Source: Methanococcus voltae PS
GTDB lineage: Archaea > AGJL01 > Methanococci > Methanococcales > Methanococcaceae
Length of the DNA stretch: 37,811 nucleotides
Direction: 5' to 3'
Assembly: GCF_024807035.1 (NCBI RefSeq)
Contig: NZ_JANUCQ010000006.1
Coordinates: 1-37,811, forward strand
Made by a program: the position numbers and the translations under genes. Positions 1 through 37,811 of the stretch are shown here, one piece after another (the first letter of the stretch is position 1; each line of letters opens with the position of its first letter). Below the pieces are notes generated by a model that was given only the letters and a program-made list of their open reading frames with translations, was not told the origin of the DNA and made no database searches.

Positions 1-1
1 T

Positions 2-45
2 AGGATTATATAGGTATATATTTTTAATAATTGTTATTTTTACAT
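2..45 (+). repeat. Left copy of 44-nt terminal inverted repeat
   Basis: Read inward from the left edge, positions 2-45 match the reverse complement of positions 37767-37810 at 43 of 44 positions; the only mismatch is at position 31 (T here, C in the other copy). Similarity continues weakly for about 10 more bases with an indel. The repeat is A+T-rich, contains the core AGGATTATATAGG, and carries no gene. It begins one base from the edge, so it may extend beyond the window. Confidence 0.85.
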
Positions 46-136
46 ATTGTAATTAATACATTTAAAAATTTAAAAAATAAATAGAATAGCTACAAAATAA
101 AAAAATAAAGAAAAATAAATAAATTTAATTTTTTGA

Positions 137-1018
137 TTATTTAACAATCATGGTTCCAATACCTGTTTCAGTAAATATTTCCAATAATATCGCATGAGGT
201 ATTCTTCCATTTATAATATGAACACTATCTACGCCTTTGTTTAAAGCATTTATTGCAGCCTCAATTTTAGGAATCATACCGCCCTGAATAATACCTTGTT
301 CAATCATCATTTCTAATTTTTCGACATTTACTTTTTTGTGTAGGGTACTAGGGTCATTTATATCTTCCATAATTCCGTCAACATCCGTAACCATTATTAA
401 TTTTTTTGAACCAGTAGCTCCAGCAATATCTCCTGCGGCAATATCTGCATTTAAATTTAAATCGTTGCCGTATTCATCTACCCCAATAGGTGAAATAACT
501 GGTATATAATTTTCTTCCACCAATAAATCTACTAACTTGGTATCAATATGGCTTACTTCGCCAACCATACCTAAGTCAACTTCTATTTTTTGACTATCTT
601 TTAATAAATATTGTAATTTCTTTTTAGCCTTTATAAGATGACCGGACTTTCCAGAAAGACCCACTGCCTTTCCACCATATTTTTCTAACTTTGATACAAT
701 ATCGCCATTTATTTTTCCAATCAAAACCATTTTTACAATGTCAAGTGTTTCTTGGTCGGTAACCCTTAATCCATGAATAAATTCAGGTGTTTTACCCATT
801 TTTTTCATGGCATTATTTATTTCAGGCCCTCCACCATGCACTACTATGGGATTCATACCCACATATTTTAATAAAACTAAATCTTTGGCCACCCAGTTCT
901 TTGCATCTTCATTAACCATTGCATGTCCACCATATTTAATTAAAAACTTCTGACCATGAAATTTACATATATATGGTAGTGCTTCCATCAACACTTCTGC
1001 CTTGCTATAGTCATCCAT
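137..1018 (-). CDS. argB: Acetylglutamate kinase (ArgB)
   Basis: A 293-residue amino-acid kinase that phosphorylates N-acetyl-L-glutamate with ATP, the second step of arginine biosynthesis in the cytoplasm. The glycine-rich KYGGHAM segment lies at about residues 28-34 and HGGGPEI at 61-67, the phosphate and substrate loops of this family. The block NADIAAGDIAGATGSKK (about 190-206) and TDVDGIM just after it are typical of ArgB. Length is normal. The ATG start is preceded on the minus strand by GGTGAGTGG, a strong archaeal ribosome binding site. It stands alone, divergent from the L31e gene, with about 97 bp between the two start codons carrying both promoters. Confidence 0.95.
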   Translation of the reverse strand: MDDYSKAEVLMEALPYICKFHGQKFLIKYGGHAMVNEDAKNWVAKDLVLLKYVGMNPIVVHGGGPEINNAMKKMGKTPEFIHGLRVTDQETLDIVKMVLIGKINGDIVSKLEKYGGKAVGLSGKSGHLIKAKKKLQYLLKDSQKIEVDLGMVGEVSHIDTKLVDLLVEENYIPVISPIGVDEYGNDLNLNADIAAGDIAGATGSKKLIMVTDVDGIMEDINDPSTLHKKVNVEKLEMMIEQGIIQGGMIPKIEAAINALNKGVDSVHIINGRIPHAILLEIFTETGIGTMIVK

Positions 1019-1115
1019 TTTAATCCACTCACCAAAATATTTAAATATTGTCTATCTATATTGTATATGATTTAATATTATATCATATATATATTTGTAT
1101 ACTGGAGGTGCAATT

Positions 1116-1367
1116 ATGGAAAACGAAAGAATATACACAATACCATTAAGAGATGTAACAAACAAAGTACCAACAACAAAAAGAGCTCCGAGAGCTATAA
1201 AGAAAATCAGAGAATACTTAAAAAAACACATGAAATCAGATAATGTGAAATTAGATAATTCAATTAATGAAAAAGTATGGGAAAGAAGTTTAAACAAAAT
1301 CCCTGCTAGAGTTAGGGTAAAAGTCGTTAAAGAAGACGATGTTGTTATTGCTACATTAGTTGAATAA
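1116..1367 (+). CDS. rpl31e: 50S ribosomal protein L31e
   Basis: An 83-residue basic protein of the large ribosomal subunit. The opening [16 protein letters not shown] and the central [20 protein letters not shown] are the hallmark of archaeal/eukaryotic L31e. An upstream TTG at 1095 is in frame, but GGAGGTG at 1104-1110 sits ideally before the ATG at 1116, so I start there. It is the first gene of a plus-strand series with aIF6 and LX, a grouping widespread in archaea. The usual partner rpl39e is not upstream, since there is no room for it before argB. About 150 bp separates it from aIF6, so aIF6 may also have its own promoter. Confidence 0.95.
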
Positions 1368-1517
1368 TCGAATAAAACACAATAATATCTAAATAGATTT
1401 AATAAATAATTAATAATAATTACTAATAATTATCAAAAAATATAATTACTTTTAATTATATAATTACATATTAATTATTAAATAAAGATATTCTTAAAAT
1501 ATTAGTTGGGATAATTT

Positions 1518-2201
1518 ATGATATATAAAACATTATTTTCTGGTGTATCAAACATAGGAATTCAGGCCATAGCTACTGAGAAATATGGTATCTTTCCAAT
1601 AGATTTGGAAAAAGAAACCATTAAAAAATTTGAAGAAATATTGGGTATTCCAATACTTCAAACAAAAATAGCAGATAGCTCATTACTAGGTTCATTATGT
1701 TTGGGAAATTCGTATGGATTAATACTACCAGAAATTACCTTAAAAGATGAATTTTTAAAAGTTGAAAATTTCATCCAAGAACACGATTTAAATATAAATG
1801 TCAGTATTTTAAAATCAAATCATACTGCATTCGGAAATTTAATACTCGCTAATGACTATGGATGCATTATTTCGAAAGAAATTTCAAATCTTAAAAAAGA
1901 TGTAGAAAAAATACTTAAGGTTAAAGTAGGTGTTGGAAATTTCTGTGAATTACCTACGGTAGGCTCTAATGGGGTTGCTACAAACAAAGGATGCGTTGTA
2001 AATCCATTAACTACAGAAGTAGAATTAGAGTGGATTAAAGGAATTCTAAACTTAGAAGTTATTGGCAAAAGCACAGTAAACAAGGGCGCCATGCAAGTTG
2101 GCTCTGGTATAGTTGCCAATAGTAAAGGTGCACTTGTAGGTGTAGAAACTACAGGACCTGAAATACTAAGAATTGAAGAATATCTTGATTTAATAGATTA
2201 A
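1518..2201 (+). CDS. eif6: Translation initiation factor 6 (aIF6)
   Basis: A 227-residue protein that binds the 50S subunit and prevents premature joining with the 30S subunit (ribosome anti-association factor). The fold is five quasi-repeats around a pseudo-fivefold axis. Repeated blocks of the type GSLCLGNSYGLILP (about 58-71), GNLILANDYGCIIS and VGSNGVATNKGCVVNP are visible and diagnostic. Length is normal for the family. Its place between L31e and LX is the conserved archaeal order. The ATG at 1518 follows GTTGGGATAATTT, only a weak Shine-Dalgarno match. Confidence 0.95.
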   Translation: MIYKTLFSGVSNIGIQAIATEKYGIFPIDLEKETIKKFEEILGIPILQTKIADSSLLGSLCLGNSYGLILPEITLKDEFLKVENFIQEHDLNINVSILKSNHTAFGNLILANDYGCIISKEISNLKKDVEKILKVKVGVGNFCELPTVGSNGVATNKGCVVNPLTTEVELEWIKGILNLEVIGKSTVNKGAMQVGSGIVANSKGALVGVETTGPEILRIEEYLDLID

Positions 2202-2313
2202 TATGTTAAGTTATTTAAAAAATAAAACATGAACTTAAAATAAATAAAAATTAAATAACCAGTATGATGATAAAATATTAAATATAAATTAGTATATATT
2301 CAAGGTGAATAAA

Positions 2314-2544
2314 ATGGCTAAAATAATAAAAATAAGTGGCGAAATCCTTGGTAAAGATGAACCAATGGTATTTTCAAAAGAATACAATGTTTTAAAAGAA
2401 GAAGATGCTTTAGAAATCATGTACTCAGAAATTGGTAGTAAACATCATGTTAAAAGAGCATTTATCAAAGTAAACAGTGTTGAAGAAATAGCTGTTGAAG
2501 ATATTAAAAATCACAACTTAAAAAAATTCATAGAAATGAACTAA
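2314..2544 (+). CDS. rplX: 50S ribosomal protein LX (L18Ae/L20e-like)
   Basis: A 76-residue archaeal protein corresponding to one half of eukaryotic L18a. The start MAKIIKISGEI and the middle segment EEDALEIMYSEIGSKHHVKR are typical of LX, including the KHHVKRAFIKV strand that contacts rRNA. I start at the ATG at 2314, because GGTG at 2304-2307 is the ribosome binding site; the in-frame GTG at 2305 lies inside that site. A hairpin follows the stop codon immediately. LX after aIF6 is the normal archaeal arrangement, but the prefoldin alpha gene that often comes next is absent here. Confidence 0.9.
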   Translation: MAKIIKISGEILGKDEPMVFSKEYNVLKEEDALEIMYSEIGSKHHVKRAFIKVNSVEEIAVEDIKNHNLKKFIEMN

Positions 2545-2574
2545 TTATTTATAATTATTAAAATTATAAATAAT
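2544..2574 (+). terminator. Hairpin after the LX gene
   Basis: A perfect 13-bp inverted repeat, ATTATTTATAATT at 2544-2556 and AATTATAAATAAT at 2562-2574, with a 5-nt loop, begins on the last base of the stop codon and is followed by CTATTTT. Its position and T-rich tail fit a 3' end or terminator for the ribosomal gene cluster. It is all A/T, so stability is modest and the function is inferred. Confidence 0.45.
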
Positions 2575-2797
2575 CTATTTTAAACTATTTTTAAATTAAA
2601 TTCTTATATATATTGTATTAAAAGCTAATTTATCTTATTTTAGTTATTGTTAATCTTTTATTTTAAACATTATATTCAAAATTCATTAAGAAATAATATA
2701 TATTATTTATTTAATAATTGTATATTATTTTATATTAAAAAATAGATTAAGTTAAAATAATTAAAAATAGAGTTAATATTTAAAATTCGGTGAAAAA

Positions 2798-3220
2798 ATG
2801 GCTGAGGAAAAAATATTATTTAATGCAAAAAAAGGAAAATGGTACGTATCTAAAAAATTAAAGATAGATGAAAATACGGCAGATGTGGAAGTTTCAAGAA
2901 TTTTAATATCAATAGAAGAAACGTTATCTAAGAAAATAAAAGAATATTTACCTTTTGATATGATACAGCTTGAAGAAATTGCTGATGAAATTTACGTCTC
3001 CAAAAAAGGAAGGGTAAAAGAAGAAGATATTTCACAGGCGTTGGCTAAATTAAAATCCCCTGCAACTACTAAGAAACTTGGAAAACTAACTGATTTAAAA
3101 GAAGGTAAAGATATCTTAAAAGTAATTTTGACAAACATCATATTGGGAAGATTGGGGATATCAACCCATGTTGATATTAAAACCATTGATAAATTTATTG
3201 AAAAATCAACAAATAAATAA
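2798..3220 (+). CDS. Conserved archaeal protein, DUF2666-like
   Basis: A 140-residue soluble protein with no signal peptide or membrane segment. I match it tentatively to the methanogen family DUF2666 from its opening (FNAKKGKWYVSKKLKIDENT) and alternating charged helices; no catalytic motif is evident. The start ATG follows TTCGGTGAAAAA, a good ribosome binding site. About 250 bp of A+T-rich DNA separates it from LX, so it is probably a separate transcript. It occupies the place where pfdA sits in many archaea but does not resemble prefoldin. The gene is real by codon pattern and ribosome binding site; the family assignment is moderate and the function unknown. Confidence 0.6.
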   Translation: MAEEKILFNAKKGKWYVSKKLKIDENTADVEVSRILISIEETLSKKIKEYLPFDMIQLEEIADEIYVSKKGRVKEEDISQALAKLKSPATTKKLGKLTDLKEGKDILKVILTNIILGRLGISTHVDIKTIDKFIEKSTNK

Positions 3221-3329
3221 ACTAAATAAACTAAAATTATATTTTAATTATATTTTACTATTTTTTATAAATTATTAATCCATAATATACAAATCATATT
3301 AAAAAAAGCTGTTTTAAAAAATTAAGAAA

Positions 3330-3355
3330 TTTTTACTTAAAAATTTAAGTAAAAA
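3330..3355 (-). terminator. Palindromic terminator of mer
   Basis: TTTTTACTTAAA at 3330-3341 and TTTAAGTAAAAA at 3344-3355 form a perfect 12-bp inverted repeat with a 2-nt centre, immediately beyond the mer stop codon (3358-3360). Read on the mer strand the stem begins right after a run of T. It also lies about 110 bp past the converging DUF2666-like gene, so it could end both transcripts. The short loop also allows cruciform extrusion. Function is inferred from position. Confidence 0.55.
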
Positions 3356-3357
3356 AA

Positions 3358-4335
<978 letters not shown>

Positions 4336-4416
4336 CTATTCGTAGTTTTAATATAACAATTATTACTATTACTAATTGACAATATAATCCAGTTTCTATT
4401 TATTATGAATAGAAAA

Positions 4417-4425
4417 TTATATATA
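4417..4425 (-). promoter_or_regulatory. TATA box of mer
   Basis: On the minus strand the sequence reads TATATATAA and lies about 95 bp before the mer start codon. The usual 25-bp spacing would put the transcript start near 4394 and give a leader of about 70 nt ending in the GGAAGGTGTC ribosome binding site. It is the best TATA element between the two genes on that side. Confidence 0.45.
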
Positions 4426-4673
4426 CTATCTAATTTCCAGAAAAAAAGTCCAATTATTCATTAAATAAACTAATATGGGTAATTAAATTACTATTATGTA
4501 TTATATGATTAAAAAAAATAGATACTAGTACAATTTAATTTTAAATTCTTTTTTTTATTAAAATCCAATTATGGTTGTTTAGAATCTAATTAACTTAATT
4601 TTAATTAAAGTATTTATTAAATAAAGTTAATTTTAAAAACTAATTTAAATTTTAAAAATAAATAGGCGATAAT

Positions 4674-4688
4674 GGAAAATTATATATA
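4674..4688 (+). promoter_or_regulatory. BRE/TATA promoter of cofH
   Basis: GGAAAATTATATATA combines a purine-rich TFB recognition element with a TATA box. The inferred transcript start is near 4710, leaving a leader of about 120 nt before cofH, long for this organism. That leader contains the hairpin at 4748-4775. Confidence 0.5.
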
Positions 4689-4747
4689 GTAATAAGAAAC
4701 TTAAACATGGACTAACATACAGGTTATTAAAATAAAAATTAGTACAT

Positions 4748-4775
4748 AAAATAGGTTTGTAAAAAACTCTATTTT
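4748..4775 (+). promoter_or_regulatory. Hairpin in cofH leader
   Basis: AAAATAG (4748-4754) plus GTTT (4755-4758) pairs with AAAC (4764-4767) and CTATTTT (4769-4775), giving an 11-bp stem with one bulged T and a 5-nt loop. It lies in the inferred 5' leader, about 55 nt before the start codon. It could be a leader control element or chance pairing in A+T-rich DNA. Confidence 0.35.
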
Positions 4776-4830
4776 GTAGTTTTAATACAATAATAAGAAT
4801 TTAAAAAATTTTCAAATACTTGGTGAGCCC

Positions 4831-5898
4831 ATGGATTATGAAATCTTTAAAGAAAAAGACATATCAAAAAAAGAAGCTATAGAATTATTAAAAAACCCCG
4901 AAAACTTTTTTGATACTTTAAAACTAGCAGATGAATTAAGAAAAGACATTTGCGGCGACGTAGTAACTTACGTAAATAACGCAAATATATATTTTACAAA
5001 TATTTGTGAATCAGGCTGTAAATTTTGCGCATTCCCTCATGAAAAAGGAACTATAGATAAATATTATATGGAACCTTCAGAAATAGCAGAAAAAGCTCTA
5101 TGGGCTAAAAATAATGGCGCTACCGAAGTAACACTCATGGGTGGAATAGTAAGGGAAATAGATACTTATATGCAAGCCGATATAATTAAAAAAATTATTG
5201 AAAAAACAGGATATATAGACACTCACGCATATTCGCCATTTGAAATATTAGTTGGTGCAGAAAGTGCAGGACTCGATGTTAAAGAAGCTATTAAAATATT
5301 GAAAGAAGCAGGATTGCATACAGTACCAGGAGCAGCTGCTGAAATATTGAATGATGACGTAAGAAAAATAATATGTCCAAATAAAATACCAGTTAAAGAT
5401 TGGGTAAAAGTAATCAAAGAATTACATAATCAAGGAATAAAAACGTCATCTACTATAATGTACGGTCATGTTGAAGAGCCAAAACATATTGTAGACCATT
5501 TATTCTTATTAAAAGAAATTCAGGAAGAAACCAACGGATTTACTGAATTAATAACAATGTCTTATTTGCATAAAAATACACCCCTGTATACATCAGGAGT
5601 TGTTTCTAGTGGTGCTTCAGGAGATTATGATTTACTAATTACTGCACTATCAAGAATAATTTTAAAAGATACAATACCAAATATACAAGCTCCTTGGGTA
5701 AAATTAGGGATTAAATTATCACAGATTAGCTTAAGATGTGGTGCAAATGATGTTGGAGGTACCCTAATGGGAGATGAAGTAAGTGAAGCTGCAGGTGCTG
5801 AAGAAGTTTCCATGACTAAAAATGAATTAAGAAACTCCATATTAGCAATAAATAGGATTCCAAAAGAAAGAAGCACTACATATGACATATTAGATTAA
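4831..5898 (+). CDS. cofH: FO synthase subunit 2, radical SAM (CofH)
   Basis: A 355-residue radical SAM enzyme. With CofG, CofH joins tyrosine to 5-amino-6-ribitylaminouracil on the path to FO, the chromophore of coenzyme F420. The 4Fe-4S motif CESGCKFC gives cysteines 59, 63 and 66, and the strand before it (NIYFTNIC) is typical of the CofH/MqnC group. Later blocks THAYSPFEI, TSSTIMYGHVE and NDVGGTLMGDEV are also CofH signatures. Length is normal. The ATG follows TTGGTGAGCCC, a strong ribosome binding site. Being next to mer, an F420-dependent enzyme, supports a role in F420 synthesis. Methanococcus species can carry two CofH-like paralogues, so this may be either copy. Confidence 0.88.
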   Translation: MDYEIFKEKDISKKEAIELLKNPENFFDTLKLADELRKDICGDVVTYVNNANIYFTNICESGCKFCAFPHEKGTIDKYYMEPSEIAEKALWAKNNGATEVTLMGGIVREIDTYMQADIIKKIIEKTGYIDTHAYSPFEILVGAESAGLDVKEAIKILKEAGLHTVPGAAAEILNDDVRKIICPNKIPVKDWVKVIKELHNQGIKTSSTIMYGHVEEPKHIVDHLFLLKEIQEETNGFTELITMSYLHKNTPLYTSGVVSSGASGDYDLLITALSRIILKDTIPNIQAPWVKLGIKLSQISLRCGANDVGGTLMGDEVSEAAGAEEVSMTKNELRNSILAINRIPKERSTTYDILD

Positions 5899-6113
5899 AA
5901 TAATAAAATATTAAATAAATAATTAAATAACTTTAAAAATATTTTTTTCGACGGATAATTTTATAACATATTTAATATTAAAATAGTAATTACGATGATA
6001 TTTTAAAAAATAGCTATTTTTTGCTCAAATTTATATCATAAGAGATATTTTATATATGGCTACACGATATATATGATTAGAGAAAATAATTAAATATATG
6101 CCTATGTGATATC

Positions 6114-6593
6114 ATGGAAATTAAAAGAAGATACATGTTGAAAAAGAAAGAATTAAAACAAATTAAGGAAGAATTAAACAATATAATCGATACAGAAGAT
6201 GTATTTGATAAAAAATCTATTTTAGAAAAAATAATAACAAATGAAATGGATTTAATAGTTTTAAATGGAACTCCTATCGCAATATGCAAAGATAATAAAA
6301 TAATCCCTACATTAAAGCTTTTAATAACTAAAGAAAGCGAAAAAGGAAAAGTAACAGTTGATAAGGGCGCAGTTAAATTTTTAGCAAATGGTGCCGATGT
6401 AATGGCTCCGGGGATTATAGATGCTAATCCAGATATAGAAGAAGGAAATTTAGTATATACTGTTGAAGAAACACATGGAAAACCATTATCAGTAGGTATT
6501 GCATTGATGGATGGAAAAACTATGGTTGAATCAAAAAAAGGAAAGGCAATAATTACATTACATTATATAGGTGATGAAATTTGGAAATTTTAA
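6114..6593 (+). CDS. PUA-domain RNA-binding protein (archaeal MCT-1-like)
   Basis: A 159-residue cytoplasmic protein. The basic N-terminus (MEIKRRYMLKKKELKQIKEEL) and residues to about 75 match the pre-PUA domain DUF1947. Residues about 79-155 form a PUA domain, recognised by TVDKGAVKFLANGADVMAPGI and the closing strand KAIITLHYIGDEIW. The family is the archaeal counterpart of eukaryotic MCTS1, which acts with the ribosome and tRNA; a role in translation is inferred from that relationship. GTGATATC precedes the start. The gene ends about 70 bp before the methyltransferase gene, and a 16-nt tandem repeat lies in between. Confidence 0.8.
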   Translation: MEIKRRYMLKKKELKQIKEELNNIIDTEDVFDKKSILEKIITNEMDLIVLNGTPIAICKDNKIIPTLKLLITKESEKGKVTVDKGAVKFLANGADVMAPGIIDANPDIEEGNLVYTVEETHGKPLSVGIALMDGKTMVESKKGKAIITLHYIGDEIWKF

Positions 6594-6597
6594 GAAA

Positions 6598-6629
6598 TTA
6601 AGAGATAATAAATTTAAGAGATAATAAAT
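6598..6629 (+). repeat. 16-nt tandem duplication
   Basis: TTAAGAGATAATAAAT occurs twice in direct succession at 6598-6613 and 6614-6629, just after the PUA gene. It is a simple local duplication without evident function. Confidence 0.8.
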
Positions 6630-6664
6630 TAAAATATAATATATAAAAATAATTGTATGAGATT

Positions 6665-7315
6665 ATGAACAAAATGGAAATTATAAATTTAAATGGTTTA
6701 AAAATAAAAACACACCCTAAAGTCTATATACCTGCAGAAGATAGCGAATTATTGTATAAAAATCTAAAAGATGTTAAAAATAAAACTGTTTTAGATATTG
6801 GAACAGGTTCTGGTATACAAGCACTTAGTGCATTTAAAAATGGGGCTAAATATGTATTGGGTGTAGATATAAATCCTTATGCAGTAAAAACGGCTTATGA
6901 TAATTTAAAATTAAATTTTGATATAAAAATAACAGATAAACTAAATATCCGATTTATATATGGAGATTTATTTAATAAAATATCGAAATCGAAAATTAAA
7001 AAATTTGACGTTATTGTATTTAATGCTCCTTATTTACCAACTTCCGAAGATGAAAAATTGGAAAAATATCTTAACTATGCTTTTGATGGTGGTTTGGATG
7101 GTAGATTAGTGTTAGATAAATTTATAGATGAACTTCCAAACTACTTAAAAAAAGGAGGGGTTGTTAAAATACTACAATCCTCCTTAACTGATGAAAAAAA
7201 AACAATATCAAAATTAAAGAGTGTTGGAATAATTGCTGAAAAAATTGATATTGAAAAATATCCTTTTGAAGAATTACAATTAATATCTGGAACTTATGCA
7301 GAAAATAGAGACTAA
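6665..7315 (+). CDS. HemK2/Mtq2-like protein methyltransferase
   Basis: A class I SAM-dependent methyltransferase of 216 residues from the chosen start. PAEDSELL near the N-terminus, the SAM loop LDIGTGSGIQ (about 43-52) and the acidic VDIN strand end (about 67-70) fit the archaeal HemK-related family, whose eukaryotic member HEMK2/Mtq2 methylates the GGQ glutamine of release factor 1. The catalytic motif, usually NPPY, reads NAPY at about 120-123. The start is uncertain: ATG codons at 6665 and 6674 are both possible and neither has a strong ribosome binding site. The next gene begins 13 bp after the stop, so the two are probably cotranscribed. Confidence 0.8.
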   Translation: MNKMEIINLNGLKIKTHPKVYIPAEDSELLYKNLKDVKNKTVLDIGTGSGIQALSAFKNGAKYVLGVDINPYAVKTAYDNLKLNFDIKITDKLNIRFIYGDLFNKISKSKIKKFDVIVFNAPYLPTSEDEKLEKYLNYAFDGGLDGRLVLDKFIDELPNYLKKGGVVKILQSSLTDEKKTISKLKSVGIIAEKIDIEKYPFEELQLISGTYAENRD

Positions 7316-7328
7316 TAAAGGTGTAATA

Positions 7329-8075
7329 ATGGTTACTGCAGAAGAAATTATAGAACATATTGAAAAATATGCCCCTAAAGAATTAGCAATTCCTGGAGAC
7401 AATATTGGAATACAAGTTTGTGGCTCAAAAAATACTGAAATAACCAGAATAGGAATTGCACTAGACCCTTCATTGAGAGTTATTAAAAAAGCATTAGAAA
7501 ATAATGTAGATTTCATATTTACCCATCATCCTATCATGAAAGACCCCGTAAAGACTTTTCAAGGTCCATTATATGAAAAATTAAAGATACTAATGTGCAA
7601 TAACATAGTATTATATTCTGCACATACTAACTTAGATATCTGTAAAGATGGATTAAATGATGAATTAGCAAAATTATTTCAGTTAAAAGATGTAAATAAT
7701 TTATACGAAAATGGACTTGGTAGATTAGGCACTTTTAATGGTAATTTTGAAGATATTATAGCGATTACTGAGCAAAATATATGTAAAAACCCTGAAATAG
7801 TATTTTGTAATAATTCAGCTACCTTGGAGAAACGACGCTTAAAAGTAGCAGTTTTATCAGGTTATGGACTATCTCAGAAAAGTATAGAATATGTGAGTAA
7901 AGTTGCAGACGTTTATATCTCCGGAGATTTAACCCATCATTCTAAAATATTAGCTGAAGAATCAAATTTGTGTGTTATAGATGGAACACACTACGGAACC
8001 GAAGTTTATGGGCTAAAAAAATTTATAGATAAATTAAAAGAACTAGATTGCAACGTAATATCATTAGATTTTTAA
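7329..8075 (+). CDS. NIF3/DUF34 family dinuclear metal protein
   Basis: A 248-residue protein of the NIF3-like family, which binds two metal ions and has no firmly established reaction. The metal-binding residues are visible: THHP at about 65-68, H99 and D103 in SAHTNLDICKDG, and the C-terminal DGTHYGTE. This is the short form without the inserted PII-like domain. I start at ATG 7329, preceded by AAAGGTG; an in-frame TTG 33 bp upstream would overlap the methyltransferase gene and lacks a site. The 13-bp spacing suggests one transcript with the methyltransferase, but no functional link is evident. Confidence 0.85.
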   Translation: MVTAEEIIEHIEKYAPKELAIPGDNIGIQVCGSKNTEITRIGIALDPSLRVIKKALENNVDFIFTHHPIMKDPVKTFQGPLYEKLKILMCNNIVLYSAHTNLDICKDGLNDELAKLFQLKDVNNLYENGLGRLGTFNGNFEDIIAITEQNICKNPEIVFCNNSATLEKRRLKVAVLSGYGLSQKSIEYVSKVADVYISGDLTHHSKILAEESNLCVIDGTHYGTEVYGLKKFIDKLKELDCNVISLDF

Positions 8076-8329
8076 AATATTAATAAATTAAACGACATAT
8101 TACATATAACTTACATTATTTTTAATAAATTCTTAGATTTAATAAGTAAAGTTTTAATATTATACAGACCATATTTTATTACTTATTAAATAATTTAATA
8201 AAGGCATACAATTTTAAAATACATAACATAATATTTAATAATTATTTTAAAAATTTATATATTTTAAGTATGTAATATGATAAATAGAATACATAATATA
8301 TTCATAGTTTAAGAAATAAGGGTGAAATA

Positions 8330-9232
8330 TTGGAACTTACTATCGTTCAAAAGGAAATATTACAAGAATTAATTTTAATATATAAACAAAAAAATAAGGC
8401 AGTTAAAGGAACAGAAATTGCCAAAAATTTAAGTAGAAATCCAGGTACCATTAGAAATCAAATGCAGGCCTTAAGGGCATTAGGATTAGTTGATGGAGTA
8501 CCTGGTCCTAAAGGTGGCTATATACCAACAAGTGATACATACAGGTCATTAGGACTAGAATTGGATGAAAAAATAAAGATTCCAATATATAAAGGCAATA
8601 AAAAAATAAAAAACGTAAATGTTACTCAGATAATATTCGATACTGTAACACAAGAAAAATCTTGCTCTTCTAAAATATACATAAACGGAGATACTAAGCA
8701 ATTTTCAGAAGGCGATTTAGTTCGAGTAGGGCCTACATTACATAATAAAATCGTAATTATGGGTAATATTGTAGGAAGAGATGATATAAACCATATTTTA
8801 TTAATAGATGTTTTAGGCGTAATTAGTGTTCCAAATATCGATGTAGGTAGTATTGGATTAAAAGAAAACTTAATAATCATGGATTCTGGAAAAACCGTAC
8901 GAGATGCCGCTAAATTACTATCCGAAAATAGCATTAGTGGTATACCCATACTACATGATGGAGAATTGAAAGGTATTGTTAGTTTACATGATATTGCAAA
9001 AGCTTTAGTGGAAAATAAAGAAGATGAACGAATAGATACTATAATGACTAAAGATATATGGACCATTAACCAATATGAAAAAATATATGATGCTTTAGTT
9101 AAAATGGAAACTGAAAATATCGGTAGGTTAGTTATTGTAGATGATGATGAAAATATAGTGGGTATGTTAACTAGAACTGACATCTTAAATTTAGTAGAAG
9201 GTACAATATATCCAAAATTAACCGAATTATAA
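8330..9232 (+). CDS. Winged-helix regulator with CBS pair
   Basis: A 300-residue cytoplasmic protein. Residues about 1-70 form an HrcA-type winged helix (GTEIAKNLSRNPGTIRNQMQALRALGLVDG, then PGPKGGYIPT), the domain once called DUF293. A middle region of about 100 residues follows, then two CBS motifs at about 185-230 and 238-290, which usually bind adenosyl ligands. It is likely a transcription factor that senses an adenine nucleotide or SAM; this is inferred from the domain pairing. The start is TTG at 8330 with GGTG at 8321-8324. It is monocistronic with about 250 bp of upstream DNA. Confidence 0.82.
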   Translation: MELTIVQKEILQELILIYKQKNKAVKGTEIAKNLSRNPGTIRNQMQALRALGLVDGVPGPKGGYIPTSDTYRSLGLELDEKIKIPIYKGNKKIKNVNVTQIIFDTVTQEKSCSSKIYINGDTKQFSEGDLVRVGPTLHNKIVIMGNIVGRDDINHILLIDVLGVISVPNIDVGSIGLKENLIIMDSGKTVRDAAKLLSENSISGIPILHDGELKGIVSLHDIAKALVENKEDERIDTIMTKDIWTINQYEKIYDALVKMETENIGRLVIVDDDENIVGMLTRTDILNLVEGTIYPKLTEL

Positions 9233-9265
9233 GTTATAATTAAAAAAATATAAAAAAATTTAATA

Positions 9266-9568
9266 TTATTTCATTCTTTTCTTAAACTCTTCTTCAAGTT
9301 CTTCGTAAGATATTTCGTATTTGGAAAGTAAAACTAAGGTGTGAAATATTAAATCTGCAGATTCGTATATTATTTCTGATTTTTCACCATCTTTGGCAGC
9401 CAATATAACTTCTGCAGATTCTTCACCTATTTTTTCACATATTTTATTAACAGAACTCTTTTTACCATCTGTTGCTAAACTAACTACGTAGGAACCTTCG
9501 GGTTTTTCAGACATTCTACTTTGAATTACTTTATAAACTTCTTTTATAATATTTTGACTTGATTCCAT
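9266..9568 (-). CDS. hisE: Phosphoribosyl-ATP pyrophosphatase (HisE)
   Basis: A 100-residue all-helical enzyme that removes pyrophosphate from phosphoribosyl-ATP, the second step of histidine biosynthesis. The MazG-like metal site is seen in [16 protein letters not shown] and in [13 protein letters not shown], with the acidic residues that hold Mg2+. This is the stand-alone form, not fused to HisI. The ATG follows AATTGGTGTAATT on the minus strand. It stands alone, with the ribH gene over 150 bp downstream in position and separately promoted. Confidence 0.93.
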
Positions 9569-9723
9569 AATTACACCAATTTGATAAATTTAAAAATAAA
9601 ATATACTTTCATATATTAAAACAATTTATTTAATACTTTTTATAAATAAATGATATAATATAACTGAATAATAAAAATAAAAATAAAAAATAATATTAAT
9701 TAGGTTAAGCTATTTCATTAAAC

Positions 9724-10140
9724 TTATAAATTCTTAAGTCTTTTAACCATTTTAACTGCGGATTCGACTGCTCTTTTACCATAATCAATTCTTTCTTCAG
9801 CTTGTAATCTTGTCATTCCTGGTCCGGATATACCTAAAGCTACAGGTTTTTTATAATCCAATGATAAATCTGTGATTTTTCTTGCTGCATTTTGAACAAC
9901 TATTTCATCGTGTTCAGTATCTCCTTCAATAACACAACCAATCGTAACAACAGCGTCTATGTCGTCTTTTTCAAGCATTTGTTGTATTGCGATAGGCATA
10001 TCATATGCTCCAGGAACCATTATTTTATATTTTATATCGGCACCTAAAAAGTCAGCATGCTCTTCTGCCAATTTTTCCATCATAAATGTAATATCTCTAT
10101 TAAATTCAGCTATTACCATTCCAATGCTAATTTTATCCAT
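9724..10140 (-). CDS. ribH: 6,7-dimethyl-8-ribityllumazine synthase (RibH)
   Basis: A 138-residue protein that condenses 5-amino-6-ribitylaminouracil with 3,4-dihydroxy-2-butanone 4-phosphate, the penultimate riboflavin step. The archaeal form is recognisable from VIAEFNRDIT (about 9-18), MVPGAYDMPI (about 41-50) and GCVIEGDTEHDEI, where H77 is the expected catalytic base. Its aminouracil substrate is shared with CofG/CofH, encoded about 4 kb away. The start is supported by AAGGTGGTATC. Confidence 0.93.
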   Translation of the reverse strand: MDKISIGMVIAEFNRDITFMMEKLAEEHADFLGADIKYKIMVPGAYDMPIAIQQMLEKDDIDAVVTIGCVIEGDTEHDEIVVQNAARKITDLSLDYKKPVALGISGPGMTRLQAEERIDYGKRAVESAVKMVKRLKNL

Positions 10141-10256
10141 GATACCACCTTAAATCATTTATAATTTGTATTATAAAGATATATTATAATGTTATGTATA
10201 AAAATTAATTATAAAATTTATGTAACTATATATCTACAATTAAACAGCTTTTATAA

Positions 10257-10712
10257 CTATAATTCTTTTGATATTTCAAGATATTGTTCAGCATTTTTCT
10301 TAATAGATAATACTTCTTCTTCAGTTAAAGGTCTAATAACTTTTGCAGGAACTCCTATTACTAAACTATTAGCAGGTATTTCCTTATTTTGAGGAACCAA
10401 AGCATTTGCACCTATAATACAATTATCTCCTATTTTAGCGCCATTTAAAATTGTAGAATTCATACCTATCAATACATTATTACCTATATTGCATCCGTGA
10501 ATTACTGCGCAGTGACCTATTGAAACACCTTCTCCAATTACAGTAGGATGGTCTTTAGAACAGTGTACAACACAGTTGTCTTGGACATTTGAATTCTTTT
10601 TAATGGAAATGGTATTCATATCTGCACGAATAACAGCGCCATACCATATATTTACATTCTCTTCAAAAACGACTTTACCAATTATCGTCGCATTTTTTGC
10701 TATTTTTGCCAT
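10257..10712 (-). CDS. Gamma-carbonic anhydrase-like beta-helix protein
   Basis: A 151-residue left-handed beta-helix protein built of hexapeptide repeats (NVLIGMNSTILNGAKIGDNCIIGANALV). The three metal-ligand histidines expected for the gamma-carbonic anhydrase/YrdA group are visible at about H50, H67 and H72. The length is that of the short YrdA/CaiE type, which lacks the acidic loop of the methanogen enzyme Cam, so hydration of CO2 is possible but unproven. The ATG follows ATGGTGGAATT. The small gene next to it on the same strand is separately spaced (about 110 bp). Confidence 0.82.
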   Translation of the reverse strand: MAKIAKNATIIGKVVFEENVNIWYGAVIRADMNTISIKKNSNVQDNCVVHCSKDHPTVIGEGVSIGHCAVIHGCNIGNNVLIGMNSTILNGAKIGDNCIIGANALVPQNKEIPANSLVIGVPAKVIRPLTEEEVLSIKKNAEQYLEISKEL

Positions 10713-10826
10713 AATTCCACCATATGTGTGAATTTTAAAAATATTAGTTATTGAGATATAGATAATATATAGTATAAATATTTAGCCATGACTTCATAAA
10801 ATTACAGATATAATTTATTTATAAAT

Positions 10827-11108
10827 TTATAAATTGTATTTAAATCTTGAAACTTTATCCCATTCTCTTTCATATTCATCCATGAAAATTAAAGTTTTAT
10901 CAACTTCTATAGCGCATATCTCACTAAAATTAACAATAACAAATTTTTTAGTATCTTCATTGAATAAAACAGTCCCTTTATGCTTTCCAGTATCTAAATA
11001 TTTTAAATACTTATCTTTAAGGTTAACTACTGCTTCAAAATCAAATTCGCCTTCTAAAACACTTCCGGGGTAATGTATTTTTATACATAGTGATGGTCTT
11101 TTTTTCAA
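10827..11108 (-). CDS. Small conserved hypothetical protein
   Basis: A 93-residue soluble protein I do not recognise. It is predicted mostly beta (CIKIHYPGSVLEGEFDFEAVVNLKDKYLKYL, then GTVLFNEDTKKFVIVNFSEICAIEV), resembling a small barrel, with a charged C-terminus. The start is a TTG at 11108, well supported by AGAGGTGTAATA. It is divergent from the radical SAM gene, with only 60 bp between the two starts. No membrane segment, cysteine cluster or catalytic motif is visible. Confidence 0.65.
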   Translation of the reverse strand: MKKRPSLCIKIHYPGSVLEGEFDFEAVVNLKDKYLKYLDTGKHKGTVLFNEDTKKFVIVNFSEICAIEVDKTLIFMDEYEREWDKVSRFKYNL

Positions 11109-11138
11109 TATTACACCTCTATCCTAAAATCCATCTAA

Positions 11139-11146
11139 TTTATATA
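11139..11146 (+). promoter_or_regulatory. TATA box implying a leaderless mRNA
   Basis: TTTATATA lies with its centre about 26 bp before the ATG at 11169. That is the normal archaeal distance from TATA box to transcript start, so transcription should begin at or within a base or two of the start codon. No Shine-Dalgarno sequence is present before this ATG. Confidence 0.55.
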
Positions 11147-11168
11147 GTATTTCTGGTTATTTAAGTTT

Positions 11169-12335
11169 ATGATTGGATATCGACTAACTTCAAAAAATAA
11201 ATATAGTATTTCTAAATTGTATCCATTAACAAAAGGAATACTATTCAATAATTTAGATGAATTAATATATAATTTAAAAACAAATGAAATTGAAAAAAGT
11301 AAATCATGTTGTTTTAAAGTGATAAATTCAAAAAATATAATAATTTATTCATTTATGACACTACAGCGACCAGAAGTGTCAAAGGAAATAAATATCTTAA
11401 GAAATAACTTTAAAGACCTAATATTAATAGCAGGAGGGCCACACGCGTCAGGTGCTCCAGAAGATACTTTAAAAATGGGTTTTGATTATGTTCTGGTTGG
11501 AGAAGGTGAAATAACATTACCTGATTTAATAAATAAAATCAATAACAACCAATATATTGAAAACAATGTTATCAAAGGTATACCTATCGATTCTTTCAAA
11601 GGCTATGATGAAATATATCCCTTAGCACCAATTGAAATAACTAGAGGTTGTCCTTACAACTGTAGATTTTGCCAAACCCCTCAGATATTTGGAAAAAATA
11701 TAAGACATAGGTCTATTGAAGATATTATTAAGATAGTAAAAAATATGAAAGATATAAGGTTTGTAACTCCAAATGCACTATCCTATGGCTCTAAATATGC
11801 AACTAAACCAAATCTTGAAAAACTAGAAGAACTCTTAAAAAAGCTTTCTATATTCAAAGAACGTTTATTTTTAGGTACATTTCCATCAGAAGTGAGGCCC
11901 GAATTTATCAATGAAGATACTTTAAATTTAATAGTAAATTATTGCGACAATAAATACTTACACTTCGGAGCTCAGAGTGGTTGTGACGAAATGCTAACCC
12001 ATATTCGAAGAGGGCATACTGTAAACGATGTAATAAATGCTGTCGATTTATGTAAAAAAAATAAATTAATGCCTAAAGTAGACTTTATTTTTGGATTCCC
12101 TAGTGAAACTATGGAAAATAGGATAAGAAGTATTCAATTAATGAAATATATTATAAAAAAGAATGGAAAAGTTCATGCACATTATTTTATGCCATTACCT
12201 GGAACTTATTTTGAAAATGAAAAATCCACAGAATTAGATAGGGAAACTATTAAAATATTAGGTAGTATGGCAAAAAAAGGACAAATTAGTGGTTCTTGGA
12301 CTCATCAATACAATTCAACAAAAGTTGAAAAATAA
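11169..12335 (+). CDS. B12-binding/radical SAM protein, MJ_1487 family
   Basis: A 388-residue protein with an N-terminal cobalamin-binding-like Rossmann region (LILIAGGPHASGAPEDTLKMGFDYVLVGEGE, about 84-114) and a radical SAM core. The 4Fe-4S motif CPYNCRFC uses C161, C165 and C168 and is followed by QTPQIFGKNIRHRS, characteristic of the methanogen MJ_1487 family. Its substrate is not known to me; radical methylation or a cofactor step is inferred from the fold. The DxHxxG cobalamin loop is not clear. It is divergent from the small unknown gene and appears to lack a leader. The last 13 nt of the coding end are duplicated in tandem. Confidence 0.85.
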   Translation: MIGYRLTSKNKYSISKLYPLTKGILFNNLDELIYNLKTNEIEKSKSCCFKVINSKNIIIYSFMTLQRPEVSKEINILRNNFKDLILIAGGPHASGAPEDTLKMGFDYVLVGEGEITLPDLINKINNNQYIENNVIKGIPIDSFKGYDEIYPLAPIEITRGCPYNCRFCQTPQIFGKNIRHRSIEDIIKIVKNMKDIRFVTPNALSYGSKYATKPNLEKLEELLKKLSIFKERLFLGTFPSEVRPEFINEDTLNLIVNYCDNKYLHFGAQSGCDEMLTHIRRGHTVNDVINAVDLCKKNKLMPKVDFIFGFPSETMENRIRSIQLMKYIIKKNGKVHAHYFMPLPGTYFENEKSTELDRETIKILGSMAKKGQISGSWTHQYNSTKVEK

Positions 12336-12347
12336 AGTTGAAAAATA
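12322..12347 (+). repeat. 13-nt tandem duplication at a gene end
   Basis: AAGTTGAAAAATA occurs twice in succession at 12322-12334 and 12335-12347. The first copy spans the final codons and stop of the radical SAM gene; the second supplies a silent copy of the same end. It looks like recent slippage. Confidence 0.8.
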
Positions 12348-12375
12348 AGAATAATATTAAATATTGTGGATTAAT

Positions 12376-12858
12376 TTATAAATTTTCGAAATTTTCTACA
12401 ATTGCAAAAATATAGATGCTTCTATCTCCTTCAAATAATTCATTCATAAAAAATAAAGTTCCCGAAACTGGACTTTTTAAATATCGGATAACTCCTTTTT
12501 TACTTTTTAGTGTCGCCAATATACCATCTTGTAATACCGTACTACCTGCTTCCAATACAGGATAGGTAGTTTTAGAGTCTGCTACAACGCAAGTCACGAA
12601 AGTACCTGCTTTAATATAGGTAAAAGTATGGTTTCCAGGATATTTCACAAATATGTCTTTTTTTAAAACATCGTTATCTATATAATCTCTTATATCATCA
12701 TATCTAACTTTATAAAATATTTTATACTCATTTTTATAATTATTAATATCTTCTTCAGCATTTAAAAATATAATTTGATTTTCAGATATGACTATTTTTT
12801 CTTCAGATTTATTTTTATCATTTATTTCATTTTCAACATATATTTTGGAAATTTTCAC
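12376..12858 (-). CDS. DUF2118 protein with biotinyl/lipoyl-like fold
   Basis: A 160-residue protein. The C-terminal half (ILATLKSKKGVIRYLKSPVSGTLFFMNEL) has the look of a biotinyl/lipoyl-type barrel, but no lysine in an MKM- or DKA-type loop is apparent, so it is probably not a biotin carrier. This matches the archaeal family DUF2118, whose function is unknown. I prefer the GTG start at 12858, because GTGAT just upstream can serve as ribosome binding site; a GTG three codons earlier overlaps that site. It is preceded by a 9-nt tandem repeat and is probably transcribed alone. Confidence 0.7.
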   Translation of the reverse strand: MKISKIYVENEINDKNKSEEKIVISENQIIFLNAEEDINNYKNEYKIFYKVRYDDIRDYIDNDVLKKDIFVKYPGNHTFTYIKAGTFVTCVVADSKTTYPVLEAGSTVLQDGILATLKSKKGVIRYLKSPVSGTLFFMNELFEGDRSIYIFAIVENFENL

Positions 12859-12901
12859 AAGTATCACATTTTAATTTTTATAAAAAATAAATAAAATAAT
12901 T

Positions 12902-12928
12902 AAATTAACTAAATTAACTAAATTAATT
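12902..12928. repeat. 9-nt tandem repeat, three units
   Basis: AAATTAACT occurs at 12902-12910 and 12911-12919, and AAATTAATT at 12920-12928. It lies between idsA and the DUF2118 gene and looks like simple-sequence slippage. Confidence 0.75.
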
Positions 12929-13007
12929 AAAATAAAATTGTATGGCAAATATATTTTAAAAATAAATAATATTAAAAGAGCTAATTTTAAATTAATATAA
13001 AATAAGC

Positions 13008-13958
13008 CTATTTAATTCTTGAAACGATGAAATCTGCAATATCTTCCAAAGGTTTTCTTTTATTTTCGTCAAATATCTTTAAGAATTCCTTAGCTTCCAC
13101 TGTTGATTCATTCATTAAATTTTTAGCATAGTTTATTGAATTGCCTAATATTTTAATTGCTTCAGCTACTTCTTCACTGCTTGCATTTTCATTACCTAAT
13201 ATTTGCAATAATCTTTCTTTATTATCTTCTGAAAGTGTATCTAAGGCATGAATTACCATCATGGTTTTCTTACCACTTAATATATCACTACCTACTGGTT
13301 TTCCAATTGTTTTTTGATCCCCTATTAAATCTAAAATATCATCTTGTATTTGGAAGTTAATACCGATTCTTTTAGAATATTGATAAAGAGCCTCTGTTTC
13401 TTCCTCTGTACAATCTGCCATTATTGCACCGATTAAAATAGGTGCCTCAATTAAAGCACCTGTTTTTTTGGATATCATATCCATATATTGATCCATTGAT
13501 GGTAATTTGTCTTCAAATTCCATGTCATCAGTTTGACCTTCACAAACTTCAACACATGCTTTGGATAACACTTTTAAAACCTTATGAGCTTTTACACTAT
13601 CTTCAATAGTTGATAAAGCCTCAAATGCCTTTGCATATAATAAGTCGCCCGCCAATATTGCAATAGGCTCACCATAAACCTTATGAACTGTAGGCTTACC
13701 TCTACGTTCATCATCATTATCCATTATATCGTCATGCACCAACGTATAATTATGTATTAACTCTACCGACAAAGCTGGAGCCATTATGGTTTCTAAGTCA
13801 TCTTTTTTAAGATTATAAGCCATTATCGATAAATAAGGTCTTATTCTCTTACCACCTGCCAATAATAGGTGTTTTGACGCGTTATATAAATTAGAATCCT
13901 TTTCAAAATATTTTTCAAGCTCTTTAGACATATTACTTAAAATTTCTTCATTAAACAT
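13008..13958 (-). CDS. idsA: Isoprenyl diphosphate synthase (farnesyl/geranylgeranyl, IdsA)
   Basis: A 316-residue trans-prenyltransferase that builds C15/C20 prenyl diphosphates for archaeal ether lipids. The two aspartate-rich Mg2+ sites are DDIMD (76-80) and DDILD (206-210). GGKRIRP (35-41) binds the diphosphate of isopentenyl diphosphate. Y71, five residues before the first aspartate site, is a bulky aromatic as in archaeal short-chain synthases. The ATG follows AGAGGTGCAAT. RNase J and fni lie upstream on the same strand, but gaps of about 190 bp on each side may carry separate promoters. Confidence 0.93.
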   Translation of the reverse strand: MFNEEILSNMSKELEKYFEKDSNLYNASKHLLLAGGKRIRPYLSIMAYNLKKDDLETIMAPALSVELIHNYTLVHDDIMDNDDERRGKPTVHKVYGEPIAILAGDLLYAKAFEALSTIEDSVKAHKVLKVLSKACVEVCEGQTDDMEFEDKLPSMDQYMDMISKKTGALIEAPILIGAIMADCTEEETEALYQYSKRIGINFQIQDDILDLIGDQKTIGKPVGSDILSGKKTMMVIHALDTLSEDNKERLLQILGNENASSEEVAEAIKILGNSINYAKNLMNESTVEAKEFLKIFDENKRKPLEDIADFIVSRIK

Positions 13959-14149
13959 ATTGCACCTCTAATAAGAAGAATATCTTATTAATATTATTAA
14001 ACAATGTGATAAATGATTCATATAAACCTAAACAAAGTATAATCTTTACAAACAATATAATAATATCAAATATGAAATAAAATTAATTAAAATATTATTT
14101 TATTCATTAAATATTTTAACTAACATATAAAATGGTATTAATGAAATAA

Positions 14150-15496
14150 TTAAATTACTCTTTCAAATTTCAAACTTTGACCATTTCTAAGTAAGTGAAC
14201 ATCGTCACCCAATCTATAACCCTCTTCTTCAGCTAATTTAGCATATTCAGAAGTCAAGTTGAAGTCACCGTGTGATGGAATCAAATGTTCTGGGTTTAAC
14301 CATCTTAGTATGTCTCTGTGATCTTCTTTAGCAGCGTGACCAGATACGTGTGCACCTTTGAAAAGTCTAACGCCAGAAAGTTTCAAGCGAGCTTCTAAAA
14401 GGTACCTTTGTGCTGAATTCATAGGGTTAGGAATCACGTCTGCTGAAAATACAACTTGGTCATATTTTTCAAATTTAAAAGGTGTTTTATTAGTAACCAT
14501 TCTTGATAAAACCGCACCTTCTTCACCTTGGTGACCAGTTACAATCATTAAATAATTTTCTTTACCTTCTTTCATAATTGTGTTGAAAGTCTTATCTATT
14601 GAAGAAGGATCCCAACATATTTTAGTTTCCTTTGGGAATTTTACAATACCAATATCTTGAGCGATACCACAGTATTTTGCCATTGACCTACCCACTAAAA
14701 CAGGTGTTCTACCCATTTTAACTGCTGCATCAGTTATAGATTTAATCCTGGCAATGTGTGAAGAAAATGTAGTTACAACAACTGCATTTTTATCATTATC
14801 AGTACCTAATAAGTCATTTTTCAATAAACTAGCTGCTACACCTTCAGAAGGAGTTTTTCCTTCATAACCTACACGAGTACTTTCTGAAATCATTGCAACT
14901 ACGCCTTGTTTTCCAACTTTTTTAATAGCTTTGTAATCTGGTTTTTCCCCAACTACTGGGAAATTATCAAATTTAAAGTCATTAGCATATACTACTGCAC
15001 CATATGGTGTGTGTAATACTGCCATTGTGGAATCAGGTATACTGTGAGTTACTTTCACAAATTCTAATGTTATATTAGGTGTAATTTCTAATTTATTACC
15101 ATTTTCTAATGTTATTAATGGATTTCTAACATCGAATTTTTTTTCGCTTAATATTTCCCTTTTAACTAATTCTAAGGTGTATGGAGTTCCAATAACTGGA
15201 GCATTGTACCTATGTGCTAATTTCGTTACTGCACCGATGTGGTCTAAATGTCCGTGAGTTAATACTATTGCTTTAACTTCTCCTTCGATATTTTTCATTA
15301 CCGTATCGTCAGGTATAACACCCATTTCAATCAAATTTAAGCTATGCATCTTTGAAATATCGGTATCTTCATGAATCATTATCCTATCTAATCTAATGCC
15401 CATGTCAAATATTATAATTTCTCCGTCAATATTAACTGCGGTCATATTTCTACCGACTTCCTCATAGCCTCCTATGGCAACTACTTCCAATTGCAA
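14150..15496 (-). CDS. rnj: Archaeal ribonuclease J
   Basis: A 448-residue metallo-beta-lactamase/beta-CASP nuclease. The zinc site HGHLDH is at 81-86, and the beta-CASP part has GHQGEEGAVLSRM and the C-terminal HVSGHA and PSHGDF histidine motifs. The archaeal enzyme is a 5'-3' exoribonuclease acting on RNA with 5' monophosphate. Length (about 450) matches the archaeal form without the bacterial C-terminal domain. The start is TTG at 15496 after GGATGTGATAT. It sits between the two isoprenoid genes, an order I recall also from Methanocaldococcus jannaschii (MJ0860-MJ0862). Confidence 0.92.
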   Translation of the reverse strand: MQLEVVAIGGYEEVGRNMTAVNIDGEIIIFDMGIRLDRIMIHEDTDISKMHSLNLIEMGVIPDDTVMKNIEGEVKAIVLTHGHLDHIGAVTKLAHRYNAPVIGTPYTLELVKREILSEKKFDVRNPLITLENGNKLEITPNITLEFVKVTHSIPDSTMAVLHTPYGAVVYANDFKFDNFPVVGEKPDYKAIKKVGKQGVVAMISESTRVGYEGKTPSEGVAASLLKNDLLGTDNDKNAVVVTTFSSHIARIKSITDAAVKMGRTPVLVGRSMAKYCGIAQDIGIVKFPKETKICWDPSSIDKTFNTIMKEGKENYLMIVTGHQGEEGAVLSRMVTNKTPFKFEKYDQVVFSADVIPNPMNSAQRYLLEARLKLSGVRLFKGAHVSGHAAKEDHRDILRWLNPEHLIPSHGDFNLTSEYAKLAEEEGYRLGDDVHLLRNGQSLKFERVI

Positions 15497-15696
15497 AATA
15501 TCACATCCTTTGAGACACTAATGATATAGCAGTGAACATATGATTATTGTATTATACAATCATGAATATGAATATATAAAATTCATAATATTTAATATAT
15601 TATAAATCAATACAATATAATTACATAGAATTGTTTATTATAAATATTAATAATTTTAACTTTATTTAAAAAATGGATAATTATTAATTAATTTTA

Positions 15697-16758
15697 TTAA
15701 TTAATCCAATTTTTTAACTCTCCGTTTACAATATATCTTGCGGAATTTAGTTCATTTATATTATTGCATCCTGTTAAGAACATAGCTATTTTAAGTTCCT
15801 TGATTAAACTTTCAAATAATTTAATAACTTCTTCAGAGGATTTCATCGCTGCTTTTAAAACTGGTAGCGCAATACCGCAACAGTTTGCACCTAAAGCTAA
15901 AGATTTTGCGATATCTATACCAGACCTAATTCCGCCTGTGGCGATTAATGGTTTAGAAAATGATTTTCTAACATCCAATATTGAAGCTGCGGTAGGAATT
16001 CCCCATTCCAAATATTTTTCAGACAATTGTTTATGTTCATAATCCTTTACCCGATAATATTCAACTGCAGACCATGAAGTACCACCACTTCCACCTACAT
16101 CTATGGCATCAAATCCTAATTTATCCAAATATAATCCATCTTTTTGACAAAAACCTTCGCCAACTTGCTTTGCAATGAAAGGCATATTTCCAAAATATTT
16201 TTTATAATCTTTGATTACATCAGATAAATAGTCCAAATTCCTAAAATCCGTATCCCCTTCGGGTTGTATTGCCTCTTGAAGTGGATTAAAATGTATGGCC
16301 ATTGCGTCTGCATCTATTATATCTACTGCTTTTTTTACAGTCTCATAATTCCAATTATCCTTCGTAAAATTAACTGCACCTAAATTTCCTATAACAAGTG
16401 AAGAAGTATGTTCTCGTACTACCGAATAAGTATTTTCCAATCCTTTTTTAGCGATAGCAGCTCTTTGAGAGCCTAATCCCATACCTAAATTCATTTCTTC
16501 GACTGCGATTGCAATGTTTTTATTAACTTCTTTTGCAACTGCATGTCCGCCGGTTATTCCCGCGACTATAATCGGTGCATCTAATTTTTTTCCAAATAAC
16601 TCTACGGACGTATCTAAATCGTCTAGAGAGCTTTTAGATACTCCATTATGAACTAATTCCACGTTATTTAAGAGAGTTCCTTTTTTATATTCTACATTAC
16701 AATGTTCACAAACTATTAAGTGTTCTAGTTTTCTATATTCAATATCATAATTATTCAT
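15697..16758 (-). CDS. fni: Isopentenyl-diphosphate isomerase type 2 (Fni)
   Basis: A 353-residue FMN- and NADPH-dependent enzyme that interconverts isopentenyl and dimethylallyl diphosphate. The type 2 signature is clear: R/KLEHL near the N-terminus, APIIVAGITGGH, GLGSQRA, HFNPLQEAIQPEGDTDF, DVGGSGGTSW and ATGGIRSGIDIAKSLALGA for FMN phosphate binding. An extra N-terminal CEHCNVEYKKGT segment has a CxxC pair. The ATG follows ATAGGTGGTAATAG. With idsA nearby it supplies precursors for the archaeal lipid core. Confidence 0.95.
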   Translation of the reverse strand: MNNYDIEYRKLEHLIVCEHCNVEYKKGTLLNNVELVHNGVSKSSLDDLDTSVELFGKKLDAPIIVAGITGGHAVAKEVNKNIAIAVEEMNLGMGLGSQRAAIAKKGLENTYSVVREHTSSLVIGNLGAVNFTKDNWNYETVKKAVDIIDADAMAIHFNPLQEAIQPEGDTDFRNLDYLSDVIKDYKKYFGNMPFIAKQVGEGFCQKDGLYLDKLGFDAIDVGGSGGTSWSAVEYYRVKDYEHKQLSEKYLEWGIPTAASILDVRKSFSKPLIATGGIRSGIDIAKSLALGANCCGIALPVLKAAMKSSEEVIKLFESLIKELKIAMFLTGCNNINELNSARYIVNGELKNWIN

Positions 16759-16825
16759 CTATTACCACCTATATATTATTATCCCTTAATACCTAAATTC
16801 AAATATATGATTATAAACATACGAT

Positions 16826-16923
16826 ATAATATTAATTTAATAATAGCATATTATATGTGTAAAATAATATAAAAAATAATGTAAAGTTAAATTAATAAAT
16901 ATGATAATATTAATTTAATAATA
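16826..16923 (+). repeat. 20-nt direct repeat pair
   Basis: ATAATATTAATTTAATAATA is present exactly at 16826-16845 and 16904-16923, 78 bp apart start to start. The sequence is only A/T, so convergence by chance is possible, but an exact 20-mer suggests a partial duplication or a pair of binding sites. Confidence 0.6.
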
Positions 16924-17075
16924 TTTTTAAGGATATTTTAGTCTTTAATTACACATCCACTTGTTTTGTATATTCATATTATAAAATAACATTATAATAT
17001 CAAACCTTTTGATAATGTAGTTTAAAAAACTTAATATAATCCTTAATCCTTCATTAATATTCTATATAAAGTTTT

Positions 17076-17091
17076 CGAAACATATATATAT
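17076..17091 (+). promoter_or_regulatory. BRE/TATA promoter of gar1-tfb operon
   Basis: CGAAA (17076-17080) followed by CATATATATAT (17081-17091) is a strong archaeal BRE plus TATA element. The inferred transcript start is near 17111, giving a leader of about 70 nt before gar1. The same CGAAACATATA core recurs on the minus strand before the ORC-like gene at 26982. Confidence 0.65.
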
Positions 17092-17182
17092 TAATAGGTA
17101 CAAACTATATATTATTAATTAAATAAAATACTTATTAATTTAATAAATTAAATATATGAATGGTTATTTTGGAGGAATATTT

Positions 17183-17467
17183 TTGGAAAAAATAGAACTT
17201 CTGCATGAAACACCTAAAGGAAAATTAATAGGCCTTGGTAAAAATCAGATTCCTATCGGATCGATAGTAGGAATAACAGAAAATAAAAAATTTTTAAAAA
17301 TTGGCATCATATACGACATATTTGGCCCTATAACTAGACCTTATGTTAAAATAATACCTGATGATGATGCAAAAGCTGAGTTAGCATTGAAAAATAAATA
17401 CGTATCAATAAAACCTAGAAATAACTCAAAAAAAACATACCGGAATAAGAAAGCCCGTAAGAATTAA
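17183..17467 (+). CDS. gar1: H/ACA RNP protein Gar1
   Basis: A 94-residue basic protein of the H/ACA ribonucleoprotein that guides pseudouridylation of RNA with Cbf5, Nop10 and L7Ae. The core barrel [35 protein letters not shown] is the Gar1 signature, and the tail is lysine/arginine-rich as usual. I start at TTG 17183, because GGAGG at 17171-17175 lies at ideal distance; the TTG at 17185-17186 is out of frame, and an in-frame ATG at 17156 has no site. It leads a tight operon with tfb 11 bp downstream, an arrangement common in euryarchaea. Confidence 0.85.
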
Positions 17468-17478
17468 GTGGTGTTATT

Positions 17479-18492
17479 ATGAAAACTGAATCTATAACCC
17501 AAAGTAAAAAAAGGCTCGAACAAAAGAAAATATCTATTGTAAACCCCGAAGATTACTCAAATAAAAATGTAATTCTTGAAAAAGAAGAAGAATTAATTTG
17601 TCCCGTATGTAATAGTAAAAATATTATAAAGGATTACGAAAGAGCCGAAATAATTTGTGAAGTTTGTGGTTGTGTTTTACAGCAAAATCTATTTGATGTA
17701 GGACCTGAATGGAGAGCCTTTGACCATGAACAACGTGTTAAAAGAAGTAGGGTAGGGGCCCCTATGACTTATACAATCCACGATAAAGGTTTATCAACAG
17801 TTATTGACTGGAGAAATAAAGATAGTTATGGTAAGGATATTTCCGCCGATAAAAGAGCACAGTTGTATAGATTAAGGAAATGGCAGAGAAGAATTAGAGT
17901 TTCAGACGCTTCAGAAAGAAACTTAGCATTTGCATTGTCTGAATTAGATAGAATCGCTTCAAAATTAGGATTACCAAGAAACGTAAGGGAAAACGCAGCA
18001 GTATTATATAGGGGAGCAGTTGAAAAAGGATTGATTAGAGGAAGAAGTATTGAAGGAGTAGCTGCAGCAGCATTATATGCCGCATGTAGAAGATGTAAAG
18101 TACCTAGGACGTTAGATGAAATAGCTGAAGTATCTAGAGTAGATAGAAAAGAAATAGGTAGAACCTATAGATTCATATCTAGAGAATTAAATATCAGATT
18201 GGCACCAACAAATCCTGTGGATTATGTACCTAGATTTGCTTCAGAACTTAAATTACCTGGAGAAGTAGAATCAAAAGCCATATCTATATTAAAAGATGCT
18301 GGTAAGAAAGGATTAACTAGTGGTAGAGGACCTACAGGAGTAGCTGCAGCGGCAATATATATTGCAAGTGTTTTGCAAGGTACTAGAAGAACCCAGAGAG
18401 AAGTTGCAGACGTAGCGGGTGTAACTGAAGTTACAATAAGAAATAGATACAAAGAACTAACAGAACATTTAGATATTGACGTTACATTATAA
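17479..18492 (+). CDS. tfb: Transcription initiation factor B (TFB)
   Basis: A 337-residue basal transcription factor that bridges TBP/TATA and RNA polymerase. The zinc ribbon has C41, C44, C60 and C63. The B-reader/linker follows ([21 protein letters not shown]), then two cyclin repeats (about 130-225 and 235-330), both with the [18 protein letters not shown]-type helix, and near the end an HTH that reads the BRE ([19 protein letters not shown]). No intein interrupts it, unlike the M. jannaschii gene. The start is supported by AAGTGGTGTTATT. It lies between gar1 and a pilus ATPase gene with gaps of 11 and 18 bp. Confidence 0.97.
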
Positions 18493-18510
18493 CCCAATAA
18501 GGGTGAAAAA

Positions 18511-20127
18511 ATGGGGCTTTTTGATAGGATTCAAAAAAAAGAAAATAAAAAATTTGAAGATAATACTATAGAAAAATTTGAACCTCGTCCAAATAGTACA
18601 AATAGTACAAACAATAGAATTAAAATTAGTGAGAAAAATACAAGCAGGTTAAATAAACTTAACCCAATTGACGACTTAAAATCTAGCTTACTTGATAAAT
18701 ATTTGATAAATATTGATAAATTAGATTTTAATGTATCAATAGAAAAAAAAGAAGGAATTAAAAAGTACAATATCTCTAATATAAATTATATAAACTCTGC
18801 ACTATCAAAATTAACTCCTGAAATGCTTAAAGAATTAAAAACTGAATTATCAGATAGTGAATTAAATAGTATAGGTCAAATACAAGGTTATTTAAAAAAT
18901 TACTTTCTAAAAAATAATATAAAAATAAAAGATATTGAAATACATTATATATCTCAATATTTCTACCTAATAATTGGAAAATTAGGCTTAATAGAGATAT
19001 TAATAAATGACCCGGAATTAGAAGAAATAATGATAAATGGAGTAGATATACCTGTTTATATATTCCATAGAAAATACCAAATGTGTAAAACAAATATTAT
19101 ACTAGATAAATCAGAATTAGCCCGAGTAATCGATAGTATCGCATATTTGGCAGGTAGGAGTATAGATTCTAGAATACCAATGTTAGATGCTTATTTACCT
19201 GATGGAAGCAGAGTAAATGCCACGACTCCTGACATAACTACAATGGGTAATACATTAACTATTCGTAAATTTAGTAAAAATCCGCTAACTATTATTAATT
19301 TAATTAAATATAATACAATAGATTCAGAATTAGGGGCATTTATTTGGCAAGCAGTTGAAGGGTATTTTGGTGCAAAACCTGCAAATACATTAATTGTAGG
19401 TGGTACGGGTTCGGGTAAAACTACAACACTTAACGTAGTTTCTATGTTTTCAATGTACAATGATAGATTAATTACGATAGAAGATACGCCAGAATTGCAA
19501 ATACCTTTAGACCATACTATAAAAATGATTACAAGACCTGGAAGACCAGGTATTGATAATTACGAAATAACTATGGATGACTTAATTAAAAACTCATTAA
19601 GGATGAGACCAGATCGTATCTATGTGGGTGAAGTTAGGGGTTCAGAAGCCCATTCATTACTTGTAGCTATGAACACAGGTCATGATGGTTGTTCAGGTAC
19701 TTTACACGCAAACAGTGCTGATGAAGCAATGATTAGGTTAATAAATCCACCTATGAATGTTCCAAAAATAATGCTATCGTCTATAAACTTCATAATAAAC
19801 CAACAACGTATAAAGAGAAATAAAAAAACAGTGCGAAGAATACTTGGCGTTGTAGAAGTCGGTGGACAAGGTGATGAAATCACCAAAACAGAACTATATA
19901 AATATAATGGTGCCACTGATGGAATTGAAAAAGTAGGTATTTGTATGTGGGAAGATGAAGTTTGTAAAATAACAGGAATAACTAGAGATGAATTATTAGC
20001 AGATCGAGTGGACAGAAAAAGAGTATTAGACTATATGGCTAATAATGATATATCAGATATTAAAAAAGTTAGTGAAATTGTAAGAAAGTATCAAGAAAAT
20101 CCAGAATCTATCTTAAAAATGATATAA
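18511..20127 (+). CDS. Type IV pilus/secretion ATPase (GspE/TadA family)
   Basis: A 538-residue hexameric secretion ATPase that powers assembly of type IV pilus-like structures. The first ~140 residues are charged and low in complexity (an NST repeat near 28-33). Walker A GGTGSGKTT is at 297-305, the Asp box (RLITIEDTPELQI) and Walker B region (RPDRIYVGEVRGSEA) follow, then the His box GTLHANSADEA. It is not the archaellum ATPase FlaI, since no fla genes are near. In M. maripaludis the equivalent gene next to tfb belongs, as I recall, to the Epd pilus system (EpdL), so that role is likely. The two downstream genes encode matching membrane platform proteins. Confidence 0.9.
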   Translation: MGLFDRIQKKENKKFEDNTIEKFEPRPNSTNSTNNRIKISEKNTSRLNKLNPIDDLKSSLLDKYLINIDKLDFNVSIEKKEGIKKYNISNINYINSALSKLTPEMLKELKTELSDSELNSIGQIQGYLKNYFLKNNIKIKDIEIHYISQYFYLIIGKLGLIEILINDPELEEIMINGVDIPVYIFHRKYQMCKTNIILDKSELARVIDSIAYLAGRSIDSRIPMLDAYLPDGSRVNATTPDITTMGNTLTIRKFSKNPLTIINLIKYNTIDSELGAFIWQAVEGYFGAKPANTLIVGGTGSGKTTTLNVVSMFSMYNDRLITIEDTPELQIPLDHTIKMITRPGRPGIDNYEITMDDLIKNSLRMRPDRIYVGEVRGSEAHSLLVAMNTGHDGCSGTLHANSADEAMIRLINPPMNVPKIMLSSINFIINQQRIKRNKKTVRRILGVVEVGGQGDEITKTELYKYNGATDGIEKVGICMWEDEVCKITGITRDELLADRVDRKRVLDYMANNDISDIKKVSEIVRKYQENPESILKMI

Positions 20128-20135
20128 GGTATATT

Positions 20136-21200
20136 ATGAAAAAAAAGACAGTTTCAGAACACAAAGAAACCGGATTAATAGATGAAATAAAAGATATGAT
20201 TTATTATATATTTAATTACAATTCTAAAAAAAATAAATATGCCCTTCAAAGGTCGGAATATCTGAAAAAGATATTTGAAAATACCAAAAAAGATGATGAT
20301 GAAATTCAATTCTATGAAGCATATATTGAAGAAGATTCCAGCGATTTAGATATTAATTTAGATGAGTTACTATATGATAAACCTAGTCAAGGGGCCATGG
20401 GTGCTTATGCAAGTTCATTTAGTGACTTTGTAACTAAAACATCGATTTTTCCATCTCGTCGTGATTACCAATATGCAGGTATTGACGACGAAAGATTATA
20501 TTTTTTAAAAGCAATTATGACTTCGATAATAGTTTCAGTATTTTTAATCGTATTTGAAACGGCTTTCGGGAACTTTATAGGTGGCGTTCTAAATGGGCTC
20601 ACATTTTTTATAATAATTATGTTAGGTAGTATATTTTATCCAAAAATTAAATTGACATTGTTTAAAGGAGAAATTAAAATTCAAATATTAATGACCTTGT
20701 TACATATTATTTCAATGTTAAATTCGGGTGCTTTGGTGCAAGAATCTATTAAAAATATTGCAGATAATCCAGAATATGGTATACCATCTTATGAATTTAG
20801 GAATATTATAAAAGATATTGATACGGGCGGTTATAGTTTTGAAGGAGCCCTTGAAAGAGCCAGGGCTAGAACTAAAGTAAATCTAATGAAAGAATTATAT
20901 TCTCAGCTTATAATATCCTCAAGCAAGGGTGGAACTCAATTACTATTGGAAAATTTATATACTGATATTGTAAGGTCTTCGATGTCTAAAATAGATTCTG
21001 CAAAATTCCAAATAGGAAACTTGGGAAACTTAGTATTCGGTGCAGGTTTGATATTACCATTTGCAGGTTTATTGCAAGCTTCATTAGGTGGTCAACAAGG
21101 TTATGAAGGAGTTATAAATGCCGTAGAATTAGTTTTATTTAAAATAGGGCCTTTATCAACTATAGTATTTGGGATATTTATAAAGATGAAAATAGAATGA
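20136..21200 (+). CDS. Pilus assembly membrane protein, T2SF domain (first)
   Basis: A 354-residue inner-membrane platform protein. A cytoplasmic N-terminus of about 120 residues is followed by hydrophobic segments (IMTSIIVSVFLIVFETAFG and FIGGVLNGLTFFIIIMLGSIF), then a T2SF domain (LLHIISMLNSGALVQESIKN to about residue 285) and C-terminal hydrophobic segments. Together with the next gene it replaces the single nine-helix FlaJ/TadC type with two smaller halves. The gene starts 8 bp after the ATPase stop with the site AAGGTATATT, and its stop overlaps the region of the next start, so all are translated from one message. Confidence 0.83.
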   Translation: MKKKTVSEHKETGLIDEIKDMIYYIFNYNSKKNKYALQRSEYLKKIFENTKKDDDEIQFYEAYIEEDSSDLDINLDELLYDKPSQGAMGAYASSFSDFVTKTSIFPSRRDYQYAGIDDERLYFLKAIMTSIIVSVFLIVFETAFGNFIGGVLNGLTFFIIIMLGSIFYPKIKLTLFKGEIKIQILMTLLHIISMLNSGALVQESIKNIADNPEYGIPSYEFRNIIKDIDTGGYSFEGALERARARTKVNLMKELYSQLIISSSKGGTQLLLENLYTDIVRSSMSKIDSAKFQIGNLGNLVFGAGLILPFAGLLQASLGGQQGYEGVINAVELVLFKIGPLSTIVFGIFIKMKIE

Positions 21201-21208
21201 GGGGTAAT

Positions 21209-22093
21209 ATGGATTTTGAAAAATTATATAATTATGCAGTACGAAGAAATTTATATATCCTGAAAAAATCAGGTTTTAATATTACAGAAAAAAATTTCCT
21301 AATTGCCATATTATTAACATCTTTTATTCCATTGATTTTTAAAATATTTTTAAATTTCTCAATTAAAAGTACTTTAATACTAACATTCATGTATTTGTTT
21401 ACATTAATGGTCATACCTTCAATATTATATGAAAATAAAATAGATAAATTTGAAAAAAATTTACCAAAAGCATTATATATTATGGTTTTATCACTGAATT
21501 CTGGTCGTTCTGTTATAGAATCAATTAATGAAATTATAAATAGTGATATTAAAGAAGTTAACATTGCATTCTCAAAAATAATATTATTAATGAGTGAAAG
21601 AAAACTAAGTTTCGAAGATTCGGTATTGATAGTTTCAAATTCACTAGATTCTAAATTATTTAAACAATTGGGTAGGTTAATTATCGAAAATAGGAAATAT
21701 GGTGGTAATTTAGCAGAAAGTTTAAGTACATTAGCTAAAACGTTGGAAGATTTAACAAATTTAAAAAATCAATTGTTAAGCGTTGCTTCGAACGGTTTAT
21801 CAGTGGGTATCATTATATTATGTATTATGATACCAGCTACTGCAGGATTGGTCGGTAGTTTTTTAAACTTAATATCTGCAATCTCCTCTACAGCTACTGC
21901 AGTACATCCAGAACAGATTTCAAGAACTATTGAAATTATACAAATAGGTACTGGAATATTTGGATTTTTAGTTGCAATTCCTATGTTTGGTATAAAACTT
22001 AATAGAATGGTTATAATGTCTACAGTATGTATGACATTAGGTATATTGGCATTCTATTTAGTGTATAATTTATCAATTATTATATTTACTTAA
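21209..22093 (+). CDS. Pilus assembly membrane protein, T2SF domain (second)
   Basis: A 294-residue membrane protein with two N-terminal hydrophobic segments, a T2SF domain (LPKALYIMVLSLNSGRSVIESINE, about 75-190) and at least three C-terminal membrane helices ending in LGILAFYLVYNLSIIIF. It is the partner platform protein of the preceding gene. An ATG at 21197 overlaps the previous stop, but GAGGGGTAAT before the ATG at 21209 is the better site, so I start there. It is the last gene of the gar1-tfb-pilus operon; no pilin gene with a class III signal peptide is present in the window, so the pilins must be elsewhere. Confidence 0.82.
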   Translation: MDFEKLYNYAVRRNLYILKKSGFNITEKNFLIAILLTSFIPLIFKIFLNFSIKSTLILTFMYLFTLMVIPSILYENKIDKFEKNLPKALYIMVLSLNSGRSVIESINEIINSDIKEVNIAFSKIILLMSERKLSFEDSVLIVSNSLDSKLFKQLGRLIIENRKYGGNLAESLSTLAKTLEDLTNLKNQLLSVASNGLSVGIIILCIMIPATAGLVGSFLNLISAISSTATAVHPEQISRTIEIIQIGTGIFGFLVAIPMFGIKLNRMVIMSTVCMTLGILAFYLVYNLSIIIFT

Positions 22094-22118
22094 AAAAAGT
22101 AGAATAATATAAATATTT

Positions 22119-22748
22119 TTAAATTCTTAAATTATCTAATTCATTATATAGTTTTAAAATTCTTTTAATTACATCTTCAGAACATTCTCTTTTTTTAAAT
22201 TTAAGAACTACTTCATCAATGGAAACTCTTTTTGTCCCAAAGATTAAATTATCAACATTTGCAATAATTTTTTCTTCTAAAGTTACAGGGATATAATTTT
22301 TAAGAGGTAAATTTAATAATTTTGATTCTTCTAGAGTAATACCTGCACCAATGTGCGTTTCCGCAATGTTGGCTATTTTTAACAAACCCATATCTTTGAG
22401 TATTCCTGCACCAATAATACCATGATTAATATCGTGTGATTTACAACGTCCTATATCATGCAATAACCCACCCAATATTATAATATCCAAATCTAAATTA
22501 TGACTACATTTTAGAGTTTTTGTAAAATCATAAGCATATGCCGAAACTGCTATACAATGACATACTACATTATCAGGACAATTTTTTGACAATATATTTA
22601 AATATTTAATAAAATCAGGTTGTTCAAAAATAAATACGTATGTTTCCTTAATCTCTGGATTTTCGGAGATAGATTTTATTAAAAAAGAAACAATTTCGGC
22701 GTTAGATTCTTTATTAGATTCAATATATTTTTCAAAACAATTTTTCAT
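22119..22748 (-). CDS. HDIG-domain phosphohydrolase
   Basis: A 209-residue protein. The HD superfamily metal site is seen as H64 (VCHCIAV), H97-D98 in GLLHDIGR, and a later THIG (131-134) plus NVDNL, matching the archaeal HDIG family TIGR00295. An N-terminal ~60 residues precede the catalytic part. The substrate is unknown; phosphatase or phosphodiesterase activity is inferred. The ATG follows AATGTGATTAT. It lies 86 bp downstream of tfe on the same strand and converges with the pilus operon, with only 25 bp between the two stop codons. Confidence 0.8.
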   Translation of the reverse strand: MKNCFEKYIESNKESNAEIVSFLIKSISENPEIKETYVFIFEQPDFIKYLNILSKNCPDNVVCHCIAVSAYAYDFTKTLKCSHNLDLDIIILGGLLHDIGRCKSHDINHGIIGAGILKDMGLLKIANIAETHIGAGITLEESKLLNLPLKNYIPVTLEEKIIANVDNLIFGTKRVSIDEVVLKFKKRECSEDVIKRILKLYNELDNLRI

Positions 22749-22834
22749 ATAATCACATTATTAAAAAATAAATAATATTAAAATTTATAAAATAAATAAA
22801 GATGATATAATTTAATTAAATATATTTAATATAA

Positions 22835-23386
22835 TTAACTAAATAATGAGTTCAAAGTATATTCTTTTTCCAAATAATTTATTTGATTTTTAATATTTGA
22901 GATATCTTCATTATTATCATATTCGTATAAAGTACCATCACATTGTGGACATTTAAAACAATTATCCATCGCATCTTCAAATGTAAATTTTATTTCACAT
23001 TCTTGACAGTAGAAAAATAAATTATCCTCTTCCATAGATAATTGATCTTTTAAAGTAGAAATCAATTTTTCCATTTTTTTCTTAACTAATCCAGGTAATT
23101 TCTCCAATGCAGGCATCCACGTGTATGTATACCAGTTTGTTTCTTCGTCTTTTTCCCTATTATAATTTACCAACCTTGCTTCATATAATCTATATAGTAT
23201 TTTACGAATATTGTTTAATTTTACATCTAATTGTCGGGATATCTCATCGTCAGTAACTTCCCCTAAATCTATCAAAATAGATAATACATCAAAACCCATC
23301 ATATCTTCATCCATTACTTCAAAAAGTACTTGTTGGACTAATGGGTTTTCTAACATAACATACATATCATCTTTATCATATTTCAT
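22835..23386 (-). CDS. tfe: Transcription initiation factor E alpha (TFE)
   Basis: A 183-residue basal factor that stimulates promoter opening by RNA polymerase with TBP and TFB. The N-terminal extended winged helix ([29 protein letters not shown]) is followed by a linker helix and a zinc ribbon with CQEC and CFKCPQC cysteines. I start at ATG 23386 because AGAGGTG just upstream is the ribosome binding site; an in-frame GTG lies within that site. The ATP-grasp gene ends 11 bp before it, so the two are cotranscribed. Length is normal. Confidence 0.93.
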
Positions 23387-23397
23387 TAAATACACCT

Positions 23398-24507
23398 CTA
23401 AATAATAACATCTGAAATTAAATCTTTATCCACTTTAGGGTAGATTAATGTACATATTGGTTCGTTTTTAGAAATACGTGCGCCATTCATCGGTAAATCT
23501 TTAATATAATCATCAATATTAGTACAGAATTTTTTAAAAATATCTTTATCAAATACAAAATCTTCATTAGCAAATAATACTCTCTTATGATAAACTTCTT
23601 TCATTTTTGGACACTCAGCACCTAATAAAACTTTTGCTAAATTATAATTACAAGATAATTCCAAAGTTTCATATGTGCCTAGTATTCTTGGATTTAAATC
23701 AATAATATGGGGTTGACCATCTTTAACCATGAAATCAAAGCCATTCATACCTTTTAAATCAAGTATTTCAATTAATTCGGAAAATTGAGTAATTTGTGTT
23801 TCAAATCCTTTTGAAATAAATTCTGGATTGTAAGGCGTAATATTTCCAACATACATATTTCCAAAATCACTTCTTGAAATTATTTGCTTGTTAAGAGCCA
23901 AATAAGTAGAATTTATATAAGATAGACTATATGATTCTGAATTAATATACTCTTGCGCCAATAAGGGATATTTAACATCCAATCTATTTAATAAATCGAA
24001 TTCTATATTTAGCATTTTATTATTTATATATATTACCCCAACACCACCACAGCCATATATTGGCTTCAGTATAACTTCACCAAATTCCTCTATGAATTTT
24101 TCAAGTTGGTATTTATTATTTATTTTTTTAGATGTGGGTGTTTTATACCCTAAATTTTGAAGAGTTTTTGTAATATTATATTTGTTACTTATTTCATTTA
24201 TTTTTTTAGGTGTGTTACCTATAGTATCCCATTTTGGAATTTTGGAATTTTCCGATTCAAAAATCCCTGAACATATAATATAATTATCCACCAAATCCTC
24301 ATAACTACTAGCAAGACTTAATAATTTATCTTCAGAATAATTACTGTAAAAATTACCATGTTGCATGTCATTTACTAAATATTCGGATTTATCCGGATAA
24401 TTATCAATTGGGTTATAATAAGATACAGAATAAACTTCGAAACCCATTTTTTTAAAAGAATTAACCACAGGTCGTGTATTCACACCAACTACTAATATTT
24501 TAGTCAT
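23398..24507 (-). CDS. ATP-grasp carboxylate ligase (COG2232-like)
   Basis: A 369-residue ATP-dependent ligase. The start [15 protein letters not shown] is a Rossmann-like pre-ATP-grasp domain. The ATP-grasp core has [17 protein letters not shown] for the phosphate loop and, near the end, [23 protein letters not shown] for Mg2+ binding. It should join a carboxylate to an amine or thiol through an acyl phosphate; the substrate is unknown. I start at 24507 after GGTAATAAAT; a longer reading frame upstream has no site. It sits between mptA and tfe; I recall the same order in M. jannaschii (MJ0775-MJ0777). A link to methanopterin side-chain synthesis is possible but only inferred. Confidence 0.78.
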
Positions 24508-24678
24508 ATTTATTACCATAATAATTACAATTGTATAAAATTCGTTATTCTTGTAAACAAAATATATGTCTGTAATCATATTAATAATTTATTAAAGAAA
24601 ATATTGAAAATATTAAAAATATAAATAAAAACAATTAATTTAAAAAGAGAATGATAGTTTAATAACTACAATAATTTA

Positions 24679-25614
24679 TTAAATTAATTCATTTCTCAAC
24701 TCTTCCATTGTGGAAAATCTTTCTGCAAAAGCATCATGTCTATGGATACTTTCCTTATTAACTTGTCTTATCAATATTTCTGCATTATCAGGCAATTCCG
24801 TAAATTCTTCTACAACTCGTTTTATCATTTCCCTAGCACAATCTTCTACAAATTTTGGATTTTTATGAGCAGATTGAACCACATAAGCTTCATCACTTCT
24901 TTTTAAGAGCTCATAAACTTCACCACTCATTGAAGATTTAATAATATCTATTATTTTAGAAATCCCTATTTCATAATTATCTGGCACTTCCACCATAATA
25001 GTTCCAATACCTCTTTGATTATGGGTAGCAATTGTAACGGAATCTAATATTTTAACAATTTCTTCATCGTTAAATCCATTTTTTTTGAGTTCAGTTATGG
25101 CATTTTGAGTTAACAAATCTTGTGCACAAGGGCATGCAGTAATACCTACAACTTCAGCACCGACCATTTTCTTCATTATTAATTTGCCATCTTCTTTAAC
25201 ACCATACGCACGAGCCATTATTTTACATACTTCTTGGGATTTTTTATGAGTAACAGGTGATTTTTCTTCCATAATATAATCATCACTAACTAAAAAAACC
25301 TCAGCTCTATTTGCATATTCGTGCTTTTCGAATAAACGCTTGACAATTTCAATAGATAAATCTTCGACGCCATATATCTCTTCTTCAGATAATATTCTTT
25401 CAATAACTTCCCCAATTACTTCAGGGCTTCTAGACATGTGTATACCTTTTTGATTAGAGGGTAAATCTACAAAAACTTCAAAAGTAGGTACTAATACTAC
25501 ATCTCTCTTTGAAGGATCTCTTTTTATTTTAACCAATTTCTTTAAATTAGTAACACCCACTCGAGTAAGTGAAACTTTAATGTCTGGTTCTTTAGACTGA
25601 ACGTCACATAACAT
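24679..25614 (-). CDS. mptA: GTP cyclohydrolase MptA
   Basis: A 311-residue Fe(II)-dependent archaeal GTP cyclohydrolase of the FolE2 superfamily. It converts GTP to 7,8-dihydroneopterin 2',3'-cyclic phosphate, the first step to tetrahydromethanopterin. Family segments are KGIHMSR (H59), EVVGITACPCAQD with C161 and C163, and ATHNQRG (H198). I start at ATG 25614, preceded by GGTGATTAT; upstream in-frame ATGs have no site. It lies 145 bp downstream of the ORC-like gene on the same strand. Its product feeds the cofactor used by Mer. Confidence 0.93.
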   Translation of the reverse strand: MLCDVQSKEPDIKVSLTRVGVTNLKKLVKIKRDPSKRDVVLVPTFEVFVDLPSNQKGIHMSRSPEVIGEVIERILSEEEIYGVEDLSIEIVKRLFEKHEYANRAEVFLVSDDYIMEEKSPVTHKKSQEVCKIMARAYGVKEDGKLIMKKMVGAEVVGITACPCAQDLLTQNAITELKKNGFNDEEIVKILDSVTIATHNQRGIGTIMVEVPDNYEIGISKIIDIIKSSMSGEVYELLKRSDEAYVVQSAHKNPKFVEDCAREMIKRVVEEFTELPDNAEILIRQVNKESIHRHDAFAERFSTMEELRNELI

Positions 25615-25758
25615 ATAATCACCGACTAAATGTAAAATATTATTTAAAATATTATACTCTATCAAATATAAAACATACTCTTTGAGATTAGGATTATTTT
25701 TATAAAATTATAAAATATAGAATTCTCGTATAAAATATAAAAAAAGAAGTATGTATAA

Positions 25759-26982
25759 TTAATTATCTTTTTCAGTAATTAAAACATCTTTTAATTCTTT
25801 AGATAATGTATAATATACATTATAACCATCTCTTTCTTTATATACATACCCCATTTCATAAATATCAGATAAATGAGTACCTATAGTTCCTGGCGAGTTA
25901 TTTAAAACACCTGAAAGTTCTGTAACTGTGGAACTACCTCCTAAATCAGCCATAGCTCTTACAATCTTAGATTGAGCAGGTGTTAAATGATTCAATATCT
26001 GATGACCAACACTTATACCTAACTTTTTTAAAGCGGATTCTACCATTGATTCATCCACAGTTGTTGAACTATTTTTTAAACCAATAGATATTGCCTCAGA
26101 ACAAGTCATTATAATACGTCTTGGGATGCCATCACATTCTTCAATTATCTTTTCAATACTTTCAGGTGTAAATGGATCATATTCTGAAGCTCCACTAGTA
26201 TGTACATCTTCCAAACGCCTTAATATTAAATCATGTGCCTCTGCTTTATCCAAAGGTGGCATATTAATAACTTTAGGGATACGATCTCTTATTGCAGGTG
26301 AAATTTTAGTTAAATCTTCCATCATAGTTGGAGGTCCTGCAAAAAATGCCAATATATCATCTTCATATAAAAATGAGTGGAAAAACTGTAACAATCCCAA
26401 ACAACTTCTTTTTGCAAATTGGTCGGCTTCATCAACTAATATCACACACAATTTACCTTCTTCTTTAACGTTATGTAATAAATATTTTAAATCCCTTTCA
26501 ATTTTTTCACGAGGATAATGTACAGGTGTTTTATCACTATATGTGTTTAAACGTCTGTATATCTCTATTATTTTTTTAGAATGTTCCATATAATTTGTAG
26601 ATAAAGTACCATCTACTGAGAATAAGTTATCTCCAATAATACTATGCATCAATTGAATTAAAAATTGTCTTGCAGTTACTTGAGAAGCTTCCAATTGTAC
26701 AATCCAATGACCATGTCTTTTTGCTGCATAATATAAAATATTCAATATAGAACTTTTACCAATACCTTTAGTCCCCACTATTGCTGCATTAGCTACACTA
26801 CCATATTGAGCTGCACCCAGAATATCTGCTATCTCCGATAATTCAGAATTTCTACCCACAAAAAATTTAGTATTTCCACGTATGGGCTTTTCAGAGAATG
26901 GATTAGATTTTAATTTTAATCTATTCATTGATTTTTTAGATATAGATGATGCATTGTGTATAAATTCTATAGGGTCTATCAT
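25759..26982 (-). CDS. Divergent Orc1/Cdc6-like AAA+ protein with winged helix
   Basis: A 407-residue AAA+ ATPase. The lead-in NPFSEKPIRGNTKFFVGR is of the Orc1/Cdc6 type. Walker A GTKGIGKSS is at 70-78, Walker B ILVDEADQF with D184-E185, candidate arginine finger R232/R234 in AIRDRIPK, and sensor 2 in GIPRRI (285-290). A winged helix closes the protein (about 335-400, SSTVTELSGVLNNSPGTIGTHLSDIYEMGYV). It matches what I recall of M. jannaschii MJ0774, once proposed as a diverged Cdc6 in a lineage without canonical Cdc6. A role in origin recognition is therefore inferred; a transcription-type AAA+ regulator is the alternative. The start follows GGTGATTTT. A promoter with a palindrome lies upstream. 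Confidence 0.75.
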   Translation of the reverse strand: MIDPIEFIHNASSISKKSMNRLKLKSNPFSEKPIRGNTKFFVGRNSELSEIADILGAAQYGSVANAAIVGTKGIGKSSILNILYYAAKRHGHWIVQLEASQVTARQFLIQLMHSIIGDNLFSVDGTLSTNYMEHSKKIIEIYRRLNTYSDKTPVHYPREKIERDLKYLLHNVKEEGKLCVILVDEADQFAKRSCLGLLQFFHSFLYEDDILAFFAGPPTMMEDLTKISPAIRDRIPKVINMPPLDKAEAHDLILRRLEDVHTSGASEYDPFTPESIEKIIEECDGIPRRIIMTCSEAISIGLKNSSTTVDESMVESALKKLGISVGHQILNHLTPAQSKIVRAMADLGGSSTVTELSGVLNNSPGTIGTHLSDIYEMGYVYKERDGYNVYYTLSKELKDVLITEKDN

Positions 26983-27050
26983 AAAATCACCAATACACAA
27001 TATTCATAATTATATTTTCATAAGAATATAATATATAATATCGGATATTT

Positions 27051-27073
27051 TTATATGTTTCGAATTTTCGAAA
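27051..27073 (-). promoter_or_regulatory. Promoter of ORC-like gene with palindromic operator
   Basis: On the minus strand, CGAAACATATAA combines BRE and TATA, with the expected transcript start near 27029 and a leader of about 47 nt. The BRE overlaps a perfect inverted repeat, TTTCGAA (27058-27064) and TTCGAAA (27067-27073) with a 2-nt centre. A dimer bound there would cover the TFB contact, so autoregulation or origin recognition by the AAA+ protein is possible. Confidence 0.5.
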
Positions 27074-27115
27074 GAAATTAATATATTATATAATACAATA
27101 TATACTATATTATAA

Positions 27116-27328
27116 TGTGAATAATAATATAGTTTTATAAAATATTGTGAATATAATGTTTTTTTGTAAAAAACTTAATAAAAATATATTCTTGGTTAAT
27201 AGTATTTATTAAAAATATGTTTAACTATTATATTATTAATATATAATATATTCTTTTAGAATAAAAATAATTTTAATAAGGATATTTAATAAGATTTTAA
27301 AAGAAAAAAATCATAATAAATGTGAATA
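27116..27328 (+). repeat. Three TGTGAATA direct repeats
   Basis: TGTGAATA occurs in the same orientation at 27116-27123, 27146-27153 and 27321-27328 within the candidate origin. The first two are 30 bp apart, close to three helical turns. Each is the main G-containing word in otherwise A/T DNA. Confidence 0.5.
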
Positions 27329-27588
27329 TACTTAATAAATGTAAAAATATACGTAAAATATAATAAAAATAAATAATAAACGTATTTAATTACTTTATAA
27401 TAAATAATAAATATAAATATTAATATAAATAATAAAATAAGCAATAATTTAATAACAATTATCGTAATACTATATTATATATAAATAATAATTTCAATAT
27501 TATGAATTATATCATTAATAAATATACAAACAATATATAATTAAAGAAAATAATATTAAACAGATTTGTAGAATATAAAGGTATAAAT

Positions 27589-28086
27589 ATGGATATAAAA
27601 ACCAGTATTGATAAAAAAATAAATACCAAACAAAGGTATATTTTAATAAAATATTTAATGAACCATAAAAATAGTAGCATATCTAAAATACATGGTGTTA
27701 CAAAATTGTCAAAAGGCTTCGTGTGTCAGTATTTATGCTTATTAAATAGCTTTGGAGTAGTTTATTATAATATGGAAAACAAAACGAAAGTTTATAATAT
27801 AAATAATAAATATATAGATATTTTAGAAGATATTATTAGTAAAAAACAGTATAAATATGAATTAAACATAAAAAACAAAGATTATAATATAAATAATAAA
27901 AATATAAATAGTTTTATTGAAAATACTGATAAATATGGTTCTAAAACGTATAAAATACATTTTAAAAAATATTTAAATGATTATGAAATATATGAATTAC
28001 CTGGCGATGAATATTGGTGTATAACATGTCAATCCAAAAATTGCGAACATATTTTAGAGTTAAAGCTTTTATTAAATGAAAAGTAG
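27589..28086 (+). CDS. Winged-helix protein with SWIM-like zinc motif
   Basis: A 165-residue, lysine- and asparagine-rich protein I do not recognise by name. Residues about 12-75 look like a winged helix (SISKIHGVTKLSKGFVCQYLCLLNSFGVV). After a low-complexity Asn/Lys linker (about 85-115), the C-terminus has C144, C147, C152 and H154 in YWCITCQSKNCEHILEL. The CxH followed by ILEL resembles the end of SWIM zinc fingers, although the first pair is CxxC, not CxC. It is divergent from the ORC-like gene across the candidate origin and converges on the MCM unit, so a DNA-binding role in replication or its control is plausible. The start has AAGGTATAAAT. Confidence 0.65.
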   Translation: MDIKTSIDKKINTKQRYILIKYLMNHKNSSISKIHGVTKLSKGFVCQYLCLLNSFGVVYYNMENKTKVYNINNKYIDILEDIISKKQYKYELNIKNKDYNINNKNINSFIENTDKYGSKTYKIHFKKYLNDYEIYELPGDEYWCITCQSKNCEHILELKLLLNEK

Positions 28087-28476
28087 TTTTCGGGTTTTCT
28101 AAATGCTTATATATATAATACCTATTGAAAATACCATTTAACTTTTTTAAACATTTTGTAATTTTTATTTATTTTAATTAAAGCTCTTATTTTTTAATAT
28201 AATATGTTTTAAAAGGATTATGATGATATTATATACTCTATATATTATATAACATGCTTCCTTGTATTTTAAATCATTTTATTTATATTATGGAGTATTA
28301 TTCATGATTATATATAATATTATATTATATATTATTATTATTTACTATTATAGAGCATATGTATAATAATAATAGAAATAGTTAAAAAATATAATAAAAT
28401 ACACCAAATCACTGAAGGAATTTTAAAATTTTTTAAGTTAGTACTCATACATACATCATATCCGAAAACCCGAAAA
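28087..28476. repeat. 13-nt inverted repeat pair TTTTCGGGTTTTC
   Basis: TTTTCGGGTTTTC at 28087-28099 on the plus strand recurs exactly, inverted, as GAAAACCCGAAAA at 28464-28476. The left copy starts directly after the stop of the SWIM-like gene. Such a G/C run is rare in this A+T-rich intergenic DNA. A related word AGTTTTCGAGTT is at 31875-31886, upstream of MCM. Confidence 0.75.
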
Positions 28477-28542
28477 TTGAAAAACAATATAGCATTCGCT
28501 ATCCTTTTAAAACAGTTGAAAAAGTTTTGTAAAAACCTATTT
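28087..28542. other. Convergent intergenic region with GC-rich inverted repeats
   Basis: A 456-bp stretch between two convergent genes. It is bounded by inverted copies of a 13-mer (28087-28099 and 28464-28476), has a promoter-like TATA run just inside the left copy (TTATATATATAATA, from about 28107), long A/T tracts, and a small hairpin ATAGC-ATTC-GCTAT (28489-28502). A 71-codon frame on the minus strand covers part of it but I do not accept it as a gene. A small RNA or a protein-binding locus is possible. Confidence 0.5.
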
Positions 28543-29580
28543 TCATATTTCATTGTTATATATGGTTTTTCTTAAATATATATCAGTATATAATCTAACA
28601 TAGTTAGTATATTGACTTATTTTATTAAATAATAATTTATTAACCCTTAATTTATATATTATAGATTTTTTAAACTTATTTTTTGTTAGAATACCTAAAT
28701 CACATAATTCACTTAAATATTTATATAATGTGGATTTGGTATATTCAGGTGTTATTTGTAATATATCTTGTATTTTAAACTTTTTTAAGTTATTACATTT
28801 ATTATATAATTCTTTTAATTTATTAGGAATGGTTTGATAAGCTATTTTCTTCCAAGGTATTTTTAAATCTCTTAATGTTTTTAATTCTCGTTTACTGTTT
28901 TTTAATATAATATCTATTGCATCTATATTACCTTTGGATATATTTATGATACGTTCTGCCACTTTACAATTTTTTATTAAAATACCTGAATTTTTAGCAT
29001 AATTTATAACTGAAGCACAGTTGTTTATTTGTGAATCTGGAAAATTATTTTGAATATTTTTTAAATTTTTAAATGGCGTCCTTATTATTACTGTAAAATC
29101 TTCATTTAACCATTTTACAAATCTTTTAAATGAGTGGCTATAATTCCAAGCATATGTATTATTTGTATCAATTACAATCAATGGTTTTATACTTTTGAGT
29201 AAAGTATTTAATTTAAAAATTACCTTTTCAAATTTCTTATTTTTTAAATCTTCAAATATATCTCCAATTACTCTATACCATCCTATTTTAGCTTTATTGT
29301 AATTCTTACCTATCCTGTATTCTTTATTTATATATGTAAATATATTTTGCATATGGTCTACGTCTTTTTTTCCATATGCAAATTTATTAGATATTGAGTT
29401 TAGTATATTACGTATCATTTTAGATACTGATGGACTACCTAATATTCTAATTATCGGGGTTTTATTTATGTAATGGAATTCAAAACAATTATCATATGGT
29501 AAAATTGTTGAATGATTCGCCGGTTGAATCCATAGGCTGCCATTGTCATATGTTTTAGGATAATTTTTTATTAGTTTCAT
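28543..29580 (-). CDS. ORC/Cdc6-like protein with eroded ATPase motifs
   Basis: A 345-residue protein that appears to follow the plan of the neighbouring AAA+ ORC-like protein with its ATPase residues lost. The P-loop position reads RILGSPSVSKM (45-55), without the second glycine and the Ser/Thr. Walker B reads PLIVIDTNNTY (133-143), without the glutamate, and is followed by an aligned FKRFVKWLNEDFTVIIRTP. The sensor 2 position reads KGNIDAID (216-223) without arginine. A winged helix follows at about 270-320 (YTKSTLYKYLSELCDLGILTK). It begins 42 bp after the MCM gene on the same strand with the site CTGGGGTTATT. No frameshift is visible, so it is intact and probably a non-hydrolysing DNA-binding partner. 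Homology is judged by eye. Confidence 0.6.
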   Translation of the reverse strand: MKLIKNYPKTYDNGSLWIQPANHSTILPYDNCFEFHYINKTPIIRILGSPSVSKMIRNILNSISNKFAYGKKDVDHMQNIFTYINKEYRIGKNYNKAKIGWYRVIGDIFEDLKNKKFEKVIFKLNTLLKSIKPLIVIDTNNTYAWNYSHSFKRFVKWLNEDFTVIIRTPFKNLKNIQNNFPDSQINNCASVINYAKNSGILIKNCKVAERIINISKGNIDAIDIILKNSKRELKTLRDLKIPWKKIAYQTIPNKLKELYNKCNNLKKFKIQDILQITPEYTKSTLYKYLSELCDLGILTKNKFKKSIIYKLRVNKLLFNKISQYTNYVRLYTDIYLRKTIYNNEI

Positions 29581-29622
29581 AATAACCCCAGTTTATATTT
29601 AAAATACAAAAATCATGTTTTA

Positions 29623-31668
29623 TTACATAATTCTGTACTTTCTGTTTTTCGGCTCGTATATGTCACCGACTTGCTTTAATTTTTTCAAAGCTATTTTAAC
29701 TTGATTTTCGTCAATAGTTTCCTTATTTGCTCTTTCTACAATATCTTCATAAATTACCAATTCTGTATCTAATTCATTTGAAAGATTTTTTATTATATTA
29801 TATACTGATTTCATATAATTTACATCTTTTTTAGATACTCCTGTTACCTTACCAATATCAAATGAATTAGTTTCTGGGTCATAAGCTATCTCTTTTAAAG
29901 ATTCTGTAATTATATTGATAGCTTCTACTGCATCTAGCTCCTCAACTTCGTCATGAAGTCTTGCTTTGGCATGAGCCTCTGCAATTCTAATTGTAGCTTC
30001 TAATTGTCTAGCAGTAATTTGAACAGAGCTTTTTCTCATGTTTGTATAGTATTCTACAAGAATATTTTCCGCATCTTCTGAAATTATTGGTTTTTTTTGT
30101 CTAGCATATATAATATATTTTATTATAAAATCATTGTCAATTAATACATCATCAATTATTATATTATCTAATTTCATATTTTGTTTTATATTCTTGTCTA
30201 AAAATGCTTTATGTATATTTATAATATGTTTTCCAATTTCTTTATCCCTTGCACGGTCTGGTTCGTCTTTTAAGGGGAATATCAAATCGAATCTACTTAA
30301 CATAGGTGCAGGAATGTTAATCTGTTCAGAAACTGCTTCATTATTATCAAACCTACCCCATTTAGGGTTACAAGCCGCAAGAATACTACATTCTGATGAT
30401 AATTTTGTGTTTATACCACCTTTGTTGATATGTATCGTTTGGCTTTCCATGGCTTCTAAAACATAACTTTGCAAATCCCTATTCACTGTTAACTCATCAA
30501 TACATGCAGTGCCTTTATTTGCTTTAACTAAAAGACCTGGTTTTATAACCCATGTATCGTCGCCTATTTCTGTTTTTTCCCGTACAACTGCAGCAGTTAA
30601 ACCAACACCTGATGCAGTAGTGGCAGAACCGTATACATTACCAGGTATTTCTGCTATTTTCCTTAACATAACTGATTTACCAATACCTGGGTCTGTTATT
30701 AATAAAACATGACTATCGGCTCTTTTACTTCCTTTTTTTACGCCTTTTATCTGTTGTAATAATATGGCTTTTTTAATTGTAGAGTATCCTTTAATTTCAG
30801 GAATTAGTCTTTCGGATAATATATTTATTACATCTTTATTCTTACTTACTCTTTCAATTTTTTCAATATCTTCTTCAGTGAGAATTGCTTCTAATTTATT
30901 ATCTATAATTTCGCAATTTAATCCTTTTACGATTATGTCATATATTGGTATCTTTTTATTCTTTTGAGATTTAACTGGAATCCCTGTTATTTTTACTCGA
31001 CCACAATAAATACCCGGTGAATTTTCCAATAAAACGGTTATATATTTTGGTGGTTCTTCAGGATCTTCCATTAAATCTAAAGGTTGCTGAATTTTTAATT
31101 CCTGATAGTCAATATATTCTGAATTCTCCTCATTTAAATTCATTAATTCTCCACAATTCTTATTACTACACATTGGTTCTATATATCCTTCAAATGGATT
31201 TTCTATATTGGTATTTATAATATTGCCACATTTAGGGCATATAAATTTTGCTTTTTTCAAGGCTGATTTTATTTTTGTAGACACTGTTATTACGCCTTCA
31301 AATTCAACCAATTTTCCTAATTTATTACTTTTAATATCTTCAATAGTAACTGGTTTGTTCTTATTATTTTTATTAATGGATTCTGGTACATGGTATGGTA
31401 CTATATTAATATCTTTTCTAACGGTCTTTAAAGATTCGTATGCATCTAGATAAGCGTCACGAATAATACTTAAGACCTCTTTAGGATTACTTTCCATTAA
31501 ATCTATTTCTTTAAAAAAACCGTTTTTCTGCAAGTCTTCTAAATCGATTAAAACATTATTTTTATCATAAATTATATCATTACTATATTTATATCTAAAA
31601 TAATCTTTCAAATTGCTTTTGTTATTTTTTAAAGACTCTATTTCTTTTGATAGTATTTCTGAATTCAT
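29623..31668 (-). CDS. mcm: Replicative helicase MCM
   Basis: A 681-residue hexameric 3'-5' DNA helicase that unwinds the replication fork. The N-terminal domain carries a zinc site (C144, C147, C167, C172). The AAA+ core has Walker A TDPGIGKS (324-331), Walker B ACIDEL (387-392), sensor 1 ACNPKWGRFD and arginine finger LSRFDL (R458). A C-terminal winged helix ends the protein. Walker A begins with T where most MCMs have G, and the segment after Walker B (LTVNRD) differs from the usual FDKM. Methanococcus genomes may carry several MCMs; a complete one in this core setting is likely the chromosomal helicase. The start follows ACTGGTGAATTA. It is followed by the eroded ORC-like gene. Confidence 0.92.
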   Translation of the reverse strand: MNSEILSKEIESLKNNKSNLKDYFRYKYSNDIIYDKNNVLIDLEDLQKNGFFKEIDLMESNPKEVLSIIRDAYLDAYESLKTVRKDINIVPYHVPESINKNNKNKPVTIEDIKSNKLGKLVEFEGVITVSTKIKSALKKAKFICPKCGNIINTNIENPFEGYIEPMCSNKNCGELMNLNEENSEYIDYQELKIQQPLDLMEDPEEPPKYITVLLENSPGIYCGRVKITGIPVKSQKNKKIPIYDIIVKGLNCEIIDNKLEAILTEEDIEKIERVSKNKDVINILSERLIPEIKGYSTIKKAILLQQIKGVKKGSKRADSHVLLITDPGIGKSVMLRKIAEIPGNVYGSATTASGVGLTAAVVREKTEIGDDTWVIKPGLLVKANKGTACIDELTVNRDLQSYVLEAMESQTIHINKGGINTKLSSECSILAACNPKWGRFDNNEAVSEQINIPAPMLSRFDLIFPLKDEPDRARDKEIGKHIINIHKAFLDKNIKQNMKLDNIIIDDVLIDNDFIIKYIIYARQKKPIISEDAENILVEYYTNMRKSSVQITARQLEATIRIAEAHAKARLHDEVEELDAVEAINIITESLKEIAYDPETNSFDIGKVTGVSKKDVNYMKSVYNIIKNLSNELDTELVIYEDIVERANKETIDENQVKIALKKLKQVGDIYEPKNRKYRIM

Positions 31669-31947
31669 TAATTCACCAGTAATTTATTTTATATAGTAAC
31701 CAACATAGTAATAATTTAAAACTATATATCATCTAAAATAAATCTAATATTTTATTCACATTTATAATTATGTATTTACTAACATAATATATCAATGTAT
31801 TAATTATTAAAAAATAAAATTTATAATTATTAAGATTATATTATAATAGTAATTATATCTTTATTTGACTTTTGAGTTTTCGAGTTATATGCAAGTTGTA
31901 TATTATATTAATAAATTATCTTATTAGTAGGTAATTTTTAGTTAATT

Positions 31948-33510
31948 TTAATTACTTTTATAATTTAATTTTAAGGTTAAATTTATTAATTTTTCTTCAA
32001 TATATGACGTGTCTTCGGGATTTTTAAAATATCCTTCAATATCTTCAATACGTATATTTTTGTTATTAATACCCATATCTAGTAATTCAATATCAATATC
32101 TAAATCAAGAGCTAAATTACAGAATAAATCATAATCTATTTCTACTTCAGGCATTAATCCCCTATTTTTAATATTTATATTTTGTTTTGCTTTTTTAATA
32201 GGTATTATTTTAATATCTGATTTATCACTTATATTTTTGACTTTTTCGACTATTCTATCATTATATATTTTATTTAAAATAATTCCTTTTACATCAACGC
32301 CTATATCCTTTAATAAAGAATAATAAATCAATGATTCAATATATGAACCTTCTATACCACTTTTACTACATGAAGAAATGATATATGTGGGTATATTTAA
32401 TAATTTGGCTATTTCTGCACTACTATATCCTACTTTATTTAAACACCCTGTAAATGCACCCATCACACCTTCAATTATATAATAATCATAATCTGAAGAT
32501 TCAATATATTTTTTAAATTCATCAATCGTTGACCAGCCTCTATCATATATTTTAATACTATTATATTTTGTCATAGTTTCGTTTGTAATATATAGTGATG
32601 GCACTATATCTCTTACATCAGGACCTATTTTGGCAGAAAATACTTTATATCCTTTTTTAGATAATTTACCTGCAATACTAGTTGTTATAAACGTTTTTCC
32701 ACTTTCAGAACCGGTACCTAATAATATTATTCCTTTTTTCCCAGTATTTGTATTTTTTTTATTGTTTTCAGGGTTTATTTTTTCATCATATCTATATTTT
32801 TTAAATTTTGATTTTAAATTTTGATTTTTGATTAATATTTCTTCTAATTCATCTTCTTTAACTTTAAAATTATTTAAAAATGAATTTTTTATATATTCAT
32901 TATCTAAAAAGTCATGTATCATAGTACCATATATTTTTTCATTAAATGCTCCAGAAATTAACTCATTAGATTTATCAAGCATTTTATAGTTTAATTTATT
33001 AACAAATGATTTAGTAAATACTTTTGAGTTTTCGATAGTAATATGACCGTATGTGTGACAATGAAATCCTTCATATAATTTATTATTATAAGTTTCTGAC
33101 TTTTTTTCGCCATCATCATTTATTTTTTTACTATTAAATACTGTGTTATTTTCTATTTTAAATTTAACTCTGTCAGTACATATCAATGGAGATATATTCA
33201 CATCTAACAAGCCCAATCCTTTTTTTAAAATAGGGATTTGGCTTTTTCTACCTATATCTATTGTATTAGCTAATAACTGAAACCCACTACATATACCCAA
33301 CACATAACCGTTAAAATTAGATATTGTATTTTTAAATCCTTCATTATTTAGTAAATTATTACACTCTATTAAACTACCCCCTGGTATTATAAACAAATCC
33401 AAGTCTTTAATATCATTTATATTAGATTCTGATATCAATTTAGTGGGTAAATTTCCAAAATTTTCAAAAAAAGGCAACGTATTTTTAACACTCAATAATC
33501 CGATTTCCAT
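31948..33510 (-). CDS. CbiA/CobQ-like amidotransferase with reversed domain order
   Basis: A 520-residue protein. The N-terminal half is a class I glutamine amidotransferase of the CobQ type with the nucleophile in LGICSGFQLL (C74) and a candidate histidine in GTMIHD (H199). The C-terminal half is a DTBS/CbiA-like P-loop domain with GTGSESGKT (265-273), KIGPDVRD (294-301) and EGVMGAFTG (347-355). CbiA, CobQ and CfbB have the opposite order, synthetase first. It should amidate a carboxylate with glutamine and ATP; a corrinoid- or F430-type substrate is a guess. A lysine/asparagine-rich linker at about 225-258 joins the halves. The start follows GGTTGTGATGTT. Confidence 0.75.
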   Translation of the reverse strand: MEIGLLSVKNTLPFFENFGNLPTKLISESNINDIKDLDLFIIPGGSLIECNNLLNNEGFKNTISNFNGYVLGICSGFQLLANTIDIGRKSQIPILKKGLGLLDVNISPLICTDRVKFKIENNTVFNSKKINDDGEKKSETYNNKLYEGFHCHTYGHITIENSKVFTKSFVNKLNYKMLDKSNELISGAFNEKIYGTMIHDFLDNEYIKNSFLNNFKVKEDELEEILIKNQNLKSKFKKYRYDEKINPENNKKNTNTGKKGIILLGTGSESGKTFITTSIAGKLSKKGYKVFSAKIGPDVRDIVPSLYITNETMTKYNSIKIYDRGWSTIDEFKKYIESSDYDYYIIEGVMGAFTGCLNKVGYSSAEIAKLLNIPTYIISSCSKSGIEGSYIESLIYYSLLKDIGVDVKGIILNKIYNDRIVEKVKNISDKSDIKIIPIKKAKQNINIKNRGLMPEVEIDYDLFCNLALDLDIDIELLDMGINNKNIRIEDIEGYFKNPEDTSYIEEKLINLTLKLNYKSN

Positions 33511-33763
33511 AACATCACAACCATTTTATTAAAATTAACTTTAATATTATTAAATAAATATATAATATTGTAGTTTTCATAATTATTAAATGTTATTTTA
33601 TTATATATTATAGAGTTGAAATATTTATATGATTGTAATCGGATATATTTTTAATATTATATTATTTACATATTAGAATATATCTAAAAAAACGAATTAG
33701 TAAATTATCTTTTAGTATTTGTATATGGAATGTCACAAATAATCAATTCAAAGAAGTGATATT

Positions 33764-34771
33764 ATGGAACCTATAAAAAAGATAGAAATAGGTCTTATAG
33801 TAATGTTTTGTATCGTTGTGTTCTTTTCAATCTCATTTTCATATTTTGAAAATCTTACGTTGTTCGATTCATTTTATTTAACAATAATTACAATGTTTAC
33901 AATAGGTTATGGTGAAATTCACCCTACTAACGACTTCGGAAAATTAACTGCGATATTATTGGCATTAACAGGTACGAGCGTCGGAATTTTTACATTTGGG
34001 AGTACTTTACAATTATTTGTAGAAGGTTATTTTAGAAAAGCAAATAGGATGAGAATTATGAAAAACAGAATTAAAAATATGGATGAACATTATATATTAT
34101 GTGGTTATGGTAGGATTGGAAAAGTTGTTGCGAATAGATTGGCTAAAAGAGGCACTGATTTCGTGGTTTTGGACTTAAGTGAAGAAAATTTAGTTTCGGA
34201 GTTTGAAAAAAACCCTGATTTTAACTATATTTGTGGAGATGCCACCCTGGATGAATGTTTAATTGAAGCAAATATTAAAAATGCAAAGACCTTAATTTCA
34301 GCAATGCCTAAAGATTCTGATAATGTATTTGTCACACTATCTGCAAAAAGATTAAATCCTAATATACACGTAGTTTCCAAGGCTGAAGAAACAGTTTCAA
34401 TGGATAAATTACTAATTGCAGGCGCCGATAAGGTTGTTTCCCCATATATGATAGGAGGTATGCGTTTAGCGGAATTAGCTATAAAGCCGGATGTTTTGGA
34501 TTTTTTTTCCACATTCATGTCTATAGCCAATTATGAATATAATGAAGATATAGACCTTAGAAAATATAATATTTCAAAAAAATACGAAGGAATGTCAATT
34601 TTTGAATTATTGAATCATATTAATTACAACGTTTCAGTAATCGGTATTAAATCAAAAAACGGATCTTTGAGTGTTAATCCATCCAAAGATACAATATTAC
34701 ATATAGAAGATCAAATCTATGTTTTTGGTACATATGACCAACTTGAAAGTTTTGAACAATATATTAATTAA
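33764..34771 (+). CDS. RCK-gated potassium channel (MthK-like)
   Basis: A 335-residue membrane protein, almost the length of MthK (336). TM1 is at about 8-27, the pore helix and selectivity filter TMFTIGYGE at 43-51, and TM2 at about 60-88. An RCK domain follows: a Rossmann fold with GYGRIG (114-119) and an acidic strand end (VVLDLSEEN), then a TrkA-C domain (about 255-335). The filter has Glu where TVGYGD is usual. It is a ligand-gated K+ channel of the cytoplasmic membrane. An internal start between TM2 and RCK, as in MthK where a methionine gives free RCK, could be at the MRIMKNRIKNM segment (M96, M99 or M106). The site is AAGTGATATT. Confidence 0.9.
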   Translation: MEPIKKIEIGLIVMFCIVVFFSISFSYFENLTLFDSFYLTIITMFTIGYGEIHPTNDFGKLTAILLALTGTSVGIFTFGSTLQLFVEGYFRKANRMRIMKNRIKNMDEHYILCGYGRIGKVVANRLAKRGTDFVVLDLSEENLVSEFEKNPDFNYICGDATLDECLIEANIKNAKTLISAMPKDSDNVFVTLSAKRLNPNIHVVSKAEETVSMDKLLIAGADKVVSPYMIGGMRLAELAIKPDVLDFFSTFMSIANYEYNEDIDLRKYNISKKYEGMSIFELLNHINYNVSVIGIKSKNGSLSVNPSKDTILHIEDQIYVFGTYDQLESFEQYIN

Positions 34772-34954
34772 AATAATCGATTTTTTATATTTTTTTATAT
34801 TTTTTAATAATATATTTTATTAATTTACAATAGTAATTTACTTGAAACTTAAAATATTAAGATTAATAATATATAATATATTGATATAACATATAATACT
34901 CAAATAATATAAAATTTAAACTTATTTTTTCACTATTAAGATACTGGTGATATG

Positions 34955-36037
34955 ATGAAAACTGAATTTATACAAGGAAATATGGCTTGTGTGGAAGGAG
35001 CTTTAAAAGCAGGATGTATGTTTTTTGGCGGTTATCCAATAACTCCTTCAACAGAAATTGCAGAAGGAATGGCAAAAAAATTACCTAAATTGGGCGGTTA
35101 TTATTGTCAAATGGAAGATGAAATAGCAAGTATGGCTTCCATAATTGGTGCAAGTTGGGCAGGTAGTAAATCAATGACTGCTACAAGTGGACCAGGCATT
35201 AGCTTAATGCAAGAAAATATAGGCTATGCTTTTATGACTGAAACACCTTGTGTTTTGGTAAACGTGCAACGTGGAGGTCCTTCAACAGGACAACCAACTG
35301 CTGCATCTCAAGCAGATATAATGCAAACAAAATGGGGAAGTCATGGTGACTACCAACCTATAGTTTTAGTGCCAAGTTCTGTACAAGAAATGTATGATTT
35401 TACAATATTAGCCTTTAACTATTCCGAAAAGTACAGAACACCTGTTTTTGTAATGGCTGATGAAATATTGGGGCATATGCGTGAAAAAGTAGTATTGCAT
35501 GATGATATTAAAATAGTCGATAGAGTAACTCCAAAAAATAATGATTCAAATAATGAAAATGACAATATGGTACCAACCATGCCAGTTTTTGGAGAGGGCT
35601 ACAAAACTGCAGTAACTGGTTTAACACATAATGAAAAAGGATATCCTGACGTTTCTGCTGAAACACATGATAAATTAGTGAGAAGATTATCTAATAAAAT
35701 ATTAGAAAATAAAGACGATATTATATTATATGAATCAAAAAATATCGACGCAGAAACTATATTTGTATGTTATGGAACTCCTTCAAGAACTGTTAAATAT
35801 ACTGTAGATTCTTTAATGGCTGAAGGAAAAGATGTAGGATATATAAGATTGAAAACTGTATTTCCATTCCCTGACGACTTGATTAAAAATTTAAAAGCTT
35901 CAAAAATATTGGTTCCAGAAATGAACTTAGGGCAAGTTGTGGGTGAAGTTATGAAATACGCAAATTGTGAAGTTAAATTAATTGGTAAAATAGGTGGCGA
36001 ATTACATAAACCAGAAGAATTGAAGGAATATATTTAA
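34955..36037 (+). CDS. korA: 2-oxoglutarate:ferredoxin oxidoreductase alpha subunit (KorA)
   Basis: A 360-residue subunit of the ferredoxin-dependent complex that makes 2-oxoglutarate from succinyl-CoA and CO2 in the incomplete reductive TCA cycle of methanogens. Typical segments are CMFFGGYPITPSTEIAE (about 21-37), QMEDEIASMASIIGASWAGS, TSGPGISLMQE, NVQRGGPSTGQPT and, at the end, VPEMNLGQVVGEV. KorB, KorC and KorD are not adjacent, so this is an orphan subunit gene. Two ATGs lie in tandem; I use 34955 because GGTGA at 34946-34950 is at better spacing. The related VorB cannot be fully excluded, but the sequence fits KorA better. Confidence 0.85.
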   Translation: MKTEFIQGNMACVEGALKAGCMFFGGYPITPSTEIAEGMAKKLPKLGGYYCQMEDEIASMASIIGASWAGSKSMTATSGPGISLMQENIGYAFMTETPCVLVNVQRGGPSTGQPTAASQADIMQTKWGSHGDYQPIVLVPSSVQEMYDFTILAFNYSEKYRTPVFVMADEILGHMREKVVLHDDIKIVDRVTPKNNDSNNENDNMVPTMPVFGEGYKTAVTGLTHNEKGYPDVSAETHDKLVRRLSNKILENKDDIILYESKNIDAETIFVCYGTPSRTVKYTVDSLMAEGKDVGYIRLKTVFPFPDDLIKNLKASKILVPEMNLGQVVGEVMKYANCEVKLIGKIGGELHKPEELKEYI

Positions 36038-36240
36038 TTTAGTCTTTTATATTTATTTTATATTCATTTTTATTTTTTATTTTTAACATATTTTAATTTT
36101 TAAGGTATTAATTTTCAAATATTATTCTGAAAAATACTTAAACATATAATTATATATCGGATATAATAATTATTATATTCATTTTGTACTATATTTTAAT
36201 TATACTATATTTTATATTATATTTTTATTCGAGGGATATT

Positions 36241-37383
36241 TTGAAGGATTTAGAATTTGAGAGAATCGTAAAAACAAGGGAAATTCTAAGGAATAATTTA
36301 AAAAAACATGGTAGGGATAACATATATGATTTAACAGGCTTAACTGGTGGTTTTTACATTGAAGATAAAAATTTAGACTTTCTAGAAACTTACACTGGAC
36401 CTGCAATATTTACTGAAAAATTGAACAGACATGGGTTACTATATTTACACGACGACTTTACAGAAGATTCTGATATTAAAAATAAATTGGAATCTTTGGA
36501 AGAATATTGTAAATATGAAAAAGCAGTGGGATTCAATAGGACTTCTTCAGCACTTTTAGCTACAATAATAATGTTAAAAAGTAAAAATATAACTCAGATA
36601 TTGCATTATGTACCTGAAAAACCATCCCACCCTTCAATACCTAAAAGCTGTAATATTTTAGATATTCCTTATTATGAAAGTGACAATTTTGATGAAATAA
36701 TATCTTTAATCGATATCAATAAATTTTTAATAATAACTGGCTCTACAATGAACCATAAAATTGTAGATTTTGAAAATGCTAAAAAATTAATTGAATATTG
36801 CCATTCTAAAGACATTAAAGTTTTATTTGACGACGCCTCAGGTGCAAGGATACGTTTGTTAAATGGCCAACAAACTGCATTAAATATGGGTGCTGATTTA
36901 GTCGTTACAAGTATGGATAAATTAATGAATGGACCTAGAGCAGGTTTATTGGCGGGCAATAAAGAATTAATAAATGAAATATATTCTGAAGGCTTAAAAT
37001 ACGGATTAGAAGCTCAAGCGCCAATTTTAGCAGCAATGGTATATACTTTAAAAAATTTTAGCTTTGAACGTATTAAAAAAGCACAACAAAGAGCAATTAA
37101 TTTTAATTTCGACGAATTAAATGAATATGATTTCTTATCTTTTGAAAAAACACCAACTGGTTTTATGATAAATATGGATTCAAAAGAGAGTTACGAAGTG
37201 GCTTTGGATTTATTGAATAATTATAGGATAATAACCATAACTACTTTAGGAATGCCTGACGCAAGTAAGACCTTAAGATTTGATTTTACATCTAAAGATG
37301 CAGATAGAGTTTCTGATAATTATATTAAAAATTCTATACTAAATGCCTTAATTTCATTAATTAATAAGAAAAATAGTGAATAA
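36241..37383 (+). CDS. SelA-like PLP enzyme, MJ0158 family
   Basis: A 380-residue fold-type I PLP protein. The cofactor lysine is K227 in TSMDKLMNGPRAG, very close to the SelA motif, and FDDASGAR (196-203) supplies the aspartate facing the pyridine ring. It belongs to the methanogen MJ0158 family, which resembles bacterial selenocysteine synthase but does not make Sec-tRNA in archaea, where SepSecS does; its true reaction is unknown to me. I start at TTG 36241, preceded by GAGGGA at 36231-36236; the upstream in-frame frame is only a hydrophobic A/T artefact. It converges with the DUF2098 gene. Confidence 0.85.
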   Translation: MKDLEFERIVKTREILRNNLKKHGRDNIYDLTGLTGGFYIEDKNLDFLETYTGPAIFTEKLNRHGLLYLHDDFTEDSDIKNKLESLEEYCKYEKAVGFNRTSSALLATIIMLKSKNITQILHYVPEKPSHPSIPKSCNILDIPYYESDNFDEIISLIDINKFLIITGSTMNHKIVDFENAKKLIEYCHSKDIKVLFDDASGARIRLLNGQQTALNMGADLVVTSMDKLMNGPRAGLLAGNKELINEIYSEGLKYGLEAQAPILAAMVYTLKNFSFERIKKAQQRAINFNFDELNEYDFLSFEKTPTGFMINMDSKESYEVALDLLNNYRIITITTLGMPDASKTLRFDFTSKDADRVSDNYIKNSILNALISLINKKNSE

Positions 37384-37404
37384 AAAAATTATATATTTTA
37401 TAAA

Positions 37405-37671
37405 TTAACCAGCGCCACAAGAATCAATATCTTCTGAATTACTTAAATTTATTTCATCGTCTTTAATTTCTATTTTTTTACTATTGTTTTTTTGAGTTAT
37501 ATTTTGAACAATTTCGATTAAACTGGGTTTATATGCTAAATTATTATCTAAAACTATCAATTTTTCATTATTTATATTTTTAAAATCTTTTACAACACCT
37601 TCAGTACCAGTATTTATATATCTTGCAAAATTTCCAATTTCGATATTTTTTCCATTTTTATCATATGGCAT
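37405..37671 (-). CDS. DUF2098 family protein
   Basis: An 88-residue soluble protein with a small SH3-like N-terminal part (IEIGNFARYINTGTEGVVKDFK, then KLIVLDNNLAYKPSLIEI), as in the archaeal family DUF2098. After a charged linker it ends in SCGAG, an unusual C-terminal cysteine-glycine tail. Function is unknown. The ATG follows AGTGGTGATTGT, an excellent site. It converges with the MJ0158-family gene, 21 bp separating the stops, and a link between the two is not evident beyond position. Confidence 0.7.
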   Translation of the reverse strand: MPYDKNGKNIEIGNFARYINTGTEGVVKDFKNINNEKLIVLDNNLAYKPSLIEIVQNITQKNNSKKIEIKDDEINLSNSEDIDSCGAG

Positions 37672-37766
37672 ACAATCACCACTTATTTTTTCCTGATATT
37701 ATTATATCGAATATATTATTTGTAATTTTACATTAGATTTTGTTATTATTTTACTAAATTCTAATA

Positions 37767-37810
37767 ATGTAAAAATAACAGTTATTAAAAATATATACCT
37801 ATATAATCCT
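37767..37810 (-). repeat. Right copy of 44-nt terminal inverted repeat
   Basis: The reverse complement of this stretch matches positions 2-45 with one mismatch. It lies one base from the right edge, after about 95 bp of A+T-rich upstream DNA of the DUF2098 gene. See the left copy and the finding. Confidence 0.85.
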
Positions 37811-37811
37811 C

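Follow-up and report, generated by a model that had tools for sequence, protein, structure and literature searches.

Conserved repeat arrays and initiator-like genes at a candidate chromosomal replication origin of Methanococcales

The start of chromosome replication in Methanococcales has been termed an intriguing unknown in one account, which also records an inconclusive Z-curve analysis of M. maripaludis S2 (PMC3984812). The question raised by the locus described here, which lies in a window of 37,811 nucleotides from Methanococcus voltae PS, is whether such a start can be recognized from a group of initiator-like genes and the non-coding DNA between them. A first-pass annotation of the window had proposed an unusual initiation hub made up of a divergent AAA+ gene, an A+T-rich intergenic region, a helix-turn-helix gene, an ORC-like gene without ATPase residues, and MCM, and all of these were found where it had placed them (Table 1). 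Its estimate of about 10% G+C for the intergenic region came close to the measured value. The convergent region (28087-28542) does hold the inverted repeat that had been described there (28087-28102/28461-28476), which is kept in relatives, but at 18% G+C it is not GC-rich overall. The 42-bp gap and shared strand of MCM and ORC-B are consistent with a single predicted transcript, and Rfam and tRNA scans of the window gave no matches.

Table 1. Features of the candidate origin locus, in positions of the window
Feature	Position	Strand	Description
ORC-A	25759-26982	-	407 aa from ATG at 26982; divergent Orc1/Cdc6-like AAA+ ATPase, ArsR-type winged helix; candidate active initiator
A+T-rich intergenic region	26983-27588	.	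606 bp, 11% G+C; candidate origin core
Motif B copy TTCGAAAATTCGAAAC	27057-27072	-	Upstream of ORC-A; overlaps palindrome TTTCGAATTTTCGAAA at 27058-27073
Motif A copy 1 AATGTGAATAATAAT	27114-27128	+	Degenerate; PWM score 5.7
Motif A copy 2 ATTGTGAATATAATG	27144-27158	+	30 bp after copy 1
Motif A copy AATGTGAATATACTT	27319-27333	+	Assigned copy 4 from distance to copy 5
Motif A copy 5 candidate ATTATGAATTATATC	27499-27513	+	Degenerate; 180 bp after copy 4; one mismatch to RTGAAYNWA; below PWM threshold
HTH-Zn	27589-28086	+	Winged helix and C-terminal W-C-x2-C-x4-C-x-H zinc motif
Motif B copy B1 TTAGAAAACCCGAAAA	28087-28102	-	Immediately 3' of HTH-Zn stop codon
Motif B copy B2 TCCGAAAACCCGAAAA	28461-28476	+	Inverted relative to B1; 374 bp away
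ORC-B	28543-29580	-	345 aa; AAA+-like, eroded Walker A/B, lid helices, winged helix; candidate inactive ORC-type subunit
MCM helicase	29623-31668	-	Same strand as ORC-B and 42 bp upstream of it; part of the block in the window's family alone

The A+T-rich non-coding DNA beside ORC-A carries several copies of an ORB-like element of the order, motif A (ATyrTGAATcwAA), which occurs in up to five direct copies with spacings of 30/31, 155-157, 30/31, and 181-185 bp, and in relatives the array occupies the same place between ORC-A and HTH-Zn. The full five-copy spacing was found in 13 of 23 regions, and all 102 motif A sites detected with the PWM in the 23 regions lie on the same strand; a plain motif scan gave two minus-strand matches (G002 and G010). 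In the window the array is partly decayed, with copy 3 no longer recognisable. A three-repeat pattern gave 23 matches in 36 genomes, 20 of them at the locus, compared with 2 for the reversed control, and in its strict form it does not match in 9 of the 27 genomes that have ORC-A. The second, separate array is composed of motif B (CTCGAAAACTCGAAAA), also with conserved geometry: 18 of the 23 convergent regions, as cut, contain an inverted pair spaced by 346-375 bp, and in 20 of 23 regions a motif B site precedes ORC-A by about 42-110 bp. The excess of PWM sites over the shuffle means (85 vs 0.88, and 47 vs 0.03) arises partly by construction because the PWMs were built on the regions counted; strand and spacing are independent evidence for the arrays. 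Many of the motif regions come from close relatives, and some have boundaries set by hand and may hold a few coding bases. The conserved spacing of both arrays is new here. The exception to the adjacency of repeats and orc gene is G025, which we take to be M. infernus, where ORC-A lies about 190 kb from both arrays, which stay with HTH-Zn and ORC-B, a separation first noted here. Neither motif was found at the scan thresholds at the ORC-A locus of that genome (L111), whose ORC-A upstream region was excluded from the motif set.

The genome of the window consists of 12 contigs, and the skew evidence comes from relatives, with 20-48% samples of three genomes as input. In two single-contig relatives of the genus Methanococcus (G005 and G004), the extremum of strand-corrected GC3 skew put the origin at distances of 15 kb and 39 kb from ORC-A, with a significance of 0 of 1000 block flips in each genome, and this placement is new here. 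Of the two switch points of GC3 skew, the one at ORC-A was called the origin because the leading strand is usually G-rich. In G005, ORC-A at 975 kb falls slightly beyond the end of the bootstrap interval (840-960 kb), and the position of the terminus is ill defined. The best fits of AT3 skew in G005 mark about the same axis, in weak agreement (R2 up to 0.031, with 0.0235 at the locus and a null maximum of 0.0224); in G004, AT3 skew gave no signal, the value of 0.011 at the locus lying inside the null. Gene-orientation bias was rejected as an origin signal, as its best fits lie elsewhere and the locus ranks 118 of 602 in G005 and 31 of 609 in G004. The conserved arrays and the GC3 skew of two relatives make the locus the strongest candidate for a chromosomal origin in the order, and we consider it probable that it is the replication origin of this Methanococcales chromosome together with its initiator genes.

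The same repeats might be transcriptional operators, with HTH-Zn (or ORC-B) acting as an autoregulating transcription factor that binds motifs A and B, and with the origin elsewhere. Such a role would suit the position of motif A between two divergent genes, that of motif B close upstream of ORC-A, the resemblance of HTH-Zn to ArsR-type regulators in 4 of 20 members, and the arrays of M. infernus that stay with HTH-Zn and not with ORC-A. We regard it as rather unlikely, however, because an operator would not usually comprise five copies at conserved distances across about 400 bp, because the motif B array lies between convergent genes, neither of which has its promoter there, and because the skew indicates the locus in two genomes.

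The candidate initiator, ORC-A, matches the Pfam families AAA_16 at 38.9 bits (cut-off 32.6) and HTH_5 at 35.5 bits (cut-off 22). Its Walker A (GTKGIGKS) and Walker B (DEAD) motifs are identical in all 14 aligned orthologues, as expected of an active AAA+ ATPase, and the C-terminal winged helix that follows the AAA+ and lid regions is matched by HTH_5 in all 14 members. The curated orc1/cdc6 model TIGR02928 also matches all 14 at E 0.001 or better, but the protein of the window scores 32.4 bits against a cut-off of 181.3, and it scores higher on TIGR03015, presumably an ExeA-like model, at 46.5 bits, also far under that model's cut-off. The TIGR02928 cut-off was reached in none of the 36 Methanococcales genomes, compared with five of five outgroups; ORC-A itself was detected by profile in 27 of the 36. 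It is the most conserved block protein in 15 of 17 pairs, the rest being tied or one point lower, which is unimportant for the lineage of the window, and identity between the window and three congeners is 84-85% for ORC-A, 65-66% for MCM, 40-43% for ORC-B, and 22-34% for HTH-Zn. A structural model of ORC-A, with a pLDDT of only 57, aligned with the human ORC chain 7jpp_E (Z 12.4, rmsd 13.4, 226 aligned), with Cdc6 1fnn_A (Z 10.9, rmsd 9.1, 228 aligned), and with TnsC 9g0f_A (Z 11.0, rmsd 3.2, 164 aligned), and PDB sequence searches with ORC-A and ORC-B returned only winged helices and nothing else informative. ORC-A almost certainly corresponds to the divergent Cdc6-like protein already described in Methanococcales.

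The absence of ATPase residues claimed for ORC-B was borne out: its P-loop position, GSPSVSK in the window and for the most part xTPxxKKT in relatives, has lost the P-loop glycines, and none of the 16 aligned members retains the second Walker B acid. No Pfam family matched the ORC-B of the window at E 0.1; weak matches among the members include Hda_lid (5 of 16) and Cdc6_C (2 of 16), and, among 25 of the 39 ORC-B Pfam families listed, no classical P-loop family was present except Terminase_5 (2 members, E 0.05). The ORC-B model (pLDDT 76) shows the order of AAA+ core, lid, and winged helix, and Foldseek ranked Apaf-1 first (E 9.5e-5), followed by the ORC chains 7jgr_B (5.2e-4) and 2v1u_A (2.0e-3), all with TM of about 0.2. 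The best 50 rows of VIA-align were all winged-helix proteins with no ORC chains, which excludes nothing. Comparison of the ORC-A and ORC-B profiles aligned the winged helix alone (probability 37%, E 3.5e-4), and the ORC-B profile search also touched the ORC-A of G031 (E 1.5e-4). From the lid and winged-helix profiles and the fold ranking, it is plausible that ORC-B is an inactive ORC-type partner. ORC-A is present in 26 of 26 genomes with ORC-B; the proposed pairing of active and inactive ORC-like proteins thus holds as a co-occurrence of ATPase-competent and ATPase-dead genes, with weak signals suggesting the ORC type of the latter. The third protein, HTH-Zn, gave weak matches to winged-helix profiles, as had been proposed, and its W-C-x2-C-x4-C-x-H motif is invariant in 20 of 20 aligned members. 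The accompanying SWIM label was rejected because the first pair of its CxxC-x4-CxH motif is CxxC, in place of the CxC of the SWIM zinc finger (CxC-xn-CxH), and because SWIM was not among the 21 Pfam families matched (20 members, E 0.1).

ORC-A, HTH-Zn, and ORC-B form a conserved block that is newly recognised here. Of the 27 genomes with ORC-A, 26 have retained ORC-B and at least 23 HTH-Zn, in a single gene order, and 25 of the 26 ORC-B genes are located no more than a few kb from ORC-A; the arrangement is not due to chance, given its conservation across most of the order. MCM is linked to the block in one family only (13 of 13, and 0 of 13 in the other) and was ruled out as a core member. Its inclusion in the hub of the first-pass annotation is supported for that one family. 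The conservation of the block also bears on the idea that ORC-B and HTH-Zn were left behind by an ancient integrated element, which had carried MCM and an Orc-like protein, and that the two play no part in chromosomal initiation. Fast divergence is in its favor, since identity between the window and species beyond its closest relatives is 37-43% for ORC-B and 22-34% for HTH-Zn against 69-85% for ORC-A, as are the match of the block MCM to a phage helicase family and the mobile elements to which extra MCMs of the order are linked in the literature. Given the retention of both genes in one order, and searches in which neither ORC-A nor ORC-B had relatives in viral contigs and ORC-B had none in plasmids, this origin of the two genes appears improbable. 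A centromere-like segregation site near the origin, with HTH-Zn or ORC-B as the centromere-binding protein, recalls archaeal plasmid partition, where regular repeat arrays occur with small winged-helix proteins, and centromere-binding winged-helix proteins (AspA, pNOB8) do appear in the fold list of ORC-B as a generic domain match, but it is very unlikely because no ParA/SegA-type ATPase lies within the block and because ORC-A and, in one family, MCM indicate initiation.

If the locus is the origin, ORC-A would be the initiator, an ATPase-competent divergent Orc1/Cdc6 type acting on the region between ORC-A and HTH-Zn, where in relatives the motif A copies lie around an A+T core that might be melted open. 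ORC-B, as its ATPase-dead relative, and HTH-Zn may be DNA-binding partners that read motif B in the convergent region and in the ORC-A promoter and help to assemble or regulate the initiation complex. MCM would be loaded at the locus, and in one family it shares an apparent operon with ORC-B.

Part of this picture has precedents. In 2004 Zhang and Zhang reportedly placed a predicted oriC1 of Methanocaldococcus jannaschii next to the Cdc6-like ORF MJ0774. In G028, presumably that species, the oriC1 interval (694,540-695,226) ends one base before ORC-A (695,227) and is thus a relative's version of the intergenic region described here. That proposal is said to include no ORC-B, HTH-Zn, five-repeat geometry, motif B array, or clade lacking them. 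With this prediction and the family repeat in Ori-Finder 2, the earlier view that origin recognition in Methanococcales is unresolved was overstated. Motif A is the reverse complement of the ORB motif given for Methanococcaceae by Ori-Finder 2 / DoriC, TT[TA][GT]ATTCA[TC][GA]AT..., which appears in that source as a single repeat (PMC4164010); the present analysis adds array spacing, a strand rule, and a second motif. Archaeal Orc1/Cdc6 origins of other orders share with it an orc gene beside A+T-rich repeat DNA, but the present locus differs in its one-way repeats, in an ORC-A far below the cut-off, and in its built-in ATPase-dead protein and zinc winged-helix protein. Its repeats are also without the TCCA-GAAAC core that is common to five other archaeal groups as compared in the Ori-Finder 2 source (PMC4164010).

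As a further new observation, six related genomes, one of them single-contig, have no ORC-A, ORC-B, HTH-Zn, block MCM, or detected array, with the absence of HTH-Zn taken from one single-sequence search and not from a profile. Three more genomes were left out of the clade: G019 (81% complete), because it groups with the block-bearing G017, G021 (54% complete, no MptA match), and G035 (81% complete, 270 contigs). From gene content, one clade seems to have discarded the whole set of initiator genes and the array. The chromosome of Thermococcus kodakarensis, as described in PMC5663688, is a precedent in that it can be replicated without Cdc6 and origin; that species has both the gene and a predicted origin and can do without them, in contrast to the apparent natural loss of genes and array in the Methanococcales clade. 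It can be suggested only tentatively, as a possibility that we think somewhat doubtful as a whole, that Methanococcales use a complex of two ORC proteins and a zinc winged-helix protein on a bipartite origin of conserved geometry, and that the clade of six genomes dropped all of it and replicates without an ORC-type initiator, by recombination or with another initiator. As a natural knock-out, the block-less clade allows a test of whether ORC-type initiation is dispensable altogether in an archaeon, and the locus offers named proteins, DNA sites of conserved spacing, and a skew signal that are directly testable in the genetically tractable M. maripaludis.

Taken together, the results make it probable that this locus is a chromosomal origin of replication with ORC-A, the divergent Orc1/Cdc6-like AAA+ gene, as its initiator; the ORC-like gene without ATPase residues (ORC-B) and the winged-helix/zinc gene (HTH-Zn) are presumed to act there as well. 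The genome of the window comprises 1,780,593 bases in 12 contigs. Every gene and region that the first-pass annotation listed was found in the window, where an MptA gene flanks ORC-A, as in relatives, and the GC-rich inverted repeats it noticed in the convergent region proved to be an inverted pair of a repeat class designated motif B.

Features of the candidate origin locus in the window
Feature	Position or length	Strand	Description
ORC-A	25759-26982	minus	AAA+ protein, intact Walker motifs, ArsR-type winged helix
A+T-rich intergenic DNA between ORC-A and HTH-Zn	606 bp		11% G+C
HTH-Zn	27589-28086	plus	
Convergent region between HTH-Zn and ORC-B	456 bp		
ORC-B	28543-29580	minus	
MCM	29623-31668	minus	

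Because base composition in the window tracks gene direction, GC skew was calculated at third codon positions with correction for gene strand (GC3 skew), and the switch giving a G-rich leading strand was taken as the origin. The samples were about 47% of each of two single-contig relatives, G005 (712 genes) and G004 (694 genes), plus the locus fragment added to each. GC3 skew placed the best origin at 960 kb in G005 and 1,090 kb in G004, 15 and 39 kb from ORC-A (975 and 1,051 kb, respectively), beyond all 1000 block-sign flips in both genomes; 70% and 100% of bootstraps, respectively, fell within 100 kb. A coarser fit gave 940 kb in G005 and about 1,000-1,100 kb in G004. The 5-95% interval of the G005 origin was 840-960 kb, and the terminus was poorly placed. 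AT3 skew agreed weakly with the locus, in G005 only, and gene orientation in the two genomes gave no support for an origin there.

Among 36 Methanococcales genomes, the window's own included, profile searches found ORC-A in 27 and ORC-B in 26, all 26 of which also carry ORC-A. As for the gene order whose conservation was to be checked, the linkage of the two ORC-like genes stood, at a distance of a few kb in 25 of the 26, but that of MCM is confined to one family: an MCM is found no more than 1.5 kb from ORC-B in 13/13 ORC-B-bearing genomes of the window's family f1 (G017 with a gap of 1.4 kb) but in 0/13 of family f2. ORC-B in f2 instead overlaps, by a few bases in all 11 ORC-B loci read, an upstream frame that we take to resemble tetrapyrrole methylase. 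The sole exception to linkage is G025, presumably M. infernus, where ORC-A lies about 190 kb off and ORC-B and HTH-Zn are still together; G016 has ORC-A, at a contig end, without ORC-B. A single-sequence search placed HTH-Zn at the locus in 23 Methanococcales (25 rows, from which an outgroup and a frame containing five stops were removed), and further copies were seen as open frames, e.g., in loci L112 and L115. Identity between the window and three congeners is 84-85% for ORC-A, 77-79% for MptA, 65-66% for MCM, 40-43% for ORC-B and 22-34% for HTH-Zn; the window lineage combines the most diverged HTH-Zn and the most decayed motif A array with a well-kept ORC-A. A TAG interrupts ORC-B in one Methanocaldococcaceae MAG (L089:7322-8239, same contig as G034:C5), through assembly error or gene decay.

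The first-pass annotation stated that Methanococcales lack a recognisable canonical Cdc6; 0/36 genomes reach the orc1/cdc6 profile cut-off, compared with 5/5 outgroups. ORC-A nevertheless gives a weak orc1/cdc6 family match in 14/14 members, and it also matches an ExeA-like ATPase model; its low-confidence structural model has similar Z to ORC subunits, archaeal Orc/Cdc6 and TnsC. For Methanococcales, highly divergent orc genes are mentioned in a review, and according to one genome survey the protein regarded as the putative initiator of M. jannaschii has a relative in M. maripaludis. It is plausible, from sequence and predicted structure, that ORC-B is an ATPase-dead ORC-type protein, because its P-loop position lacks the glycines, a winged helix is present, Hda-lid matches occur, weakly, in 5/16 members, and the predicted model comprises an AAA+-like core, lid and winged helix.

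The ORC-A/HTH-Zn intergenic region carries an ORB-like repeat, motif A (ATyrTGAATcwAA), all 102 PWM sites of which, in 23 regions, lie on the same strand. The 13 regions having all five copies space them by 30/31, 155-157, 30/31 and 181-185 bp, and the array is incomplete in the other ten; G009 and G011 have 147 where others have 156. Between copies 2 and 3, the spacer sequences resemble one another more than shuffles do (from 56% versus 49% to 82% versus 55%), and M. infernus keeps the array spacing next to HTH-Zn. With a three-copy pattern, 23 matches were obtained in 18/36 genomes, 20 at this locus and 3 elsewhere (reversed control, 2 matches); 9/27 ORC-A-bearing genomes had no match. Only one convergent region holds motif A above score 8. 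In the window, the array has partly decayed to copies 1, 2 and 4 and a weak copy 5; the distance covered from copy 1 to copy 4 is 205 bp, whereas it is 216 bp in G005, a difference of roughly one helical turn. The oriC and its repeat motif have been predicted earlier. Motif A, read as its reverse complement, is the ORB motif given for Methanococcaceae in the accessible part of the Ori-Finder 2 description (PMC4164010) and is therefore not new, while the array geometry is absent from that part. Among the passages, titles and abstract openings covered from open-licence papers, none mentions the block of three genes, either array, the M. infernus split or the block-less clade, some of which subscription papers, including two phylogenomic surveys, may contain.

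Motif B (CTCGAAAACTCGAAAA) occurs once 42-110 bp upstream of ORC-A in 20/23 regions (score >=9.7) and as an inverted pair, 346-375 bp apart, in 18/23 convergent regions as cut. Pair spacing is 361-364 bp in most Methanocaldococcus, 346-348 in three Methanococcus and 374 in the window; whole-locus scans added pairs in G010, G011 and G013 (356-362 bp) and copies about 630 bp apart in G004. A third copy stands 163-167 bp further on in 7/10 such loci (L104, L105, L106, L110, L112, L115, L118). G004 has nine matches at score >=11 in 800 kb, four inside this locus. Weaker copies also occur near MCM: one in the window (31869-31884, minus strand, CTCGAAAACTCAAAAG, score 12.4) precedes the start codon of that gene by about 200 bp, and those in L103 (5305) and L106 (5373) are likewise upstream of MCM but fall inside the end of a CobB-like gene. 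In three Methanocaldococcus loci (L114:6518, L115:13677, L118:6892), motif B falls, perhaps as a coding coincidence, inside a presumably ATP-grasp-like gene located two genes away from ORC-A; the copy at the ORC-A promoter is about 2.6 kb distant.

In eight genomes of genus g2, whose named records carry the name Methanothermococcus, profile searches found neither ORC-A nor ORC-B, and a single-sequence search found no HTH-Zn (one spurious frame in G019); with these absent, there is no block MCM, the one beside ORC-B, but a further MCM is present in each genome. A pattern of four motif A copies (<=3 mismatches), which misses arrays with 31-bp spacing by design, matched 0/8 of these genomes and the block-bearing g2 genomes G010, G013 (one stray match) and G017. 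In block-less G007, a single contig of 1,504,113 bp, the block neighbours, five from one side and one from the opposite side, retain their order around about 7.4 kb of other genes, and MptA is at another place, apart from them. A single loss of the block in g2 appears likely from the gene phylogeny, because six of the eight (G007, G012, G014, G015, G018, G020) form one MptA group with 100/99 support; block-less G019 is placed next to G017, which has the block, and G021, without an MptA gene, is not in the tree, so neither is counted in the clade. Since a weak GC3 skew is still seen in G007 (p 0.023 with 254 genes), where it puts the origin near 720 kb with an interval of 410-1,215 kb, this genome may use a different kind of origin. 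By gene numbering, we take MMP0030 to be the block MCM. It is reported as the only essential MCM of M. maripaludis. The block-less clade retains a different, full-length MCM (in G007 at C1:1475380, frame about 720 aa), and helicase use may have switched there.
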